Shown here one piece after another: positions 1 through 64,000 of a DNA stretch of 64,000 bases. Positions within the stretch are counted from its first letter, which is position 1. Each line of letters starts with the position of its first letter. Both the position numbers and the translations under genes were made by a program. The stretch comes from Acinetobacter colistiniresistens (lineage in GTDB: Bacteria; Pseudomonadota; Gammaproteobacteria; Pseudomonadales; Moraxellaceae): positions 1,116,001-1,180,000 of the forward strand of contig NZ_CP102099.1 in assembly GCF_024582815.1 (NCBI RefSeq), written 5' to 3'. Below the pieces are notes generated by a model. It was given only the letters and a program-made list of their open reading frames with translations, ran no database searches and was not told where the DNA came from.

Positions 1-1
1 C

Positions 2-706
2 ATTGTTGCCAAAGTTGCGACTAAAACCAAAATTATCGGAATTGATGCTTTTAGAAAGGTGAGATCACAGGGACAATTAGTGAGCACGGCTTATGACAGC
101 GATATTCTGGCGGGGATCAATTGGGCTGTGAATAATGCACAAACTTATAATATTAAAGCGATTAATTTAAGTTTAGGGACACCCGGGGTGAAATATACCT
201 CTGAATGCAGTAACAGTAGTTATGGCACTGCATTTGCCAATGCACGTGCAGTAGGGGTCGTGCCTGTGGTGGCTTCGGGCAATGATGCCTTTGCTGATGG
301 GATTTCTTCTCCTGCTTGTGTAGCAGGTGCAGTACGCGTAGGTGCAGTCTATGATAGCAATATTGGCGGTGTATCGTGGGGCAATCCGTTGAAGTGTTCT
401 GATCCAACCACAGCCGCGGATAAAATTACCTGCTTTAGTAATGGCGGCTCATTGGTGACTTTATTGGCACCAGGCGCGATGATTACTGCAGGCGGTGAAA
501 CTCAAGGCGGTACTTCACAGGCAGCACCGCACGTGGCAGGGGCAATTGCGTTATTACGCGCCAATGGCGTAACACCATCAGAGACTATCGATCAAACCGT
601 AAATCGTTTAAGAGTGACGGGTAAACCCATTACCGATACACGCACGGGTTTAGTGTTCCCACGTATTGATTTACTTGCTGCAACCAGTGGGCTTAGTTCA
701 AATTAA
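2..706 (+). CDS. S8 (subtilisin-like) serine protease, 3' part
   Basis: The gene enters from the left edge, and the reading frame is open from base 2. The visible 234 residues carry the C-terminal half of a subtilase domain. There is a core strand with the pattern AKIIGIDAF, the oxyanion-hole asparagine in VVASGND, and the nucleophile serine in GGTSQAAPHVAGAIALL. The catalytic Asp and His and any signal peptide lie outside the window. Five cysteines suggest disulphides and hence secretion. The protein ends shortly after the catalytic domain, with no autotransporter or PPC domain on the C-terminal side. A strong terminator follows. The family is certain; the substrate is unknown. Confidence 0.9.
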   Translation: MVAKVATKTKIIGIDAFRKVRSQGQLVSTAYDSDILAGINWAVNNAQTYNIKAINLSLGTPGVKYTSECSNSSYGTAFANARAVGVVPVVASGNDAFADGISSPACVAGAVRVGAVYDSNIGGVSWGNPLKCSDPTTAADKITCFSNGGSLVTLLAPGAMITAGGETQGGTSQAAPHVAGAIALLRANGVTPSETIDQTVNRLRVTGKPITDTRTGLVFPRIDLLAATSGLSSN

Positions 707-753
707 GGTGATTGTGTAATTAAAAGATTGATCTAAAATAGTTTAAAAGCCAT

Positions 754-791
754 AACGCGTTGCAGCTAGAGATAGATGCAACGCGTTTTTT
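754..791 (+). terminator. Rho-independent terminator of the S8 protease gene
   Basis: An 11-bp perfect stem (arms 754-764 and 777-787) with a 12-nt loop is followed by a T run. It lies 48 bases after the protease stop codon. Confidence 0.85.
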
Positions 792-794
792 TAG

Positions 795-1205
795 TTAATG
801 GCACTGTGCTAGGTTACTGGAGCTAAAATTACTTTGTAGTTTTTGAAAATTGGCTTGAGCAGTCGCATCTTGTACATCAAAGGCGGTTGCGATTGCCGGT
901 TGACCAAGAATTTTATCTTTATAGTATTGCGTTGTAGAGTTTGCTGAAATTAACCCATGTTGATTAAAGACCCAACGTTCAACTGCCTGACCACCCTCGA
1001 AATAGCCAGTAAACTCAATCAGGCAGTGATGATCATGTTTGATTAATTTTGCAATATTACCTTGCGTTGAGGGTGTCGCACCAATATTTTTCACTTGTTG
1101 TAAGGGCTGGGTGATGTTGCTCTGGGTGGAAAGTGTCGAACAAGCAGTAAAACTGATTGCACTGACGCAGCAAAGTAGACTGGTTTTGAGAGGGTGTTGG
1201 GTCAT
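795..1205 (-). CDS. Small putative lipoprotein
   Basis: This encodes a 136-residue protein with a hydrophobic leader ending in a lipobox (FTAC, Cys about residue 22). It is therefore probably an outer- or inner-membrane-anchored periplasmic lipoprotein. The ATG at 1205 was chosen over a TTG two codons upstream. The mature part has a histidine/cysteine segment (HDHHCLIEFTGYFEGG) and a lone C-terminal cysteine, which could form a disulphide. A predicted beta-rich stretch resembles small SmpA/BamE-like lipoproteins in length only. I do not recognise the family. It is convergent with the protease gene. Confidence 0.65.
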   Translation of the reverse strand: MTQHPLKTSLLCCVSAISFTACSTLSTQSNITQPLQQVKNIGATPSTQGNIAKLIKHDHHCLIEFTGYFEGGQAVERWVFNQHGLISANSTTQYYKDKILGQPAIATAFDVQDATAQANFQKLQSNFSSSNLAQCH

Positions 1206-1392
1206 ATGCAAAAATTCCGATCCTATGAATTTATGCGTTTGAGTGTGTCGGCAAAGTCGGTGAAATTCAATGAATGTTTTGAGTAAGCACTGTAAATTTA
1301 AGGCTTATTTTTAAAATCCATATTGTGCCGTTTTTATGTAGTGGTATTCGGCAGGGCTCAAGTTTGTTGATGTTGGATTAAATTTGAAGAAA

Positions 1393-1420
1393 TAAAAAAG
1401 CCTCTACGTTATCGAGGCCT
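1393..1420 (-). terminator. Terminator downstream of the 1427-1849 gene
   Basis: On the minus strand, GCCTC and GAGGC arms (1414-1418 and 1400-1404) are followed by six T residues. The hairpin starts 9 bases after the stop codon of the upstream secreted-protein gene. Confidence 0.7.
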
Positions 1421-1426
1421 TGGCAT

Positions 1427-1849
1427 TTAGTTTTTTGAGGACTGACTAAGTTCAGCACGTTCAATCGGGACATTACCCTCATTGGTCCCCACGACAGCAT
1501 CTTTGGTGTCTTGCCATTTCTTAGCCGTGTATTGTGTCGCTTTCTTGGTTTGCTCTTGCACGATTTCAGCTTGTTCAGCTGAGTATTCTTTGGTGCTTTT
1601 CCATTTTTCACTCATCTTTTGCGATGTGTTATCCGATGCACCTTGGATTGAATCGCCCAAATTCTGCATGCCTTTACCTGTTTTATAGAGCAGGATGCGC
1701 CCTAGACTTGGGTTGTCGCCATAGGGCATGGCTTTTTCAGGCACAGCATTAGAAGCAGTGCTTGTGGTGTTGGTTGTGTCTGCTGCCCATAGAGAAGACG
1801 ATGCCGCCAATGCAGTGGTTAAACATAATAGTTGTACTTTATTCATCAT
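1427..1849 (-). CDS. Secreted hypothetical protein, helical
   Basis: This 140-residue protein has a clear Sec signal peptide (Met-Met-Asn-Lys, a leucine/alanine-rich core, cleavage near SLWAAD at about residue 23). The mature part begins with a Thr/Ser/Asn-rich linker. A charged, Gln/Lys/Glu-rich stretch from about residue 65 to 120 (SEKWKSTKEYSAEQAEIVQEQ) is probably amphipathic helix or coiled coil. It is likely periplasmic. I do not recognise a named family, though similar small Acinetobacter exported proteins exist. A Shine-Dalgarno (AAGGACAG) precedes the start, and two adjacent ATG codons leave the exact start open by one residue. Confidence 0.65.
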   Translation of the reverse strand: MMNKVQLLCLTTALAASSSLWAADTTNTTSTASNAVPEKAMPYGDNPSLGRILLYKTGKGMQNLGDSIQGASDNTSQKMSEKWKSTKEYSAEQAEIVQEQTKKATQYTAKKWQDTKDAVVGTNEGNVPIERAELSQSSKN

Positions 1850-1954
1850 CTTTTCTGTCCTTTCCGCGATAGGGTCGCAATCGAGATTTTATATCTTATC
1901 GTTGGAGCGAAGAAAAGAGTGGGGATGATATGAAATTGATACGGTACGTAACCT

Positions 1955-2428
1955 TTAACTAAAACTTATGCAGAAAAAGAAGAGAAATAAAACGCCAAAA
2001 ATGCCTAAAAAAATGAAGTAATCTTGTTTACGTATATTTGCAAATCGTATAACGGATAAGTAGATTGAGCCTAAAAAGATAGATGAGAAAGTCAGGATAC
2101 AAGGGAGTGGCTGATTAAAGAGCAATACTGTATTGCCAAATAAAATAAAAATGATGCTGCTGCTGATCCAGTAGAGCGAGGAAAATAAAAATTTCTTGAG
2201 CGCTAATTGACTGACAGATTGATCTAAACGGGGTAAGACAACTGCCAAAATAATCAGTGCAATCATTCCACCCAAAATCGAAATGATCATAAAAAACAAG
2301 CCACTCATATCGGGTTTGGTTCGAATGAATGGATAGCGTTGGTAGGCTGCCCAACTGATTAAGAGTAAAGCGGCATGTATAACGGTAAGAATGAGATCGA
2401 TACGATAGTAATTTTTAGATTGAATCAT
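1955..2428 (-). CDS. Integral membrane hypothetical protein
   Basis: This encodes a 157-residue, strongly hydrophobic protein with about five predicted membrane segments (near residues 10-28, 45-67, 85-106, 108-128 and 136-155). Only short charged loops separate them. No catalytic motif or cysteine pair is visible and I do not recognise the family. The gene lies downstream of glyS on the same strand, but a terminator hairpin separates them, so it is probably transcribed on its own. The Shine-Dalgarno before the ATG is weak. Confidence 0.6.
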   Translation of the reverse strand: MIQSKNYYRIDLILTVIHAALLLISWAAYQRYPFIRTKPDMSGLFFMIISILGGMIALIILAVVLPRLDQSVSQLALKKFLFSSLYWISSSIIFILFGNTVLLFNQPLPCILTFSSIFLGSIYLSVIRFANIRKQDYFIFLGIFGVLFLFFFCISFS

Positions 2429-2448
2429 TTTTATTAATCAAAGTTCAT

Positions 2449-2475
2449 AAAAAACCTGCTATTACTAGCAGGTTT
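2449..2475 (-). terminator. Terminator of the glyQ-glyS operon
   Basis: Nine-bp arms (2452-2460 and 2467-2475) enclose a 6-nt loop. On the minus strand they lead into a T run. The hairpin lies 26 bases after the glyS stop codon. Confidence 0.85.
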
Positions 2476-2501
2476 CTTTAAGCATTCAAATAAATACAGG
2501 C

Positions 2502-4568
2502 TTAACCCTGCAATACACTTACATCTGCAATTGCCGTGAATAAATCACGCAACTGAGCCAATAAACGTAAGCGGTTGGCTTTCAATTCAGCATCATCTGC
2601 CCTCACCATTACACCTTCAAAGAAAGCATCGATTGGTGCACGAAGCGCAGCCAGCTTAGACAACGCTTCAGTGTAGTTACGTGCAGCAAGCAATGGCTGA
2701 ACCACAGGTGTGAGGGTAGACAACTCTGCATAAAGTGCTTTTTCAGCAGCTTCAACCAGATTGGCTTCAACCACAGCACCTTCAGGAGTTGCCTCTTTAG
2801 CAAGAATATTGGCAACACGCTTATTTGCCGCAGCCAATGCCGCCGCTTCTGGCAAAGTACGGAAATGGTTGACTGCAGTGACACGCTTGTCAAAATCAAG
2901 AGGAGATTTTGGTGCAAGCGCTTGAACCGCTTGAATCACATCAACCGCAACGCCTTGATCTTCATACTTGGCACGGTAACGACCTTCAAGGAATGCCACG
3001 GCATCCGCACGGGTTTTATCATGATCTTTAACCACATCGCCATAACCTTGCAAGGCAAAGTTCACTAACTCTTCGATGGTCACATCAAGTTCATTTTCGA
3101 TGATTAAACGCAAGATACCGATTGCAGAACGACGTAATGCAAATGGATCTTTCGAACCTGTTGGTGCTTGACCGATACCGAAAATACCGACCAATGTATC
3201 TAAACGATCTGCAAGGGCAATGGTGGTACCTGTCTTGGTTTGCGGCAATACATCACCAGCAAATTTCGGTAAATACTGCTCACCTAAAGCTTCGGCAACC
3301 TCAACGTTTTCACCTTCAAGGCGTGCATAGTACGTGCCTGCAATCCCTTGAAGTTCTGGGAATTCACCCACGAGTTCAGAGGTTAAGTCACATTTAGCCA
3401 GTAATGCTGCTTTCTCAGCATCAGCCACATTGGCACCCGTAATTGGAGATAATGCCACAGCCAGTTTCGCAATACGTTGTGATTTATCCCATAGCGTACC
3501 CAATTGAGCTTGGAATACCATGTTGGCTAATTTTTCTTTACGAGAGGCAAGCGGTTGCTTTTGATCTTGCAAGAAGAAGAATTCCGCATCAGACAAACGA
3601 GGGCGTACAACTTTCTCATTGCCTTCAATGATTTGAGTCGGATCTTTAGACTCAATATTTGAAATGGTAATGAAGTAAGGCTGTAATTTACCTTCGGCGT
3701 TGATTAAGCAGAAATACTTTTGGTTATCCTGCATGGTGGTAATCAAGGCTTCTTGTGGAACCGCTAAATAACGTTCTTCGAAAGTTGCACGTAAAGCTAC
3801 AGGCCATTCAACCAGACTGGTGACTTCATCAAGCAAGTCTGCTGGCACAATAGCAGTCGCATTGACTTCATCTGCCAATGTTTTGACTTGTGCTTGAATC
3901 GTCGCTTGACGCTTTTCAAAGTTTGCAACTACATATGCTTGTTCTAAAGTCACCAAGTAGTCATTTGCATGTGCCAAAGTCACGGCTTCAGGTGCATGGA
4001 AACGATGACCATAAGTCACATTACCTGCTTTGTGATCTTGAATGGTTGCTTCAACCACTTGATCATCTTTGAGCAATACCACCCATTTTACTGGACGAAC
4101 GAATTCAGTGCGGCTTGCTGCTGAACGCATACGTTTTGCGATAGGTAAGTTATCCAATGCAGTCTGTAAAATTTGTGGCAGTAAAACATCAAGGCTTTGA
4201 CCTTTGACATCTTTCAAGAAGCACACTTTTTCAACTTTACCAGCTTGGAACGTCGAAAGTTGGTCAGCCGTGATGCCTTGACCGCGCATAAAGCCTTCAA
4301 GTGCTTTGGTCGGTTTGCCTTCAGCATCATAAGCCGCTTGTACCGCAGGGCCATCAAAACGTTTTTGTGTATCTGCCTGAGCTGCATCGATATCAACAAT
4401 TTTCAATGCTAAACGACGTGGTGCAGCATAGGCTTCGATAGAGGCAAAGTTTAAGCCTGCCTCTTTTAAGCCTTTTTCAGTTTCTGCTTTAAGTGCGTCA
4501 CGCAAAGTCTTTAAGCTTTTGGGTGGAAGTTCTTCACAACCCAATTCAAATAGTACGGTATGTGTCAT
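2502..4568 (-). CDS. glyS: Glycine--tRNA ligase, beta subunit
   Basis: This is the beta subunit of the heterotetrameric (alpha2beta2) glycyl-tRNA synthetase, which recognises tRNA-Gly for charging by the alpha subunit. The 688-residue length matches E. coli GlyS (689). The N-terminus has the family start [19 protein letters not shown], and the C-terminal region has the HD-type and anticodon-binding sequence expected. I chose the ATG at 4568 over the one at 4574. It overlaps the stop of the preceding gene in an ATGA arrangement, has better Shine-Dalgarno spacing, and gives the usual N-terminus. A small gene of unknown function separates it from glyQ. The overlap implies translational coupling to that gene. 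Confidence 0.97.
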
Positions 4569-5041
4569 TTCCATGTATCCGAAAAAATATGGTGTGGCTG
4601 TACAAAGTTGGTTTGGGGTGGAAAATCCGTTTCATCTTTGGGTAGGTATCCCCAAATCCGAATGACATCTTCACGTTGTTCAAACTCTAAACCAATCTTT
4701 ACCAATAAATTTTTAAATCGAGCCGAGTGGTCAATGATTTTTTTATGTCCCCAAGGCTTTTCAATCTGATGCTCTAATGTACTTAAGTCTAGCCATAACA
4801 CCCCTGCGAATGGATAGGGTAAATGACCAAACCACTCAACATCCCAATTGCTGATAAATTTATTACTGATCCAGCAATAACGATAACTAGGACTCCAGTC
4901 GTCATTTTGCATAAATGTGATCAGCTCAGACCACTTGGTATTGTTGGCAGCACTCACCCATTGACCATTTTTAACGGCATTGGCAATACTTTGCTGCTGA
5001 TCGTCAATACCATAATGGACAATAGAGTGAGGATTTTGCAT
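4565..5041 (-). CDS. Uncharacterised protein between glyQ and glyS (DUF6678-like?)
   Basis: This is a 158-residue soluble protein, unusually rich in tryptophan ([33 protein letters not shown]). It has no signal peptide or membrane segment. The NNTKW start of the conserved part and the later WD-EWF...WLDL pattern remind me of the DUF6678 family, but this is from memory and unverified. It begins 13 bases after the glyQ stop and overlaps the glyS start by four bases, so it must be co-translated with the synthetase subunits. Codon use looks ordinary. It could be a recent insertion or a lineage-specific accessory; nothing shows a role in aminoacylation. Confidence 0.8.
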
Positions 5042-5054
5042 CAGAAAAACAACT

Positions 5055-6032
5055 TTAGTCTTTTGCTTTTAATGAAGCTTCTGCTTCAACTTGTGCTTTA
5101 AGTTGAGCCAATACTTCATCGCGCAAATGTGGTTCTGCCATTGGGAAACCAAGTTTCGCGCGGGCCGCCACATAACTTTGAGCAATTGAACGCGCCAAAG
5201 TACGGACACGTAAAATATAACGTTGACGTTCAGTTACCGAAATCGCACCACGGGCATCCAACAAGTTAAAGCAATGCGATGCTTTGATCACTTGCTCGTA
5301 AGCAGGAAGTGGCAATTCAGCTTCGATTAAACGAGACGCTTCAGCTTCATAGAAGTCAAACAATTCAAACATTTTATCGACTGGCGCGTATTCGAAGTTA
5401 TAGGTTGATTGCTCAACTTCGTTTTGATGGAATACATCACCATAAGTTACGGTACCGAATTGACCTTTGGTCCAAACCAGATCGTAAACTGAGTCTACAC
5501 CTTGCAGGTACATCGCCAGACGTTCTAGGCCGTAAGTGATTTCACCCGTAACTGGGTAACATTCAATACCACCAACTTGCTGGAAGTAAGTGAACTGTGT
5601 CACTTCCATACCATTTAACCAAACTTCCCAACCTAAGCCCCATGCGCCAAGGGTTGGAGATTCCCAGTTGTCTTCAACGAAACGAATATCGTGAGTGAGG
5701 GTATCAATTCCGATGGCTTTTAATGAATCAAGATAAAGCTGCTGGATATTGTCTGGGTTTGGCTTAAGTACCACTTGGAACTGATAGTAGTGTTGTAAAC
5801 GGTTCGGGTTCTCGCCATAACGACCGTCTTTCGGACGACGTGATGGTTGAACATAAGCCGCGTTCCAGGTTTCTGGCCCCAATGCACGTAAGAAGGTTGC
5901 AGTGTGGAAAGTACCTGCGCCCATTTCCATATCATATGGTTGTAATACGACGCAGCCTTGCTCCGCCCAATAGTTTTGTAGGGCAAGAATTAAGCCCTGA
6001 AAGGTATCAATATGCGATATAGCACGACTCAT
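5055..6032 (-). CDS. glyQ: Glycine--tRNA ligase, alpha subunit
   Basis: This is the catalytic alpha subunit of bacterial glycyl-tRNA synthetase, a class II enzyme that forms glycyl-adenylate and transfers glycine to tRNA-Gly. The 325 residues include the family signatures [20 protein letters not shown] near the N-terminus, [19 protein letters not shown], the motif-2-like [16 protein letters not shown] and a motif-3 region [14 protein letters not shown]. The start at 6032 ([11 protein letters not shown]) was preferred over one eight codons upstream because it matches the family length. It heads the operon glyQ, unknown gene, glyS. Confidence 0.97.
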
Positions 6033-6144
6033 GGTGCATCCACTGGAATCAAACAAAAATTGTGCTTAAGTATAAGGATTTTGTAGAGGAGTGGCAAAGG
6101 CTTCTAGCACTTCGCCAGCAAGTTCTGATCAGAAATAAAAAAAG

Positions 6145-6555
6145 TTATTTTATTCCGCATTCATTTCTACTTTTGGCAGAGAGCAAACCTTTCATATAGG
6201 TAATTTCTTGGTTAATTTTCATTTGTTGAATGTATTCTTCTATCTGTTGATCGGCAGTTGAACTTTGAGAGGGGGTTATGGATGGATTTCTCGGTGTATT
6301 ATCATCGACTAAAAATGCCTTACCCTCCATGAACCCCCAGTTTTTATTGATTTCATTTCCATCTTCAAGAATTGCTGATGTCTGTAAAAAACATGTTCTG
6401 TCATATTTAATTAAAGTAAATGCTTTTATAAAATATGGGCTTTGAGTGGATTGAAAAGTCCTTACTTCGATGAATTCGGGCTCATTTCTAGAGCTACAGG
6501 CGGCTAGTAGGAAGGTTAAAAATAAGCTCGGCAATAAAGATAAAAAATTGTACAT
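6145..6555 (-). CDS. Putative lipoprotein
   Basis: This encodes a 136-residue protein with a hydrophobic N-terminal leader and a lipobox LAAC (Cys about residue 20), so it is probably lipid-anchored in the periplasm. The mature part has two further cysteines (near residues 55 and 133), possibly disulphide-linked. A proline/serine-rich stretch near residue 88 is followed by a charged helix. I do not recognise the family. The gene lies upstream of glyQ on the same strand, about 110 bases apart, with no obvious terminator between them. The Shine-Dalgarno is weak. Confidence 0.6.
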   Translation of the reverse strand: MYNFLSLLPSLFLTFLLAACSSRNEPEFIEVRTFQSTQSPYFIKAFTLIKYDRTCFLQTSAILEDGNEINKNWGFMEGKAFLVDDNTPRNPSITPSQSSTADQQIEEYIQQMKINQEITYMKGLLSAKSRNECGIK

Positions 6556-6746
6556 GAGATGGAAGAAATAAAGTTTTCTTCATTTTATTATAGATAGATT
6601 ATATTCCCTTCAAATCAACAATCTGTACTGAAGAGGAAAATCCTCACGTCAGCTCATGACGTATTGCATCTCACATGCTCTTAATTTCACAACTTTGAAA
6701 TGTTAATTTTTAAACGATATCCTCTGTTTTCTTCAGGTCGTTTGAA

Positions 6747-8009
6747 ATGTCTGATCGCATTCGTGAAAAGCTGCAAATTTTAGCGGACGCTGCCAAATAT
6801 GATGTGTCCTGTTCATCCAGCGGCAGTGACCGTAAAAATAAAGATAAAGGTCTGGGTGACGCCAGTCGGGCAGGGATTTGTCACAGCTATACTGAAGATG
6901 GACGCTGTGTTTCTCTGCTAAAAATCCTGTTCAGCAATGTCTGTATTTTTGACTGTGCCTATTGTGTGTCACGCCGTTCCAATGATGTGAAACGGGCCGC
7001 ATTTACGGTGCAGGAAGTGGTTGACTTGACCATTAATTTCTATCGACGAAATTATATTGAAGGATTATTTCTCAGTTCAGGCATTTTCAAATCCGCCGAC
7101 CATACCATGGAACGGATGCTGCAAGTGGTGAAGAAACTACGCCTAGAAGAAAACTTTAATGGCTATATTCATCTTAAAACCATTCCAGGTGCTTCCCCTG
7201 AATTGATTCATGAAGCAGGTCTATATGCAGATCGGATGAGTATTAATTTAGAAATGCCTACCGAGGTTGGTTTAAAAGCCTTTGCGCCTGAAAAATCACA
7301 TCAAGAAGTACAAAAAGATTTGGGGCTGGTTCGGGATCGCTTGATTCAGCTTAAAGATGAGCGTCAAATTATCAAGCATGTGCCGAAATATGTCCCAGCA
7401 GGGCAAACTACGCAGATGGTGGTAGGTGCACATCAGGAAACCGATCAGGATGTACTGTTTATGGCAGATCGGCACTACAAAGAATTTAAGTTAAAACGGG
7501 TCTATTTCTCAGGCTATATCCCGATTAATACCGAGAATAATTATCTACCTGCGGTGGGTTCTGCACCGCCTTTGCTACGAGAAAATCGACTGTATCAGAG
7601 TGATTGGTTGATGCGTTTTTATGGTTTTCAGGTCAATGAAATCGTGAATGAGCGCTTCCCGCATCTGGACTTGGATGTTGACCCGAAACTGAGTTGGGCC
7701 TTACGTCATCCTGAGCAGTTTCCGGTAGATTTAAATCGTGCTGATTACTTTATGATTTTGCGCGTGCCCGGCATCGGGGTGAAATCCGCTAAGAAAATTG
7801 TGCATGCCCGTCGTTTTGGCAAAATCCATATCGACTTGTTAAAGCAATTAGGTGTAGCTTATTCCCGTGCGCAATATTTTATTCGTTGTGAAGACAGTCC
7901 ACGTTTCCAGAAGGAACTTTCTTCTGGTTTTATCCGTCAGCAAATTTTGACCCAAGGTTCATCTAAATATATCAAGCCACTGTCTCCACAGCTGAGTTTG
8001 GGGTTTTAG
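6747..8009 (+). CDS. Putative DNA modification/repair radical SAM protein
   Basis: The radical-SAM cluster motif CX3CX2C is at Cys66, Cys70 and Cys73 (CIFDCAYC). The rest of a TIM-barrel follows, then a helix-hairpin-helix near residue 340 (VPGIGVKSAKKIV), a DNA-binding element. The 420-residue layout fits the family annotated as 'putative DNA modification/repair radical SAM protein' (TIGR03916), related at a distance to spore photoproduct lyase. Its substrate is not established. The next gene starts two bases after the stop and encodes the usual partner (DUF4130/TIGR03915), so the two form an operon. An AGG Shine-Dalgarno precedes the ATG. The family assignment comes from memory of motif and partner. 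Confidence 0.88.
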   Translation: MSDRIREKLQILADAAKYDVSCSSSGSDRKNKDKGLGDASRAGICHSYTEDGRCVSLLKILFSNVCIFDCAYCVSRRSNDVKRAAFTVQEVVDLTINFYRRNYIEGLFLSSGIFKSADHTMERMLQVVKKLRLEENFNGYIHLKTIPGASPELIHEAGLYADRMSINLEMPTEVGLKAFAPEKSHQEVQKDLGLVRDRLIQLKDERQIIKHVPKYVPAGQTTQMVVGAHQETDQDVLFMADRHYKEFKLKRVYFSGYIPINTENNYLPAVGSAPPLLRENRLYQSDWLMRFYGFQVNEIVNERFPHLDLDVDPKLSWALRHPEQFPVDLNRADYFMILRVPGIGVKSAKKIVHARRFGKIHIDLLKQLGVAYSRAQYFIRCEDSPRFQKELSSGFIRQQILTQGSSKYIKPLSPQLSLGF

Positions 8010-8011
8010 TA

Positions 8012-8803
8012 ATGTTGACTCAGAAACTCAATTATTGTTTTGATGGCTCAATGCTGGGGTTGCTGAGTTGTGTATTTCGCGCATTTCAGTTCAAAGAGTT
8101 TGATGTGCAACTTTGTTTACTGGGTGAGACACAACATGGCTTATTTTCCGAGGTTATTGATGTGTCCAATCATGAGCAACATGCCCAACGGGTGTGGTCT
8201 GCCTTACAACAAAAGCTTTCCCCAGCTGCGCTAAAGCAGATTTATTTTGCCTCCTTGTCTGAGTCACTAGAGGCCTATCAGCATCTTTTTAATTATTGCA
8301 TCTATGTGTTTCAGCAGTCCTATTCGGTTGAAAAAGACTATTTACATCCCAGTGTGTTGGCGATTTCACAGTGGACCAAAAAAGTTGGGCGCGAAAAGCA
8401 TAGGATGGAGGCTTTTATCCGTTTTAAGAAAAGCACAGATGGGTTATTTTTGAGTTTAGTCCGTCCCGATTTTAATGTGTTGCCTTTGATTCAGCCACAT
8501 TTTAAACGGCGCTATCAGGATCAGCGCTGGCTGATTTATGATGAACAACGTAACTATGGTCTTTATTACGATCTCAAGCAAATTCATGAGGTCGTTATGG
8601 ATGCTGATAAGATTGATCGCAATCTGCAAAAGGGCGGTAGCCAAAGTTTTCAGTTAGAGTTGGATGAGCAAGAGATCTTATATGATCAGCTTTGGAAGGA
8701 TTATTTTCAGAGTATCAATATTAAAGAACGGCAGAATATTAAATTGCATGTGCAATATCTGCCGAAACGCTATTGGCGTTATCTGAATGAAAAATATGTT
8801 TAG
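8012..8803 (+). CDS. DUF4130 / TIGR03915 putative DNA metabolism protein
   Basis: This is a 263-residue soluble protein with the family's N-terminal pattern (YCFDGSMLGLLSCVFRAF) and the central KVGREKHRMEAFIRF segment. These mark the DUF4130 family that accompanies the radical-SAM protein encoded just upstream. The start ATG lies two bases after that stop, implying translational coupling. In other bacteria this domain is found fused to a uracil-DNA-glycosylase-like (UdgX-type) domain; here it stands alone. No enzymatic activity has been firmly assigned to the family as far as I know. Nucleic-acid damage handling is an inference from association. Confidence 0.85.
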   Translation: MLTQKLNYCFDGSMLGLLSCVFRAFQFKEFDVQLCLLGETQHGLFSEVIDVSNHEQHAQRVWSALQQKLSPAALKQIYFASLSESLEAYQHLFNYCIYVFQQSYSVEKDYLHPSVLAISQWTKKVGREKHRMEAFIRFKKSTDGLFLSLVRPDFNVLPLIQPHFKRRYQDQRWLIYDEQRNYGLYYDLKQIHEVVMDADKIDRNLQKGGSQSFQLELDEQEILYDQLWKDYFQSINIKERQNIKLHVQYLPKRYWRYLNEKYV

Positions 8804-8933
8804 CTTAGTTGGATCCTTGCAAAATAGATTGCATCACAACCATGACCAGCCGTATGTGGAAGAATAAAAATCAGCATCGGCATAATTTTTGATTATGATT
8901 TGAATAGATGACAAAAAATAAAAGAGCCAATCA

Positions 8934-9350
8934 ATGACAAAATTAATGTTTAAAGTCGCATTACTGATCATGACCTGTTTGAGTGGTAATGTATTGGCTA
9001 AAGCGCAGGATAAAGTAACAGATCCCTATAGCCAATGTGTTGATGACACCATTCAAGAATTAAAGTTGGGTAACATCAACAATGCAGTGGTGGAAATCTG
9101 CAGTACCAGAACTAAAACCTTATATGCCAAACAGATCGTACAGTTATTGGATCAAATTAAGAAACAGAGTCAGGAATACAAGCAGCCTGAACGTTATAAC
9201 GACATTATGAAATCGCAGCAACTCTGGAAAAATTTTGTGGATCAGGAATGCCGAAATGCGGGTGCTTATATCGGTTCGCCGATGTATGAATTTTGTCCGA
9301 TGCAAAAATATGCTGAGCGATTGGAACAGCTAAAAGAATATTTAAATTGA
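8934..9350 (+). CDS. Secreted protein, LprI/DUF1311-like
   Basis: This 138-residue protein has a Sec signal peptide (cleavage near VLAKA, residue 23). Its C-terminal half has the spaced pattern W-x3-VDQEC...GS...C...YAERLEQLKEY, typical of DUF1311 (LprI-like) periplasmic proteins. Four cysteines (around residues 35, 56, 102 and 121) could form two disulphides. Some LprI proteins inhibit lysozyme, but the role here is not shown. It is a single gene with no clear operon partner. Confidence 0.7.
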   Translation: MTKLMFKVALLIMTCLSGNVLAKAQDKVTDPYSQCVDDTIQELKLGNINNAVVEICSTRTKTLYAKQIVQLLDQIKKQSQEYKQPERYNDIMKSQQLWKNFVDQECRNAGAYIGSPMYEFCPMQKYAERLEQLKEYLN

Positions 9351-9471
9351 TCAGCTTTCTTATTTAATCGTTTTAGTCATGACTTAAAACTGTAATTTAA
9401 ATACACCTTAAGCTTGAGTAGGCGTATACTGCTGCATCGAATAAAACAACACGATTCCAGCAAGGTGCATT

Positions 9472-10572
9472 GTGAGCTTGATCCAATCAGACTGGCTAAA
9501 TTTTCTCAAACCTAATTATAAGGTTATGCCCTTAAAAGAGAGGGTGCTCTCAGGTGTTGGTGCTTTATGTGGATTGGCGATTTCATCGTTGATTAGCTGG
9601 TATGTACTAGGGGGCATGAATGCATGGTATATCGCGCCGATGGGCGCTTCTTCTGTGTTGTTATTTGCACTACCCAACAGTCCTTTGGCGCAGCCTTGGA
9701 ATGTGATCGTCGGAAATACCCTTGCTGGATTCATCGGTGTTGCCTGTACGCAATATTTACCCGATCTCACCAGTGCCTTTAGTGTGGCTGTGGGCTTGGC
9801 GATTTTTGTGATGATGACAACTGATTCTCTGCATCCACCGAGTGGGGCTGTCGCAATTACCGCAGTGCTTGGCGGAGAAGCTGTCCATCGATTGGGTTTT
9901 CACTTTATTTTGTACCCGGTGTTGCTGAACTCAATTTTATTATTGCTGTGTGCGGTGTTTTTTAATCGTTTGATTGGACGCCATTATCCGATTACGGCAC
10001 ATGTCAATGAACGTTCTAAAGATCCGACACCGACCCAGAAAGTCTCGATTCAACCCAAAGATATTGAATACGCCTTAGAGCGTCATACAGAACTGTTGGA
10101 TATTAGTCAGTACGATTTGGAAAAAATTATTTTAGAAGCACAATCACATGCCAACGAGCGCTTGATTAACTCATTCGTCTGTCAGGACATCATGAGTCGT
10201 GATGTGATTAAACTGCATGAGCAGGATGATATTCATCAGGCGCTAGACAAGTTTAAGGCAGTGAATTTAATGAGTTTGCCTGTGGTCGATGCCGAAGATC
10301 ACTTGGTTGGGACTTTGGCTTTATACCAAGTGGTGGAATGGTTTAAAGGTGCAACAGATCCACGAAATTCATGGCAGCATTACGTTCGACAAATCATGAA
10401 CCATAAAGTCGTGACGGTAAGCCCTATGCAGCCGATTCAGGCTCTAGTCCCTTATTTTGTAGAAAAGTCGTTTAACTACATTCCTGTCGTAGACGAACAA
10501 CGCCTGATTGGAATTGTGAGTCGAGCGGATATGATTGCAGCCTTACAACAGCAGCTTAGTCGTCAAGCCTGA
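9472..10572 (+). CDS. HPP-family membrane protein with C-terminal CBS pair
   Basis: The 366 residues form two parts. Residues 25-170 hold the HPP integral membrane domain, with about four to five membrane segments and the conserved HPPSGA motif in TDSLHPPSGAVAITAVLGG. Residues 240-360 hold two CBS domains (DIMSRDVIKLHEQDD and IMNHKVVTVSPMQPIQ), which usually bind adenine nucleotides. HPP proteins have been linked to nitrite transport in chloroplasts and cyanobacteria; the bacterial substrate here is unknown. A ligand-gated transporter is an inference from the fusion. The GTG start at 9472 follows an AAGG Shine-Dalgarno. Confidence 0.85.
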   Translation: MSLIQSDWLNFLKPNYKVMPLKERVLSGVGALCGLAISSLISWYVLGGMNAWYIAPMGASSVLLFALPNSPLAQPWNVIVGNTLAGFIGVACTQYLPDLTSAFSVAVGLAIFVMMTTDSLHPPSGAVAITAVLGGEAVHRLGFHFILYPVLLNSILLLLCAVFFNRLIGRHYPITAHVNERSKDPTPTQKVSIQPKDIEYALERHTELLDISQYDLEKIILEAQSHANERLINSFVCQDIMSRDVIKLHEQDDIHQALDKFKAVNLMSLPVVDAEDHLVGTLALYQVVEWFKGATDPRNSWQHYVRQIMNHKVVTVSPMQPIQALVPYFVEKSFNYIPVVDEQRLIGIVSRADMIAALQQQLSRQA

Positions 10573-10579
10573 ATTTTAG

Positions 10580-10624
10580 ATAAAAAAAAGCTACGGCTGG
10601 ATTAGGGGTAATTTCAACCGTAGC
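10580..10624 (-). terminator. Terminator of the PspC-like gene
   Basis: GCTACGG/CCGTAGC arms (10590-10596 and 10618-10624) extend with further weak pairs. On the minus strand they are followed by eight T residues. The stem lies about 20 bases past the stop of the 10646-10915 gene. Confidence 0.75.
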
Positions 10625-10645
10625 GACCAAAAAGGGAACAGAGAA

Positions 10646-10915
10646 TTAACGTTTTATGCTTTGGTCTTCATAAATGGTTTTCACTGGTTGTTGATAGCCT
10701 TGTACATAATCCACACGCGTTTGCTGCTGTTTTGGAATCACCAACCATAAAATCAAATAGACTAAAATACCTGGAAAAGCTGCGCTCATGAGTGAGATCA
10801 CAACAAAGATCAGGCGTAATAAATTTGCGTTCCAACCAAATCGTTCCGCAATACCGCCCATTACACCAGCGATCATGCTTTGTTGGTTTGAGCGATATAA
10901 ACCAGAATTGGCCAT
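10646..10915 (-). CDS. PspC-domain membrane protein
   Basis: This encodes an 89-residue protein with a PspC domain. The N-terminal segment (LYRSNQQSMIAGVMGGIAERF) is followed by one long hydrophobic stretch (about residues 36-58), and the C-terminal tail is polar. PspC-domain proteins sit in the inner membrane and in enterobacteria sense envelope stress. No pspA, pspB or pspF is next to it, so this is a stand-alone homologue. I used the ATG at 10915 rather than one 12 codons upstream because AAGGAG lies just before it and the domain begins there. It is divergent from the NlpE-like gene. Confidence 0.85.
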   Translation of the reverse strand: MANSGLYRSNQQSMIAGVMGGIAERFGWNANLLRLIFVVISLMSAAFPGILVYLILWLVIPKQQQTRVDYVQGYQQPVKTIYEDQSIKR

Positions 10916-11259
10916 CGAGTTTTTCTCCTTAAATTTATGAAACAGCAGCAAAAAATAAATTGTTTCAATATGAGTTGCTGTTAATTAAGAGATAAGGGCG
11001 AACAGTTTTTTTTAAAGTTTAAACAGATGGGAGATTGGTTAAGTTGTGTAAATCTGTGATGGAAAAATCAACAGCATCACCTAAAATGCACCGAATTAAA
11101 GCATACTGCTTTTTCAATTTGCTATTTCAGTCTTATCGAATTTGTTATTCCCCTTTTGGGGAATAGACGAATATTTGAATGATCCTTATATTTTTCCACA
11201 GTCTGGAAGATGTTTGTGAAATGTACGCGATAATGATGTTGATGTTAGAGATTTAGGAT
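10916..11259. other. Divergent intergenic region, PspC-like / NlpE-like
   Basis: This 344-base AT-rich gap lies between two divergent envelope genes and must hold both promoters. I see no open frame with coding character. The one distinct structure is a perfect hairpin at 11146-11165. No clear sigma-70 promoter stands out. Confidence 0.6.
11146..11165. repeat. Perfect inverted repeat with TTTT loop
   Basis: Arms TATTCCCC and GGGGAATA are separated by TTTT. No T run follows on either strand, so it is not a typical terminator. It lies about 95 bases upstream of the NlpE-like start and could be an operator or a leader hairpin. Confidence 0.6.
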
Positions 11260-11931
11260 ATGCAGTTCAGGTTATTCTTACAGCTTGTTAGTGTAGGAGT
11301 TTTATTGAGTTTTGGCTTGATTGCGTGTGATAGTCGTCATCCAGATCCAGTAAAGCAACAAGCCCGGACGCAACCAAGTCGTAATGCAAGTGAAGTGCTT
11401 GCAGATGAACAGGAACAAAGTGAATCTGATGCGCAGGGCGTGTCACTCACTCAAGTGGCAGGACAAGCGACATTACCGTATTCTGCCGATCGTAAACATA
11501 ACTTGAGTCAACCTTCTGAAGCAGACCTCATTTATGCGGGGCGTTATCATGCACGTATTCCATGTAGTGATGCTTTTGCGGGTTGTGTGAATAATGAGAA
11601 AGAAGCAGAATATATTCTGAATTTAATGGATGATGGCTCTGTATTCTGGACCAATACCAGTTTTAGCCGTCTAGGTTCAGATCCGTCACGCAACACTGCC
11701 AAGATCGAGCAGACCTGTAAGCAGGTACAGTGGCATGTGCATAAAGAATTGAATGAAATTATGATTCGTTGTGATGCTGCGGATGTTAATTTGTATTATC
11801 AGATTAATCCGAATCAGGATCTGGTTTTAGATCTGGATAAAATCTGGAATGGCGACAACGGGCGTAACCGTAAGTTCTTTAAAGACTACCCATTTCCACA
11901 GCAGGCTTATGTTTTTAAGAAAGCGGAATAA
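11260..11931 (+). CDS. NlpE-like copper resistance/envelope-stress lipoprotein
   Basis: This 223-residue protein has a lipoprotein signal (lipobox GLIAC, Cys about residue 23) and a Gln/Ser-rich linker. From about residue 88 it has the NlpE N-terminal-domain pattern: YAGRYHARIPCSDAFAGC followed by a beta-barrel-like stretch with LNLMDDGSVFW. In E. coli NlpE, an outer-membrane lipoprotein, senses surface contact and lipoprotein sorting stress through Cpx; that link is not shown here. The spacing in the cysteine motif (PCSDAFAGC) differs from the usual PCADC. A terminator follows at once. Confidence 0.75.
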   Translation: MQFRLFLQLVSVGVLLSFGLIACDSRHPDPVKQQARTQPSRNASEVLADEQEQSESDAQGVSLTQVAGQATLPYSADRKHNLSQPSEADLIYAGRYHARIPCSDAFAGCVNNEKEAEYILNLMDDGSVFWTNTSFSRLGSDPSRNTAKIEQTCKQVQWHVHKELNEIMIRCDAADVNLYYQINPNQDLVLDLDKIWNGDNGRNRKFFKDYPFPQQAYVFKKAE

Positions 11932-11943
11932 TATTTCCCCAAT

Positions 11944-11975
11944 AAAAAAAGAGCGCATTAAGCGCTCTTTTTTTA
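11944..11975. terminator. Bidirectional terminator
   Basis: AGAGCGC and GCGCTCT arms (11950-11956 and 11962-11968) are flanked by A and T runs. The hairpin serves both the NlpE-like gene and the convergent acyl-CoA dehydrogenase gene. Confidence 0.9.
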
Positions 11976-11987
11976 TTGCAGCTGCAA

Positions 11988-13811
11988 TTAGTAATCGAAG
12001 CTGAAGTGTTCAGGTGCAAGCGATGTCAAAGTACGAGATGTCGTCACCATTGCTTCTGCATGACCTTGTGCACGTGGCAATAAACGGTCAAAGTAGAAAT
12101 CGGCGACTTTGATTTTTGCTTTATAGAATTCAGGGGTTTCGCTGCCGTTACCTGCTTCTAATTTCTCAGAAGCAACCACTGCTTGTTGTGCCCAGAAGTA
12201 AGCCATCATCACATAGCCAGAGAACATCAAGAAATCAACCGAAGCTGAAGAAACGATGTCACGGTCTTTACGTGCAGCAAGCATGATACGAACGGTTAAA
12301 GTATTCCATTGTGCGCAAAGCTTAGTTAAGTCCCAAGCAAAACGGCGAAGGTACTTATTACGTGCGTGCGTTGCACAGAACTTCAAGATTTCAGCAGTGT
12401 AGTCACGAACCACTTTACCTTTCGAGCTGAGTAGCACTTTACGGCCAATCAAGTCCAGTGCCTGAATCCCCGTCGTCCCTTCATACAAAGTAGAGATACG
12501 TGCATCACGTGCGATTTGTTCCATGCCCCATTCACGGATATAGCCATGACCGCCGTATACTTGCATACCGTGGTTGGCTGCTTCTAAGCCAAGCTCAGTC
12601 AAGAAACCTTTTAAGATTGGGGTGTAGAAACCGAGTTTGTCATCATAAGCTTCATACGCTGCTTGATCACCACTCACCAGAGCATCTGTCATTTTGTCTG
12701 CAAGTTTTGCTGCATGATAGATCATTGAACGACCACCTTCAGCAATCGCTTTTTGCGTCAATAACATACGACGAACGTCAGCATGGTGAATGATTGCATC
12801 ACCTACACGCTCAGGTTCTTTCTTGCCAGAAAGGGCACGCATAGACATACGGTCTTTCGCATACGGTAAAGCGCCTTGGAATGAAAGTTCAGCGTGCGCA
12901 ATCCCTTGAACTGCGGTACCGATACGTGCAGTGTTCATAAAGGTAAACATCGCGTGTAAACCTTTGTTGATTTCACCGATCAGATAACCTGTAGCATTGT
13001 CAAAGTTCAGCACGGCTGTTGCAGATGCTTTGATCCCCATCTTGTGTTCGATTGATCCACAAGAAACGGTATTGCGTTCACCTACACCGCCATCCGCAGT
13101 CGGGATGAATTTAGGTACGATGAATAGAGAAATACCACGTGTACCTGCTGGCGCATCTGGAAGACGAGCTAATACGATGTGGATGATGTTCTCAGTTAAA
13201 TCATGCTCACCGGCAGAGATGAAGATTTTAGTCCCAGAGATTTTGTATGTACCATCAGCAGCAGGTTCTGCTTTGGTTTTTACTTGGCCTAAGTCTGTAC
13301 CACATTGCGGTTCAGTTAAGCACATGGTGCCTGACCAAGTCCCTTCAACCAGTTTAGGCATATAGGTATTTTTTTGCTCGTCTGTACCGAACTGCATGAT
13401 GGTATTCATACAGCCTGTGCTCAAACCTGGATACATGGTGAATGACCAGTTAGCCGTTCCCATCATTTCAGATTTGATCAGGTTTAAAGACATCGGCAAG
13501 CCTTGACCACCAAACTCTTCTGGATAAGAAAGACCTTGCCACCCACCCATGACGAATTGGTCATACGCTTCTTTAAAACCTTTTGGTGTTGTCACTTCGC
13601 CATTGTTAAAGGTACAGCCTTCTTCATCACCTGATTGATTGAGTGGAGAAAGTACGTTTTCGCAATAATCTGCCGCACCTTCAAGAATCATATCCACTGT
13701 TTCAGCATCCGCATTTTGACCACTTGTCAAAGTTTGGTAATGTGCTGGATAATCTAACATTTCGTTCATTAAGAAACGAATATCACGGAGCGGGGCTTTA
13801 TAAGCTGGCAT
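11988..13811 (-). CDS. Acyl-CoA dehydrogenase, DmdC-like
   Basis: This FAD-dependent dehydrogenase oxidises an acyl-CoA to the 2,3-enoyl-CoA. At 607 residues it is the long type with an extra C-terminal domain, as in DmdC (3-methylmercaptopropionyl-CoA dehydrogenase). Visible signatures are TMCLTEPQCGTDLGQVKTKA (FAD/substrate loop, about residue 160), GIKASATAVLNFDNATGYLIG, and QVYGGHGYIREWGMEQIARD. The YEGTTGIQ segment carries the probable catalytic glutamate near residue 440. The start follows an AGGATTAAG Shine-Dalgarno. The substrate chain is not determined by sequence; a fatty-acid role is as likely as a sulphur-compound one. It is a single-gene unit. Confidence 0.93.
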   Translation of the reverse strand: MPAYKAPLRDIRFLMNEMLDYPAHYQTLTSGQNADAETVDMILEGAADYCENVLSPLNQSGDEEGCTFNNGEVTTPKGFKEAYDQFVMGGWQGLSYPEEFGGQGLPMSLNLIKSEMMGTANWSFTMYPGLSTGCMNTIMQFGTDEQKNTYMPKLVEGTWSGTMCLTEPQCGTDLGQVKTKAEPAADGTYKISGTKIFISAGEHDLTENIIHIVLARLPDAPAGTRGISLFIVPKFIPTADGGVGERNTVSCGSIEHKMGIKASATAVLNFDNATGYLIGEINKGLHAMFTFMNTARIGTAVQGIAHAELSFQGALPYAKDRMSMRALSGKKEPERVGDAIIHHADVRRMLLTQKAIAEGGRSMIYHAAKLADKMTDALVSGDQAAYEAYDDKLGFYTPILKGFLTELGLEAANHGMQVYGGHGYIREWGMEQIARDARISTLYEGTTGIQALDLIGRKVLLSSKGKVVRDYTAEILKFCATHARNKYLRRFAWDLTKLCAQWNTLTVRIMLAARKDRDIVSSASVDFLMFSGYVMMAYFWAQQAVVASEKLEAGNGSETPEFYKAKIKVADFYFDRLLPRAQGHAEAMVTTSRTLTSLAPEHFSFDY

Positions 13812-14050
13812 AATCTTAATCCTGTATTTGAATCATTTTGGATTATCTGTTTCGATACTTTGATTATTCACAATGCTGATAAAAATACATTGATAATCAC
13901 TAGGGAAAAGAATGTCAGAAAAGCGAATTTCCTTGAAGACAAGTTCTTAGAAAAACCACATTTCTGTTGCGGTGAAAACTGAAATGAAATGTGAAAATTA
14001 CTCAATTTTAGAATTGAAAATATAATGATATAAAGGTGTTTGGTAAAGCT

Positions 14051-16357
14051 ATGCGTCTAAAATATTTAACTTTATGTTTAATGGGGCTGAGTCTCTCAGC
14101 ATGTTCTCAACATGTCATTAAAACCAATACAGCTTCGGCAGGTCTGGAACAAAAGGCCATCAATAGCATCAATGCGATATATGAATATCCGAGTTATGAT
14201 TATCGTGGAAAATTTAAAATCCAGATAGAGTCTGACCAGACTAAAAGTAAGGCAAAAGAAGACAATTCAGCTTTAGATGCAGCAGTGAAGCAAAAAATAG
14301 ATCAATACTTAAGAGATCAGAAGGTCAATTTAAACAACCGGCAGAAACAGGCTTTGTATGTGGCGTTGGCACAAGAGCAAAAAGGTTATGGCCGATCTAA
14401 AGCTGATAAATTCACCGAAATTATGGCCAATGTGCTGAATGATATGCAGTTTGAATATGATGGTTCAGTACATTATCGTCAGAAAGTTGGATCATTTAAT
14501 TTAACCGCACGTTATGAGAAGCCAACCCTGTTAGTTCAGGCGAAAGTACCGATGGTGCTTGATTTGAACAATTATAAGTTTTACATCAATTACTTTGCTT
14601 TGATGCCATATTTGGTCAATAAAGAAAATCAAAATAATCTTGCCTATTTGGATTTTTCTAAATACCAGCATTTGTTCAAGCAAGTGGATTACAAAAAATT
14701 TGCTGACTACGTGAAAGCTTCCAGTGCCGTGTATTATCGTCTTGCAGATCCACATAATATTCAGGCTTTACCAGTCTCTTCTGCTGAACAGGCCGCAGGA
14801 ATCGTAGAGAAAATCCGTTTAAAAAGTTCGATTGAAGAGCTGATTTTACAAGCGAACTTGTATAGTAAAATCAATGAAAAATACTTTATGCAAAGTGTTC
14901 TCAATATCAAAGAAGAAAACCTGGAAAAGTTGATTGCCAGTGAGGTGGATGCTGCGAGCCCATCTAAATCAGCAAAAACAGCTTCATTATTGAGTAAGAA
15001 AGATGCTGTTGATGATGCCAGTGTCGTGAGTCAGGAACTGTATCGTCTGGTGAATCAACATTTTGGTGTGGAGGATACCGAAGAGGATACGGTTGATGGG
15101 AGTACAGATGCGGCGGAAGATGCAACACAAGCAGCGCAGGTGACTGATGCTGAGGCTTCAGTTGCAATGGCGGATGATGAGGAAGTGGGTTTAAGCAAAG
15201 AGCAATGTACAGCATTGCAAAGCGTAACAAAAGCGACCTATGGCGATGCACAGTATTGCCAAAGTGTGTATGACATTGATGTTTTTGGTGGGCAGAAAGC
15301 AGAATCAGGTTTCTTGGATTATATTGCCAAACTGCAAACGGTAGAAAAACAGTTTGCTGCATATGATCAAAATCAATTTATTGATGATCAGGCATTTAAG
15401 GCACTTTGGGTTAAGCATCAAGCGGATATTGTCAAAGCCTTACCACCAGTTGAAAAACGAAATCCATTTATTATGGATGTTGGTTTGGATGCTCAAGGCC
15501 GCGCGGTTAAATTAGACTATGATTTGAACTATGGCTTATCTGAATTGAAGTCACGTTTTAGTGTCAAAGCTGATATGTTGATTTCAAATTATGGCAAAGC
15601 GACACCAATTGATCAGGTGCAATTGAAACGTGCGAAGACTTGGGCTGAAACAAGCAAGGGATCAATGCTGGAACAAGCTGTAAATAGCTTCTCTGAGAAA
15701 TTAGGTCAGACGGGTGTCCAAGAGCGTTCAGCAGAGCCGTATAGCCTGTCTTTGGAAGATCAACTCAAAGTGATTGCTGAGCAACGGTATGATGCAACGC
15801 ACGCCTATGAAGCAACTTATAAAGCCGTATTCATTGCGAAATTAACGGAAAGCACACCTCAACTTGTACAGCGTTATTCAAGCCAAGAGCTGCAAGAAAT
15901 TGCCAGCGTGTACGCATATTGGTATGCCAGTGAAGACGACTATAATCCAGAAGGTAAGGCCCTGCAAAATATAGAGGCTTTACAGAAGAAGCATCATCTT
16001 GAAAATGAAGGCCAGTTCGATGACAAATTAGGTCAAGCGGTGAATCGTATTGTAGTGGATGCGATGCATGGCGATAAAGACCGTCAGGCGTGGAAAAAAC
16101 TTCAGTCGCAATATAAACAGCCGCAACAGTTATTTGCCAAGCAATATCAAATCCAGTTCGAACAGCAAAATGGTGCTTCAAATGAGGAAAAAGTCTTGCT
16201 TGGACAAACGGCTAACATCTTGGGACAAGTGTACGTGGATGCACGTAAGAATAAACTGTCTGAAAAATCAATACAGTCTTTAAAAATCGAACATAACGAA
16301 TTTATTGATTATGAGATTTTTAAACAGGTATATCAGAAGATGCTGACCGTGAAATAA
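14051..16357 (+). CDS. Large lipoprotein of unknown function (768 residues)
   Basis: The protein starts MRLKYLTLCLMGLSLSACSQ. This is a lipoprotein signal with lipobox LSAC, so the mature protein is a lipid-anchored periplasmic or surface protein. A GTG at 14036 would add five residues and is less likely. After the leader come long helical, Gln/Lys-rich segments. A strongly acidic low-complexity stretch (about residues 340-380, DTEEDTVDGSTDAAEDA) ends just before a paired-cysteine region (C388, C402). A second half rich in Tyr, Gln and Lys follows. I do not recognise a domain. The gene stands alone between divergent and convergent neighbours and ends in a terminator. Confidence 0.8.
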   Translation: MRLKYLTLCLMGLSLSACSQHVIKTNTASAGLEQKAINSINAIYEYPSYDYRGKFKIQIESDQTKSKAKEDNSALDAAVKQKIDQYLRDQKVNLNNRQKQALYVALAQEQKGYGRSKADKFTEIMANVLNDMQFEYDGSVHYRQKVGSFNLTARYEKPTLLVQAKVPMVLDLNNYKFYINYFALMPYLVNKENQNNLAYLDFSKYQHLFKQVDYKKFADYVKASSAVYYRLADPHNIQALPVSSAEQAAGIVEKIRLKSSIEELILQANLYSKINEKYFMQSVLNIKEENLEKLIASEVDAASPSKSAKTASLLSKKDAVDDASVVSQELYRLVNQHFGVEDTEEDTVDGSTDAAEDATQAAQVTDAEASVAMADDEEVGLSKEQCTALQSVTKATYGDAQYCQSVYDIDVFGGQKAESGFLDYIAKLQTVEKQFAAYDQNQFIDDQAFKALWVKHQADIVKALPPVEKRNPFIMDVGLDAQGRAVKLDYDLNYGLSELKSRFSVKADMLISNYGKATPIDQVQLKRAKTWAETSKGSMLEQAVNSFSEKLGQTGVQERSAEPYSLSLEDQLKVIAEQRYDATHAYEATYKAVFIAKLTESTPQLVQRYSSQELQEIASVYAYWYASEDDYNPEGKALQNIEALQKKHHLENEGQFDDKLGQAVNRIVVDAMHGDKDRQAWKKLQSQYKQPQQLFAKQYQIQFEQQNGASNEEKVLLGQTANILGQVYVDARKNKLSEKSIQSLKIEHNEFIDYEIFKQVYQKMLTVK

Positions 16358-16373
16358 TTTCTTTATCCCCCCA

Positions 16374-16405
16374 ATAAAAAAACCTGCAAAGTGCAGGTTT
16401 TTTAT
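16374..16405. terminator. Bidirectional terminator
   Basis: AACCTGCA and TGCAGGTT arms (16381-16388 and 16392-16399) are flanked by A and T runs. The hairpin lies between the large lipoprotein gene and convergent aroE. Confidence 0.9.
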
Positions 16406-16421
16406 TTTTGTATTTTGATGA

Positions 16422-17210
16422 TTATAAAAAGTCTTTTAACTCTGGTTTTACTCCGTTCCAGATCGAAAATGCTTCAATCGCTTGCCCCACCAGCATCCCA
16501 AAACCATCAGTAGAGGGGACTTGGCGTTGTTTGGCCTGATCTAGAAAGCTCGAGGGTTTGCCATAAGCCATTTCATAAGCATGATGAAATACTAAATTTT
16601 CAGGGAGTTGAAGCGGATCACCAGTTAAACTTGCAGAGGTTGCATTAATGACAAAATCAAACTCGCCCGTTAACTGATCTAAGCCAATCGCTTTAAGCTG
16701 AGTTTGTGGAACAGCATCTTTTAAATCGTCAACCAGTTGTTCAGCACGGGCGAGGGTACGGTTGGCAATCACAATCTGTTTTGCACCTGCCTGCACCAGC
16801 GGATAAATGACACCACGGGTTGCACCACCTGCACCTAAAATTAAAATACGACTCTCTTTAAGTTCCCAACTTAAAGCCTGAATCGCTGCAACCAAGCCTT
16901 GACCATCAGTATTATCACCATACAGTTTGCCGTCCTGCATCCACAAGGTATTGACGGCTTTGGCAATCTTGGCACGTTCAGTCAGTTGGTCGCAAAGGGA
17001 AAAGGCTTGTTCTTTAAAAGGTACGGTGACATTCATGCCGATGCCGTTGTGTGCAAAGAAATCTTTTACAGCACTTTCGAAACCATCTAAGGCTGCAAGA
17101 ATTTTTTTATAGTGTAGATCGACCCCAGTTTTTGCTGCAAACGCATGATGAAGCTCGGGTGAGCGGGATTGTTCAATCGGATTTCCAATAACAGCAAATT
17201 GTTTGGTCAT
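16422..17210 (-). CDS. aroE: Shikimate dehydrogenase (NADP+)
   Basis: This enzyme reduces 3-dehydroshikimate to shikimate with NADPH in aromatic amino-acid synthesis. The 262 residues contain the substrate-binding N-terminal pattern NPIEQSRSPELHHAF and the catalytic-lysine motif MNVTVPFKEQA (Lys about 66). The GDNTDGQG segment and the nucleotide-binding loop LGAGGATRGV with following ANRTLARAEQL (NADP-selective Arg) are also present. The C-terminal FGMLVGQAIEAF helix is complete. Upstream on the same strand is the toxin-antitoxin pair; no terminator separates them, so some readthrough into aroE is possible. Confidence 0.96.
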   Translation of the reverse strand: MTKQFAVIGNPIEQSRSPELHHAFAAKTGVDLHYKKILAALDGFESAVKDFFAHNGIGMNVTVPFKEQAFSLCDQLTERAKIAKAVNTLWMQDGKLYGDNTDGQGLVAAIQALSWELKESRILILGAGGATRGVIYPLVQAGAKQIVIANRTLARAEQLVDDLKDAVPQTQLKAIGLDQLTGEFDFVINATSASLTGDPLQLPENLVFHHAYEMAYGKPSSFLDQAKQRQVPSTDGFGMLVGQAIEAFSIWNGVKPELKDFL

Positions 17211-17259
17211 GAGTGATTCACCAATATCATAAGAATGATCAAGGAATATGTTGAGTTGT

Positions 17260-17697
17260 TTAGCGATCTATAGTGTCGGTAAACCAATTGATTTGCCGTA
17301 ATCCTTCTATGGCTTGAAAATCTGTGGTATTCCGAGTGACTAGAATTAAGCCCTGAGCCATCGCAATAGCTGCAATCTGTCCATCAACAAAAGGAATATT
17401 ATTTCCCATTTTCTGAGTTTGTATTCTAATTTCTGCATGGATTTTTGCAGCTTGCGCATCATAATCCAAAATCGGAATCAGACTCACCACATCATGTAAA
17501 AATTTTGTGATGAGCTGCTTGCGTTGTCCATCAGGCATTCTCAACCAGCCAAAGCGTAATTCATGCCAGACGATACTTGAAATCGAAATTTCATGTTGCG
17601 CGACATAAAATTGTTGTAAAACGGCTGAGTTCGGTTGAGGTTTAGCCAATTCAGAAATGATATTGGTATCAAGTAAATAACTGATTTGGCTTACCAT
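17260..17697 (-). CDS. PIN-domain toxin, VapC/FitB type
   Basis: This is a probable ribonuclease toxin. The 145-residue PIN domain keeps the acidic metal-binding set: Asp10 in LLDTNIISE, Glu46 in WHELRFG, Asp105 in IPFVDGQIAAIA, and a late Asp126 in TRNTTDF. Family toxins cut specific RNAs (tRNA-fMet in some enterobacterial VapC), but the target here is unknown. The start overlaps the end of the upstream antitoxin gene by seven bases, the standard coupling for such cassettes. It is intact, with no frameshift. It lies between aroE and hemF. Confidence 0.92.
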   Translation of the reverse strand: MVSQISYLLDTNIISELAKPQPNSAVLQQFYVAQHEISISSIVWHELRFGWLRMPDGQRKQLITKFLHDVVSLIPILDYDAQAAKIHAEIRIQTQKMGNNIPFVDGQIAAIAMAQGLILVTRNTTDFQAIEGLRQINWFTDTIDR

Positions 17698-17963
17698 GAA
17701 AACTCACGTCCTTGGCTAGTGTCTCGTTCAGTTTGAAAGTCAGTATTCTCAGTATTTAATTCTTGAAGTGCTTGTTGATGCCAGTTTTCCCAAGCCTGCA
17801 TGAAGTTTTCTGGCTCACCTTGTAATTTTTTATATTCAGAATAAGAAATAAGAACAGCCGAAGTATGCCCATGTTGGGCAATAAAGGTTCTTTGACCCTG
17901 TTGGCTTTGCTGAATTAATTTAGCGAGATTCGCTCGGGCATGTGTAAATGAGATATTAGACAT
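17691..17963 (-). CDS. Phd/YefM-type antitoxin
   Basis: This 90-residue protein begins with the Phd/YefM fold pattern (NISFTHARANLAKLIQQSQQG, then FIAQHGHTSAVLISYSEYKKL). The fold dimerises and binds its own operator. The C-terminal half (from about residue 50) is acidic and disordered-looking and should wrap the toxin. It is the first gene of the pair and follows an AAGGA Shine-Dalgarno. Two exact 13-bp direct repeats lie immediately upstream and are the likely operator. Pairing a Phd-type antitoxin with a VapC/FitB-type PIN toxin is known in type II systems. Confidence 0.92.
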   Translation of the reverse strand: MSNISFTHARANLAKLIQQSQQGQRTFIAQHGHTSAVLISYSEYKKLQGEPENFMQAWENWHQQALQELNTENTDFQTERDTSQGREFSW

Positions 17964-17972
17964 TTTTAATCC

Positions 17973-17998
17973 TTTTTATTGTACATTTTTATTGTACA
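17973..17998. promoter_or_regulatory. Tandem 13-bp operator/promoter of the toxin-antitoxin pair
   Basis: Two perfect head-to-tail copies of TTTTTATTGTACA (17973-17985 and 17986-17998) lie 10-35 bases upstream of the antitoxin start. Each contains the palindrome TGTACA, and on the minus strand each holds a TACAAT sequence that could serve as a -10 box. Binding of antitoxin dimers to the two sites would cover the promoter. Confidence 0.7.
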
Positions 17999-18031
17999 TT
18001 TTTAAGGGTGGAAATGTCTATTTCAATAATC

Positions 18032-18062
18032 AAAAAAATCCCTAATAGAAATATTAGGGATT
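18032..18062 (-). terminator. Terminator of hemF
   Basis: Eleven-bp perfect arms (18037-18047 and 18052-18062) with a GAAA loop are followed on the minus strand by a T run. The hairpin starts 9 bases after the hemF stop. Confidence 0.9.
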
Positions 18063-18070
18063 GCCGCTTT

Positions 18071-19042
<972 letters not shown>

Positions 19043-19063
19043 CTATATCAAAACATAAAACCC

Positions 19064-19109
19064 ATAAAAAAAGTAAGGGATTTTTGTTTTTTACAATAAA
19101 AATCCCTTA
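19064..19109 (-). terminator. Terminator of ribA
   Basis: Twelve-bp perfect arms (19074-19085 and 19098-19109) enclose a 12-nt loop. On the minus strand they are followed after one C by seven T residues, 34 bases past the ribA stop. Confidence 0.85.
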
Positions 19110-19142
19110 ACTGACTTATTTTTAAACGTTCTATAAAGTGAA

Positions 19143-19745
19143 TTAGAAGTCATCTTTTTTATAAAGATGATCCATACGCTCACGTTTGGTTTTTAAATAT
19201 TGTTCATTGAATGGATTGCGGCCCACAGTTAAAGGAACTCGATCAACTACATTGATGCCTAAATCAGTCAGAGCCTTTAATTTCAAAGGATTATTGGTGA
19301 TTAATTTCACTTCTTTGACTTGAAGATGATCAAGCATAATGCTGCACATATCATAGCGACGTGCATCAGCAGGCAAGTTCAATAGCAGGTTGGCATCAAC
19401 GGTGTCATGACCTTGATCTTGCAAGGCATAGGCACGGATTTTATTGGTTAAGCCAATGCCTCGACCTTCCTGACGTAAATATAAAATCACGCCTTGACCT
19501 GCGTCATTAATCAAACGTTGAGTCGCCTGTAATTGTGGTCCGCAATCGCATTTAAGCGAAGCAAAGGCATCACCCGTCAAACATTCAGAGTGGATACGCA
19601 CCAGTATGGGCTTATCTGGAGCAGTTTCTAAACCTTTAGAAAGCGCCACATGTTCTTCACCCGTTTCAGGGTCTTGAAACACGGAAATATTGAAGTCACC
19701 AAAAGCGGTTGGTAGCTTTGATGTTGCAATAAATTCAATCGGCAC
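19143..19745 (-). CDS. ribA: GTP cyclohydrolase II
   Basis: This enzyme opens GTP to 2,5-diamino-6-ribosylamino-pyrimidinone phosphate, the first step of riboflavin synthesis. Visible motifs are [13 protein letters not shown] and the zinc-binding [10 protein letters not shown] cysteines. The catalytic [14 protein letters not shown] and the [10 protein letters not shown] substrate loop are also present. I chose the GTG at 19745, which gives the usual 200-residue protein beginning [17 protein letters not shown]. The frame stays open 28 codons further to an ATG at 19829, but that extension has no family counterpart I know. No FMN riboswitch is visible upstream. Confidence 0.95.
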
Positions 19746-20049
19746 AGAGAACTCACTATGATAATAAAAACAGTCTGAGTATAGCTCAATGTATGAAGAT
19801 TGCGTGAATTGGAATTTCTGATTTTTCACATAAGTTTTTCTTTTTCATATAAAGCACACAATAATGGTTGATAAACAGTGACATAATTCAGGATAATCTG
19901 CGAGCCAGTCATTAAGATTGACATGCAAATGTTCAGCACTGCGTCATTTGCACATGTGGCTGATTGAAGGTAGATCATATTTAATTGTATGATTGCCCCC
20001 ATTTAACCCAGCTTCGGATTTGCCAGGCTTAAAAAGGCTTTGCCACATT
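19746..20049. other. Divergent intergenic region ribA / dxs
   Basis: This 304-base gap between divergent riboflavin and isoprenoid genes includes an in-frame upstream extension of ribA that is probably untranslated. A TTGACA at 19918-19923 is a candidate -35 for dxs, but the matching -10 is weak. An imperfect inverted repeat lies at 19921-19957. Nothing resembling an FMN or TPP riboswitch was found. Confidence 0.6.
19924..19952. repeat. Inverted repeat upstream of dxs
   Basis: TGCAAATG (19924-19931) and CATTTGCA (19945-19952) are perfect 8-bp arms with a 13-nt spacer. The similarity extends outward as ACAT/ATGT with a two-base offset. The repeat overlaps the end of a TTGACA box. Confidence 0.6.
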
Positions 20050-21945
20050 ATGTTGTATACCGAAATTCCAACTCAACGTCCTGTTACGCCATTGTTAGAT
20101 GGAATTGATCATCCACAACAATTACGTCAGCTCGAACAAAGTCAGCTCGAACAGGTGGCGGATGAGTTACGTCAATATATTTTGTATGCAGCAGGACAAA
20201 GTGGTGGACACTTTGGTGCTAATTTAGGGGTGATCGAACTGACGGTTGCCTTGCATTATTGTTTTAACACGCCTGATGATCGTTTGGTGTGGGATGTGGG
20301 CCATCAAGCTTATCCACATAAAGTACTGACAGGACGCCGTGAACGTATTAGCACCATTCGCAGCAAGAATGGCTTGGCTGCATTCCCTGCACGTGATGAA
20401 TCTGAGTTTGATACGTTTGGTGTCGGTCACTCATCGACTGCTATCTCAGCAGGTCTGGGCATGGCATTGGCACGTCGTTATCAAAAAGATCCATGTGATG
20501 TAGTGGCGATTGTGGGAGATGGTGCAATGACTGCGGGAATGGCCTTTGAAGCCATGAATGATGCAGTTGCCCATAATGCCGATCTCATCGTCGTGCTGAA
20601 TGACAATGATATGTCGATCTCTTGTAGTACTGGTGGTTTTGCCAAACATCTGGCAGCCATTTGGGAAACAGGTCAATTGGTCAATGTGAATGAACAGGGT
20701 GAAGCCTATGTTCAACCTCATCCAAAGTGGACCTATAATTCACGTTTGCATCAATCTGCGACAGATGCCGCTGATAATTTATTTAAAGCAATCGGTTTTG
20801 ATTATTTCGGCCCATTTGACGGACATGATGTGGAACAACTGTCACAGGTTTTCCATGCACTTAAAAAACGTAAAGGTCCACGCCTAGTTCATATTTATAC
20901 CAAAAAAGGTAAAGGTTTTGCGCCTGCGGAAGCAGATCCGATTACCTATCATGCCATTACTAAAATTGCACCCGCTTCAGCAGCACCCGTAAAAAAATCA
21001 CCACCTAAATACTCAGATGTATTTGGGCAATGGCTATGTGATGAGGCTGCTCAAGATGAACGTCTGCTTGCGATTACACCGGCGATGTGCGAAGGCTCAG
21101 GCATGGTTAAATTTGCACAGCAATATCCTGAACGTTTCTTTGATGTTGCGATTGCTGAACAACATGCAGTGACTTTAGCGGCGGGTATGGCGTGTGAAGG
21201 GTTAAAACCGGTTGTTGCGATTTATTCAACCTTCTTGCAACGTGGTTACGATCAGTTGATTCACGATGTTGCCTTGCAGAATCTTGATGTCACTTTTGGT
21301 ATTGATCGTGCAGGTTTGGTGGGTGAAGATGGTCCAACCCATGCAGGGGCATATGACTATGCGTATATGCGTACTGTACCAAACATGGTCATTATGGCAC
21401 CGAAAGATGAAAATGAATGTCGTCAAATGCTACATACCGCGTATCTGTATAAAGGTCCAACGGCGGTACGTTATCCGCGTGGTGCAGGTACAGGTGTTGA
21501 AATTCAACAGCAGATGACTGCTTTAGACATTGGTAAAGCTGAAATCGTGGCTGAATTCAATCCAGATGCTGAACAACAGATTAGTGTCCTTGCCTTTGGT
21601 AGCCGTGTTGCAGCGTCTATTGATGCTGCTGAACAGTTTGCTCATAAACATGCGATTGGTGTGCGTGTGGTAAATATGCGTTTTGTGAAACCACTAGACG
21701 AGCAAATTATTCGTGATCTTGCTGAAAGTACCCAATTGTTTGTGACGGTTGAAGAGCATGCGGTGATGGCTGGTGCGGGCAGTGCGGTGAATGAATTTCT
21801 GGCACAAGCACGTATTCTTAAGCCGATTTTGAACCTGGGTTTACCAGATAGCTTCTTACATCAAGCGACGCATCAACAAATGTTGCATGATTGTGGCTTA
21901 GATGGACAAGGAATTCTGACTTCAATTGAACAAGTTTGGTTTTAA
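20050..21945 (+). CDS. dxs: 1-deoxy-D-xylulose-5-phosphate synthase
   Basis: This thiamine-diphosphate enzyme condenses pyruvate with glyceraldehyde 3-phosphate, the first step of the MEP isoprenoid pathway. The 631 residues show [19 protein letters not shown], the TPP-binding [16 protein letters not shown] and [12 protein letters not shown]. The transketolase pyrimidine-binding segment ([19 protein letters not shown], with the catalytic glutamate) and the [29 protein letters not shown] stretch follow. The start at 20050 gives the usual MLYTEIP N-terminus; an earlier in-frame ATG at 19993 would add an atypical extension. A weak GCGAAAA hairpin lies just downstream. Confidence 0.97.
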
Positions 21946-21995
21946 TGTATAAGTTCATGTAAAAGCGAAAATAATTTTTCGCAACATTTTTCCCC

Positions 21996-22033
21996 TAAAA
22001 GCGCTTATATTTGCTAGAATATACGCGCTTTTA
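21996..22033 (+). promoter_or_regulatory. suhB promoter framed by an inverted repeat
   Basis: An extended -10 (TGCTAGAAT, hexamer 22015-22020) sits in the 20-base spacer of an inverted repeat with 9-bp arms TAAAAGCGC (21996-22004) and GCGCTTTTA (22025-22033). No good -35 is seen, consistent with an extended -10 promoter. The start codon is about 50 bases downstream. Confidence 0.6.
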
Positions 22034-22078
22034 TGCATTATTCTTTGTCAAAATCTTCAAATTTGTAGTGGGTGTTCA

Positions 22079-22909
22079 ATGGAACCTATGGTGGTTATGG
22101 CTGCGCGTGCGGCTCAAACAGTTGGTCAAGAGCTTTTAAAGGCACATCAGAATCGTCATAAACTCGATTTACAAGTTGAAGAAAAAGGCATTGATGGTCC
22201 AGTAACGCGTGTTGATCGTTACCTGGAAGAATTGACAATTGAAACGCTTCGTAAAAGTTATAAAAACCACAGCTTCCTTGGTGAAGAGTTTGGTATGCAA
22301 GAAGGTAAAGGTCACGATGCAGATTGGTGCTGGGTGATTGATCCTTTAGATGGTACGCAAAACTTTATCAACGGCTTTCCGCATTTCTGTATTTCGATTG
22401 CTGTACAACATAAAGGTGTGACTCAACACGGTGTGATTTATGATCCAGTCCGTGATGAATTATTCTCTGCTAGCCGTGGTCGCGGTGCAGTCATGAATCA
22501 ACGCCGTATTCGTGTCAATGTAAAAGATAGCTTGGAAAATACTTTCCTTGCTGTCGGTCATCCGTACCGTGCAAAGCGCAATGGTGAAATCGTTTCTTAT
22601 GCAGAACAGCATTTCGCTTCATTATTGGCTGTAACTAAAGCAGGCGCACAAATCCGTCGCGGTGGTTCTGCTGCATTAGATTTGGCTTATGTTGCTGCTG
22701 GTCGTTTTGATGGTTTCTTTGAATTAGGCTTAAAACCGTGGGATATCGCTGCGGGTGAGTTAATTGTGAAAGAAGCAGGTGGTGTTGTGGTTGATGCGCG
22801 TGGCGGTAGTGAATCATTTGACAATGGTCAAGTGCTTGCATGTTCGCTTAAAATGTTAAAACCATTGATGCAAGCCGTTGTCCCAGCTTGGGGTGATGCT
22901 GCAAAATAA
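22079..22909 (+). CDS. suhB: Inositol-1-monophosphatase family protein
   Basis: This Mg2+-dependent phosphatase of the IMPase fold has 276 residues. The metal-binding motifs are FLGEEFG (about residue 65-71), WVIDPLDGTQNFINGFPHF (about 84-102) and LKPWDIAAGELIVKEAGG (about 220). In E. coli SuhB also binds NusA/RNA polymerase in the rRNA antitermination complex; whether that holds here is inferred only. Its promoter region contains an extended -10 within an inverted repeat. A terminator follows within 50 bases. Confidence 0.93.
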   Translation: MEPMVVMAARAAQTVGQELLKAHQNRHKLDLQVEEKGIDGPVTRVDRYLEELTIETLRKSYKNHSFLGEEFGMQEGKGHDADWCWVIDPLDGTQNFINGFPHFCISIAVQHKGVTQHGVIYDPVRDELFSASRGRGAVMNQRRIRVNVKDSLENTFLAVGHPYRAKRNGEIVSYAEQHFASLLAVTKAGAQIRRGGSAALDLAYVAAGRFDGFFELGLKPWDIAAGELIVKEAGGVVVDARGGSESFDNGQVLACSLKMLKPLMQAVVPAWGDAAK

Positions 22910-22921
22910 TTTGTAGATGTC

Positions 22922-22955
22922 AAAAAAGCTCTCAATATTTGAGGGCTTTTTATTT
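22922..22955 (+). terminator. Terminator of suhB
   Basis: An AAAAGCTCTCAA / TTGAGGGCTTTT stem (one G-U pair) with a 3-nt loop is followed by a T-rich run. Confidence 0.85.
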
Positions 22956-23494
22956 TGGAGAAATTTTTGCAGATTCAGAGTGAGCTTTATTGACATGAAT
23001 TGTGGTTAAAATTCTGAAAATTATTTGAGAACGAAAACAAGATCTAATGGATGGGTCTTTGAGTTTTAACTTACTGATATTTTGAATTAAAGAGTTAAAA
23101 ACCTATTGAAGAATGTGGGTGTATTTATTGGTGTGATCGAAGTTGGAAGGCCAATAAAAAACTTACCGCATAGAAAAACCAACTAAAAAACGTGACTTTT
23201 AAAATTATTCTGCTATAATCCGCCAACGCACTTAAATTCCAGTTCATTACCTGAACATTCAGTTCTATTCATATTAGCGCACGCTGTCCATAGAGAGGAC
23301 CACATCTTGCGCCCAAATCGCTTAGCGATTCTTCAGGTTGAGGCAGTAATCAAGCGTGCGTTTAGTCCACATCGTCGTTATTCGGATCGCCGCTGAATTT
23401 CATCTATTTTCAGCTTGAGTCGCTTTGCCGCTTGTTGCCGATGTCTATTTTTTGTATTTATTAAAATGGAGCACCCTTTAGGGTGAAACTCTCT
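22956..23494 (+). promoter_or_regulatory. Promoter and long structured leader of the DEAD-box helicase
   Basis: This gene-free stretch has no open frame with coding character. An extended -10 TGCTATAAT (hexamer 23214-23219) with GTGACT 16 bases upstream predicts transcription from about 23226, giving a leader of about 270 nt. The leader folds on paper into two domains. Domain 1 is closed by CGCACGCT (23278-23285) with AGCGTGCG (23353-23360). It contains the hairpins GTCC/GGAC (23286-23300) and AATCGC-TTA-GCGATT (23316-23330). Domain 2 is closed by ACATCG (23369-23374) with CGATGT (23439-23444) and contains GCTGAA/TTCAGC (23392-23414). A CACCC-TTTA-GGGTG hairpin (23472-23485) lies right before the start codon. 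Confidence 0.65.
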
Positions 23495-25411
23495 ATGAGC
23501 AAAACTTTTGCCGAATTTTCTTTGCACGAAACTTTACAACAAGCCCTAGAAGGTTTGGGTTTTACTACGCCAACTCCTGTGCAAGAACAAGCGATTCCAG
23601 CTGCGTTAGAAGGAAAAGATTTATTGGTTTCAAGCCAGACTGGTTCTGGTAAAACAGCAGCATTCTTACTTCCTACATTAAACGCGTTAGCGGGTCAGGA
23701 AACTTTCGTGCCATTTAAAGAGCGCATGAAAGCTGTCACCCAGCCGACAATTTTAGTTATCTCTCCTACACGTGAATTGGCTCAACAAGTTAGCCAAGAC
23801 GCGATTGCATTTGTACGTCACATGAAAGGTGTTCGTATTGCTGCAATTATGGGGGGTATGCCTTTTGGTAAACAAATCCAACAGCTTAAAGGTGCACAAG
23901 TAGTTGTTGCGACTCCAGGTCGTTTACTTGACCTTGTAAACCGTCGTCAATTAAAGCTTGATAAAGTTGAATCTTTAATCGTTGACGAAGCTGACCGTAT
24001 GCTTGATCTTGGCTTTGCTGAAGATTTAGAAGCGATTGGTGAATTAGCTGCTAACCGTAACCAAACGTTGATGTTCTCTGCAACTTTTGCAGATCGTATT
24101 ATCCGTCTTGCTGAACGCATGATGAATGATCCACAACGTATTGCGATTGAAACGGGTCACAGCACCAACACTGATGTAACGCAAACATTACATTGGACGG
24201 ATGGTTTTGAACACAAGAAAAAATTATTAACACATTGGTTGTCTGATGAGTCAGTAGACCAAGCTGTTGTGTTTGCAAGTACCCAAGAAGATACTGATAT
24301 GCTGGCTGAAGAGTTGGCTGAAGCAGGTCACTCAGTTGTTGCGTTGCACGGTGCAATGCCACAAACAGTACGTAACCGTCGTTTACGTAGCATTCGTGAA
24401 GGTCGTGCAAAAATCTTGGTTGCAACTGACGTAGCAGCACGTGGTTTAGACGTACCAACCATTTCTCACGTCATTAACTTCGGTTTACCGATGAAAAATG
24501 AAGACTATGTACACCGTATTGGTCGTACAGGTCGTGCTGGCCGTACAGGTCAGGCGGTAACTTTAGCGACTTACCGTGAGCGTGGTAAAATCCGTGCTTT
24601 AGAAGATTATTTAGATGCACGTTTAAATGTATCTGAAATCGAAGGTTTAGAGCCATCTCCACCTCCTGCACGTTCAGGCCGTGATGGCGGTGGTCGTGGT
24701 CGCGGTGGTCGTGATGGCGGCGGTCGTGGTCGCGGTGGTTTCGGCGGTGGTCGTCGTTTTGAAGGTGAAGGTAACTTCAAACGTCGTGAAGGCAGTGATG
24801 ATCGTCCACGTCGTAGCTTCGATGACAAACCTCGTGGCGAACGTCCATCATTTGGTGGTGAAGATCGTCCACGTCGCGAATTTAATTCAGATCGTCCACG
24901 CCGTGAAGGTGGTTTCGAAGACCGTCCACGTCGCGAGTTCAACTCTGATCGTCCACGCCGTGAAGGTGGTTTTGAAGACCGTCCACGCCGTGAGTTCAAT
25001 TCAGATCGCCCACGTCGTGAAGGTGGTTTTGATGATCGTCCAAAGCGTAGCTTCGGTGGTGAAGACCGTCCACGTCGCGAGTTCAACTCTGACCGTCCAC
25101 GTCGTGAAGGTGGCTTCAATGATAAACCACGTTTTGATTCGAATGATGACAACCGTGGCAACCGTGTAGACTACAAACCACGTCGTGAAGGTAGCTTCGG
25201 TGACCGTCCAAAACGTGATTTTGGTGATCGTCCACAACGTGAAGGTGGCTTTGGCGACCGTCCAAAGCGTAGCTTTGGTGATGACCGTCCAAAACGTAGT
25301 TTCGGTGGTGATGATCGTCCAAAACGTAAGTTTGGTAGCGATGACCGCCCAGCACGTGGTTCACGTGAAGAAACTTTCGGTGGCGACCGTCGTCGCAAAA
25401 ACGATTTTTAA
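23495..25411 (+). CDS. DEAD-box ATP-dependent RNA helicase with RG-rich repeat tail
   Basis: This RNA-unwinding ATPase is of the RhlE/DeaD type. From residue 1 to about 380 it has all helicase motifs: the Q motif, SSQTGSGKTAAF (Walker A), PTRELA, TPGRLLD, VDEADRMLDLG (DEAD box), SATF, and HRIGRTGRAGR. From about residue 395 the tail is low-complexity and rich in Gly, Arg, Asp and Pro. It starts with RGG clusters and goes on to repeats of DRPRREFNSDRPRREGGFE. Such tails bind RNA without sequence preference and can drive condensation. The ATG at 23495 gives MSKTFAEF. A long structured leader, as in cold-shock helicase genes, precedes it. Confidence 0.93.
   Translation: MSKTFAEFSLHETLQQALEGLGFTTPTPVQEQAIPAALEGKDLLVSSQTGSGKTAAFLLPTLNALAGQETFVPFKERMKAVTQPTILVISPTRELAQQVSQDAIAFVRHMKGVRIAAIMGGMPFGKQIQQLKGAQVVVATPGRLLDLVNRRQLKLDKVESLIVDEADRMLDLGFAEDLEAIGELAANRNQTLMFSATFADRIIRLAERMMNDPQRIAIETGHSTNTDVTQTLHWTDGFEHKKKLLTHWLSDESVDQAVVFASTQEDTDMLAEELAEAGHSVVALHGAMPQTVRNRRLRSIREGRAKILVATDVAARGLDVPTISHVINFGLPMKNEDYVHRIGRTGRAGRTGQAVTLATYRERGKIRALEDYLDARLNVSEIEGLEPSPPPARSGRDGGGRGRGGRDGGGRGRGGFGGGRRFEGEGNFKRREGSDDRPRRSFDDKPRGERPSFGGEDRPRREFNSDRPRREGGFEDRPRREFNSDRPRREGGFEDRPRREFNSDRPRREGGFDDRPKRSFGGEDRPRREFNSDRPRREGGFNDKPRFDSNDDNRGNRVDYKPRREGSFGDRPKRDFGDRPQREGGFGDRPKRSFGDDRPKRSFGGDDRPKRKFGSDDRPARGSREETFGGDRRRKNDF
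24863..25120 (+). repeat. 57-bp repeats coding the helicase tail
   Basis: Three tandem 57-bp units (24863-24919, 24920-24976 and 24977-25033), a 30-base interruption, and a fourth unit (25064-25120) each encode DRPRREFNSDRPRREGGF plus one variable residue. Third-position differences between units show the protein repeat is conserved beyond the DNA. Confidence 0.9.
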
Positions 25412-25435
25412 TCGTTAAAAACCGATAAAAACAAG

Positions 25436-25463
25436 AAGCCAGTTGAAAAACTGGCTTTTTTAT
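25436..25463 (+). terminator. Terminator of the DEAD-box helicase gene
   Basis: AAGCCAGTT and AACTGGCTT arms (25436-25444 and 25449-25457) with a GAAA loop are followed by a T run. Confidence 0.9.
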
Positions 25464-25521
25464 TTTGTCTTAGTCATGTAAAATCTAAAAAATGTGTACT
25501 AATTCAAACTTTATATAAGAA

Positions 25522-25734
25522 ATGAATAAGATTGAGCAAAATAACAGTCTTTTGAGTCAATTGTGGTCTTTCATGTGTAGTGAAGGATTACCATGTCTAT
25601 TTGTGATCTTGATGCTCTGTAATGGTTTATTTTTCGCTTATGCGCTTTTTGATAGCAATCATTCAGACACGTATAAGGTGAGTTCTCAACATACGATGAA
25701 GCAAACTGATTCAAAGAATAACTACATAAATTAA
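25522..25734 (+). CDS. Small membrane protein, hypothetical
   Basis: This predicted 70-residue protein has one membrane segment (about residues 23-45, LPCLFVILMLCNGLFFAYALF), a polar N-terminus and a Ser/Asn/Lys-rich C-terminal tail. I do not recognise it. It lies between the helicase terminator and the mla operon, about 95 bases before mlaF, on the same strand. The Shine-Dalgarno is weak. A frame of this length could occur by chance, but the single clean hydrophobic helix favours a real gene. Confidence 0.4.
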   Translation: MNKIEQNNSLLSQLWSFMCSEGLPCLFVILMLCNGLFFAYALFDSNHSDTYKVSSQHTMKQTDSKNNYIN

Positions 25735-25829
25735 ATAATCTTGATACATCGTTTATCAAAATAAAAACAAGCGTTTAATGTTTCAGTGTATAGTATGCGT
25801 GCATAAAAAGTGCAGGAAAGAATGCCATT

Positions 25830-26648
25830 ATGAATAACAAATCTCCTCTCGATAGCGAAGCCTTAATTGAAGTTAAAAACTTGAGCTTTAATCGAGGAGA
25901 ACGCGTCATTTATGACGATATCAGCCTTAAAATTAGACGTGGTCAAATTACTGCCATTATGGGCCCATCAGGTACAGGCAAGACAACTTTATTACGTTTA
26001 ATTGGTGGGCAGCTCAGTCCTGACCAAGGTGAAATTCTGCTTGATGGTAAAAATATTGCCACCATGTCTCGTCATGAGTTATTTGCTGCCCGTGCGCGTA
26101 TGGGGATGCTATTTCAGAGTGGGGCATTATTTACCGATATGTCCGCTTACGAAAATGTCGCTTTTCCGATTCGTGCACATACCCAATTGCCTGAACATCT
26201 GATAGCTGAGCTGGTTGGCTTAAAACTGGAGTCTGTTGGCTTGCGAGGGGCTGAGCAATTGATGCCATCGGAGCTATCAGGCGGTATGAATCGTCGTGTC
26301 GCATTGGCGCGTGCAATCGCACTTGATCCTGAATTGATTATGTATGATGAGCCATTTGCTGGACAAGACCCAATAGTCATGGGGGTTTTAACGCGTTTAA
26401 TTCGCTCTTTGCGCGAAGCTCTGGATTTGACGACCATTATTGTTTCACATGATGTCGCAGAGACGCTTTCAATTGCCGATTATATTTATGTGGTTGCAGA
26501 AGGGAAAATTCAGGGAGAAGGTTCGCCTGAACAATTAAAAAATCATGCCTCACCTTTTGTTCGGCAATTTTTGACAGGTTCGGCTGAGGGTCCTGTTGAA
26601 TATCAATTTACTCACCAAGCATATTTAGATAACGAGGTTCGTCCATGA
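25830..26648 (+). CDS. mlaF: Phospholipid ABC transporter ATPase MlaF
   Basis: This is the cytoplasmic ATPase of the MlaFEDB inner-membrane complex, which moves glycerophospholipid between inner membrane and the periplasmic carrier MlaC. The 272 residues carry Walker A GPSGTGKTT (45-53), the Q-loop near 95, the signature LSGGM (149-153), Walker B LIMYDEP (169-175) and the H-loop His207 (VSHD). The stop overlaps the mlaE start by four bases. It heads the complete mlaFEDCB operon; in Acinetobacter this system contributes to outer-membrane lipid asymmetry. Confidence 0.97.
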   Translation: MNNKSPLDSEALIEVKNLSFNRGERVIYDDISLKIRRGQITAIMGPSGTGKTTLLRLIGGQLSPDQGEILLDGKNIATMSRHELFAARARMGMLFQSGALFTDMSAYENVAFPIRAHTQLPEHLIAELVGLKLESVGLRGAEQLMPSELSGGMNRRVALARAIALDPELIMYDEPFAGQDPIVMGVLTRLIRSLREALDLTTIIVSHDVAETLSIADYIYVVAEGKIQGEGSPEQLKNHASPFVRQFLTGSAEGPVEYQFTHQAYLDNEVRP

Positions 26649-27424
26649 ATGCGATTGCCTGGTTAGGTAGACTCGTTATTGAGCGGATAAAGGGGATTGG
26701 TGCTGCGGCATTGATGCTCCTGCAAGTTTTATTTTCTATGCCATCGAAAGGTGGTTTTCAGCGTTTTATCTATCAGATGTATCGTGTTGGGGTCATGTCG
26801 CTGCTGATTATTGCTGTTTCAGGCTTATTTATCGGCGCTGTTCTTGGCTTACAGATGTATAGCATTCTTGTTACATTTGGTAGTGAGGCAATGCTCGGTA
26901 CTGCAATTTCATTAACACTTTTGCGTGAATTGGCTTCGGTTGTTGCGGCCTTATTGTTTGCGGGTCGGGCAGGCTCTGCTTTAACAGCTGAAATTGGTTC
27001 CATGAAACAGAGTGAACAACTTGCCAGTATGGAAATGATTGGGGTTGATCCACTTCGACAAATCGTATCACCACGATTATGGGCGGGGATCATCAGTTTA
27101 CCGATGCTCACCGTGATTTTTGCAACCATTGGTATTGTTGGTGGCAAGCTGGTGGGTGTTGATTTTTTAGGTGCGGATGAAGGGTCGTTTTGGAGTGGAA
27201 TGCAAAACAGTGTGCAATTCTGGCATGACATTTTCAATGGTACCATCATCAAAAGCATTGTCTTTGCTTTAATTTGTACATGGGTAGCGGTCTATCAAGG
27301 TTATGCTTGTGACCCGACGCCAGAAGGGATTGCGACTGCGATGACGAGAACGGTGGTCTATTCTTCTCTTTGTGTATTAGGTTTTGATTTCGTGTTGACT
27401 GCGGTCATGTTCGGAGGGATTTAA
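26645..27424 (+). CDS. mlaE: Phospholipid ABC transporter permease MlaE
   Basis: This is the permease of the Mla complex. The 259 residues start with an amphipathic N-terminal helix, and five or so membrane segments follow. The MlaE-family signatures GLFIGAVLGLQMYSIL, LLRELASVVAALLFAGRAGSA and AEIGSMKQSEQLASMEMIGVDP are all present. It overlaps mlaF by four bases and shares its last base with the mlaD start, so the three are translationally coupled. Nothing is unusual compared with the family. Confidence 0.97.
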   Translation: MNAIAWLGRLVIERIKGIGAAALMLLQVLFSMPSKGGFQRFIYQMYRVGVMSLLIIAVSGLFIGAVLGLQMYSILVTFGSEAMLGTAISLTLLRELASVVAALLFAGRAGSALTAEIGSMKQSEQLASMEMIGVDPLRQIVSPRLWAGIISLPMLTVIFATIGIVGGKLVGVDFLGADEGSFWSGMQNSVQFWHDIFNGTIIKSIVFALICTWVAVYQGYACDPTPEGIATAMTRTVVYSSLCVLGFDFVLTAVMFGGI

Positions 27425-28101
27425 TGAAATCACGTACTAGTGAGCTGGCCGTAGGTATTTTTGTCATTATCTTCGGTATCGCTCTTTTTTTTCTTGCGAT
27501 GAAAGTCAGTGGCTTAGTGGGTACTAATTTACGTGATAGCTATAGCATGACAGCACAGTTTGATAACGTAAATGGTTTAAAACCACGTGCAAAAGTGACG
27601 ATGAGCGGTGTGACCATTGGTCGCGTTGAATCGATTACATTGGATCCTGTAACACGTTTGGCAACAGTGAAATTTGATCTAGATGGCAAGTTGACCAGCT
27701 TTAACCCGGAACAGTTGAAAGAAGTTCAGAAAAATGCACTTGAAGAATTGCATTACAGCTCTGATTATCAACAAGCTGATGCGGCGAAACAAAAAGAAAT
27801 GGAACAGCAACTTATCAGCAACATGACCTCCATCACCAGTTTGGATGAAGATGCTTATATAATGATTGCAACCAATGGTCTTTTAGGTGAAAAATATTTG
27901 AAAGTTGTCCCAGGTGGTGGTGTGCATTACTTGAAACGTGGTGATGTGGTTTCAAATACCCAAGGTACAATGGATTTAGAAGATTTAATCAGTAAATTTA
28001 TTACTGGTGGCGTTGGTAAAGCCACATCTAGCTCAACAGCTCCCGAAGGTTCAGCTTCACAACCAGCTGCTGTTGGTACAGAACCATCTTTCGTTGAGTA
28101 A
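27424..28101 (+). CDS. mlaD: MCE-domain lipid-binding protein MlaD
   Basis: This periplasmic MCE-domain subunit forms a hexameric ring on MlaE through which lipids pass. One N-terminal membrane anchor (about residues 8-27) precedes the MCE domain (about 35-145; SMTAQFDNVNGLKPRAKVTMSG and the GLLGEKYLKV strand). A low-complexity Ser/Ala/Pro tail follows. At 225 residues it is longer than E. coli MlaD (183). Much of the difference is an insertion within the MCE domain (about 98-125, charged, DYQQADAAKQKEMEQQL), a feature known in Acinetobacter homologues as far as I recall. Confidence 0.96.
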   Translation: MKSRTSELAVGIFVIIFGIALFFLAMKVSGLVGTNLRDSYSMTAQFDNVNGLKPRAKVTMSGVTIGRVESITLDPVTRLATVKFDLDGKLTSFNPEQLKEVQKNALEELHYSSDYQQADAAKQKEMEQQLISNMTSITSLDEDAYIMIATNGLLGEKYLKVVPGGGVHYLKRGDVVSNTQGTMDLEDLISKFITGGVGKATSSSTAPEGSASQPAAVGTEPSFVE

Positions 28102-28120
28102 TTCAGGTTAGGAGATTGAA

Positions 28121-28753
28121 GTGAAAACATTATTGAAACAAACGCTAACAGCAAGCGTATTATCTACTATGCTTGCAAGTGCAGCATTTGCAGCACCAAC
28201 AGAGACCCCACCTGATTTCGTGAAGCGTGTGGCTGATGGCTTGATTACACGTCTAAAAGCAGATAATGCCAAATTACAGAATAACCCGACGTTGGTAAGA
28301 TCGATTATCCGTCAAAATCTTGATCCGTATGTAGATTCACAAGCGTTTACACGTATTGTATTGGGTACATATGCGAATAACCAATATACAACTGCCGCAC
28401 AACGTGCACAGTTTGAGAAGAATTTCCGTGAAGTAATTATCGAAAACTATGGCGGTGCTTTTGCGAAATATACCAATGAAAGCTACACCATGCGTCCGTT
28501 TAAAGCGACCAACAGTAAGAATCCTGTGGTAACTTTAGACTTCTTGCATAACGGCGAGAAAATTCCTGTATCGTTCCAGTTAACCGACAACGGTAGTCAG
28601 TGGAAAGTACGCAATATCAATGTGTCTGGTATTGATTTAGGTTTGCAATTCCGCAACCAGTTTGCTGCAACAGTGCAACGTAGTGGCGGTGATATAAATA
28701 AAGCGATTGCAACATTTAAACCAGATGCAGATGCTGCGGTTAGCAAAAAGTAA
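28121..28753 (+). CDS. mlaC: Periplasmic phospholipid carrier MlaC
   Basis: This soluble periplasmic shuttle carries phospholipid between the MlaFEDB complex and the outer-membrane MlaA complex. The 210 residues begin with a Sec signal peptide (cleavage at AAFAAP, about residue 24). The MlaC/Ttg2D pattern follows, including RQNLDPYVDSQAFTRIVLGTY and FREVIIENYGGAFAKYTNESY. Its GTG start is 19 bases after the mlaD stop. No mlaA is present in the window, as is usual in gammaproteobacteria, where mlaA lies elsewhere. Confidence 0.95.
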   Translation: MKTLLKQTLTASVLSTMLASAAFAAPTETPPDFVKRVADGLITRLKADNAKLQNNPTLVRSIIRQNLDPYVDSQAFTRIVLGTYANNQYTTAAQRAQFEKNFREVIIENYGGAFAKYTNESYTMRPFKATNSKNPVVTLDFLHNGEKIPVSFQLTDNGSQWKVRNINVSGIDLGLQFRNQFAATVQRSGGDINKAIATFKPDADAAVSKK

Positions 28754-28764
28754 GTAGGTGACGG

Positions 28765-29052
28765 GTGATTCAGTATATTGATCAGCAACTTATCGTTTCG
28801 AAAACGATTAATTTTGCCAATGCAGAACAGATTTATCAGGCTGGCTTAAAGCATATTCAACAACATAAGAATTTTCCTTTAGTGGTTGATTTGTCTCAGT
28901 TAGAACAGGGTAATACTTTATCTTTGGCGGTATTGGTGCAATGGTTGCGTCAAACACCAGACAATAAAGGGCTGCATTTTAAAAATGTGTCTGAGAAAAT
29001 GCTGAATATCATTCAGGCTTGCCATTTACAAGATGATTTGAAGCTCATTTAA
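28765..29052 (+). CDS. mlaB: STAS-domain protein MlaB
   Basis: This small cytoplasmic STAS-domain subunit binds MlaF and stabilises the transporter. The 95 residues show the STAS pattern: FPLVVDLSQLEQGNTLSLAVLVQWLRQ, where the serine/threonine after the beta strand matches the family, and a C-terminal helix. The GTG start is 11 bases after mlaC. It is the last gene of the operon, followed by a terminator shared with the convergent CorA-type gene. Confidence 0.93.
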   Translation: MIQYIDQQLIVSKTINFANAEQIYQAGLKHIQQHKNFPLVVDLSQLEQGNTLSLAVLVQWLRQTPDNKGLHFKNVSEKMLNIIQACHLQDDLKLI

Positions 29053-29070
29053 TCACAATCTTGTAGATCT

Positions 29071-29099
29071 AAAAAAAAGCACCATTCGGTGCTTTTTTT
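29071..29099. terminator. Bidirectional terminator, mlaB / CorA-type gene
   Basis: GCACC and GGTGC arms (29079-29083 and 29088-29092) with loop ATTC lie between an A run and a T run, giving strong terminators for both strands. Confidence 0.92.
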
Positions 29100-29100
29100 A

Positions 29101-30117
29101 TTAAATCCACTTTTTCCAACGGAAATAAATGGTGGGCCCAATTAGGAAAGTCAGTACTAGAGTAATAACAATTCCAAAACTGGTAGCTCCATGGGCAAAA
29201 GGTAATACTTCAGTGTTCATACCATAGATACTGGCGATCAGCATGGGCGGTGCAAGCATACTGGGTAAGATCGAGAAACGTTTAAAAGTTTCATTCATCT
29301 CGGTATTGGCAAAACCAGTGGTAATATCCAGTAAGAATTTGAGTTTTTGAAACAAGAAGGTGTTGTGCTCTAGCAGGGAACGAACATCCTCACTCATTTC
29401 TCGGATATCAGCATCGTAAATATGACTGCCTAAAGCACGTGGCCGGGATAAGAAAGATAAGACACGGCGCAGATCGGTAAGGCAGAGCTGTGCTTTCCCT
29501 AACATATCTTCTTGATGCGCCAGTCGTGTAATCATATCGTCTAAATCTAGAATTTGTTCACGATGATGATCGTTTAGAACTTCGGCAGAATATTCTTCTA
29601 GATATTTATGCGTATCTTCCAGAATATCTGAAAGCTCATCGAGTTTGGACTCAAGTAGGCCTAATAAAATCCAGACTGGTTCTTTATAATCGATACTGTA
29701 GTCGTTGCGCCTTGCTCTAGCTCGAAAGGCGCGAAAGGCCACGAGTTTTTCACCACGCAAGGTGATGAGTTGTTTTTTGTCGAGTAAAAAAGCGACGGTG
29801 TGCACAGTTGCTGCGAGAGTATTCTCTAGATCATCCTGTTCACGGTCAGATTGTAAATTTTTATTCTTTGTTAAAAAATATGTGCTGATATGCAAAATTC
29901 CATCATCATCACGGTAAAATCGTGCGGATGAGGAGATGTCTTCTAGTGACTTTAATGTGGGGAGGTTCCGCTCATAAGCATCAAAGATCCATTGTTGTTC
30001 TTCTTGTGATGGAGCAATAAGATCGATCCAAACCAAATCAGGGTGGAGGTCGAAACTTCCGTTGATGGTTGCGTCCTCAAGACTACCGCGCTCTGTGGCA
30101 TAAAAGGCTTCAAGCAT
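29101..30117 (-). CDS. corA: CorA-type divalent metal channel
   Basis: This is a homopentameric Mg2+ (also Co2+/Ni2+) channel of the inner membrane. The 338 residues start at ATG 30117, preceded by AAGGAAAAAAG; an upstream in-frame start is not supported. A long cytoplasmic N-terminal domain, rich in charged helix (DLDDMITRLAHQEDML), leads to two C-terminal membrane segments. The pore signature YGMN (ASIYGMNTE) lies at the end of the first. It is of the CorA family rather than ZntB by length and motif, but selectivity cannot be read from sequence. Confidence 0.9.
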   Translation of the reverse strand: MLEAFYATERGSLEDATINGSFDLHPDLVWIDLIAPSQEEQQWIFDAYERNLPTLKSLEDISSSARFYRDDDGILHISTYFLTKNKNLQSDREQDDLENTLAATVHTVAFLLDKKQLITLRGEKLVAFRAFRARARRNDYSIDYKEPVWILLGLLESKLDELSDILEDTHKYLEEYSAEVLNDHHREQILDLDDMITRLAHQEDMLGKAQLCLTDLRRVLSFLSRPRALGSHIYDADIREMSEDVRSLLEHNTFLFQKLKFLLDITTGFANTEMNETFKRFSILPSMLAPPMLIASIYGMNTEVLPFAHGATSFGIVITLVLTFLIGPTIYFRWKKWI

Positions 30118-30284
30118 GTCTTTTTTCCTTGCGCAGTCCAGGTAAAGTTTCAGTCTGTTACCGAAAGCATGTATTTTAGACAAGGATGAGATGAAAAACA
30201 CTTGCCTAAACGTTAATTTCACAAAAATTTTGTTACATAGCCTACTTTATCAGCATGACAGTTATATAAAACGGTTTTAATGGT

Positions 30285-30869
30285 ATGAATTCAATCTGTA
30301 TTTTCTGTGGTTCTTCTCTTGGTAATGATCCAATTTATCAACACATGGCGCAAGCAACGGGTCAGGCTATTGCAGCACAAGGAAAAACCTTGGTTTATGG
30401 TGGTGCTCGTTCTGGTCTGATGGGTGTGGTGGCCGATAGTGCTTTGCAGGCTGGTGGTCGCGTCATTGGTGTAATTCCCGATGCACTGGTTGACCGTGAG
30501 CTAGCTCACCAAGGTTTAACCGAGTTGCATATCGTCAATAATATGCATGAGCGTAAAACCAAAATGGCTGAATTGTCTGATGCTTTCGTCGCATTGCCTG
30601 GAGGCGCAGGAACATTGGAAGAAATTTTTGAACAATGGACGTGGAGTCAGTTGGGAATTCATCAAAAACCTTGTGCATTTTTAAATGTTGATGGCTTTTA
30701 CGACGACTTGATCAAAATGATCCAAGGCTCTGTAGCTCGTGGTTTTAGTCAGGCCCGTTTTGTGGATAGCTTGATTGTGGCGGAGCAGATTGAAGCGATT
30801 CTTGCTGCATTTTCGAATTACCAGCCTGTGACCCCCAAATGGATGTCAACGACTGAAATTCAGGCCTAA
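30285..30869 (+). CDS. LOG-family protein (TIGR00730)
   Basis: This Rossmann-type nucleotide hydrolase has 194 residues. The motifs GGARSGLMG (about 45) and PGGAGTLEEIFEQWTWSQLG (about 105) define the LOG family. Members cleave nucleoside 5'-monophosphates to base and ribose 5-phosphate, releasing cytokinins in plants and fungi; bacterial roles include nucleotide turnover. It is followed after 10 bases by a Nudix hydrolase gene on the same strand, so the two are likely co-transcribed and may share a nucleotide-clean-up role, which is inference. Confidence 0.93.
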   Translation: MNSICIFCGSSLGNDPIYQHMAQATGQAIAAQGKTLVYGGARSGLMGVVADSALQAGGRVIGVIPDALVDRELAHQGLTELHIVNNMHERKTKMAELSDAFVALPGGAGTLEEIFEQWTWSQLGIHQKPCAFLNVDGFYDDLIKMIQGSVARGFSQARFVDSLIVAEQIEAILAAFSNYQPVTPKWMSTTEIQA

Positions 30870-30879
30870 GGAGCAATTT

Positions 30880-31284
30880 GTGAAAATCATAACTGTGGCA
30901 GCAGCCGTTATTTTGAATGAACAAAATCAATTGCTCTTGGTCCGTAAACGAAATACCTATGCTTTTATGCAAGTCGGCGGAAAGCTTGAAGCGGATGAAG
31001 CACCGGAGATCACGCTGCAACGTGAGATTCTGGAAGAAATTGGTTGCGAATCTGAGATCCAGCAGTTTATTGGAAAGTTTGAAACCGCTGCGGCTAATGA
31101 ACCTGATCATGTATTGGTGAGTTATGTATATGCGGTTGAATTAAAACAGACACCAAAAATTGCCGCTGAAATTGCAGAAATGAAATGGATTGAGTTGAGT
31201 GACCGATCTACCGTGTTGGCGCCACTGACTAAAGAAGTTGTGATTCCGTGGTGTTTGCAGCAACAAATGAATGTGTATGTTTGA
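30880..31284 (+). CDS. Nudix hydrolase
   Basis: The 134-residue protein has one Nudix box, GX5EX7REX2EEXG, in GKLEADEAPEITLQREILEE with the following Ile-Gly (about residues 33-55). It therefore cleaves a nucleoside diphosphate linked to some moiety. The substrate is not predictable. The GTG start follows a good Shine-Dalgarno (AAGGAG) 10 bases after the LOG-family gene. Its 3' end overlaps the 3' end of the convergent comF gene by 56 bases, with no terminator between them. Confidence 0.9.
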   Translation: MKIITVAAAVILNEQNQLLLVRKRNTYAFMQVGGKLEADEAPEITLQREILEEIGCESEIQQFIGKFETAAANEPDHVLVSYVYAVELKQTPKIAAEIAEMKWIELSDRSTVLAPLTKEVVIPWCLQQQMNVYV

Positions 31285-31918
31285 TTTGGGCGGCTGCTAC
31301 GCAGGCACTGTAAATGTGTTGGCAGCCGAGTTGTTTTAAAACATCAGATAACGCACTGATTGAACTACCTGTCGTGACGACGTCATCGACAATCAGGACG
31401 CGACGATAACGAATCTGATTCGATGCTGCTGCAAGAAATTGCTGTTCGATGTTTTCCAGTCGCTCTAACCGTGACAAGCCTTTTTGTGAGTGTTGGGCTA
31501 AGCGTTGTACGGGTTGCCAGATTGGTACATTCAAGTGTTTGCTTATGGCTTGGGCGAGTAAAAGGGCTTGATTAAAGCCGCGCTCTGCTAAGCGATCGGT
31601 TGAAATGGGCATCGGCACAATGGCATGAATCTTGGGCAGTTGCAGTTGCAGCAATAACCCGCTCAATAAGCGTTGATGCTGTAGTTTCTGCTCGTATTTG
31701 AATTGTTGAATCATCCTGTCAATTGGATAGTCATAATGACAGGCAACGAAGACCTGTTGCTGATGCCGTTCAATTGATTGTTTTAACCACGGTAGCTGTT
31801 GCCAACAGCTTTGACAAACGCCAAAGTGCCGTTTTATTCCAATATCACACAAACTGCATGGGGTGAAATAATCCAACAACTGTTGGGTGGATGTCCTGAG
31901 GCGTTTAAACATAAGCAT
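31229..31918 (-). CDS. comF: ComF family phosphoribosyltransferase-like protein
   Basis: This protein has an N-terminal zinc-finger-like pattern (CSLCDIG...CQSCW, about residues 21-42). The C-terminal phosphoribosyltransferase fold has the PRPP motif VLIVDDVVTTGSSISAL. ComF/GntX proteins are required for natural transformation in several genera, including competent gammaproteobacteria. The N-terminus is uncertain: starts at 31918 and 31912 both give a compact protein, and the longer frame to 31963 runs into recG. It overlaps the recG stop by about 14 bases, so coupling is likely. Confidence 0.88.
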   Translation of the reverse strand: MLMFKRLRTSTQQLLDYFTPCSLCDIGIKRHFGVCQSCWQQLPWLKQSIERHQQQVFVACHYDYPIDRMIQQFKYEQKLQHQRLLSGLLLQLQLPKIHAIVPMPISTDRLAERGFNQALLLAQAISKHLNVPIWQPVQRLAQHSQKGLSRLERLENIEQQFLAAASNQIRYRRVLIVDDVVTTGSSISALSDVLKQLGCQHIYSACVAAAQIKHTHSFVAANTTESQLL

Positions 31919-33950
31919 ATCTTGGTGCTTCAGGCAGCCAGCGTTTGAGCAGGCCATCGGCATGTTGTGGGTAGTCTTTCAGGACCTGTTCAGCCACATA
32001 ATGTGCTTGTGTGAGTAAGTGGTCGTCCCGTTCTAAGCGGGCGACCCGAAAGCCCATATCTCCGGTTTGTTTGGTACCGAGTAATTCCCCCGGACCTCGA
32101 ATCTCCAGATCTTTTTCTGCAATCACAAAGCCATCATTACTTTCACGTAATATTGAAAGCCGTTCCTGACCATTCTGAGATAAGGGGGTTTTATAGAGCA
32201 GCGCGCAGAAGCTAGCCGTGGCACCACGTCCTACTCGACCTCTTAATTGATGCAGTTGCGAAAGGCCTAAACGTTCTGCATTCTCAATCACCATAATTGA
32301 AGCATTCGGCACATCGACACCCACTTCAATCACTGTGGTAGCAATTAATAGTTGTAATTGGTTTTCCTTAAAGGCTTGCATCACCGTTTGCTTTTCATCG
32401 GCTTTCATTTTGCCGTGTACCAGTCCAATATTGATGTCAGGAAAACGTTCTTTAATCTCTTGGTATGTTGCTTCCGCGGCTTGAGCATCGAGCGTTTCGG
32501 ATTGTTCGACCAAGGTACAGACCCAATAGGCCTGTTTACCTTCACGACAATTTGTCGCGATACGCTGTAATACCTGTTCACGACGTTCTAATGGAATGGT
32601 TACGGTTTGGATCGGGGTGCGGCCGGGTGGCAGTTCGTCAATAATCGAGGTGTCGAGGTCACCATAGGCACTCATGGCCAGTGTCCGAGGGATTGGGGTT
32701 GCAGTCATCACCAGTTGATGTGGTGTGAACTGGTCAGCACCTTTATTGCGTAAAGCAAGCCGTTGGTCAACACCAAAACGATGTTGTTCGTCAATGATCA
32801 CCAAGCCAAGTTTGGAGAATCCAACCGTATCTTGGAACAAGGCATGGGTTCCGACAATCAGTTGGGCGTGACCTTCTTTAATTTGTTGTTCAGCGAGGGT
32901 GCGGGCTTTACCTTTTTGTTTGCCTGATAGCCAGGCGACTTGAATACCCAAAGGTTTAAACCAGCGCTTGAAGTTTAAATAATGTTGTTCAGCTAAAATT
33001 TCGGTGGGTGCCATTAAAGCCACTTGCCAATCGGCTTCGAGCGCATGGCAGGCTGCAACAGCTGCGACCAGTGTTTTACCTGCACCAACATCGCCTTGGA
33101 CCAGACGCAACATTGGTTGATCCTGTTTTAGGTCCTGCAAGATTTCCTTTGACACTCGCTTTTGCGCATTGGTCATTTGAAAGGGGAGTGCTTCCAATAA
33201 CTTCTTGGCGAGTATTTTGCTGCTACTAAAGCGTGGCGCTGCAATCTGGCGAATATAGGCACGCCGTGTCAGTAGGCTGATTTGATGGGCAACCAGTTCT
33301 TCAAAAATCAGACGCTGCTGTGCTGGATGTGAACCTCGATTGAGTTGCAGCATATTGGCATCAATCGGTGGTTCATGAATATAGTGTAAGGCCTGTTTCA
33401 GTTCATAGCCGTTGCTGTATTGACTTGGCAATAATTCTGGCAGGTGATCACTATGATGTTTGAGCGCTTGGCGCACATATTCACGCAGTTTGGGTTGTGT
33501 GAGTCCTTCAGTACTAGGATAAATTGCGGTCAGTTGGGTCTTCGGTAAAGCGCTATGCTGCTGGATCACCTGAATTTCAGGATGATATAACTCTAAACCC
33601 CGTGCACCAACACGGACTTCACCAAAAATTCGTAACCGTTGTCCCATCTGGATACGATCAGTGAGACCTTTATAAATATGATAAAAGCGTAAGGTGACCT
33701 TGCCAAAATCATCCTGTAACAATGCGGCGAGGGATTTCTTTTTCCCTGGCGGGAAATCGACCGAGCGAACTTCACCTTCAAGCAAATAGCTGCGCCCAAC
33801 GACCAGCTGATTCATTGGAATAATAGTGCTACGATCTTCATAGTCACGGGGCAGATGAAACAATAGATCATCCGTGCTAAAAATATGAAGCTTTTCTAAG
33901 AGGGTCGCTGCGGCAGCACCAACGCCTTGTAATTGCTGAACTGATGTCAT
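31905..33950 (-). CDS. recG: ATP-dependent DNA helicase RecG
   Basis: This superfamily 2 helicase remodels stalled replication forks and branched DNA. The 681 residues have the wedge/OB-fold domain in the first third and then the helicase core. Walker A VQGDVGAGKTLVAAVA, the DEQH box (IIDEQHRFGVDQR), VMTATPIPRT, and the C-terminal motifs VGVDVPNASIMVIENAERLGLSQLHQLRGRVGR are visible. The length matches E. coli RecG (693). comF lies downstream and overlaps its end; the divergent epimerase gene begins 18 bases from its start, leaving little room for promoters. Confidence 0.97.
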   Translation of the reverse strand: MTSVQQLQGVGAAAATLLEKLHIFSTDDLLFHLPRDYEDRSTIIPMNQLVVGRSYLLEGEVRSVDFPPGKKKSLAALLQDDFGKVTLRFYHIYKGLTDRIQMGQRLRIFGEVRVGARGLELYHPEIQVIQQHSALPKTQLTAIYPSTEGLTQPKLREYVRQALKHHSDHLPELLPSQYSNGYELKQALHYIHEPPIDANMLQLNRGSHPAQQRLIFEELVAHQISLLTRRAYIRQIAAPRFSSSKILAKKLLEALPFQMTNAQKRVSKEILQDLKQDQPMLRLVQGDVGAGKTLVAAVAACHALEADWQVALMAPTEILAEQHYLNFKRWFKPLGIQVAWLSGKQKGKARTLAEQQIKEGHAQLIVGTHALFQDTVGFSKLGLVIIDEQHRFGVDQRLALRNKGADQFTPHQLVMTATPIPRTLAMSAYGDLDTSIIDELPPGRTPIQTVTIPLERREQVLQRIATNCREGKQAYWVCTLVEQSETLDAQAAEATYQEIKERFPDINIGLVHGKMKADEKQTVMQAFKENQLQLLIATTVIEVGVDVPNASIMVIENAERLGLSQLHQLRGRVGRGATASFCALLYKTPLSQNGQERLSILRESNDGFVIAEKDLEIRGPGELLGTKQTGDMGFRVARLERDDHLLTQAHYVAEQVLKDYPQHADGLLKRWLPEAPRYAYV

Positions 33951-33968
33951 CTCTGGTCAAAGGTGTGT

Positions 33969-34787
33969 ATGCATATTTTATTTATTGGTTATGGTAAAAC
34001 ATCTCAGCGTGTTGCTAAACACTTATTTGAGCAAGGTCACCACATTAGCACAATTAGTCGCAGTGAAAAAACAGATTGTTACGCGACGCATTATCTTCAG
34101 GATATTCACCAACTTGATTTAACCAGGCTACCGCCTATTGATGTGGTCTATGTACTGCTTGCACCTGCACAAAGTGGGATTGAGGCTTATCAGCAGACTT
34201 ATGTTGAGACTATCGTACCGATGGTTGAAGCGCTCAAAACCCATCCTGTACAGCGTATTGTGATTGTCTCCTCAACTCGGGTCTATGGCGAAAATGCGGG
34301 GGAGCGGATAGATGATGAATCCGAGATTCGACCTGCGGATGCACAAGGGCATGTGCTTCGTAAGATGGAGTTACTGTGGCAAGCGCATTATCCACAGCAA
34401 AGCATTATTGTTCGCCCCACTGGAATTTATGGCAGTTCAATTGTCCGATTAAAAAAAATGGCTGAACAGAGCCAGACCTACCCAGCTGTGCATTTTAGTA
34501 ATCGAATTCATATTGATGATTTGGCCAAGTTCTTAGCTTTATTGATTAATTTGTCTAAAGTTGAAAAGAGCTATATTGTCAGTAACAATCAGCCATTAGC
34601 CATGCATGAAATTCTGTTATGGTTTCAGCAACAGTTAAATTTACCTGCTTTAAAACTCTTGTCACAACAACCTACAGGCAAACGGATTTATGCAACCCGA
34701 TTAGTTGAAACAGGATTCCGATTTGACCATTTGATTTGCTTTAATGACTATGCAGCGGCGTTATTGGCACATAGTAATGAAGAATAA
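33969..34787 (+). CDS. NAD-dependent epimerase/dehydratase family protein
   Basis: This Rossmann-fold (extended SDR) enzyme has 272 residues. The nucleotide loop IGYGKTSQRVAKHL is unusual: it reads GxGxxS rather than GxxGxxG. The strand-and-helix pattern IVSSTRVYG holds a catalytic Ser-Thr, but the canonical YxxxK is not obvious. It is closest to the YeeZ/SDR 'sugar-nucleotide epimerase-like' group, so activity is uncertain. The ATG at 33969 follows an AAAGGTG Shine-Dalgarno. The gene is divergent from recG, separated by only 18 bases. Confidence 0.8.
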   Translation: MHILFIGYGKTSQRVAKHLFEQGHHISTISRSEKTDCYATHYLQDIHQLDLTRLPPIDVVYVLLAPAQSGIEAYQQTYVETIVPMVEALKTHPVQRIVIVSSTRVYGENAGERIDDESEIRPADAQGHVLRKMELLWQAHYPQQSIIVRPTGIYGSSIVRLKKMAEQSQTYPAVHFSNRIHIDDLAKFLALLINLSKVEKSYIVSNNQPLAMHEILLWFQQQLNLPALKLLSQQPTGKRIYATRLVETGFRFDHLICFNDYAAALLAHSNEE

Positions 34788-34912
34788 TTCGATTAGACTG
34801 TAAAGAACATTTAAAGAGTTGCGATGTATTTTGAATATTAAATACTAACACATTCCGTAAAGGAACTGCCTGAATTGAGCACATGGTTTGCGGCGAGGCG
34901 TAGAGGTAATAC

Positions 34913-35896
34913 ATGAGAAAAATAATTTGCATGATCCTATTTGGATGGATCACCACCAGTAGTTGGGCGACAGAGCAGTCATGGTGTGTCTTTGATCCTT
35001 TAAATACACAGGGTGATATTAGTCGTCGCTTACAAGATATTCGTCTGTATGCACTCCAAAATCAAGTTCAACTGAAATTTCAAACCTTTAAGGATGAAAA
35101 AGAGGCGATACAGGCCTTTGATCAGGGTAAATGTTCAGGTCTGGTCGCGTCGAACTTTAATACCTATCGCTATAATCAGTTTATGGGGACAACCGGGGGG
35201 ATTGGACTGATTCCGAATAATCGTGTTGCTCGTGTATTCCTGCAGTTATTAAATAATAAAAATGTTGAAAAGCGTATGGTGGGCACGAACTATGAAGTGC
35301 TTGGTATGATCCCGATTGGTACAGCCTATATGATCATGAATACGCAACAGATTAATAAAGTGTCTCAGCTAAAGAATAAAACCATTGGGATTCTGGAGAA
35401 TAATCCACCACAGCAGGCACTGGTACAGAGTGTTGGCGCCAAACCTGTCTATGTTGATTTTTCTAATGCGGTAGATTCTTTTAAGCAGAAAAAAATTGAT
35501 ATTTTGGCTGCACCTGCGTATGGGATATTGCCGTATAACTTGAAAAAAGAATTCGGTGAATCAACTCAAGTGGTCAACTTCCCAGTCGCTTACTTTGCGA
35601 TGAATATCGTGATTCGACCACAAGCCTACCCAAAGGGCTTTGGTCGACTGGTACGGTCCTGGTTTGTACGCAATAGCAGTATACTGGCTGCGCAAGCCAT
35701 TCAATGGGAAAACCATTTACCTGCTTATTATTGGGCTGATATTTCAAGCTATGAAAAGCAGGGCTATGATGCCATGGTGGTCAAGATTAGCAAGCGTTAT
35801 GTCGATTCGGGCTATTACGATGCCTATTTTGTTGAACTGATTAGACGATTACGTTGTTTGGATGATCCCAAATATCTGGAATGCCGCAATAAATAG
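34913..35896 (+). CDS. Orphan periplasmic solute-binding-like protein
   Basis: The 327-residue protein has a Sec signal peptide (cleavage at SWATE, about residue 20). A bilobal fold resembling TRAP/ABC substrate-binding proteins follows, with the LKNKTIGILENNPPQQALVQS segment in the second lobe. Cysteines at about 25, 74, 316 and 323 suggest disulphides. Neighbouring genes include no permease or ATPase, so its partner is elsewhere or absent. I recall similar Acinetobacter proteins annotated only as 'putative solute-binding' (DUF6091), but I cannot verify that. A terminator follows. Confidence 0.7.
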   Translation: MRKIICMILFGWITTSSWATEQSWCVFDPLNTQGDISRRLQDIRLYALQNQVQLKFQTFKDEKEAIQAFDQGKCSGLVASNFNTYRYNQFMGTTGGIGLIPNNRVARVFLQLLNNKNVEKRMVGTNYEVLGMIPIGTAYMIMNTQQINKVSQLKNKTIGILENNPPQQALVQSVGAKPVYVDFSNAVDSFKQKKIDILAAPAYGILPYNLKKEFGESTQVVNFPVAYFAMNIVIRPQAYPKGFGRLVRSWFVRNSSILAAQAIQWENHLPAYYWADISSYEKQGYDAMVVKISKRYVDSGYYDAYFVELIRRLRCLDDPKYLECRNK

Positions 35897-35904
35897 TCAT
35901 TAAA

Positions 35905-35932
35905 GAAAAAGGCAACCGAAGTTGCCTTTTTT
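35905..35932. terminator. Bidirectional terminator
   Basis: GGCAAC and GTTGCC arms (35911-35916 and 35921-35926) with a CGAA tetraloop, flanked by A and T runs, separate the solute-binding gene from convergent plsB. Confidence 0.9.
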
Positions 35933-35936
35933 ATGT

Positions 35937-38483
35937 TTAAGATTTTTTGCGTTTTAAACGACGTTTGGCTTGTTGTGACGCCATGGCTTCTAAGGCTTCT
36001 GCCAGTTCTTCATCGCTGAAAGTAGTGATGTGCTGCAACATTTGTAAGGTGGTTTCATCCAACACCAGTTGAGCACCAGCGGCCATCTCACTGAAGTTAT
36101 CTTTGTACTCAATAAAGCCTTGTTCATTGTTGCGAATATAATTTTGTTGTGTGAGGACTTTAATAAAGCTTTGGAATAAGGCTTTATCGAAGAATTCAGG
36201 TGAGTTGAACTCATACAGTACAGATAGACGTTGACCCAATAAATGACTCAGCTCTTCCACTTGCTTGGTGGAAATATTGCCCGAACCACGTTGTGTGATC
36301 AGTGCCAAAGTCATGTAGTAACGCTCTAAACTCTGCTTCACTGGCATCGCCAAGGTCACGAGTTTTTGATGTTCTTCACTATTTGGCGTTGGGCTAAATA
36401 AATTGTCTTCATGATCTTGGAAAATCAGACCGATTTTAACTAACGCATCGATATAGCTATCAATTTGCTGCTGTAACTCGCTCGCTTGCCATTTCATGAA
36501 CAATTCAGCTTTTAAGAACGGATATAAGGTACGAATCACGTTACTTAAATCGTTCTTGTGGATTTTACCGTTATGTTCAACCAGAGAAGCCACCAATGAC
36601 GGCAATACAAAGGCATGTAAAATATTATTACGGAAATAGGTGAGCAGAACTGCCTGATTATCTTCAATCGCAATAATATCGCCGAGCACGTGTTGAACAC
36701 GTTTAATCAGCTTGAGTTTTAGACCATAGGCCACGATTTCTTTGCCCGATAATGAAGTGACTTGAGTCCGTTCATCGTAGGGTTGTTGAGTGGCTAAATC
36801 GCGATAGATATCCAGTTGCTTGGCACAAATCTCTTCATCAAGGGTGTGTTTTGGTGTTGCCAATAAAATGAGAGACAACAATGACACAGGATTAATTACC
36901 ACAGCACGGTTAATATTTTCTAAAATCAGGTTGGCTGAATTTGCTACAACATTGGAAATTTCTGTTGTGCTTGGCGTCTCATTGACAAGATGTTCAGCAT
37001 TATTCTGCTTTAAGATGTCATTCAGGAAGACGGGCTCACCAAAGTTGACATGGACTTTACCAAAGATACGCTCAATTTTACGTAAGGTTTTCACGATACC
37101 AAAAATCGATTCGGCTTCTTTCGGTTTACCTTGCATTTCACCGACATAAGTCGACCCTTCCATGAGACGCTCGTAACCAATATAGGTAGGAACAAATACG
37201 ATTGGTTTGGCTGGGCCACGTAAATGACCTTGGATGGTCATGGCCAACATGCCTGTTTTGGGTGGCAATAAGCGACCTGTACGTGAACGTCCCCCTTCAA
37301 TAAAGTACTCAATAGGGGTGTTGCGAGATAAAATGCTGTATAAATATTCTTTGAATACAGAAGTATAAAGTGCATTGCCACGGAAAGAACGGCGAATAAA
37401 GAAGGCACCGCCACCACGCAATAACTGACCTACAAAGGGTAGATTCAGGTTATCACCCGCAGCAATGTATGGAATCATCAAACCGCGTTTATAAATAACA
37501 TAGGACAATAATAAATAGTCGATATGGCTACGATGGCAAGGGGTGTAGACAATTTCGTAGTCTTTGGCTAATTCACGAATGGTACTGAAGTTATGTACTT
37601 CAACGCCGTCATAGAGTTGCGTCCATAAACGGGTTAAGGCCATATCGGCAAAACGGACAGCGGACGCAGAGTAGTCCGATACAATTTCATTGACATAACC
37701 AATAGCACGGCGTTCAGCTTCAAGCATGCTAATTTTATGCTGAATGCTTTCACGGCGAATGGCATCTTGTACCTCAGGTGACTTCACTACCGATTGCATC
37801 ACATTACGGCGGTCTGACAAGTCTGGACCAAGCACGACTTCACGTTGCTGATCCAGATAGGTGTCTAAAGAGCTTGCAATGTAGGTTGCTGGTGAAACAT
37901 TTGGATGATTGGTCTTGGCATAATCTACCAACTCACGTAAAGATTGTGCTTCATGAAACTCTAAATAAGACTGGCGACCATGCAGGCCGATGTTCATGAG
38001 TTGTTTGACTGTGCCTGGTGTTGCCCAAGTATCGGAGAAAAGTAATTTGAACCAAGAATCTTCCTTATCTGGAGAGCGTCCCCACAGTACGGTGACGGGA
38101 ACCAGTTCAATATCAATCTCAGGGTTTTGCTCAAGTGCTTCAACCAGTTGCAATAAACGGGGAGGAAAGGTTTGGGTATTAAAAAAATTATTTTCGTTAT
38201 GATGTAAAAAAAGAACTGAGTTTTTTTCCTGATAGCTGCCAAAACTTAAGGGGTCTAGCGCAGGTTTTAAATGCAGCCGACGGGTTTCACCATCCACCAC
38301 CAAGGCATTACTGCGTGAATAATTTTGTAAAACATAGCAAACGAGTTTATTTGAATCGGTTGTGTTTTGCTCTGTTGAGGTGGATTCTGCAGGAACTTCA
38401 CCAAGAACATGTGGGGTTACCACAAGGTCAAGTAACTTACTCGAAAGTTGGCGATACATTTGACCAAATCCAGTCTTGGACAT
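35937..38483 (-). CDS. plsB: Glycerol-3-phosphate 1-O-acyltransferase
   Basis: This membrane-bound acyltransferase adds the first acyl chain to glycerol 3-phosphate. The 848 residues (E. coli 807) contain the acyltransferase blocks: HX4D in TPCHRSHIDYLLLSY (catalytic His), the arginine block GGGAFFIRRSFRGN, EYFIEGGRSRTGR, and VFVPTYIGYERLMEG. A Lys/Arg-rich C-terminus (RRLKRKKS) could help membrane contact. The gene stands alone on the minus strand, and a terminator lies downstream. Divergent tesB is 299 bases away. Confidence 0.96.
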   Translation of the reverse strand: MSKTGFGQMYRQLSSKLLDLVVTPHVLGEVPAESTSTEQNTTDSNKLVCYVLQNYSRSNALVVDGETRRLHLKPALDPLSFGSYQEKNSVLFLHHNENNFFNTQTFPPRLLQLVEALEQNPEIDIELVPVTVLWGRSPDKEDSWFKLLFSDTWATPGTVKQLMNIGLHGRQSYLEFHEAQSLRELVDYAKTNHPNVSPATYIASSLDTYLDQQREVVLGPDLSDRRNVMQSVVKSPEVQDAIRRESIQHKISMLEAERRAIGYVNEIVSDYSASAVRFADMALTRLWTQLYDGVEVHNFSTIRELAKDYEIVYTPCHRSHIDYLLLSYVIYKRGLMIPYIAAGDNLNLPFVGQLLRGGGAFFIRRSFRGNALYTSVFKEYLYSILSRNTPIEYFIEGGRSRTGRLLPPKTGMLAMTIQGHLRGPAKPIVFVPTYIGYERLMEGSTYVGEMQGKPKEAESIFGIVKTLRKIERIFGKVHVNFGEPVFLNDILKQNNAEHLVNETPSTTEISNVVANSANLILENINRAVVINPVSLLSLILLATPKHTLDEEICAKQLDIYRDLATQQPYDERTQVTSLSGKEIVAYGLKLKLIKRVQHVLGDIIAIEDNQAVLLTYFRNNILHAFVLPSLVASLVEHNGKIHKNDLSNVIRTLYPFLKAELFMKWQASELQQQIDSYIDALVKIGLIFQDHEDNLFSPTPNSEEHQKLVTLAMPVKQSLERYYMTLALITQRGSGNISTKQVEELSHLLGQRLSVLYEFNSPEFFDKALFQSFIKVLTQQNYIRNNEQGFIEYKDNFSEMAAGAQLVLDETTLQMLQHITTFSDEELAEALEAMASQQAKRRLKRKKS

Positions 38484-38782
38484 TACAAACTCCTAAATAA
38501 TAATCCTGACAGCAAGTCATGATGAACACGACATTCTGCGATATTCTTACATGAAACGGTATGTTATTTTCTGACAAAATATAGCGTATTTGGTAGATTT
38601 TATCGTTAAAAATCGTATTTTTAGCGGTTATAAATAAAGATTGGGATTGTGAATGCATCATTAACGTGACGCATCAATCATTTTATCCTGATCATTGTGC
38701 TTTGAATTTGTGGCACAATCAAAATTATCAACCCTGAAAGGAATTGGTTGATCTCTCCTCATTGATGTTGGAAGACTATTAC
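38484..38782. other. Divergent intergenic region plsB / tesB
   Basis: This 299-base AT-rich gap must hold promoters for both genes. No coding frame stands out. An inverted repeat ATTGTGC / GCACAAT lies at 38694-38719 and the stretch TGATGCGTCACGTTAATGATG is partly repetitive. No certain promoter was identified. Confidence 0.55.
38694..38719. repeat. Inverted repeat upstream of tesB
   Basis: Seven-bp perfect arms ATTGTGC (38694-38700) and GCACAAT (38713-38719) with a 12-nt spacer lie about 65-90 bases before the tesB start. The right arm contains CACAAT, a possible -10. It is a candidate operator. Confidence 0.5.
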
Positions 38783-39655
38783 ATGAATGCGTTAACTCAA
38801 GAATTGGTAGAACTGTTGACTCTGGAAAAGCTGGAAGAGCATATTTTTCGAGGCAATAGCCGCAATTTGGTAGGCAAGCGAGTATTCGGTGGACAGGTGC
38901 TTGGACAGGCCTTGAGAGCAGCGTCATATACTACAGATCGTCCTGCACACTCTTTACATGCCTATTTTTTGTATGGCGGCGATGTCAATGCACCGATTAT
39001 TTATGAAGTTGATCCGCTTCGTGATGGAAAGAGTTTTGCCAGTCGACAAGTTCGTGCGATTCAACATGGCCGAACCATTTTTTCTGCAATGGTATCTTTT
39101 GCCAATCAGGAAGAAGGGCTGAACTACCAGCATAAAGAGCCAGAATATCCTGCACCTGAAGCATTGAAGTCTGAAAAAGAGCTGAAAGAAAGTCTGATCA
39201 ATTTCGTGCCTGAAAATGTGCGTGCCAGTTTTATGCGTGAACGTCATGTAGAAATTAGGCCGACGCAGTTGATTAATCCGTTTCAGCCACAGCCTGAAGC
39301 ACCGTTTTATGCGCATTACATTCGGACTCATGACGCGATTCCGCAGGATCTGGATGAGATCTCTCTGCATCAAGCTATTGTTGCTTTCTACTCTGATTTT
39401 ACCTTGATGACCACGGCATTGCGTCCACATGGACTATCTTGGATTTCACCGAATTTACAATGTGCCAGCATTGATCACACCATTTATTTCCATCGTCCAC
39501 TACGTGCCGATGAATGGATGCTTTACGATATGGAGGCAACCATCAGTGCCAGTTCCCGTGGCTTGAACTTTGGGCGGATGTGGCAAAATGGGCAGTTGGT
39601 GTGTAGTACCGTACAAGAAGGTTTGATTCGGCTTAGAGAAATTGAAACCCAGTGA
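38783..39655 (+). CDS. tesB: Acyl-CoA thioesterase II
   Basis: This enzyme hydrolyses medium- and long-chain acyl-CoA to fatty acid and CoA. The 290 residues (E. coli 286) form a double hot-dog fold. The N-terminal signature FRGNSRNLVGKRVFGGQVLG and the catalytic-region pattern HAYFLYGGDVNAPIIYEVDPLRDGKSFA are seen. DHTIYFHRP in the second half holds the conserved Asp. I used the ATG at 38783 (MNALTQELVELL), which matches the family start; a frame extends 13 codons further. A terminator follows. Confidence 0.95.
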   Translation: MNALTQELVELLTLEKLEEHIFRGNSRNLVGKRVFGGQVLGQALRAASYTTDRPAHSLHAYFLYGGDVNAPIIYEVDPLRDGKSFASRQVRAIQHGRTIFSAMVSFANQEEGLNYQHKEPEYPAPEALKSEKELKESLINFVPENVRASFMRERHVEIRPTQLINPFQPQPEAPFYAHYIRTHDAIPQDLDEISLHQAIVAFYSDFTLMTTALRPHGLSWISPNLQCASIDHTIYFHRPLRADEWMLYDMEATISASSRGLNFGRMWQNGQLVCSTVQEGLIRLREIETQ

Positions 39656-39672
39656 AAAAATGAATCAACACT

Positions 39673-39699
39673 AAAGCCATCATTCTGATGGCTTTTTTT
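39673..39699 (+). terminator. Terminator of tesB
   Basis: Ten-bp arms (39673-39682 and 39686-39695) with a TTC loop are followed by a T run. Confidence 0.9.
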
Positions 39700-39785
39700 A
39701 TCATAAGGATGTGACAAAAAATTGCTCGATTCTTCAACATGAGCATGCCATAGTACGGCTAAGTTACAACGCTTTATCGCATAAA

Positions 39786-41027
39786 ATGAATTTAAATACG
39801 CAAATTTTAATTGCAGCTATACTTGGCGTGGCCTTTGGTTTTCTATTGTTGGCCTATCCCCAGACTGCATTTGTTGATCACAGTCTCTATGGCTTGGGTA
39901 TTTTAAGTAGCATTTTCATTGGCTTGTTGAAAATGCTGCTGGTTCCCCTGATTTTTAGCTCGATTGTGGTTGGCGTTTCCAACTTACAGGCGGGTGGGCA
40001 ATTCGGCCGAGTCTGGAAGATTACCGCATTAAGTTGTTTTACCACCACGACCTTGGCTTTAATTCTGGGAATTAGTTGTGCGCATCTGTTTGAAGTGGGC
40101 AAGGGTGTGGATATTCAATTATTCCAAGCCGCGATGGACAGTCATCAAACCCCTGACACGCTAACACCGTCGAGTTTCTTCACCACCTTTATCCAGAATA
40201 CCTTAATTAATCCGTTTAAGGCCTTTAGTGATGGCAATGTGCTGGCGGTGGTAGTATTTGCCTTGTTTGTGGGTGTAGCTTTGGTCAAAGGCGGCGAGCG
40301 TTTTGTTCTGGTGCGTAATATCAGCCAACAATTTTTTGACATCATGATGATGCTGGTCGGCTGGGTGATGAAACTTGCGCCGATTGGTATTTTTGCTTTA
40401 CTGGCAAAGTTGATTGCCACTGAAGATTTGTCGGTGTTGAGCCGCTTGGTTGAATTTGCTGCGGTGGTGACAGGTACAACCATTTTTCATGGCGTCGTGG
40501 TGTTGCCAGCCTTGTTGTGGATTTTTGGGCGCATGAATCCCCTTACTTTTTTTAGAGGGGCGAGAGCCGCCTTGGTCACGGCTTTTGCCACCAGTTCCAG
40601 TTCTGCCACCATGCCGTTGAGTATGAAGTGCGCGCAGGAAAATTTGGGCGTGCGTCCACAAACCGCAGGCTTTGTCATTCCATTGGGCACGCAGTTAAAT
40701 ATGGATGGAACTGCGCTTTATGAGGCAGCAGCAGCATTATTTATTGCCAATTTAATGGGGTTGGATCTAAGCCTGACCCAACAGCTGATTGTTTGTTTAA
40801 CCGCCATGATTGCATCCTTAGGCGCACCGGGGATTCCAAGTGCGGGAATGGTCACCATGATCATGGTGCTACAGTCGGTGGGTCTACCTGCGGAAGCGAT
40901 TGCAATTTTACTGCCGATTGATCGTGTGCTTGATACGGTACGCACCGTGGTCAATGTACAAGGCGATATGATGATTAGTGTTGTGGTTGATCGTTATGCC
41001 AAGAAAGCTGAAGCAGAATCCAGTTGA
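39786..41027 (+). CDS. Dicarboxylate/amino acid:cation symporter (DAACS family)
   Basis: This sodium- or proton-coupled transporter takes up dicarboxylates or acidic amino acids (GltP/DctA family). About eight membrane segments run through 413 residues. The re-entrant serine-rich loop ATSSSSATMPLSM and the substrate/cation motif NMDGTALYEA are both present, as is the APGIPSAG loop. I used the ATG at 39786, just before the first hydrophobic helix; a GTG at 39711 would add an unusual 25-residue extension. A terminator follows. Which substrate it prefers cannot be said. Confidence 0.92.
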   Translation: MNLNTQILIAAILGVAFGFLLLAYPQTAFVDHSLYGLGILSSIFIGLLKMLLVPLIFSSIVVGVSNLQAGGQFGRVWKITALSCFTTTTLALILGISCAHLFEVGKGVDIQLFQAAMDSHQTPDTLTPSSFFTTFIQNTLINPFKAFSDGNVLAVVVFALFVGVALVKGGERFVLVRNISQQFFDIMMMLVGWVMKLAPIGIFALLAKLIATEDLSVLSRLVEFAAVVTGTTIFHGVVVLPALLWIFGRMNPLTFFRGARAALVTAFATSSSSATMPLSMKCAQENLGVRPQTAGFVIPLGTQLNMDGTALYEAAAALFIANLMGLDLSLTQQLIVCLTAMIASLGAPGIPSAGMVTMIMVLQSVGLPAEAIAILLPIDRVLDTVRTVVNVQGDMMISVVVDRYAKKAEAESS

Positions 41028-41036
41028 TTGGATGCA

Positions 41037-41071
41037 ATAAAAAAAAGCAGGAAATCACTCCTGCTTTTTTA
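41037..41071. terminator. Bidirectional terminator
   Basis: AAAAAAGCAGG and CCTGCTTTTTT arms with an 8-nt loop serve the symporter gene and the convergent COG3687 gene. Confidence 0.9.
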
Positions 41072-41081
41072 TATTTAAGAC

Positions 41082-42026
41082 TTAAGCGGCTTGCTGTAAA
41101 GCGCGTTTTGCAGCAGGTGAATTGTTGAGATAATTCACAGCATCCTGCGTATTGCCTTCTTTGACCGGGTCATACCATGGCATCAGGTAGTCTAACTGTT
41201 GTGCCACCAACCATGCCGGGCCGGGTAAAATCTTGGCGTCTTGCAAAGCGATCTTTGACCACTCAATCCAGATCCAAGGCTTAAACACACTTGGTTTTTT
41301 CGCTGCAAAGCGTGGATCTTGGCTCATGATATGTGCTGCACCATCGACCCAGAGGCCAAGTACACCAATAATCACAGCAACACTCAGGTAATAACGGGCG
41401 ATATAACCACCACCTAAATGGCGGTAAAGGTCAAATGCAACGGTACGGTGTTCGATCTCTTCAGAACCATGCCACTTGATTAGATCAAGCATTTCAGGGT
41501 CAGCCCCCAGTTCTTGCCAGCGTTTGTTGTACAGCGCATATTTACCCAGTACACAGGTCATATGTTCAACGGTTGCAATCACACCCAGACGGAATAAATC
41601 CCATTGATGCTCCAGTGCTTTTGGAATCTCTTTATCAAAGGGCTTGTCAGCTAAGACTTTGGTAAACAGAAAATCCATGATGTCGAGATTACGCTGAATA
41701 TCGATATTACGTTTACTGAGATACTCTTTATTGGCTGAAGTATGTGCAACTGCATGCATCGCTTCCTGACGAATAAAGGCTTGGACATCTTGCTTTAATT
41801 TTTCATCAGTAATTTCAGGCAGGACTTTGTTATATAAACGACAAAACCAAAATTCACCAGCAGGTAAGATATTGTTAATTTCATTAATAAAATAGCTGGC
41901 AAAAGGCTGGTGAGGAATCCAATCCACTGGTGTATTTTCCCAGTCAAATTTTACTTTGCGTGGGAGGATTTTATAGTCAATCGAAGAACCAAGAACTTTG
42001 TTCTTCACAAATGATAGTAATTTCAT
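41082..42026 (-). CDS. Predicted metal-dependent hydrolase, COG3687 family
   Basis: The 314 residues follow the PF10118/COG3687 pattern. IRQEAMHAVAHTSANKEYL gives a Glu-His pair, and WHGSEEIEHRTVAFDLY gives a second Glu-x2-Glu-His set. Together these suggest a di-metal helical-bundle (ferritin-like) site, much like di-iron enzymes. A hydrophobic stretch near residue 220 could contact membrane. Function is not established; Acinetobacter genomes carry several such genes. It lies alone between the symporter gene and engB. The name 'hydrolase' comes from the database family rather than evidence. Confidence 0.82.
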   Translation of the reverse strand: MKLLSFVKNKVLGSSIDYKILPRKVKFDWENTPVDWIPHQPFASYFINEINNILPAGEFWFCRLYNKVLPEITDEKLKQDVQAFIRQEAMHAVAHTSANKEYLSKRNIDIQRNLDIMDFLFTKVLADKPFDKEIPKALEHQWDLFRLGVIATVEHMTCVLGKYALYNKRWQELGADPEMLDLIKWHGSEEIEHRTVAFDLYRHLGGGYIARYYLSVAVIIGVLGLWVDGAAHIMSQDPRFAAKKPSVFKPWIWIEWSKIALQDAKILPGPAWLVAQQLDYLMPWYDPVKEGNTQDAVNYLNNSPAAKRALQQAA

Positions 42027-42158
42027 TGTTATTTAGTCCTAATCGATAGTGCAATAAACCAACACTAAGCAGTATATGAAAACTACCTAGTGTTTGTGTT
42101 TAGCAATTCGGGACAATTAAAAATTATTTTGTGCATCAAGTTGCATAAAATGCATTTT

Positions 42159-42935
42159 TTACTCTTCTAGATCAGTTTCTGAAGCTTCAGCAATCTGATC
42201 AAGGTTAAATTCAGCCGGTTGATCAAGAGTGAAGTTCAAGCGACCAGCCATCACACTTGCCAACTCTTCTAGCCCGATACGATTGAGCGAAGAGAACAGT
42301 TGAATAGAGAAATCAAGTTTCATCTTTTTCAACTGCTGTTTCACTTCTAACAAGACTTTATTGGCTGGGCCACGGTTCAGCTTATCCGCTTTGGTGAGCA
42401 GGATATGCACAAATAAATGACGTGAATGTGCCCATTCCAGCATCATCAAGTCAAAGTGCTGTAATGGATGACGGATATCCATTAATAACACCAAGCCCTG
42501 TAAGCTCTTACGATGAATTAAATAATTTTCCAGCTCTTTCTGCCAAACAATTTTCATGGCCTCAGGAACTGCGGCATAGCCATAACCCGGTAAGTCGACC
42601 AAGCGCTGATCAGGATTGCCTAAACTAAAAAAGTTGATCATTTGGGTACGACCAGGTTTTTTAGAGGCACGTGCCAATTGCTTTTGATTGGTTAAAGTAT
42701 TGATCGCACTTGATTTACCTGCATTGGAACGACCAGCGAAGGCGATTTCATAACCTGTATCTTCTACGCATAAAGCCAGTTTCGGCGCACTCATCAAAAA
42801 TTCAGCTTGGCGTAACCACGTTAAAGACTGAACTGCATATTCAGTTAACGCAGGATCAGCCTTTTTTTCATAACTGATTTTTTGTTTAGGTGCGAGTTTG
42901 GCTTTGGTGTCTTTCGATTTTTCACTGCGACGCAT
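42159..42935 (-). CDS. engB: Ribosome biogenesis GTP-binding protein EngB/YsxC
   Basis: This P-loop GTPase (E. coli YihA) is needed for late steps of 50S subunit assembly. GTPase motifs are clear: G1 GRSNAGKSS (about residue 68-76), a TRT G2-like loop ([11 protein letters not shown]), G3 DLPGYG, G4 TKAD and G5 FSSLNRIG. At 258 residues it is longer than E. coli YihA (about 210). The extra N-terminal part (residues 1-35) is Lys-rich and probably disordered. The only other ATG near the start lies deep in the protein, so I kept the long form. Confidence 0.94.
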
Positions 42936-43019
42936 AGAAGCTTACTTTTGAATAGAAATAGCAACGACCATTATAAAGGATGTGGGGCATTCGTGCGAAC
43001 CCTCATCTGCATAGACGGT

Positions 43020-43472
43020 TTAAGCTTTTTGAATCAGTTCTAAAAAGTCGATATTTGAGCGGGTTGAAGAGGGTAGAATACCGTGTTGTACCACTTCGCC
43101 GAGCGTATATTGATCCAGACTCTGATAAAAACATTCGAGTGCCTGATCTAAAATACCTTTCAGTCCACAGTTGGCTCGAAGGACACAGGGAGGGGTATTG
43201 CACTCAACAATTTGATGGTTACCTTGTAAGGTTCGGACAATTTCACCGAGTTTCAAATTCTTGGCTTCTGGATTTAACCGTAAACCACCGCCTTTACCAC
43301 GGATGGTGACAATCCAGTGTTGTTTCCCCATGAAGTGCACCACTTTCACCAAGTGATTTTGCGACACATGCAAATCTTCAGCGATATCTGCAATCGTGTA
43401 CGGTACATCACTCGGGCGAGCGACATACATCAGAATCCTGAGTGCATAATCAGTAAATTTATTGAGTTGCAT
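43020..43472 (-). CDS. nsrR: Rrf2-family nitric-oxide-sensing repressor, NsrR
   Basis: This iron-sulphur cluster repressor of nitric-oxide detoxification genes has 150 residues. The N-terminal winged helix-turn-helix (LNKFTDYALRILMYVA...VSQNHLVKVVHFM) has the Rrf2 pattern. The three cluster cysteines lie at 91, 96 and 102, the same positions as in E. coli NsrR. It sits just downstream of hmp on the same strand. A perfect palindromic site in front of hmp matches the known NsrR operator, which supports the assignment. No clear site was seen at its own start. Confidence 0.93.
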   Translation of the reverse strand: MQLNKFTDYALRILMYVARPSDVPYTIADIAEDLHVSQNHLVKVVHFMGKQHWIVTIRGKGGGLRLNPEAKNLKLGEIVRTLQGNHQIVECNTPPCVLRANCGLKGILDQALECFYQSLDQYTLGEVVQHGILPSSTRSNIDFLELIQKA

Positions 43473-43493
43473 GGGATTTCACTCAATTGATTG

Positions 43494-43531
43494 CTTAAAA
43501 TAGAAAGGGCCAGTCTAACATAGACGAGCCC
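43494..43531 (-). terminator. Probable terminator of hmp
   Basis: On the minus strand an interrupted stem (GGGC/GCCC outer, GTCT/AGAC inner, two-base internal loop) precedes a T-rich stretch. It lies 21 bases after the hmp stop, between hmp and nsrR, and would allow only partial readthrough. Confidence 0.55.
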
Positions 43532-43551
43532 TCTGCAAAACGTCGCGTGAA

Positions 43552-44763
43552 TTAGCTGAGCTTCACACCACCGGTACCAAAGGCTTCACTGTGAATATTG
43601 GCCGCAGGAATACCTCGTGCAACCAGTGCCTGATGTTGTGCTGCCATAAATGGCATTGGGCCACATAAATAATAGTCGGCATTGCTTGGTAATAAGGCTG
43701 CATCCATCGTGCTTAAATCAAGCCGGCCAGCAGCATCATAATCTTGACCCAGTACATCTTCTGCATGTGGGAATTCATAGGCCGTGAAGGTACTTAAACG
43801 AGGGTATTTGGCTTTAACCTCTTCAATGTGTTTCTTCATGGCATGCACTTGGCTGCTACGACAGGCGTGAATGAAGTTAACGGGTTGTGGTAGATCCAGA
43901 GTCACCAACTGATTCAGCATGGCAATCATTGGGGTAAGGCCCACACCACCACTGATAAAGACATTGCGTTTAGTACTGTCAATCAGATAGAAATGACCTG
44001 TGGGTGCAGACACTTCAATCTCTGAACCTTCAGCCAAACTGTGTAAAGTGCTAGATACCCAGCCCCCTGCAAGCTCACCTTTTTCATCTTCACGTTTCAC
44101 CGAGATACGTAAATAATCCGCTTGTGGGCTGGTTGATAGCGTGTACTGACGCGGTTGTCTTAAGTTTAATTCAGGGACAAACACGCGAACTGAAATATAT
44201 TGGCCTGCTTCGTAGTGCGGTAATGCGCCGCCATCGACAGGTGCTAAATAGAAAGAGGTGATTTCATCGCTTTCTACGACTTTTTTGGCAATCTTGAAAT
44301 TACGCCAGCCTAACCAACTGCCTTTCGCTTGTTGGTGCTGATCATAAATCGCTTTTTCAGTGCTGATAAATAAATCTGCCAATTGGCCATAAGCGGCAGC
44401 CCAAGCTGCGATCAATGGATCTTCCATCGAGATGCTGAGTACCTCACTGATTGAATGCAGCAGGTTTTCACCGACAATACCGTAATCAGGAGCTTGAATA
44501 TTCAAGCTCACATGTTTATGTGCAATCATTTCAACCACAGGCAATAGTACCGAAGGGTCTTCGATATTTTCAGCATAAGCCAACACAGCGCCAGCCAATG
44601 CCTGTGCTTGAGCACCGCTACGCTGATGACCCATATTAAAGGTTTCTTTTAATTCGGGATGATTGCTTAACATACGGTTATAAAAGTATCCAGTCAATGC
44701 AACACCATTTTCACGCAGAACAGGAACAGTGGCTTTTACTAGGTCAATTTGCTGCGGAGTCAT
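43552..44763 (-). CDS. hmp: Flavohaemoprotein, nitric oxide dioxygenase
   Basis: This enzyme converts nitric oxide to nitrate using O2 and NAD(P)H. The 403 residues have a globin domain (1-145) with Tyr28 at the distal side and proximal His84 in IAHKHVSL. An FAD-binding domain follows with RQPRQYTLS (the RxYS motif), then an NAD-binding domain with GGVGLTPMIAML and a C-terminal YLCGPMPFM. Its upstream region carries two NsrR-type sites, one perfect, covering the promoter. nsrR lies immediately downstream. It is the expected NO defence enzyme. Confidence 0.96.
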   Translation of the reverse strand: MTPQQIDLVKATVPVLRENGVALTGYFYNRMLSNHPELKETFNMGHQRSGAQAQALAGAVLAYAENIEDPSVLLPVVEMIAHKHVSLNIQAPDYGIVGENLLHSISEVLSISMEDPLIAAWAAAYGQLADLFISTEKAIYDQHQQAKGSWLGWRNFKIAKKVVESDEITSFYLAPVDGGALPHYEAGQYISVRVFVPELNLRQPRQYTLSTSPQADYLRISVKREDEKGELAGGWVSSTLHSLAEGSEIEVSAPTGHFYLIDSTKRNVFISGGVGLTPMIAMLNQLVTLDLPQPVNFIHACRSSQVHAMKKHIEEVKAKYPRLSTFTAYEFPHAEDVLGQDYDAAGRLDLSTMDAALLPSNADYYLCGPMPFMAAQHQALVARGIPAANIHSEAFGTGGVKLS

Positions 44764-44790
44764 GTTTGATCTCTCTTGGCGATTACTTAT

Positions 44791-44813
44791 AAGATGTATT
44801 TAAAATACATCTT
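44791..44813. promoter_or_regulatory. NsrR operator, perfect palindrome
   Basis: Eleven-bp arms AAGATGTATTT and AAATACATCTT face each other around a single A. This closely matches the known NsrR consensus (AAGATGCATTT and AAATGCATCTT). It ends 28 bases upstream of the hmp ATG on the minus strand. Confidence 0.9.
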
Positions 44814-44815
44814 AT

Positions 44816-44838
44816 AAGGTGTATTTGCAATGCATATT
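44816..44838. promoter_or_regulatory. Second, imperfect NsrR-type site
   Basis: Arms AAGGTGTATTT and CAATGCATATT around a G match the consensus at most positions. The centre is 25 bases from the first site, about two to two and a half helical turns. Confidence 0.6.
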
Positions 44839-44852
44839 TAAATAAAAGCCAT

Positions 44853-44888
44853 AAAAATTAAGGGATATTAAAATATCCCTTAATTTTT
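44853..44888 (-). terminator. Terminator of the HerA-like gene
   Basis: A 17-bp perfect inverted repeat (44853-44869 and 44872-44888) with a 2-nt loop lies 15 bases after the stop of the minus-strand gene. Its outer A/T tracts provide the T run. Confidence 0.85.
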
Positions 44889-44903
44889 AGAAAGATAAGG
44901 TTT

Positions 44904-46451
44904 TTATTTACCAAATAGTGAACCCAGTAAACCACGTACAATTTTCTGTCCTGTAGTGCCACCTAGGCTGCGTGCAGCGCTTTTAGCAAAAGTTCCGACG
45001 ATATCTTGAGTGAGCTTTTCCCGATCACGTTGGGATTTTTCAGCAGCTTTTTGTTGCTCGCGCGCAAAACGTTCTTGTTCTTTGGCTTGTTGCTTGGCCA
45101 AAGCATCCTGTTCTTTACTTTGCTGTTTGGCTAATGCGTCGGCCTCTTGTTGTTGAGACTGTTGCAGTACTTTCTTTTGCAGCATTTCATAGGCACTGTC
45201 TCGATCTACTGCTTGGTCATAGACCCCTGCGACAATACTTTGCCCAATAATCACTTGGCGTTCTTCGGGAGTAATTGGGGTAAAGGAAGAGTAAGGGGGC
45301 ATCACCCAGCCGCGTTCCACGATTTGTGGTGTTCCTTGTTCATCAAGGCAGCTAATCAAGGCTTCACCGACTGCGAGTTCGGTAATCGCTTGATCGACTT
45401 TAAACTCAGGATTGGCGCGGAAAGTATCGGCTGCAGTTTTGACTGCTTTTTGATCTTTGGGGGTGAAGGCGCGTAAGGCATGTTGTACGCGATTCCCCAA
45501 TTGTCCTAAAACGCTTTCTGGCAAATCCAGTGGATTCTGGGTGATAAAATAAATTCCCACACCTTTAGAACGGATCAGGCGGACCACTTGTTCAATCTTT
45601 TGCTGTAAGGCTGGGCTGGCATTATCAAACAATAGGTGGGCTTCATCGAAGAAGAACACTAACTTCGGTTTGTCCATATCGCCGACTTCAGGGAGTTGCT
45701 CAAACAGTTTCGACATCATCCACAATAGGAAGGTGGCATACAGCTTCGGGGTGTTCATCAACTTATCAGCAGCGAGAATGTTGATATAGCCATGACCATT
45801 GCTATCGGTTTGAATGAAATCGAGGATATTCAGGCTTGGCTCGCCAAAGAACTGTTCACCACCTTGATCGCCTAAAGCCAGTAAATTACGTTGGATTGCA
45901 CCCAAACTGGCAGGAGAGAGGTTGCCATATTCTGCTTTAAGCTCAGAGGCATTTTCACTGACATAGCTCAGCATGGATTTAAGGTCTTTGAAGTCAATCA
46001 GCAGTAGACCCTGATCATCAGCGATCCGAAATACAGCTGAAAGCACACCTTCTTGAGTATCATTCAGATTCAGCATTTGTGCCAAAAGGAGAGGACCAAT
46101 TTCTGAAATGGTGGTGCGAATCGGATGACCTTGCTGACCAAATAAATCCCAAAAAATGACAGGCGCAGCGGCAAAAGGAATGGATTCTATCTGCAGGCTT
46201 TTTAAGCGCTCATCAAACTTTGGATTGCTGCTACCGGCTTTGGCAAGACTGGAGACATCGCCTTTGGCGTCAGCAAGAAAAACAGGGACGCCGAGGCGAG
46301 AAAAACTTTCGGCCATGACTTTGAGCGTGACGGTTTTGCCCGTTCCTGTGGCACCTGCAATCAGGCCGTGTCGGTTTGCAAATTTAGAATGCAAAACAAT
46401 ATCTTGTGTCGTATCTGTGGTTTTTTTAGCAATAACGATTGGTGTACTCAT
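44904..46451 (-). CDS. HerA-like ATPase, DUF853 (YjgR family)
   Basis: The 515-residue P-loop protein has Walker [19 protein letters not shown] (about residue 33), KGDVSSLA, Walker [15 protein letters not shown] (about 258) and an arginine-finger-like [22 protein letters not shown]. These put it in DUF853, a FtsK/HerA-superfamily family of unknown function. A Lys/Gln-rich coiled-coil stretch (residues 425-485) precedes a basic, glycine-rich C-terminus. HerA relatives move or process DNA, but no role is shown for this group. It starts just downstream of metC and ends in a terminator. Confidence 0.9.
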
Positions 46452-46470
46452 TCTTCACCTGTTTCTAATT

Positions 46471-47664
46471 TCATTCGAGCTGTTTTAGTGCGTTTTGGAT
46501 ATCTTGAATTAAATCTTCTGGATGTTCTAGTCCTATACAGAAGCGAACCAATAAACCTTGTTGTAAATGTGTATTCTCTAATGTGCGTATCTGTTTGAGG
46601 TCATACAGCATGACTAGACTAACGGGGCCGCCCCAACTAAACCCAAGTTTAAAGAGTCTTAAGTTGTCACAGAATTTTCGAATTGCAGCAAGATCATATT
46701 CAGCTTTGAAAATGACACTGACCAAACCTGCACTTTTGCCTGTGGTACAAATCTCGCTCCAGAATGAATGGCCTGCTGCATCTGGTGAACTCGGATGTAA
46801 AACCTGACTGAACTGAGGTTGTTGCTTGAGCCAATCAAGCAGGAGCTGCGCATTCTGAGCTTGTTGCTCATAACGTAAAGACATATGTGCCAGACTGCGC
46901 TGAATCTGTGCAGCATCATCCCCTGAAATTGCAATGCCTTGAATCGCATGCATGCGAAACAGTCTGTGATGGAGTGCTTGGTTACGGGTCACGACTGAGC
47001 CCATCAGGATATCCCCCCCGCCACTTGGGTATTTGGTCAGTGCATGCACGGTGATGTCTACGGACAGATGCTCATCTGAAAAATCAAAGGCATTAAATGC
47101 CAGCCCAGCGCCCCAGGTATTGTCCAGTGCGGTGAGCACCTTGGCTTGTTGGGCTTTTTTTACCAAGTTTTTTAAATCGGGAAATTCGAGTGTGACCGAT
47201 CCTGCTGCTTCGAGCCAGATCAGTTTGGCTTTTTCGGTCGGTTGAAAACTGTCAGCGTCAACAGGGTTGTATATTTTAACCGTGATGCCATAACGGTCTT
47301 GCAAGTTGTTTAAATGTTCCAGATTGGGGCCATAGATGTTGTCTGCCACCCAGACCTCATCACCCGAATTTAAAATTGCACTATTCACGAGATTAATCGC
47401 GGATAAACCACTCGGTGCAAGCAGGCAATAACGCCCGCCTTCAATTTGGGCAATATTGTCCCCTAAAGTAAAGGTGGTTGGTGTGCCATGGGTACCATAA
47501 CTATAGTCATAAGCATCAGTCCAATGACGATCAAAAAGGTGCGCTGTGCTTTTAAAAATAATCGTCGATGCACGAAATAGGGGAGGTTGAATGGTTTCAA
47601 TGTATTGAGGAGCTTGTCTAGGTGCATGAATCAACTGGGTTTGTACTTTATTGTGTGTTGTCAT
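46471..47664 (-). CDS. metC: Cystathionine beta-lyase or related PLP-dependent enzyme
   Basis: This pyridoxal-phosphate enzyme of the Cys/Met metabolism (gamma) family cleaves cystathionine to homocysteine, pyruvate and ammonia in methionine synthesis. The 397 residues contain SYGTHGTPTTFTLGDNIAQIEGG, the PLP-phosphate loop LAPSGLSAINL, the DNTWGAG Asp and the Schiff-base lysine in VDITVHALTKYPSGGGDILMG. The specificity within the family cannot be set with certainty. The divergent glutamine-amidotransferase gene is about 170 bases away. The HerA-like gene follows 19 bases after its stop. Confidence 0.88.
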   Translation of the reverse strand: MTTHNKVQTQLIHAPRQAPQYIETIQPPLFRASTIIFKSTAHLFDRHWTDAYDYSYGTHGTPTTFTLGDNIAQIEGGRYCLLAPSGLSAINLVNSAILNSGDEVWVADNIYGPNLEHLNNLQDRYGITVKIYNPVDADSFQPTEKAKLIWLEAAGSVTLEFPDLKNLVKKAQQAKVLTALDNTWGAGLAFNAFDFSDEHLSVDITVHALTKYPSGGGDILMGSVVTRNQALHHRLFRMHAIQGIAISGDDAAQIQRSLAHMSLRYEQQAQNAQLLLDWLKQQPQFSQVLHPSSPDAAGHSFWSEICTTGKSAGLVSVIFKAEYDLAAIRKFCDNLRLFKLGFSWGGPVSLVMLYDLKQIRTLENTHLQQGLLVRFCIGLEHPEDLIQDIQNALKQLE

Positions 47665-47831
47665 AGGGCAGAATCAAGTCAAGATAATGAGTTAGGTTAA
47701 GAGAAAATTGGACAGGCGACTAGTACTTTGCTGCTTTTGTGCTGAATCGTTACAGATTAAAGCAATCGTTAAAAACTGGCTTTATTTTTGCTAAGACTAA
47801 TCATCATTCTAACGATAATAGGTTTTAGCGC

Positions 47832-48560
47832 ATGAAGTCGCATTTAAGAGTACATTATTTTCAGCACATTGCTGGCGAAGGTTTTGGCAGTTGTTATGAC
47901 TATTTGAAAGCACATCAAGCAAAAATTACCGCAACTGAATTTTTTGCCTTACCCGTTGATTTGCCATTGGAACTGGAAGCCCTGCCACGTGTAGATGAGG
48001 TTGATCTACTGATTATTATGGGGGGAACCATGAGTGTGAATGATGAGGTAAATTATCCTTGGTTGAGATTGGAAAAGAGATGGCTGCGCCGATATTTGGC
48101 AGCAGGCAAACCTGCGATTGGCCTGTGTTTGGGTGCGCAGTTGATCGCAAATGCGTTGGGAGCGGCAGTGGGTCGTAACCCTCATCAGGAATTGGGCTGG
48201 ATGGATGTTGGACGTGCTTCACACGTACCAGACGACTATTTTCAGATTCCGGAACGGTTGAATATTTTACAATGGCATAGTGAGACCTTTGAAATCCCGA
48301 AAGGTGGAATTCGTCTGGCGGAGAATAAAGTATGCCGCAATCAAATGTATCAAATTGGACGGAATGTATTGGGATTTCAGTTTCATCCGGAAATGACGCC
48401 CCATGCATTGGCCTTGTTAATTGAAAATGAAGAAGAGATGGCTGTTTTTAATGGCGCATATGTGCAGCCGATGTCTGAATTAAAAAGAACTTTGAAAAAT
48501 AAATTTGAGCAAGGCAATCGTTTGTTGAATCAGGCAATTGATTATGTCGTGAGTGCTTGA
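47832..48560 (+). CDS. Class I glutamine amidotransferase-like protein
   Basis: The 242-residue protein has a class I GATase fold with the nucleophile cysteine in PAIGLCLGAQLIANALGA (about residue 98). The catalytic His-x-Glu lies in LGFQFHPEMTPHALALL (about 182-184). The oxyanion region is LLIIMGGTMSVND. These stand-alone proteins are often labelled 'GMP synthase glutamine amidotransferase domain'; no synthetase partner is adjacent. It may hydrolyse gamma-glutamyl compounds, which is inference. The S10 promoter follows within 60 bases and no terminator separates them. Confidence 0.88.
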   Translation: MKSHLRVHYFQHIAGEGFGSCYDYLKAHQAKITATEFFALPVDLPLELEALPRVDEVDLLIIMGGTMSVNDEVNYPWLRLEKRWLRRYLAAGKPAIGLCLGAQLIANALGAAVGRNPHQELGWMDVGRASHVPDDYFQIPERLNILQWHSETFEIPKGGIRLAENKVCRNQMYQIGRNVLGFQFHPEMTPHALALLIENEEEMAVFNGAYVQPMSELKRTLKNKFEQGNRLLNQAIDYVVSA

Positions 48561-48593
48561 ACGGAGAAAATGCTTAAAAAATGAAAAGAGGAA

Positions 48594-48622
48594 TTGCATA
48601 AGACTTAAACAATCGTTATAAT
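48594..48622 (+). promoter_or_regulatory. Sigma-70 promoter of the S10 operon
   Basis: TTGCAT (48594-48599) and TATAAT (48617-48622) are 17 bases apart. Transcription should begin near 48629. This is a very good match, as expected for a strong ribosomal promoter. Confidence 0.85.
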
Positions 48623-48625
48623 GGG

Positions 48626-48786
48626 CGACCCTCAAATGGAGGGCGTTCACTACGAAGAAAGTAGTCAACGCATTACAGTCGTGGCATCGATCACGACCAT
48701 AGTGATTTTCACTGCCCTTGACACTTACCAAAAGGTGAGGTGCGTCATGGGTGATTCTTTATATATTTGGCTTGGAGTTTACTGGT
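48626..48786 (+). promoter_or_regulatory. S10 operon leader with five hairpins
   Basis: The untranslated leader of about 157 nt contains, in order, hairpins at 48626-48645, 48649-48665, 48678-48697, 48701-48713 and 48722-48742, each with 5-9 paired bases. In E. coli the S10 leader binds protein L4 to attenuate the operon; whether this one binds L4 is inferred from position only. The last hairpin (stem CACTTACC region with loop AAAA) is the longest. Confidence 0.65.
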
Positions 48787-49098
48787 ATGTCTAACCAGAG
48801 AATTCGTATCCGTTTGAAGTCTTTTGATCATCGTCTGATTGATCAATCTGCTCAAGAGATCGTAGAAACCGCTAAGCGTACTGGCGCACAAGTGTGTGGT
48901 CCAATCCCGATGCCTACTCGCATCGAACGCTTCAACGTTCTTACTTCACCACACGTCAACAAAGACGCTCGTGACCAGTATGAAATCCGCACTTATAAAC
49001 GTTTGATCGACATCGTTCAACCAACAGATAAAACTGTTGATGCATTGATGAAGTTAGATCTTGCTGCTGGTGTAGATGTTCAGATCGCTTTGGGTTAA
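48787..49098 (+). CDS. rpsJ: 30S ribosomal protein S10
   Basis: This is a component of the 30S head; it is also NusE in transcription antitermination. The 103 residues equal E. coli S10 in length, starting [19 protein letters not shown] and containing [20 protein letters not shown]. The ATG at 48787 follows a Shine-Dalgarno (GGAG) and is favoured over in-frame GTG at 48751. First gene of a single co-directional block of 28 genes. The leader in front is structured. Confidence 0.98.
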
Positions 49099-49110
49099 GG
49101 CTTTCGGTTG

Positions 49111-49128
49111 ATTAACTTTTAAGTTAAT
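49111..49128. repeat. Hairpin between rpsJ and rplC
   Basis: ATTAACTT and AAGTTAAT arms with a two-base loop lie in the 58-base gap between rpsJ and rplC. No T run follows, so it is not a simple terminator. Confidence 0.5.
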
Positions 49129-49156
49129 TAGGCCGCTTTATTAGAGGTTTATGCAC

Positions 49157-49795
49157 ATGGCTATTGGTTTAGTCGGTCGCAAATGTGGTATGACTCGCGT
49201 CTTTACAGATGCTGGTGTATCTGTACCTGTTACAGTTATCGAAGTCGATCCAAACCGCATTACGCAAATCAAAACACTTGAAACTGATGGTTATCAAGCA
49301 ATTCAAGTAACTACTGGTGAACGTCGCGAATCGCGCGTAACTAACGCTCAGAAAGGTCACTTCGCGAAAGCGGGTGTTGCTGCTGGTCGTTTAGTTAAAG
49401 AGTTCCGTGTTACTGAAGCTGAGCTTGAAGGCCGTGAAGTGGGTGCTTCTATCGGTGTTGATTTGTTCACAGTTGGTCAAATTGTTGACGTAACTGGTCA
49501 ATCAAAAGGTAAAGGTTTCCAAGGTGGTGTTAAGCGTTGGAATTTCCGTACGCAAGATGCTACTCATGGTAACTCTGTATCTCACCGTGTATTAGGTTCT
49601 ACAGGTCAAAACCAGACACCTGGTCGCGTGTTCAAAGGCAAGAAAATGGCTGGTCACTTAGGTGACGAACGCGTAACAGTTCAAGGTCTTGAAATCGTAT
49701 CTATTGACGCTGAACGTTCTGTTTTAGTTGTTAAGGGTGCTATTCCTGGTTCAACTGGCGGTGACGTTATTGTACGTCCTACCATCAAGGCCTGA
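49157..49795 (+). CDS. rplC: 50S ribosomal protein L3
   Basis: L3 binds 23S rRNA early in assembly and supports the peptidyl transferase centre. The 212 residues (E. coli 209) start [16 protein letters not shown] and include the long extension with [18 protein letters not shown] and [18 protein letters not shown], whose Gln is methylated in E. coli. The ATG at 49157 was chosen over one six bases upstream because its distance to AGAGG is normal. It follows rpsJ by 58 bases. Confidence 0.98.
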
Positions 49796-49806
49796 GGGGA
49801 AATACT

Positions 49807-50409
49807 GTGAATTTAAAAACTGTTTCCGGCTCTGCTGTTGAATTGTCTGAAGTTGCTTTCGGACGTGAATTTAACGAAGCTCTTGTACACCAAGTTGTTA
49901 CAGCTTACTTAGCTGGTGGTCGTCAAGGTACTCGTGCTCACAAATCACGTGCAGATGTTTCTGGCGGTGGTAAAAAGCCATTCCGTCAAAAAGGTACTGG
50001 TCGCGCTCGTGCGGGTTCTATTCGTAGCCCGATCTGGGTAGGTGGTGGTAAAACTTTTGCTGCTCGCCCACAAGATTGGTCTCAAAAAGTAAACCGTAAG
50101 ATGTATCGCGGTGCAATGCAATGTATCTTAGCTGAACTTGTTCGCCAAGATCGTCTTGTATTAGTTGAAGAGTTTGCTGTTGCAGCTCCAAAAACTAAAG
50201 ACTTGCTTGCAAAACTTACAGACTTGAATGCAACTCGCGCATTGATCATTACAGATGCTGTAGATGAGAACTTGTATCTCGCAGCTCGCAACCTTCCACA
50301 CGTTGATGTGGTTGATGCTACTGCTATTGATCCTGTTAGCTTGATCGCATTTGATAAAGTTGTAATGTCTGTAGCTGCTGCTAAGAAAATTGAGGTAGAA
50401 CTCGGATGA
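49807..50409 (+). CDS. rplD: 50S ribosomal protein L4
   Basis: L4 is an early-assembly 50S protein with a loop lining the exit tunnel; in E. coli it also represses the S10 operon. The 200 residues (E. coli 201) contain the tunnel loop [23 protein letters not shown] and the C-terminal globular part. A GTG start follows GAGGGG at 11 bases from the rplC stop. The last four bases overlap the start of rplW (ATGA), which couples the two. Confidence 0.98.
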
Positions 50410-50726
50410 ACAACGAACGTATCTATCAAGTCCTATTAGGACCAGTATTCTCAGAAAAAGCACAAGTTTTAGGTGATACTGCTGGTGTTCAGGTGTTCAA
50501 AGTTGCATTAAATGCAAACAAACTTGAAATCAAAAAAGCAGTTGAGCAACTCTTCGGTGTTGAAGTTGTAAAAATCAATACAACGATCACTAAAGGTAAA
50601 ACAAAACGCTTTGGTAAAACATTAGGACGCCGTTCTGATGTGAAAAAAGCATACGTCACCCTGAAAGCTGGCCAAGATGTAGAAATGGCTGACTTGGGCG
50701 ATACCGCTGAAAACGCAGCGGAATAA
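50406..50726 (+). CDS. rplW: 50S ribosomal protein L23
   Basis: L23 sits at the tunnel exit and is the docking site for trigger factor and SRP. The 106 residues (E. coli 100) start [20 protein letters not shown] and contain [22 protein letters not shown] and the basic loop [21 protein letters not shown]. The C-terminal six residues are extra and acidic. Start overlaps the rplD stop by four bases. Confidence 0.97.
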
Positions 50727-50737
50727 GGACGAGAATT

Positions 50738-51562
50738 ATGCCAATTCAAAAATGTAAGCCAACGTCTCCAGGACGTCGCTTTGTAGAGAAAGTGGTTCAT
50801 GACCATCTTCACAAAGGCGCGCCTTATGCACCGTTGGTAGAAGCTAAAAAACGTACTGGTGGTCGTAATAACAATGGTCACATCACTACACGTCACGTGG
50901 GTGGTGGTCATAAGCAAAACTACCGTATTGTTGACTTTAAACGTAACAAAGATGGTATTCCAGCGACTGTAGAGCGCATCGAATACGATCCTAACCGTAC
51001 AGCTCATATTGCTTTATTGAAATATGCTGACGGTGAACGTCGTTACATCATTGCACCTAAAGGCTTACGTGCTGGTGATAAAGTTCAATCTGGTAACGAT
51101 GCTCCAATTCGTCCAGGTAACTGCTTGCCACTTCGCAACATGCCAATCGGTTCTACCCTTCATAACCTTGAACTTAAAATCGGTAAAGGTGCTCAATTAG
51201 CACGTTCTGCTGGTACTTCAGTTCAGTTATTGGGTCGTGATGGTTCTTACGCTATCGTTCGTTTACGTTCTGGTGAAATGCGTAAAGTCCATGTTGAATG
51301 TCGCGCTGTTATTGGTGAAGTTTCTAACCAAGAAAGCAACCTTCGTTCATTGGGTAAAGCTGGTGCTGCGCGCTGGCGTGGTGTTCGTCCTACCGTTCGT
51401 GGTATGGCGATGAACCCAGTAGATCACCCGCATGGTGGTGGTGAAGGGCGTAGCAAAGGTATTCAACCTGTAAGCCCATGGGGTCAAAAAGCTAAAGGGT
51501 ACAAGACACGTACCAATAAGCGTACGACTAAGATGATTATTCGCGACCGTCGCGTCAAGTAA
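50738..51562 (+). CDS. rplB: 50S ribosomal protein L2
   Basis: L2 is a primary rRNA-binding protein needed for subunit association and peptidyl transfer. The 274 residues (E. coli 273) show the [17 protein letters not shown] segment. The conserved C-terminal [20 protein letters not shown] follows, in which the essential histidine lies. The start ATG is 11 bases after rplW with AAGGACGAG in front. Nothing unusual. Confidence 0.98.
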
Positions 51563-51575
51563 GGGAATCTGAATA

Positions 51576-51851
51576 ATGCCTCGTTCATTAAAAAAAGGTC
51601 CATTCGTCGACGCGCATTTGTTCGCTAAGGTTGAAGCTGCTGTAGCTGCTAACAACCGTAAGCCGATCAAAACTTGGTCACGTCGTTCAATGATCCTTCC
51701 AGACTTTGTTGGTTTAACAATTTCTGTTCACAATGGCCGTAACCACGTTCCAGTAATTGTTACTGAACACATGGTTGGTCATAAATTGGGTGAATTCGCG
51801 CCAACTCGTACCTATCGTGGTCACGGTGTTGATAAGAAGTCTAAACGTTAA
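51576..51851 (+). CDS. rpsS: 30S ribosomal protein S19
   Basis: S19 is a 30S head protein that contacts the 50S subunit and binds with S13. The 91 residues (E. coli 92) start [20 protein letters not shown]. They include the conserved C-terminal stretch [19 protein letters not shown] followed by lysine-rich residues. The gene begins 13 bases after the rplB stop. Confidence 0.98.
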
Positions 51852-51859
51852 TAGGTGCT

Positions 51860-52192
51860 ATGATGGAAGTTACTGCTAAATTACGCGGTGCCGCTATCTC
51901 GGCACAAAAAGCACGTTTAGTTGCTGATTTGATCCGTGGTAAGTCGGTTGCGCGAGCGCTAGACATTTTAAACTTCAGCAACAAGAAAGCAGCTGTGCTC
52001 GTTAAAAAAGCACTTGAATCTGCAATCGCGAATGCTGAACACAACAACAGCTTAGATGTTGATGACCTTAAAGTAAGTACGATTTACGTTGATGAAGGCA
52101 TGAGCCTTAAACGTATCATGCCACGCGCTAAAGGCCGTGCAGATCGTATTACTAAGCGTACTTGTCACATCACCGTTAAGGTAGGGGTTTGA
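51860..52192 (+). CDS. rplV: 50S ribosomal protein L22
   Basis: L22 lines the exit tunnel with a long beta hairpin ([20 protein letters not shown], about residues 74-93). The protein is 110 residues, or 109 if the second of two adjacent ATG codons (51863) is used; Shine-Dalgarno spacing slightly favours the second. The N-terminal domain contains [14 protein letters not shown]. The gene is 8 bases after rpsS. No mutation typical of macrolide resistance was sought base by base. Confidence 0.97.
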
Positions 52193-52193
52193 T

Positions 52194-52946
52194 ATGGGTC
52201 AGAAGGTTCATCCAATCGGTATCCGCCTAGGTGTTGTGAAACGCCATAACGCTAACTGGTATGCGAATCCGAAACAATACGCTGAATACTTGCTTAAAGA
52301 TCTTCAAGTTCGTGAGTTTTTAATCAAAAAACTTAAAAACGCGATGATCAGCAACATTCTTATCGAACGCCCTACTGGCGCTGCTAAAGTAACAATTAGC
52401 ACTGCTCGTCCTGGTATCGTTATCGGTAAAAAAGGCGAAGATATTGAGAAATTACAGCGCGAACTCACCAACATTATGGGTGTTCCAGCTCAAGTTAGCA
52501 TCAATGAAATTGATCGCCCTGACTTGGACGCACGTTTAGTTGCTGAAGCGATTGCTTCTCAATTAGAAAAGCGTGTTATGTTCCGTCGTGCTATGAAGCG
52601 TGCGGTTCAAAACACGATGCGTGCTGGCGCTAAAGGTATCAAAGTTGAAGTTTCTGGCCGTTTAGGTGGTGCAGAGATTGCTCGTACTGAATGGTATCGT
52701 GAAGGTCGTGTACCTTTGCATACACTTCGTGCTGACATCGACTATGCTACTATGCGTGCAGAAACAACATACGGTACGATCGGTGTTAAAGTTTGGATTT
52801 TCCGTGGCGAGATCTTAGGTGGCATGAAACAAGTCATGAACCCTGCTCCTGCTGAAGAGCGTCCAGCTAAACGCGGTCGTGGTCGTGGTGAAGGTCAAGA
52901 GCGTCGTGGTCGTCGCGGTGACCGTGCTGCTGACAAGGGAGAATAA
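52194..52946 (+). CDS. rpsC: 30S ribosomal protein S3
   Basis: S3 surrounds the mRNA entry channel of the 30S subunit. The 250 residues (E. coli 233) contain the KH domain with [15 protein letters not shown] and the C-terminal [29 protein letters not shown]. The C-terminal tail (about residues 217-250) is longer than in E. coli. It is rich in Arg/Gly ([20 protein letters not shown]). The start lies one base after the rplV stop. Confidence 0.98.
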
Positions 52947-52949
52947 TCC

Positions 52950-53363
52950 ATGTTGCAACCTAAACGTACCAAATTCCGTAAAGTGCACAAAGGCCGTAAC
53001 ACTGGTCTAGCGCATCGTGGTAGTACAGTATCATTTGGTTCGATTGCAATTAAAGCAACTGAACGTGGTCGTATGACTGCGCGTCAGATTGAAGCTGCAC
53101 GTCGTACCATTAGCCGTCGTATCAAACGTGGTGGTAAAATCTTCATCCGCGTATTCCCAGACAAACCAATTACCGAAAAGCCATTAGAAGTTCGTATGGG
53201 TAAAGGTAAGGGTAGCGTGGAATACTGGGTTTGTCAGATCCAGCCAGGTAAGATCCTGTACGAAATTGAAGGTGTTAGCGATGAGTTAGCGCGTGAAGCT
53301 TTTGCTTTAGCTGCTGCTAAACTCCCGTTTAAAACCACTATCGTGACTCGGACGGTGATGTAA
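52950..53363 (+). CDS. rplP: 50S ribosomal protein L16
   Basis: L16 stands between the A-site and the 5S rRNA. The 137 residues (E. coli 136) start [20 protein letters not shown] and show the [25 protein letters not shown] and [19 protein letters not shown] motifs. The arginine hydroxylated in E. coli L16 lies in the latter region. It starts 3 bases after rpsC and shares one base with the start of rpmC. Confidence 0.98.
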
Positions 53364-53560
53364 TGAAAACTAAAGATCTACGTGAAAAGTCGGTAGAAGA
53401 GTTGAAAGCTTTGCTTGATGAGCAACAGCTTAACCAATTCCGTCTTCGTATGGCGAAAGCAACTGGTCAACTAGGCAAATCGCATGAAGTGCAAATTGCT
53501 CGTAAGACAATTGCTCGTATCAAGACACTCCTTACCGAAAAACAGGGGAACGGACAATGA
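53363..53560 (+). CDS. rpmC: 50S ribosomal protein L29
   Basis: L29 is a two-helix protein near the tunnel exit beside L23. The 65 residues (E. coli 63) start [20 protein letters not shown] and contain the conserved [13 protein letters not shown] and [15 protein letters not shown]. The start codon overlaps the stop of rplP (TAATG) and the stop overlaps the rpsQ start by four bases. Confidence 0.97.
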
Positions 53561-53814
53561 GTGAAAAAACAGTCCGCACGTTAACCGGCAAAGTCGTAAG
53601 CGACAAAATGGACAAGTCTATTGTTGTGCTTATTGAACGCCGCGTTCAACACCCGTTGTATGGCAAATCAATCCGCCGTTCAACTAAATTACACGCTCAT
53701 GATGAAAACAATGTTGCTAAATTAGGCGACTTGGTAACCATCAAAGAAAGCCGCCCAATTTCTAAAACTAAAGCTTGGACTTTAGTGGAAGTAGTTGAAG
53801 CTGCTGCTGAGTAA
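53557..53814 (+). CDS. rpsQ: 30S ribosomal protein S17
   Basis: S17 is a primary 16S rRNA-binding OB-fold protein. The 85 residues (E. coli 84) start [21 protein letters not shown] and contain the SKTKAW loop and [11 protein letters not shown] near the C-terminus. The start overlaps rpmC by four bases. It is the last gene of the S10 part; a 92-base gap with a long hairpin follows before rplN. Confidence 0.98.
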
Positions 53815-53829
53815 TTAGACGTTCTTGTT

Positions 53830-53887
53830 GCATCATCGGACAATTTCGAGTACTCTTTGAGCCTTTCGAAATTGCGACCGGTGATGC
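53830..53887 (+). promoter_or_regulatory. Long hairpin at the S10/spc junction
   Basis: Outer arms GCATCATCGG (53830-53839) and CCGGTGATGC (53878-53887) pair over 10 bp with one G-U. Inner arms CAATTTCGA (53841-53849) and TCGAAATTG (53866-53874) pair perfectly over 9 bp. A small internal loop separates them and a 16-nt loop caps the structure. It fills most of the 92-base gap before rplN. There is no T run after it, so it is not a typical terminator; an RNase or protein-binding site is possible. Confidence 0.7.
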
Positions 53888-53906
53888 TCGGTTTTGGAGT
53901 AGGGCA

Positions 53907-54275
53907 ATGATTCAAACCGAAAGTATGCTCGACGTAGCAGACAACAGTGGTGCACGCCGCGTACAATGTATTAAAGTACTTGGTGGTTCACACCGTCGTT
54001 ATGCTTCAGTTGGCGATATTATTAAAGTTACTGTAAAAGAAGCAATCCCACGCGCACGTGTTAAAAAAGGTGACGTGATGAATGCTGTAGTTGTTCGTAC
54101 AAAATTCGGCATCCGTCGTCCAGACGGTTCAGTTATTCGTTTCGACGATAACGCAGCTGTTATTTTGAACAACAACAAAGCTCCGATTGCTACTCGTATC
54201 TTCGGACCAGTGACTCGTGAACTTCGTACTGAACAGTTCATGAAAATCATTTCATTGGCTCCTGAAGTTCTATAA
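53907..54275 (+). CDS. rplN: 50S ribosomal protein L14
   Basis: L14 binds 23S rRNA near the subunit interface. The 122 residues (E. coli 123) start [21 protein letters not shown] and contain the signature [29 protein letters not shown]. It is the first gene of the spc part. The Shine-Dalgarno GGAG precedes the ATG. The hairpin at 53830-53887 lies just upstream. Confidence 0.98.
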
Positions 54276-54284
54276 GAGGCAATC

Positions 54285-54602
54285 ATGGCTAAGATTAAAA
54301 AAGGCGATCAAGTAATTGTGATCGCAGGTAAAGAAAAAGGCAAACAAGGTGTTGTTTTGTCTGTTTCTGAAGATCGAGTTAAGGTCGAAGGTCTTAACTT
54401 AGTGAAGAAGCATCAAAAGCCAAACCGTGTAACTGGCGCTGAAGGCGGCATCGTTACTCAAGAGGCTACGCTTCATATTTCAAACGTGGCAATTTTTAAT
54501 GCTACAACCCAAAAGGCTGACCGTATTGGTTACCAAGTGATTGATGGCGCGAAAACTCGTGTTTATAAATCAAATGGTGAATCAGTGGCGGTAGCGAAGT
54601 AA
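54285..54602 (+). CDS. rplX: 50S ribosomal protein L24
   Basis: L24 starts 50S assembly. The 105 residues (E. coli 104) contain the KOW motif [20 protein letters not shown], then [21 protein letters not shown] and a basic C-terminus. It begins 9 bases after rplN with AAGAGGCA in front. The sequence is ordinary for the family. Confidence 0.98.
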
Positions 54603-54617
54603 TAGGTTGAAAAGGCA

Positions 54618-55154
54618 ATGGCCAGACTTAAAGCACGTTACAACGACGAACTTAAAGCGAAGTTACAAGAAGAACTTAGCGTTAAGAACGTGATGGATAT
54701 TCCTCGCATCACGAAAATCACCCTTAACATGGGTGTAGGCGCAGCTGCAACTGATAAGAAATTATTAGATGGCGCTGTTGCTGATATGCAACTCATTGCT
54801 GGTCAAAAACCAGTTGTGACGCTTGCGCGTAAATCAATCGCTGGTTTCAAAATCCGTGACGGTTGGCCGATCGGTTGTAAAGTTACTTTACGCGGCGACC
54901 AAATGTACGAATTCTTGGATCGTTTGATCTCGATCGCAATCCCTCGTATCCGTGACTTCCGTGGTTTCTCTGCGAAATCATTTGATGGTCGTGGTAACTA
55001 CTCTATGGGTTTAAAAGAGCAAATCGTTTTCCCTGAAATCGATTTTGACAAGATTGATCGTATCCGTGGTTTAGACATCACTATTACGACAACTGCTCGT
55101 AGCGATGACGAAGGCCGTGCGCTTATGCGTGCATTCGGCTTCCCGTTCAAATAA
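54618..55154 (+). CDS. rplE: 50S ribosomal protein L5
   Basis: L5 binds 5S rRNA and contacts P-site tRNA. The 178 residues (E. coli 179) start [20 protein letters not shown] and contain the conserved [20 protein letters not shown] and the 5S-binding stretch [22 protein letters not shown]. In E. coli a target of S8 repression lies at this gene's start; a matching hairpin was not established here. It begins 15 bases after rplX. Confidence 0.98.
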
Positions 55155-55163
55155 GAGGTCGAT

Positions 55164-55469
55164 ATGGCTAAGAAAGGTATGATTAATCGCGAATTGAAAC
55201 GCGAAAAGACAGTTGCTAAATACGCTGCAAAACGTGCTGAATTAAAAGCAACGATTGCAAATGTAAATGCAAGTGACGAAGAACGTTTCGAAGCGACATT
55301 AAAGTTACAGGCACTGCCGCGTAACGCATCTCCAGTACGTCTTCGTAACCGTTGTGGTTTAACTGGTCGTCCTCATGGTTACTTCCGTAAGTTCGGTTTA
55401 AGCCGTAACAAATTACGTGACACAGTAATGCAGGGTGATGTACCAGGCGTTGTTAAGGCAAGCTGGTAA
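55164..55469 (+). CDS. rpsN: 30S ribosomal protein S14 (zinc-free type)
   Basis: S14 binds in the 30S head late in assembly. The 101 residues (E. coli 101) start [17 protein letters not shown]. The C-terminal core [21 protein letters not shown] has a single cysteine here. The CxxC pairs of the zinc-binding short form are absent. This is the long C-minus type usual in proteobacteria. Gap to rplE is 9 bases. Confidence 0.97.
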
Positions 55470-55480
55470 GGAGCGACTAA

Positions 55481-55876
55481 ATGAGTATGCAAGATACCGT
55501 TGCCGACATGCTAACACGTGTTCGTAACGCACAAATGGCAAAGAAACAAACTGTTTCTATGCCTTCTTCTAAGTTGAAAGTTGCAATTGCAAACGTACTT
55601 CAACAAGAAGGTTATATTTCAGATGTAGCAGTTGCTCAAGAAGAGACAAAAGCTACGCTGACAATTACTTTAAAATATTTCGAAGGCAAACCAGTTATCG
55701 AAACCGTTAAGCGCGTAAGCCGTCCAGGTCTTCGCCAATACCGCGGTAAAGATAAAATTCCTAGCGTTAAGCAAGGTTTAGGTATTGCAATTGTTTCTAC
55801 AAGCAAAGGCATCATGACTGATCGCGCTGCACGTGCTGCGGGCATCGGTGGTGAAGTTATTGCTTTTGTTTCTTAA
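55481..55876 (+). CDS. rpsH: 30S ribosomal protein S8
   Basis: S8 is a primary rRNA-binding protein of the 30S platform; in E. coli it also represses the spc operon. The 131 residues (E. coli 130) start [20 protein letters not shown] and include the RNA-binding signature [23 protein letters not shown] at the C-terminus. Start is 11 bases after rpsN. Confidence 0.98.
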
Positions 55877-55889
55877 TAGGTGATTCCTC

Positions 55890-56423
55890 ATGTCTCGTGT
55901 GGCTAAAGCCCCAGTAACTGTACCTAATGGTGTAACAGTTACTCAGAACGGCCGGCAGGTCGAAGTGAAAGGCAGCAAAGGTACATTGTCTTTCAACCTG
56001 CATGCGCTGGTCGAGCTAAAACAGGAAGAAGGTAAACTTCAACTTGCTCCGGCTAAAGAGTCGAAAGACGCTTGGATGCAAGCTGGTACTGCTCGCGCTG
56101 TATTGAACAACCTTGTAAAAGGTGTTAGCGAAGGCTTCGAACGTAAGTTACAGCTTGTTGGTGTTGGTTATAAAGCTGCGGTTAAAGGTACTGTTGTAAA
56201 CCTTAACCTTGGTTACTCACACCCGATTGACTACGCTTTACCTGAAGGGGTAACAGCGGAAACTCCAACTGCGACTGAAATCATTTTGAAATCAGCAAAC
56301 AAGCAGATGTTAGGTCAAGTGGCAGCGGAAATCCGTGCATATCGTGCTCCTGAACCATATAAAGGTAAAGGTGTTCGTTATTCGGATGAAGTTATTCTTC
56401 GTAAAGAAGCTAAGAAGAAATAA
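55890..56423 (+). CDS. rplF: 50S ribosomal protein L6
   Basis: L6 contacts the sarcin-ricin loop region of 23S rRNA. The 177 residues (E. coli 177) have two similar RRM-like domains. The C-terminal one has the signature [24 protein letters not shown]. The start follows AATAGGTG and lies 13 bases after rpsH. Confidence 0.98.
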
Positions 56424-56437
56424 GGCGCGAGGTTCTT

Positions 56438-56788
56438 ATGAACGAAAAGAAACAAACCCGTTTGCGTCGTGCGAAAAGCACACGCTTGCACATTCGTGCA
56501 TTGGGTGCGACTCGTTTGTGTGTAAACCGCACGCCGCGTCACATCTATGCGCAAGTTATTTCAGCAGATGGTGGAAAAGTTTTAGCGCAAGCTTCAACTT
56601 TAGATGCATCTTTGCGTAGCGGTTCTACAGGTAATGTAGATGCAGCTACAAAAGTTGGTGCTTTGATCGCAGAACGTGCTAAAGCAGCTGGTGTTACCAA
56701 AGTTGCATTTGACCGTTCTGGTTTTAAATATCATGGTCGTATCAAAGCCTTGGCTGATGCTGCTCGTGAAGGCGGCTTGGAGTTCTAA
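56438..56788 (+). CDS. rplR: 50S ribosomal protein L18
   Basis: L18 binds 5S rRNA and brings it to 23S rRNA. The 116 residues (E. coli 117) start [20 protein letters not shown] and contain [20 protein letters not shown] and [21 protein letters not shown]. The gene is 14 bases after rplF and 2 bases before rpsE. Confidence 0.98.
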
Positions 56789-56790
56789 TC

Positions 56791-57288
56791 ATGGCGAAAG
56801 TTGAACAAAACGAAGGTCTCGTTGAAAAGCTGGTTGCCGTTGATCGTGTAGCCAAGGTTGTTAAAGGTGGTCGTATCTTCTCTTTCACAGCATTAACTGT
56901 TGTGGGCGATGGTAATGGTCGTGTAGGTTTTGGTCGTGGTAAAGCACGTGAAGTTCCAGCTGCTATTTCTAAAGCACTTGAAGCTGCTCGTCGTAACATG
57001 ATTACTGTAGACCTCGCGGGTACGACTTTACAACACCCTGTGAATGCTCGTCATGGCGCAAGCCGTGTATACATGCAACCTGCTTCAGAAGGTACTGGCG
57101 TAATTGCTGGTGGCGCTATGCGTGCTGTTCTTGAAGCTGCAGGTGTACATAACGTACTTGCTAAATGTTATGGTTCTACAAATGCTGCTAACGTAGTAAA
57201 CGCAACTTTCAAAGGTTTGCGTGATATGACTTCTCCTGAGAAAGTCGCTGCGAAACGTGGTCTTTCAGTAGAACAAATTCAAGGGTAA
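56791..57288 (+). CDS. rpsE: 30S ribosomal protein S5
   Basis: S5 lies at the decoding region and contributes to fidelity. The 165 residues (E. coli 167) include the signature [19 protein letters not shown] and the following [17 protein letters not shown]. The C-terminal [27 protein letters not shown] is also present. No ambiguity or spectinomycin-type change was compared in detail. Gap to rplR is two bases. Confidence 0.98.
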
Positions 57289-57294
57289 TCAATC

Positions 57295-57471
57295 ATGAAA
57301 ACGATTAAAGTTACCCAGACTAAATCTTCTTCGCATCGTTTAAAAAATCATAAACTTTGCCTTCAAGGTTTAGGTCTGCGTCGTATTGGTCATACTGTAG
57401 AAGTGCAAGATACGCCTTCTAACCGTGGTATGATCAACAAAGTTTACTATATGGTTAGTGTAGAGGAATAA
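57295..57471 (+). CDS. rpmD: 50S ribosomal protein L30
   Basis: L30 is a small 50S protein present in proteobacteria. The 58 residues (E. coli 59) start [20 protein letters not shown] and contain [20 protein letters not shown] and [11 protein letters not shown]. It begins 6 bases after rpsE and ends 3 bases before rplO, as in the canonical spc order. Confidence 0.97.
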
Positions 57472-57474
57472 GCC

Positions 57475-57915
57475 ATGACTCTGCGTTTAAATGAACTTGC
57501 ACCTGCAGAAGGTGCTAAGCGTGATAACCGTCGTTTAGGCCGTGGTATTGGTTCTGGCGTTGGTAAGACTGGTGGCCGTGGTGTCAAAGGTCAAAATTCA
57601 CGTAAAAGTGGTGGTACTCGTCCAGGCTTTGAAGGCGGTCAAACAGCGTTATATCGTCGTTTACCAAAATTCGGCTTCACTAGCCAAATCGCTTTGAAAA
57701 CTGCTGAAGTACGTTTGTCTGAGCTGAATAAAGTTGAAGGTGATGTTGTTAGCCTTGAAACTTTAAAAGCTGCGAATGTTGTTCGTCGTGACCAAATTCG
57801 TGCTCGCATCGTTCTTTCTGGTGAAATCACTCGCGCATTCACTGTTCAAGGTGTTGTGTTGACTAAAGGCGCTAAAGCTGCTGTTGAAGCTGCTGGCGGT
57901 AAAGTCGAGGAGTAA
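57475..57915 (+). CDS. rplO: 50S ribosomal protein L15
   Basis: L15 is a late-assembly protein binding 23S rRNA. The 146 residues (E. coli 144) have the Gly-rich N-terminus [20 protein letters not shown] with [20 protein letters not shown]. The C-terminal signature [22 protein letters not shown] follows. Its stop precedes secY by 6 bases. Confidence 0.98.
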
Positions 57916-57921
57916 TCTCGA

Positions 57922-59280
57922 GTGTCTATGACTCCTAGTTCTTCAGGTCATGTCAACATGATGAAAGGCCAACCATTTCATGTGAAATACCGTGAAATTA
58001 TTCGTCGATTAATGTTCTTGATTGGCGCGTTGTTGGTCTTTCGACTAGGAGCGCATATTCCGTTGCCGGGGATTGATAATGTAGCGCTAGCGCATTTCTT
58101 TAAAGCTAATGAAGGTACCTTCTTAGGTTTATTTAATATGTTCTCTGGCGGTGCATTAGAACGCATGTCGATTCTAGCGTTGGGAATCATGCCGTATATT
58201 TCTGCATCGATTATCGTGCAGTTAATGTCTACGGTAGTCCCTTCGCTGGAAGCTTTGAAAAAAGAAGGCGAGCAAGGCAAACGTAAAATCAATCAATACA
58301 CACGTTATGGCACCTTATTTCTTGCACTGGTGCAAGGTGTAGGGATGTGTGCTGGCTTGATTAGTCAAGGTATTACCTTAACATCAGGTTTGGCATTCTA
58401 TGTTCCAGCAGTAACTTCGTTAGTTGCGGGAACAATGTTCTTGATGTGGTTGGGCGAGCAAATTACCGAACGTGGTGTTGGTAATGGTATCTCGATGATC
58501 ATTTTCGCAGGTATTGTGGCAGGTTTGCCGAATCTTGTGATTCAGTCGTTTACGTCTGTTCAAAATGGTCAGGGTAGTTTAATTGGATTAGTGGTATTCG
58601 GCTTACTCTCATTAGCCGTTTTAGCTGCGATCGTGTTTATTGAAAAAGCACAACGTCGTATTCCAGTGAATTACGCACAAAAGCAACAAGGTCGTCGTGT
58701 ATTTACTGCACAGCAGACACATTTGCCATTAAAAATTAATATGGCAGGTGTAATTCCAGCGATTTTTGCAAGCTCATTGTTATTATTTCCAGCGAGCTTG
58801 GGGCAATGGTTAGGAAGTGCTGATCCAAATGCAGGGATTGTAAAACGTAGTCTACAAGATCTGGCATTGGTGTTATCGCCTGGACAGCCGTTGTATCTAA
58901 TGCTCTTTGGCGCATTAATTATCTTCTTCTGTTATTTCTATACTGCGCTAGTATTTAGCCCGAAAGAAGTATCAGAGAATTTAAAGCGTAGCGGGGCATA
59001 TGTGCCTGGTATCCGCCCAGGTGAGCAAACGGCTCGTTATTTAGATCATATTCTTAACCGTTTGACCTTCATTGGTGCAATCTACATTACCGTAGTGTGT
59101 TTAATGCCTATGGTGCTACAAAGCTCGTTCGGTATTCCATTCCATTTGGGTGGGACATCGTTACTGATTGTAGTGGTAGTGGTAATGGACTTTATGGCGC
59201 AACTCCAAGCGCACCTTACTTCGCATCAATATGATAATCAAACGTTAATGAGAAAAACGACTGCTCATCCTAAGGGATAA
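57922..59280 (+). CDS. secY: Preprotein translocase subunit SecY
   Basis: This is the channel-forming subunit of SecYEG, inserting and exporting proteins at the inner membrane. The 452 residues have ten predicted membrane segments and the SecY signatures [10 protein letters not shown] (near residue 50), [15 protein letters not shown] and [17 protein letters not shown] loops. A GTG at 57922 is favoured by spacing to GGAG; an ATG six bases later gives two residues less. It is the last large gene before rpmJ, as in other proteobacteria. Confidence 0.98.
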
Positions 59281-59301
59281 GCGCACTTAGAAGGTTTCAT
59301 C

Positions 59302-59418
59302 ATGAAAGTACAAGCTTCTGTAAAGAAAATTTGTGGTAGCTGTAAAGTTATCCGTCGTAATGGGGTTATTCGCGTAATTTGTAGCGCAGAACCTCGTCAT
59401 AAGCAGCGTCAAGGTTAA
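59302..59418 (+). CDS. rpmJ: 50S ribosomal protein L36
   Basis: This is the smallest ribosomal protein, 38 residues: [15 protein letters not shown] and later residues C27 and H32. These give the zinc-ribbon set Cys11, Cys14, Cys27 and His32 of the C-plus type. It lies 21 bases after secY. A 107-base gap with a promoter-like sequence and a hairpin follows before rpsM. Confidence 0.97.
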
Positions 59419-59433
59419 TTTAATTAAGACCTG

Positions 59434-59463
59434 TTGATTTCAGTAGGCTAATTAGGTTATTAT
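59434..59463 (+). promoter_or_regulatory. Possible promoter of the alpha (rpsM) part
   Basis: TTGATT (59434-59439) and TATTAT (59458-59463), 18 bases apart, form a moderate sigma-70 match in the gap between rpmJ and rpsM. Confidence 0.5.
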
Positions 59464-59490
59464 CCGCCCCTCAAGATTTTTGTGGGGCGG
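59464..59490 (+). promoter_or_regulatory. GC-rich hairpin upstream of rpsM
   Basis: CCGCCCC (59464-59470) and GGGGCGG (59484-59490) form a perfect 7-bp stem with a 13-nt loop, 35 bases before the rpsM start. No T run follows. In E. coli the alpha operon has an S4-binding pseudoknot at this position; whether this is its counterpart is unknown. Confidence 0.6.
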
Positions 59491-59525
59491 TTGATTATCT
59501 TGACTGCCTTTTTGGAGAAAATTGA

Positions 59526-59882
59526 ATGGCTCGTATTGCCGGTGTAAACATTCCGGATAACAAGCATGCTGTTATCTCTCTCACGTATATTTTTGGTGTA
59601 GGTCGCCACACTGCTAAGAACATCTTGGCTGCTGTAGGTATCACTGAAACTACAAAGATCCGTGAATTAGATGATGCTCAGCTTGATGCGATTCGTGCAG
59701 AAGTTGCTAAGGTTCCGACCGAAGGTGATTTACGTCGCGAAATTTCCATGAACATTAAACGTTTAATGGATTTAGGCTGCTACCGCGGTCTTCGTCATCG
59801 TCGCAGCTTGCCTGTTCGCGGACAACGCACCAAAACTAACGCACGTACCCGTAAAGGTCCGCGCAAACCTATTAAGAAATAA
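59526..59882 (+). CDS. rpsM: 30S ribosomal protein S13
   Basis: S13 lies in the 30S head and contacts the 50S subunit and P-site tRNA. The 118 residues (E. coli 118) start [22 protein letters not shown]. The C-terminal basic tail [20 protein letters not shown] is characteristic. A GGAG Shine-Dalgarno precedes the ATG. First gene of the alpha part. Confidence 0.98.
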
Positions 59883-59901
59883 GATTTCTGGAAGCTAAAA
59901 G

Positions 59902-60288
59902 ATGGCTAAAGATACTCGCGCACGCAAGAAGGTCACTCGTACCGTCTCTGAAGGTGTCGCACACATTCACGCTTCTTTTAATAACACCATTGTTACGATT
60001 ACCGATCGTCAAGGTAATGCATTGGCTTGGGCTACCTCAGGTGGACAAGGCTTCCGTGGATCACGTAAATCAACTCCGTTTGCTGCTCAGGTAGCTGCTG
60101 AAGTTGCTGGTAAAGCTGCTTTAGATTACGGTTTGAAAAACTTGGACGTCCTTGTAAAAGGTCCTGGTCCTGGTCGTGAATCTGCGGTTCGTGCATTAGG
60201 TGCAGTGGGTTATAAAATTAACAGCATTACCGATGTGACTCCAATTCCGCACAACGGTTGCCGTCCACCTAAAAAACGTCGCGTGTAA
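59902..60288 (+). CDS. rpsK: 30S ribosomal protein S11
   Basis: S11 lies on the 30S platform near the E-site mRNA. The 128 residues (E. coli 129) include the signature [20 protein letters not shown] and [22 protein letters not shown]. The C-terminus ends CRPPKKRRV as usual. The start is 19 bases after rpsM. Confidence 0.98.
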
Positions 60289-60300
60289 GGAGAAACATTC

Positions 60301-60927
60301 ATGGCTCGTTATATTGGTCCAAAATGCAAACTCTCTCGCCGCGAAGGGACAGACCTGCAATTAAAATCTGGCGTTAAACCGTTTGACGTTAAGACTAAAA
60401 AACATGCTAAAGCTCCTGGCCAACATGGCGGGGCTCGTGGTAGCAAACAATCAGAGTACTCACTACAATTACGTGAAAAACAAAAAGTACGTCGTATGTA
60501 CGGTGTGTTAGAGCGTCAATTTAGTAACTACTACAAAGAAGCTGCTCGTGTGAAAGGCGCAACAGGTGAAAACTTGTTGAAATTGCTTGAAAGCCGTCTT
60601 GATAACGTTGTTTATCGCATGGGTTTTGGTTCTACACGTGCAGAAGCTCGTCAGTTAGTATCTCACCGTAGCATCACTTTGAATGGTCGTCGTGTTAACA
60701 TTGCATCTATCCAAGTTAAAGCTGGTGATGTAATTGCAGTACATGAAGGCGCTAAACAACAATTACGTATTAAAAACGCAATTGAATTAGCTGCTCAACG
60801 TGGTATCCCTGCTTGGATGGAAGTTGACCATTCTAAGTTAGAAGGTACATTCAAAGCTGCGCCAGATCGTTCTGATTTACCTGCTGAAATCAACGAAAGC
60901 TTGATTGTAGAATTGTATTCTAAATAA
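60301..60927 (+). CDS. rpsD: 30S ribosomal protein S4
   Basis: S4 begins 30S assembly and binds the mRNA entry side. The 208 residues (E. coli 206) contain the S4 RNA-binding domain ([21 protein letters not shown], about residue 99) and [21 protein letters not shown]. In E. coli S4 represses its own operon. Start follows AAGGAG and is 12 bases after rpsK. Confidence 0.98.
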
Positions 60928-60945
60928 TCCTTGAGGTAGCAATAA

Positions 60946-61953
60946 ATGACGCGTACTGCAAACGAGTTTCTAACTCCGCAAGCGATCAAGGTCGAAGCGG
61001 TGAGCGGGACCTCGGCAAAAGTGATTCTGGAACCTTTAGAGCGTGGCTTTGGTCATACTCTAGGTAATGCTTTACGTCGCATTCTATTGTCTTCTTTACC
61101 TGGCGCTGCTGTGGTTGAAGTGGAAATAGAAGGTGTCGAGCACGAGTACAGTACTTTAGAAGGCTTGCAGCAGGACATCGTCGAGCTCTTGCTGAACCTA
61201 AAAGGATTGTCTATTAAGCTGTTCGATCAAAATGAAGCATATTTAACATTAGAGAAACAAGGGGCAGGTGATGTAACTGCAGCTGACCTTCGTTTACCTC
61301 ATAATGTTGAAGTGGTTAACCCTGATCATTTAATCGGTACTTTGAGTTCTACAGGTTCATTAAAAATGCGCCTGAAAGTTGCTCAAGGTCGTGGTTATGA
61401 AACATCTGACTCACGTTTCCCTGAAGGTGAAACACGTCCAGTAGGTCGTTTACAGTTAGATGCTTCTTATAGCCCAATCAAGCGTGTTTCATACACAGTA
61501 GAAAATGCTCGTGTTGAACAACGTACCGATCTTGATAAGTTAGTGATCGATCTTGAGACTAATGGAACTGTTGATCCAGAAGAAGCAATCCGCAAAGCGG
61601 CAACAATCTTGCAACAACAAATTGCAATTTTTGTTGATCTTCAGAAAGATCAAACGCCTGTTGCTCAAGAACCTCGCGAAGAAGTTGACCCGATCTTGCT
61701 TCGTCCAGTAGATGATCTCGAGCTTACTGTTCGTTCTGCTAACTGTTTGAAGGCAGAAAATATTTACTACATTGGTGATCTTGTTCAACGTACTGAAGTT
61801 GAGTTGTTAAAAACTCCTAACCTAGGTAAAAAATCGTTAACAGAGATCAAAGATGTTTTGGCATCGAAAGGTTTACAACTCGGCATGCGTTTAGAGAACT
61901 GGCCACCCGCTAGTCTCCGTATGGATGACCGTTTTGCCTATCGTAGCCGTTAA
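60946..61953 (+). CDS. rpoA: RNA polymerase alpha subunit
   Basis: Alpha dimerises to nucleate core RNA polymerase; its C-terminal domain contacts UP elements and activators. The 335 residues (E. coli 329) have the N-terminal domain with [29 protein letters not shown]. An acidic linker ([17 protein letters not shown]) leads to the C-terminal domain with [17 protein letters not shown] and [16 protein letters not shown]. It lies 18 bases after rpsD. Confidence 0.98.
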
Positions 61954-61971
61954 TTAAGTAGGACTATCACC

Positions 61972-62337
61972 ATGCGTCATCGTAATAGTGGTGTGAAATT
62001 AGGCCGTACAAGCAGCCATCGTAAGGCGTTGTTCCAAAATTTAACAAATGCTTTAGTAGAGCACGAGTTAATTAAAACAACTTTGCCTAAAGCGAAAGAA
62101 CTTCGCCGCGTTGCTGAGCCTTTAATCACTTTAGCTAAAAACGATACAGTAGCAAACCGTCGTTTAGCGTTTGCTCGTACTCGTTCTGCAGCAACTGTTG
62201 GTAAATTATTTACCGTTCTTGGCCCTCGTTACAAAGAACGTAACGGCGGTTATCTTCGTGTTCTTAAAGCGGGCTTCCGTGCAGGTGATGCTGCACCGAT
62301 GGCTTACGTTGAACTCGTTGACCGTGAAGTAAAATAA
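61972..62337 (+). CDS. rplQ: 50S ribosomal protein L17
   Basis: L17 lies near the exit tunnel. The 121 residues (E. coli 127) start [20 protein letters not shown]. They contain [20 protein letters not shown] and the C-terminal [31 protein letters not shown]. It is the last gene of the ribosomal block, 18 bases after rpoA, and a strong terminator follows. Confidence 0.98.
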
Positions 62338-62368
62338 TACTTCTACGTGTAGAACAGTCAGTTGTTCC

Positions 62369-62402
62369 AAAAAAGACCGGTGTAATAACCGGTCTTTTTT
62401 AT
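62369..62402 (+). terminator. Terminator of the ribosomal protein block
   Basis: AAAAGACCGG and CCGGTCTTTT arms (62371-62380 and 62389-62398) with an 8-nt loop are followed by T residues. It lies about 35 bases after the rplQ stop. Confidence 0.92.
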
Positions 62403-62532
62403 TGTCTGGTTTTCATCAGCATTTGAAATAGAAAACTTTTAAATCATAATTTGCTGATCAATTGTCATTCGTAGATCAGGCCGATGTGCTAAATTAAGCC
62501 GTGTCACTATAAAAAATTAAATATAGATAAAT

Positions 62533-63030
62533 ATGTTCGATGTTGAAATTAAAATTCTAACTGTGAATGAGCTCAATGATTTTAGGGCGATTAGACTCTC
62601 CGCTTTAGTGAACACCCCAGAAATGTTTGGTTCTACTTATGCCGTAGAAGTGCTGAAACCATTGACGTTTTTTGAAAGCTGCTTATCAAATTCAACTACC
62701 TTTGGTGTTTATCACCACAATAGTATTATCGGTTTAGCAGCTTTGACACGAGAGCTTGGGGTAAAGCTTTGTCATAAAGCCTATTTATCCAGCGTATTTA
62801 TTGAACCAGAATTTCAAAGACAAGGGATCGCCAGTCAATTACTGGATGCTGTCATTGAATATAGCAAAGACGATGTCGAACAAATTTTACTGAGTGTTGC
62901 CGATGATAATCAGCCAGCCATTGATTTCTATCAGAAACGAGGCTTTCAAGTTTATGGTGTAGAATCAAAGGCATTGAAAAATAAGGCAGAATATACAGAT
63001 GAACTGTTAATGAAGCTTTTCTTGCGCTAG
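62533..63030 (+). CDS. GNAT-family N-acetyltransferase
   Basis: This 165-residue acetyl-CoA-dependent acyltransferase has the GNAT fold with motif A in VFIEPEFQRQGIASQLLDAVIEY (about residues 92-115; RxxGxA as RQGIA). Motif B lies in LSVADDNQPAIDFYQKRGFQVYG. The acceptor is unknown; protein N-terminus, amine or small antibiotic-like molecules are all possible. It stands alone between the ribosomal block and almA, with an AT-rich region upstream. Confidence 0.88.
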   Translation: MFDVEIKILTVNELNDFRAIRLSALVNTPEMFGSTYAVEVLKPLTFFESCLSNSTTFGVYHHNSIIGLAALTRELGVKLCHKAYLSSVFIEPEFQRQGIASQLLDAVIEYSKDDVEQILLSVADDNQPAIDFYQKRGFQVYGVESKALKNKAEYTDELLMKLFLR

Positions 63031-63284
63031 CATTTATTTGCAGCTGATGAGTTTTTGGATCTATTCTTTCAAATTGCTAACTTGTCCATCGCTACAAATT
63101 TCACCCTTTCATTCATCTCTTTGTTTAAAGAGATCCGATCAAAAAACTCAGGATTTTTTACCCATCAATTTCTTTAAAATGTCCCGAAGTGATATGAAAA
63201 AACCGATGAATGACCAAACTTGACATTGCGTATTGTCAAATTTGTGCTTTAATAAAGTCATGGTTTATACAGGGTATAAAAAAA
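63031..63284 (+). other. Intergenic region upstream of almA
   Basis: This 254-base stretch has no convincing gene. An inverted repeat TTGACA-8-TGTCAA lies at 63220-63239, about 50 bases before the almA start. TTGACA is a good -35 box, but the matching -10 is weak (TTTAAT at 63248-63253 is 22 bases away). It may be an operator. Confidence 0.5.
63220..63239. promoter_or_regulatory. Inverted repeat, candidate almA operator
   Basis: TTGACA (63220-63225) and TGTCAA (63234-63239) face each other across 8 bases, 45-65 bases upstream of the almA ATG. The left half doubles as a -35-like box. Confidence 0.5.
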
Positions 63285-64000
63285 ATGGAAAAGCAAGTCG
63301 ATGTATTAATTATTGGTGCAGGTATCTCTGGGATCGGGTTAGCTGTGCATCTGTCTAAGAACTGCCCACAACGTAAATTCGAAATCTTGGAACGTCGTGA
63401 TAGCTTTGGTGGAACTTGGGATTTATTCCGTTACCCTGGGATTCGCTCTGACTCGGATATGTCAACCTTTGGTTTTAATTTTAAACCATGGGCAAAAGAC
63501 AAAGTCTTGGCCAGTGGTGCGGAGATCAAGGGTTATTTAAGCGATGTGATCAGCGAAAATCAGTTAAAAGAGAAAATTCATTTTGGCCATCGTGTATTGT
63601 CTGCAAACTACGATTCAAGCAAGAAAAAATGGTCGGTTGAAATCGAAGACAGCAATAAGAAAAAGCAAATCTGGTCAGCAAATTTTGTGATGGGCTGTAC
63701 CGGTTATTATAACTATGATCAAGGCTATGCACCGAAATTCCCGAAACAAGAAGATTTCAAAGGTCAATTGATTCATCCACAACACTGGCCTGAGAATTTA
63801 GATTACACAGGTAAGAAAGTGGTGATCATTGGGAGTGGTGCTACTGCAATTACCCTTGTTCCTTCAATGGTGAAAGGTGGGGCAGGACATGTCACCATGT
63901 TACAGCGTTCGCCTTCGTATATTGCCACGATTCCTTCAATTGACTTTATTTATGAAAAAACCCGTAAATTTATGTCTGAAGAAACCGCGTATAAATTTAC
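63285..64000 (+). CDS. almA: Flavin-containing monooxygenase AlmA, 5' part
   Basis: This is the start of an FAD/NADPH-dependent monooxygenase that lets Acinetobacter use very long chain n-alkanes (AlmA). The visible 238 residues have the FAD-binding GAGISGIG near the N-terminus (about residue 12-19) and RRDSFGGTWDLFRYPGIRSDSD. The Baeyer-Villiger-type fingerprint FKGQLIHPQHWP (FxGxxxHxxxWP) lies around residue 160, and a second dinucleotide-binding loop IIGSGATAI follows. The gene runs off the right edge. I recognise the sequence as AlmA by close similarity to the known Acinetobacter protein, from memory. Promoter not certain. Confidence 0.88.
   Translation, partial: MEKQVDVLIIGAGISGIGLAVHLSKNCPQRKFEILERRDSFGGTWDLFRYPGIRSDSDMSTFGFNFKPWAKDKVLASGAEIKGYLSDVISENQLKEKIHFGHRVLSANYDSSKKKWSVEIEDSNKKKQIWSANFVMGCTGYYNYDQGYAPKFPKQEDFKGQLIHPQHWPENLDYTGKKVVIIGSGATAITLVPSMVKGGAGHVTMLQRSPSYIATIPSIDFIYEKTRKFMSEETAYKF

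Follow-up and report, generated by a model that had tools for sequence, protein, structure and literature searches.

To our knowledge, split ribosome-binding sites (RBS) are known chiefly from phage T4. For the T4 genes 38 and 25, the excerpted text of one paper describes an RNA structure that shortens the distance between the Shine-Dalgarno sequence (SD) and the AUG from 22 to 5 and from 27 to 11 nt, respectively, and lower initiation once the structure of such a split RBS is destabilised (PMC3014915). Long leaders before DEAD-box helicase genes are described in Caulobacter (rhlE) as well as in Pseudomonas syringae, where they measure 227 nt for csdA and 213 nt for the cold rhlE transcript; according to the authors, csdA and rhlE of P. 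syringae have no regulatory sequences in common (PMC10783127, in excerpt). In addition, autoregulation of a helicase was reported for crhR of Synechocystis (PMC3485376, in excerpt). As far as these excerpts reach, long leaders or autoregulation of DEAD-box helicase genes in other organisms and the split RBS in T4 are known already.

The locus compared here with these systems lies in a stretch of 64,000 nt from Acinetobacter colistiniresistens, called the window in the following. It carries a gene for a DEAD-box RNA helicase of a family linked to cold. On comparative sequence grounds, the RNA upstream of the start codon is reasonably likely to be a cis-regulatory 5' leader of a CsdA/RhlE-like helicase gene with a split RBS, and the amount of helicase made is probably set by the folding of this leader. 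As in the T4 genes 38 and 25, the SD lies more than 20 nt from the AUG with a structure in between, which here is predicted to shorten the distance from 23-28 to 7-10 nt; the hairpin restoring the spacing, which defines a split RBS, would be the covarying hairpin P8. Unlike in T4, it belongs to a chromosomal helicase gene, abuts the SD (0 nt), follows a two-domain leader and is conserved, with compensatory changes, in five genera, and the SD has a second, sequestering partner (predicted). The long leader itself is shared with Caulobacter rhlE and with csdA and rhlE of P. syringae, but a split RBS is not mentioned in the excerpts on the Caulobacter, P. syringae and Synechocystis helicase leaders. 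The deaD (csdA) gene of Escherichia coli K-12 belongs to the same broad helicase family and also has an upstream leader; there, GAGG is found 12 nt from the ATG, and the 45 nt before the ATG contain no GGAG. The element resembles RNA thermometers and cspA-type cold-shock leaders in that its RBS may be controlled by structure, but it has no match in Rfam at the gathering score and its RBS hairpin is predicted to stay unmelted in the growth range.

A literature search outside supplements and most subscription papers gave no work on this leader among the matches listed. The main texts of two surveys (PMC11109978, PMC8632094) contain neither Acinetobacter nor Moraxella nor DEAD, and their one and two mentions of helicase, respectively, are unrelated; likewise, helicase, DEAD or leader does not occur in the main text of the TSS-EMOTE paper on A. 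baumannii (PMC5094136). The leader element and its combination with a split RBS are new in that they are absent among the literature matches listed.

The helicase gene starts with ATG 23495. Its best NCBIfam model is CsdA with 448 bits, which is under the model's cutoff of 890, and over 382 residues its core does not differ from that of several Acinetobacter species. The Arg/Gly/Asp-rich repeat run at the C-terminus (24680-25408) is built of repeat units of 15 to 87 bases, and close orthologs (loci L112-L120) have open frames of 555 to 701 aa. The upstream neighbour, ending at 22909, is an inositol-monophosphatase-like gene (NCBIfam score under the cutoff). Just 3' of it an inverted repeat with a T-run (22920-22955) shows weak matches to Phe/Trp leader models; the element looks like an ordinary terminator and is not listed by the terminator pattern scan. 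The extended -10 TGCTATAAT upstream of the leader ends with base 23219, which would put the transcription start near 23225-23226, where helix P1 begins. Promoter-like sites are not enriched in this region of the window (3 found, 3.3 expected from shuffles). The end of the TANNNT box lies 5-6 nt 5' of P1 in 153 of 153 leaders (154 minus L166, which is cut by a contig end; the set is redundant between loci and genomes). The length of about 270 nt given in the preliminary description is thereby upheld, as is, for frames of substantial length, its statement that the leader holds no open frame: on the plus strand the longest ORF lying entirely within the leader, counted from 20 aa upwards, has 29 aa and a TTG start. 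The features are collected in Table 1.

Table 1 Features of the helicase locus and its leader (positions of the window; L, loci; g, genera)
Feature	Position	Strand	Basis or remark
Promoter (putative): -35-like GTGACT, 16 nt, extended -10 TGC-TATAAT	23192..23219	+	sequence; TANNNT conservation
5' leader of helicase mRNA	23226..23494	+	alignment of 79 distinct sequences; domain-1 model R1
Domain 1, closed by P1: ACGCAC 23226-23231 / GUGCGU 23356-23361	23226..23361	+	
P2: ACCUGAA 23249-23255 / UUCAGGU 23332-23338	23249..23338	+	126/126 cells, one compensatory event
P3 outer: GCGCA 23277-23281 / UGCGC 23308-23312	23277..23312	+	three compensatory events, 15 leaders
P3 inner: GUCC / GGAC, loop AUAGAGA	23286-23289 / 23297-23300	+	three compensatory events, 15 leaders
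P4 hairpin AAUCGC/GCGAUU	23316..23330	+	seven both-sided pair changes, 16 leaders
Domain 2, closed by P5: ACAUCG 23369-23374 / CGAUGU 23439-23444	23369..23444	+	
Hairpin inside domain 2: GCUGAA / UUCAGC	23392-23397 / 23409-23414	+	
A/U-rich linker	23445..23466	+	sequence; A/U-rich in aligned rows
Shine-Dalgarno UGGAG, core GGAG 23468-23471	23467..23471	+	23 nt before AUG
P8 hairpin CACCC-UUUA-GGGUG, 0 nt after GGAG	23472..23485	+	
P9 stem: UGGAG 23467-23471 / CUCUA 23491-23495, overlaps A of AUG	23467..23495	+	
DEAD-box RNA helicase gene, 638 aa, Arg/Gly-rich C-terminal repeats	23495..25411	+	PF00270, PF00271
Leaders in other genera			g10: L114-L117; g8: L119; g12: L118, L167; g16: L120

The window together with 80 Acinetobacter loci gave 79 distinct sequences, whose alignment is conserved from the 5' arm of P1 through the ATG. 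R1, a covariance model built on domain 1, has one match apiece in 178 of 348 genomes of the family, which we take to be the Moraxellaceae; 172 of these genomes belong to the same genus, four to g10 and one each to g8 and g16. At least three genomes of the same genus (65, 80 and 90% complete) lack a match among the 20 misses listed, which are ordered with the same genus first and stand beside 150 further ones. Among 293 genomes across the order, R1 matches only G000 and one other genome of the same genus, and the search for helicase orthologs (E <= 1e-150) finds the same two. Homologous leaders upstream of an orthologous helicase (75-81% identical) exist in four other genera. R1 is blind to g12, whose leaders L118 and L167 were recognised by eye; L166, also of g12, was dropped on account of its cut leader, and in the fourth g12 genome (G037) no ortholog was found at E <= 1e-150. 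Loci L121-L133, with best matches of 45-54% identity, entered the motif scan only. Where examined, leader and helicase gene co-occur, and judging by the alignments the leader is inherited along with the helicase gene in part of the family and is a real, conserved cis element of it. Rfam 15 gives no match at the gathering score in the 64 kb window, and below this score there are sub-threshold rows only near the leader. A structured and undescribed cis-regulatory leader, as had been proposed, is thus supported by its presence in five genera, by both-sided changes in six of seven helices and by the lack of an Rfam family. However, the preliminary description had missed the hairpin between SD and AUG, which is the most telling part.

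The SD reads UGGAG in 43 of 44 distinct segments and UGGAC in the remaining one. Its gap to the AUG is 23-28 nt in all 44, a distance beyond the normal one, as in a split RBS. Directly behind the SD, at offset 0, every one of the 44 segments has an uninterrupted stem (G-U allowed), with 5 bp in 38 and 6 bp in six of them; base-shuffled versions of the ten segments listed have such a stem in 0.1-6.5% of cases. Nine five-pair versions of P8 with loops of 3-7 nt occur: CACCC/GGGUG in 35 segments, UGUCC/GGACA in two, and CGCCG/CGGUG, CGCCC/GGGCG, CGUCC/GGGCG, ACCUA/UAGGU, CGCUC/GGGCG, CACCU/AGGUG and CGUCG/CGACG in one each. If P8 is excised, 9 nt (33 segments), 10 nt (nine segments) or 7 nt (two segments, both of g12) are left before the AUG. 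In an alignment of 18 representatives, 90 of 90 cells of P8 are paired and 15 of them show double changes, with a covariation score of 0.590, and none of these three values was reached by any of 500 shuffles; the number of both-sided pairs was reached by 14 and that of pair types by 147 of the 500. Registers slid along the alignment pair in at most 43.3%. Two g12 rows had been trimmed before the ATG to fix the register; untrimmed, the alignment gives 93.3% paired and 11 double-change cells, still reached by 0 of 500 shuffles. On the helicase tree P8 underwent eight compensatory events and no breaks. Its predicted pairing probability is 0.81-1.0 in seven of eight whole leaders and 0.43 in L119.

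When 2735 candidate starts from the window and the 80 loci, many of them overlapping or orthologous, were scanned for this layout, 69 matches resulted, all of them helicase starts (69 of the 81 covered). L106 was dropped as the start-codon pattern failed on it. In the L052 group (six leaders) the best-stem routine picks another stem, and the offset-0 tests recover the usual P8. The leader of A. baylyi (L071) has the same layout. Furthermore, the SD can pair with CUCU and the A of the AUG to form the lower stem P9. With G-U counted as a pair, all five pairs are possible in 40 of 44 segments, and four of the five in L113, L118, L167 and L120. The 5' side of P9 is the SD and hence fixed, so P9 rests on complementarity and not on two-sided covariation. 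Sequences of the type YTYY before the AUG in two of 62 starts came from overlapping loci and were excluded as background.

Upstream of the linker the leader folds, by comparison, into two domains. The preliminary description had named two long-range closing stems; two closed domains and the stem ACAUCG/CGAUGU (P5) were right, but the first stem, CGCACGCT/AGCGTGCG, found no support. It pairs in 85.3% of cells in 17 Acinetobacter leaders, a value which 288 of 500 shuffles reach as well, and was rejected with its last pair failing in nine of the 17. Its 3' arm overlaps GUGCGU, the conserved partner of the 5'-terminal ACGCAC in P1. P1 is paired in 107 of 108 cells in 18 leaders, with no both-sided changes and one break; one pair is also broken in A. 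calcoaceticus L048 and L064 (3' arm AUGCGU), which were for this reason left out of the domain-1 set. P2 reads GCCUGAA/UUCAGGC in the four other genera. An extension of P2 by AUUAC/GUAAU was rejected by eye on bases that change without their partners in L044, L112 and g10. All leaders read have a local hairpin GUUC (23242-23245) / GAAC (23253-23256), both motifs having been required by the extraction pattern; since its GAA is also part of P2, only one of the two can form at a time, and a switch inside domain 1 is possible. The loop of P3 with its flank (23290-23296) is complementary to the start region (23488-23495) over 8 nt. In the other genera P4 has a different sequence but is kept as a hairpin. 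P5 pairs in 108 of 108 cells (18 leaders), with one pair-keeping change on both sides and six on one side, and its arms remain RCAUCG/CGAUGY across the size variants. The distance between them is 66 to 276 nt in the nine leaders measured; in most domain 2 takes 66-90 nt, in L113 139 nt, and in L118, L167 and L120 225-276 nt, as if hairpins had been inserted.

The covariation check proposed earlier is nearly uninformative within Acinetobacter because the stems hardly vary there (five helices in 17 leaders: 99.2% of cells pair, and one of 28 pairs is changed on both sides); the other genera, once added, supply the both-sided changes and decide. Parsimony over 18 representatives from five genera counts 23 both-sided events, 13 one-sided pair-keeping ones and one break, on a FastTree tree of the helicase core with an arbitrary root. 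The both-sided events fall on P2 (1), P3 outer (3), P3 inner (3), P4 (7), P5 (1) and P8 (8), with none on P1. In P4 the neighbouring changes are replacements of the whole hairpin, so that independent episodes are fewer than seven. P3 in g12 and g16 and P4 in L119 and L120 were left uncounted as their arms are ambiguous. When the 3' arms were re-dealt among the taxa, a control which ignores relatedness, the observed pairing was reached in 1 (P3), 6 (P4), 32 (P5) and 0 (P8) of 5000 trials. The helices in the event count and the arm shuffling were hand-picked from anchors and local folds, which biases both towards structure. Local minimum-energy folds of 16 leaders place hairpins at the P3 and P4 sites, with a register sometimes shifted in the divergent genera. 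The folding energy of the whole leader is ordinary (z -1.16; 12 of 100 shuffles as good), so the support for the fold is comparative. In the free fold of the window leader P8 is present and P1 and P5 are missing, and among eight whole leaders folded the pairing probability exceeds 0.5 for P1 in two, for P5 in two and for P8 in seven; the comparative fold thus usually differs from the predicted energy minimum.

From the complementarity of UGGAG and CUCUA together with P8 it follows that the lower stem could close the site and the upper one could bridge it. P8 would fold away the extra bases and bring the GGAG effectively 7-10 nt from the AUG, and this spacing after folding is presumably the functional one. 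For an effective SD spacing, 9-10 nt is rather long. In the OFF state the weaker P9 would keep the SD and the start codon closed; for initiation P9 would have to open with P8 staying shut. By analogy with the T4 genes, P8 should aid translation, and P9 should hinder it until opened. Bridging by P8 and gating by P9, taken jointly, are considered rather probable. The ribosome might wait on the A/U-rich linker, a step to which we give slightly less than even confidence; the linker is a possible standby site or nuclease site. Tentative and rather doubtful is the last step, by which domains 1 and 2 would shield the 5' end and make the gate depend on the RNA-unwinding capacity of the cell or on temperature. 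The simplest coupling would be that the helicase acts on its own leader. Since DEAD-box helicases act on short helices, the leader of the helicase's own mRNA readily suggests itself as a substrate. Both stems would become stronger in the cold, and this is where a lack of helicase would make itself felt; autoregulation via the leader is plausible. Domains 1 and 2 may serve as a 5'-end shield, as a landing site for the helicase or as a scaffold holding the linker open.

Alternatively, domains 1 and 2 could be an operator to which the helicase, or some other RNA-binding protein, binds and thereby represses translation or directs the mRNA to decay, with the RBS hairpin being secondary. The conserved multi-helix domains with their both-sided changes would suit such a site, as would the autoregulation reported for CrhR (PMC3485376, in excerpt) and suggested for Caulobacter RhlE with its UTR of 186 nt (PMC5472812, in excerpt). 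However, domain 2 varies in size between genera, which speaks against a compact and specific site in it, and the operator is considered somewhat unlikely.

The hairpin of P8 and P9 could also be a plain sequestering structure or RNA thermometer, OFF when folded and ON when melted by heat or helicase, and bridge nothing. UGGAG/CUCUA is formed completely in the predicted free fold of eight of the 13 isolated segments listed besides being possible in most others, and the predicted energy of the RBS segment weakens from -17.1 kcal/mol at 10 C to -10.0 at 37 C. However, it is still -3.7 at 65 C, and in all 13 segments listed it stays negative at 50 and 65 C, so that P8 would be needlessly strong for a thermometer of the growth range. 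Moreover, melting of P8 would leave the raw gap of 23-28 nt, and the effective gap is held at 7-10 nt though stem sequence and loop length vary. Of the thermometer suggested earlier there remains that the SD can be sequestered; as the hairpin is predicted to be folded well above growth temperature, this explanation is regarded as unlikely.

Stabilisation of the mRNA could be the chief role of the leader, the 5'-terminal P1 shielding it from end-dependent decay. In each of the 153 leaders P1 begins approximately where transcription is inferred to start, and for rhlE of Caulobacter the UTR is reported to increase expression, probably because it stabilises the mRNA (PMC5472812, in excerpt). But P3-P5 and the hairpin between SD and AUG are left unexplained, which makes this reading quite improbable. 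Still less can be said for a block of initiation by pairing of the P3 loop AUAGAGA with UCUCUAU at the start codon, as a pseudoknot or alternative fold. The MFE of the window leader uses this pairing, and a Watson-Crick run of 8 nt, equalled by 0.3-0.7% of loop shuffles, is shared by four loop/start combinations, that of the window among them (83 of the 150 leaders scored, a redundant set), followed by 7 nt in the L011 (1.4% of shuffles) and 6 nt in the L149 combination (3.2%). Yet other Acinetobacter combinations reach only 4-5 nt, as long as in 11-50% of shuffles, and 2 nt are left in L113 and in the leaders scored from other genera (L114, L117 and L119), the latter keeping CUCU without the loop; the block is very unlikely. 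Control by coupling or attenuation through a short upstream ORF (AUG 23466, MEHPLG stop, overlapping SD and P8) is hardly credible: the ORF is seen by eye in the window and the Acinetobacter rows sharing its loop phase, and E. coli deaD is overlapped by the small ORF yrbN, but L112, L114-L118, L120 and L167 have UUG instead of AUG, the phase of the stop moves with loop length and no SD of its own was seen by eye, so it was rejected on conservation of start codon and phase. A separate small RNA, also suggested earlier, finds no support: a terminator-like plus-strand site is lacking inside the leader, and the 153 leaders run on into the start codon.

Returning to the split RBS with its gate, a chromosomal example over five genera with nine stem versions would show that a spacer hairpin can be a stable regulatory device. 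An extension that we regard as unlikely is that the two-storey RBS hairpin senses helicase activity, mild unwinding opening P9 and thereby starting translation, and an excess opening P8 as well. If true, the opening of P8 would part the SD from the AUG and shut off translation, which would amount to a bell-shaped, self-limiting and cold-responsive control of helicase synthesis. P8 and P9 are also a concrete target, simple to mutate, for studies of how bacteria adjust the amount of a DEAD-box helicase. Furthermore, the leader adds a structured RNA absent from Rfam 15 to a genus that includes hospital bacteria and the laboratory species A. baylyi.
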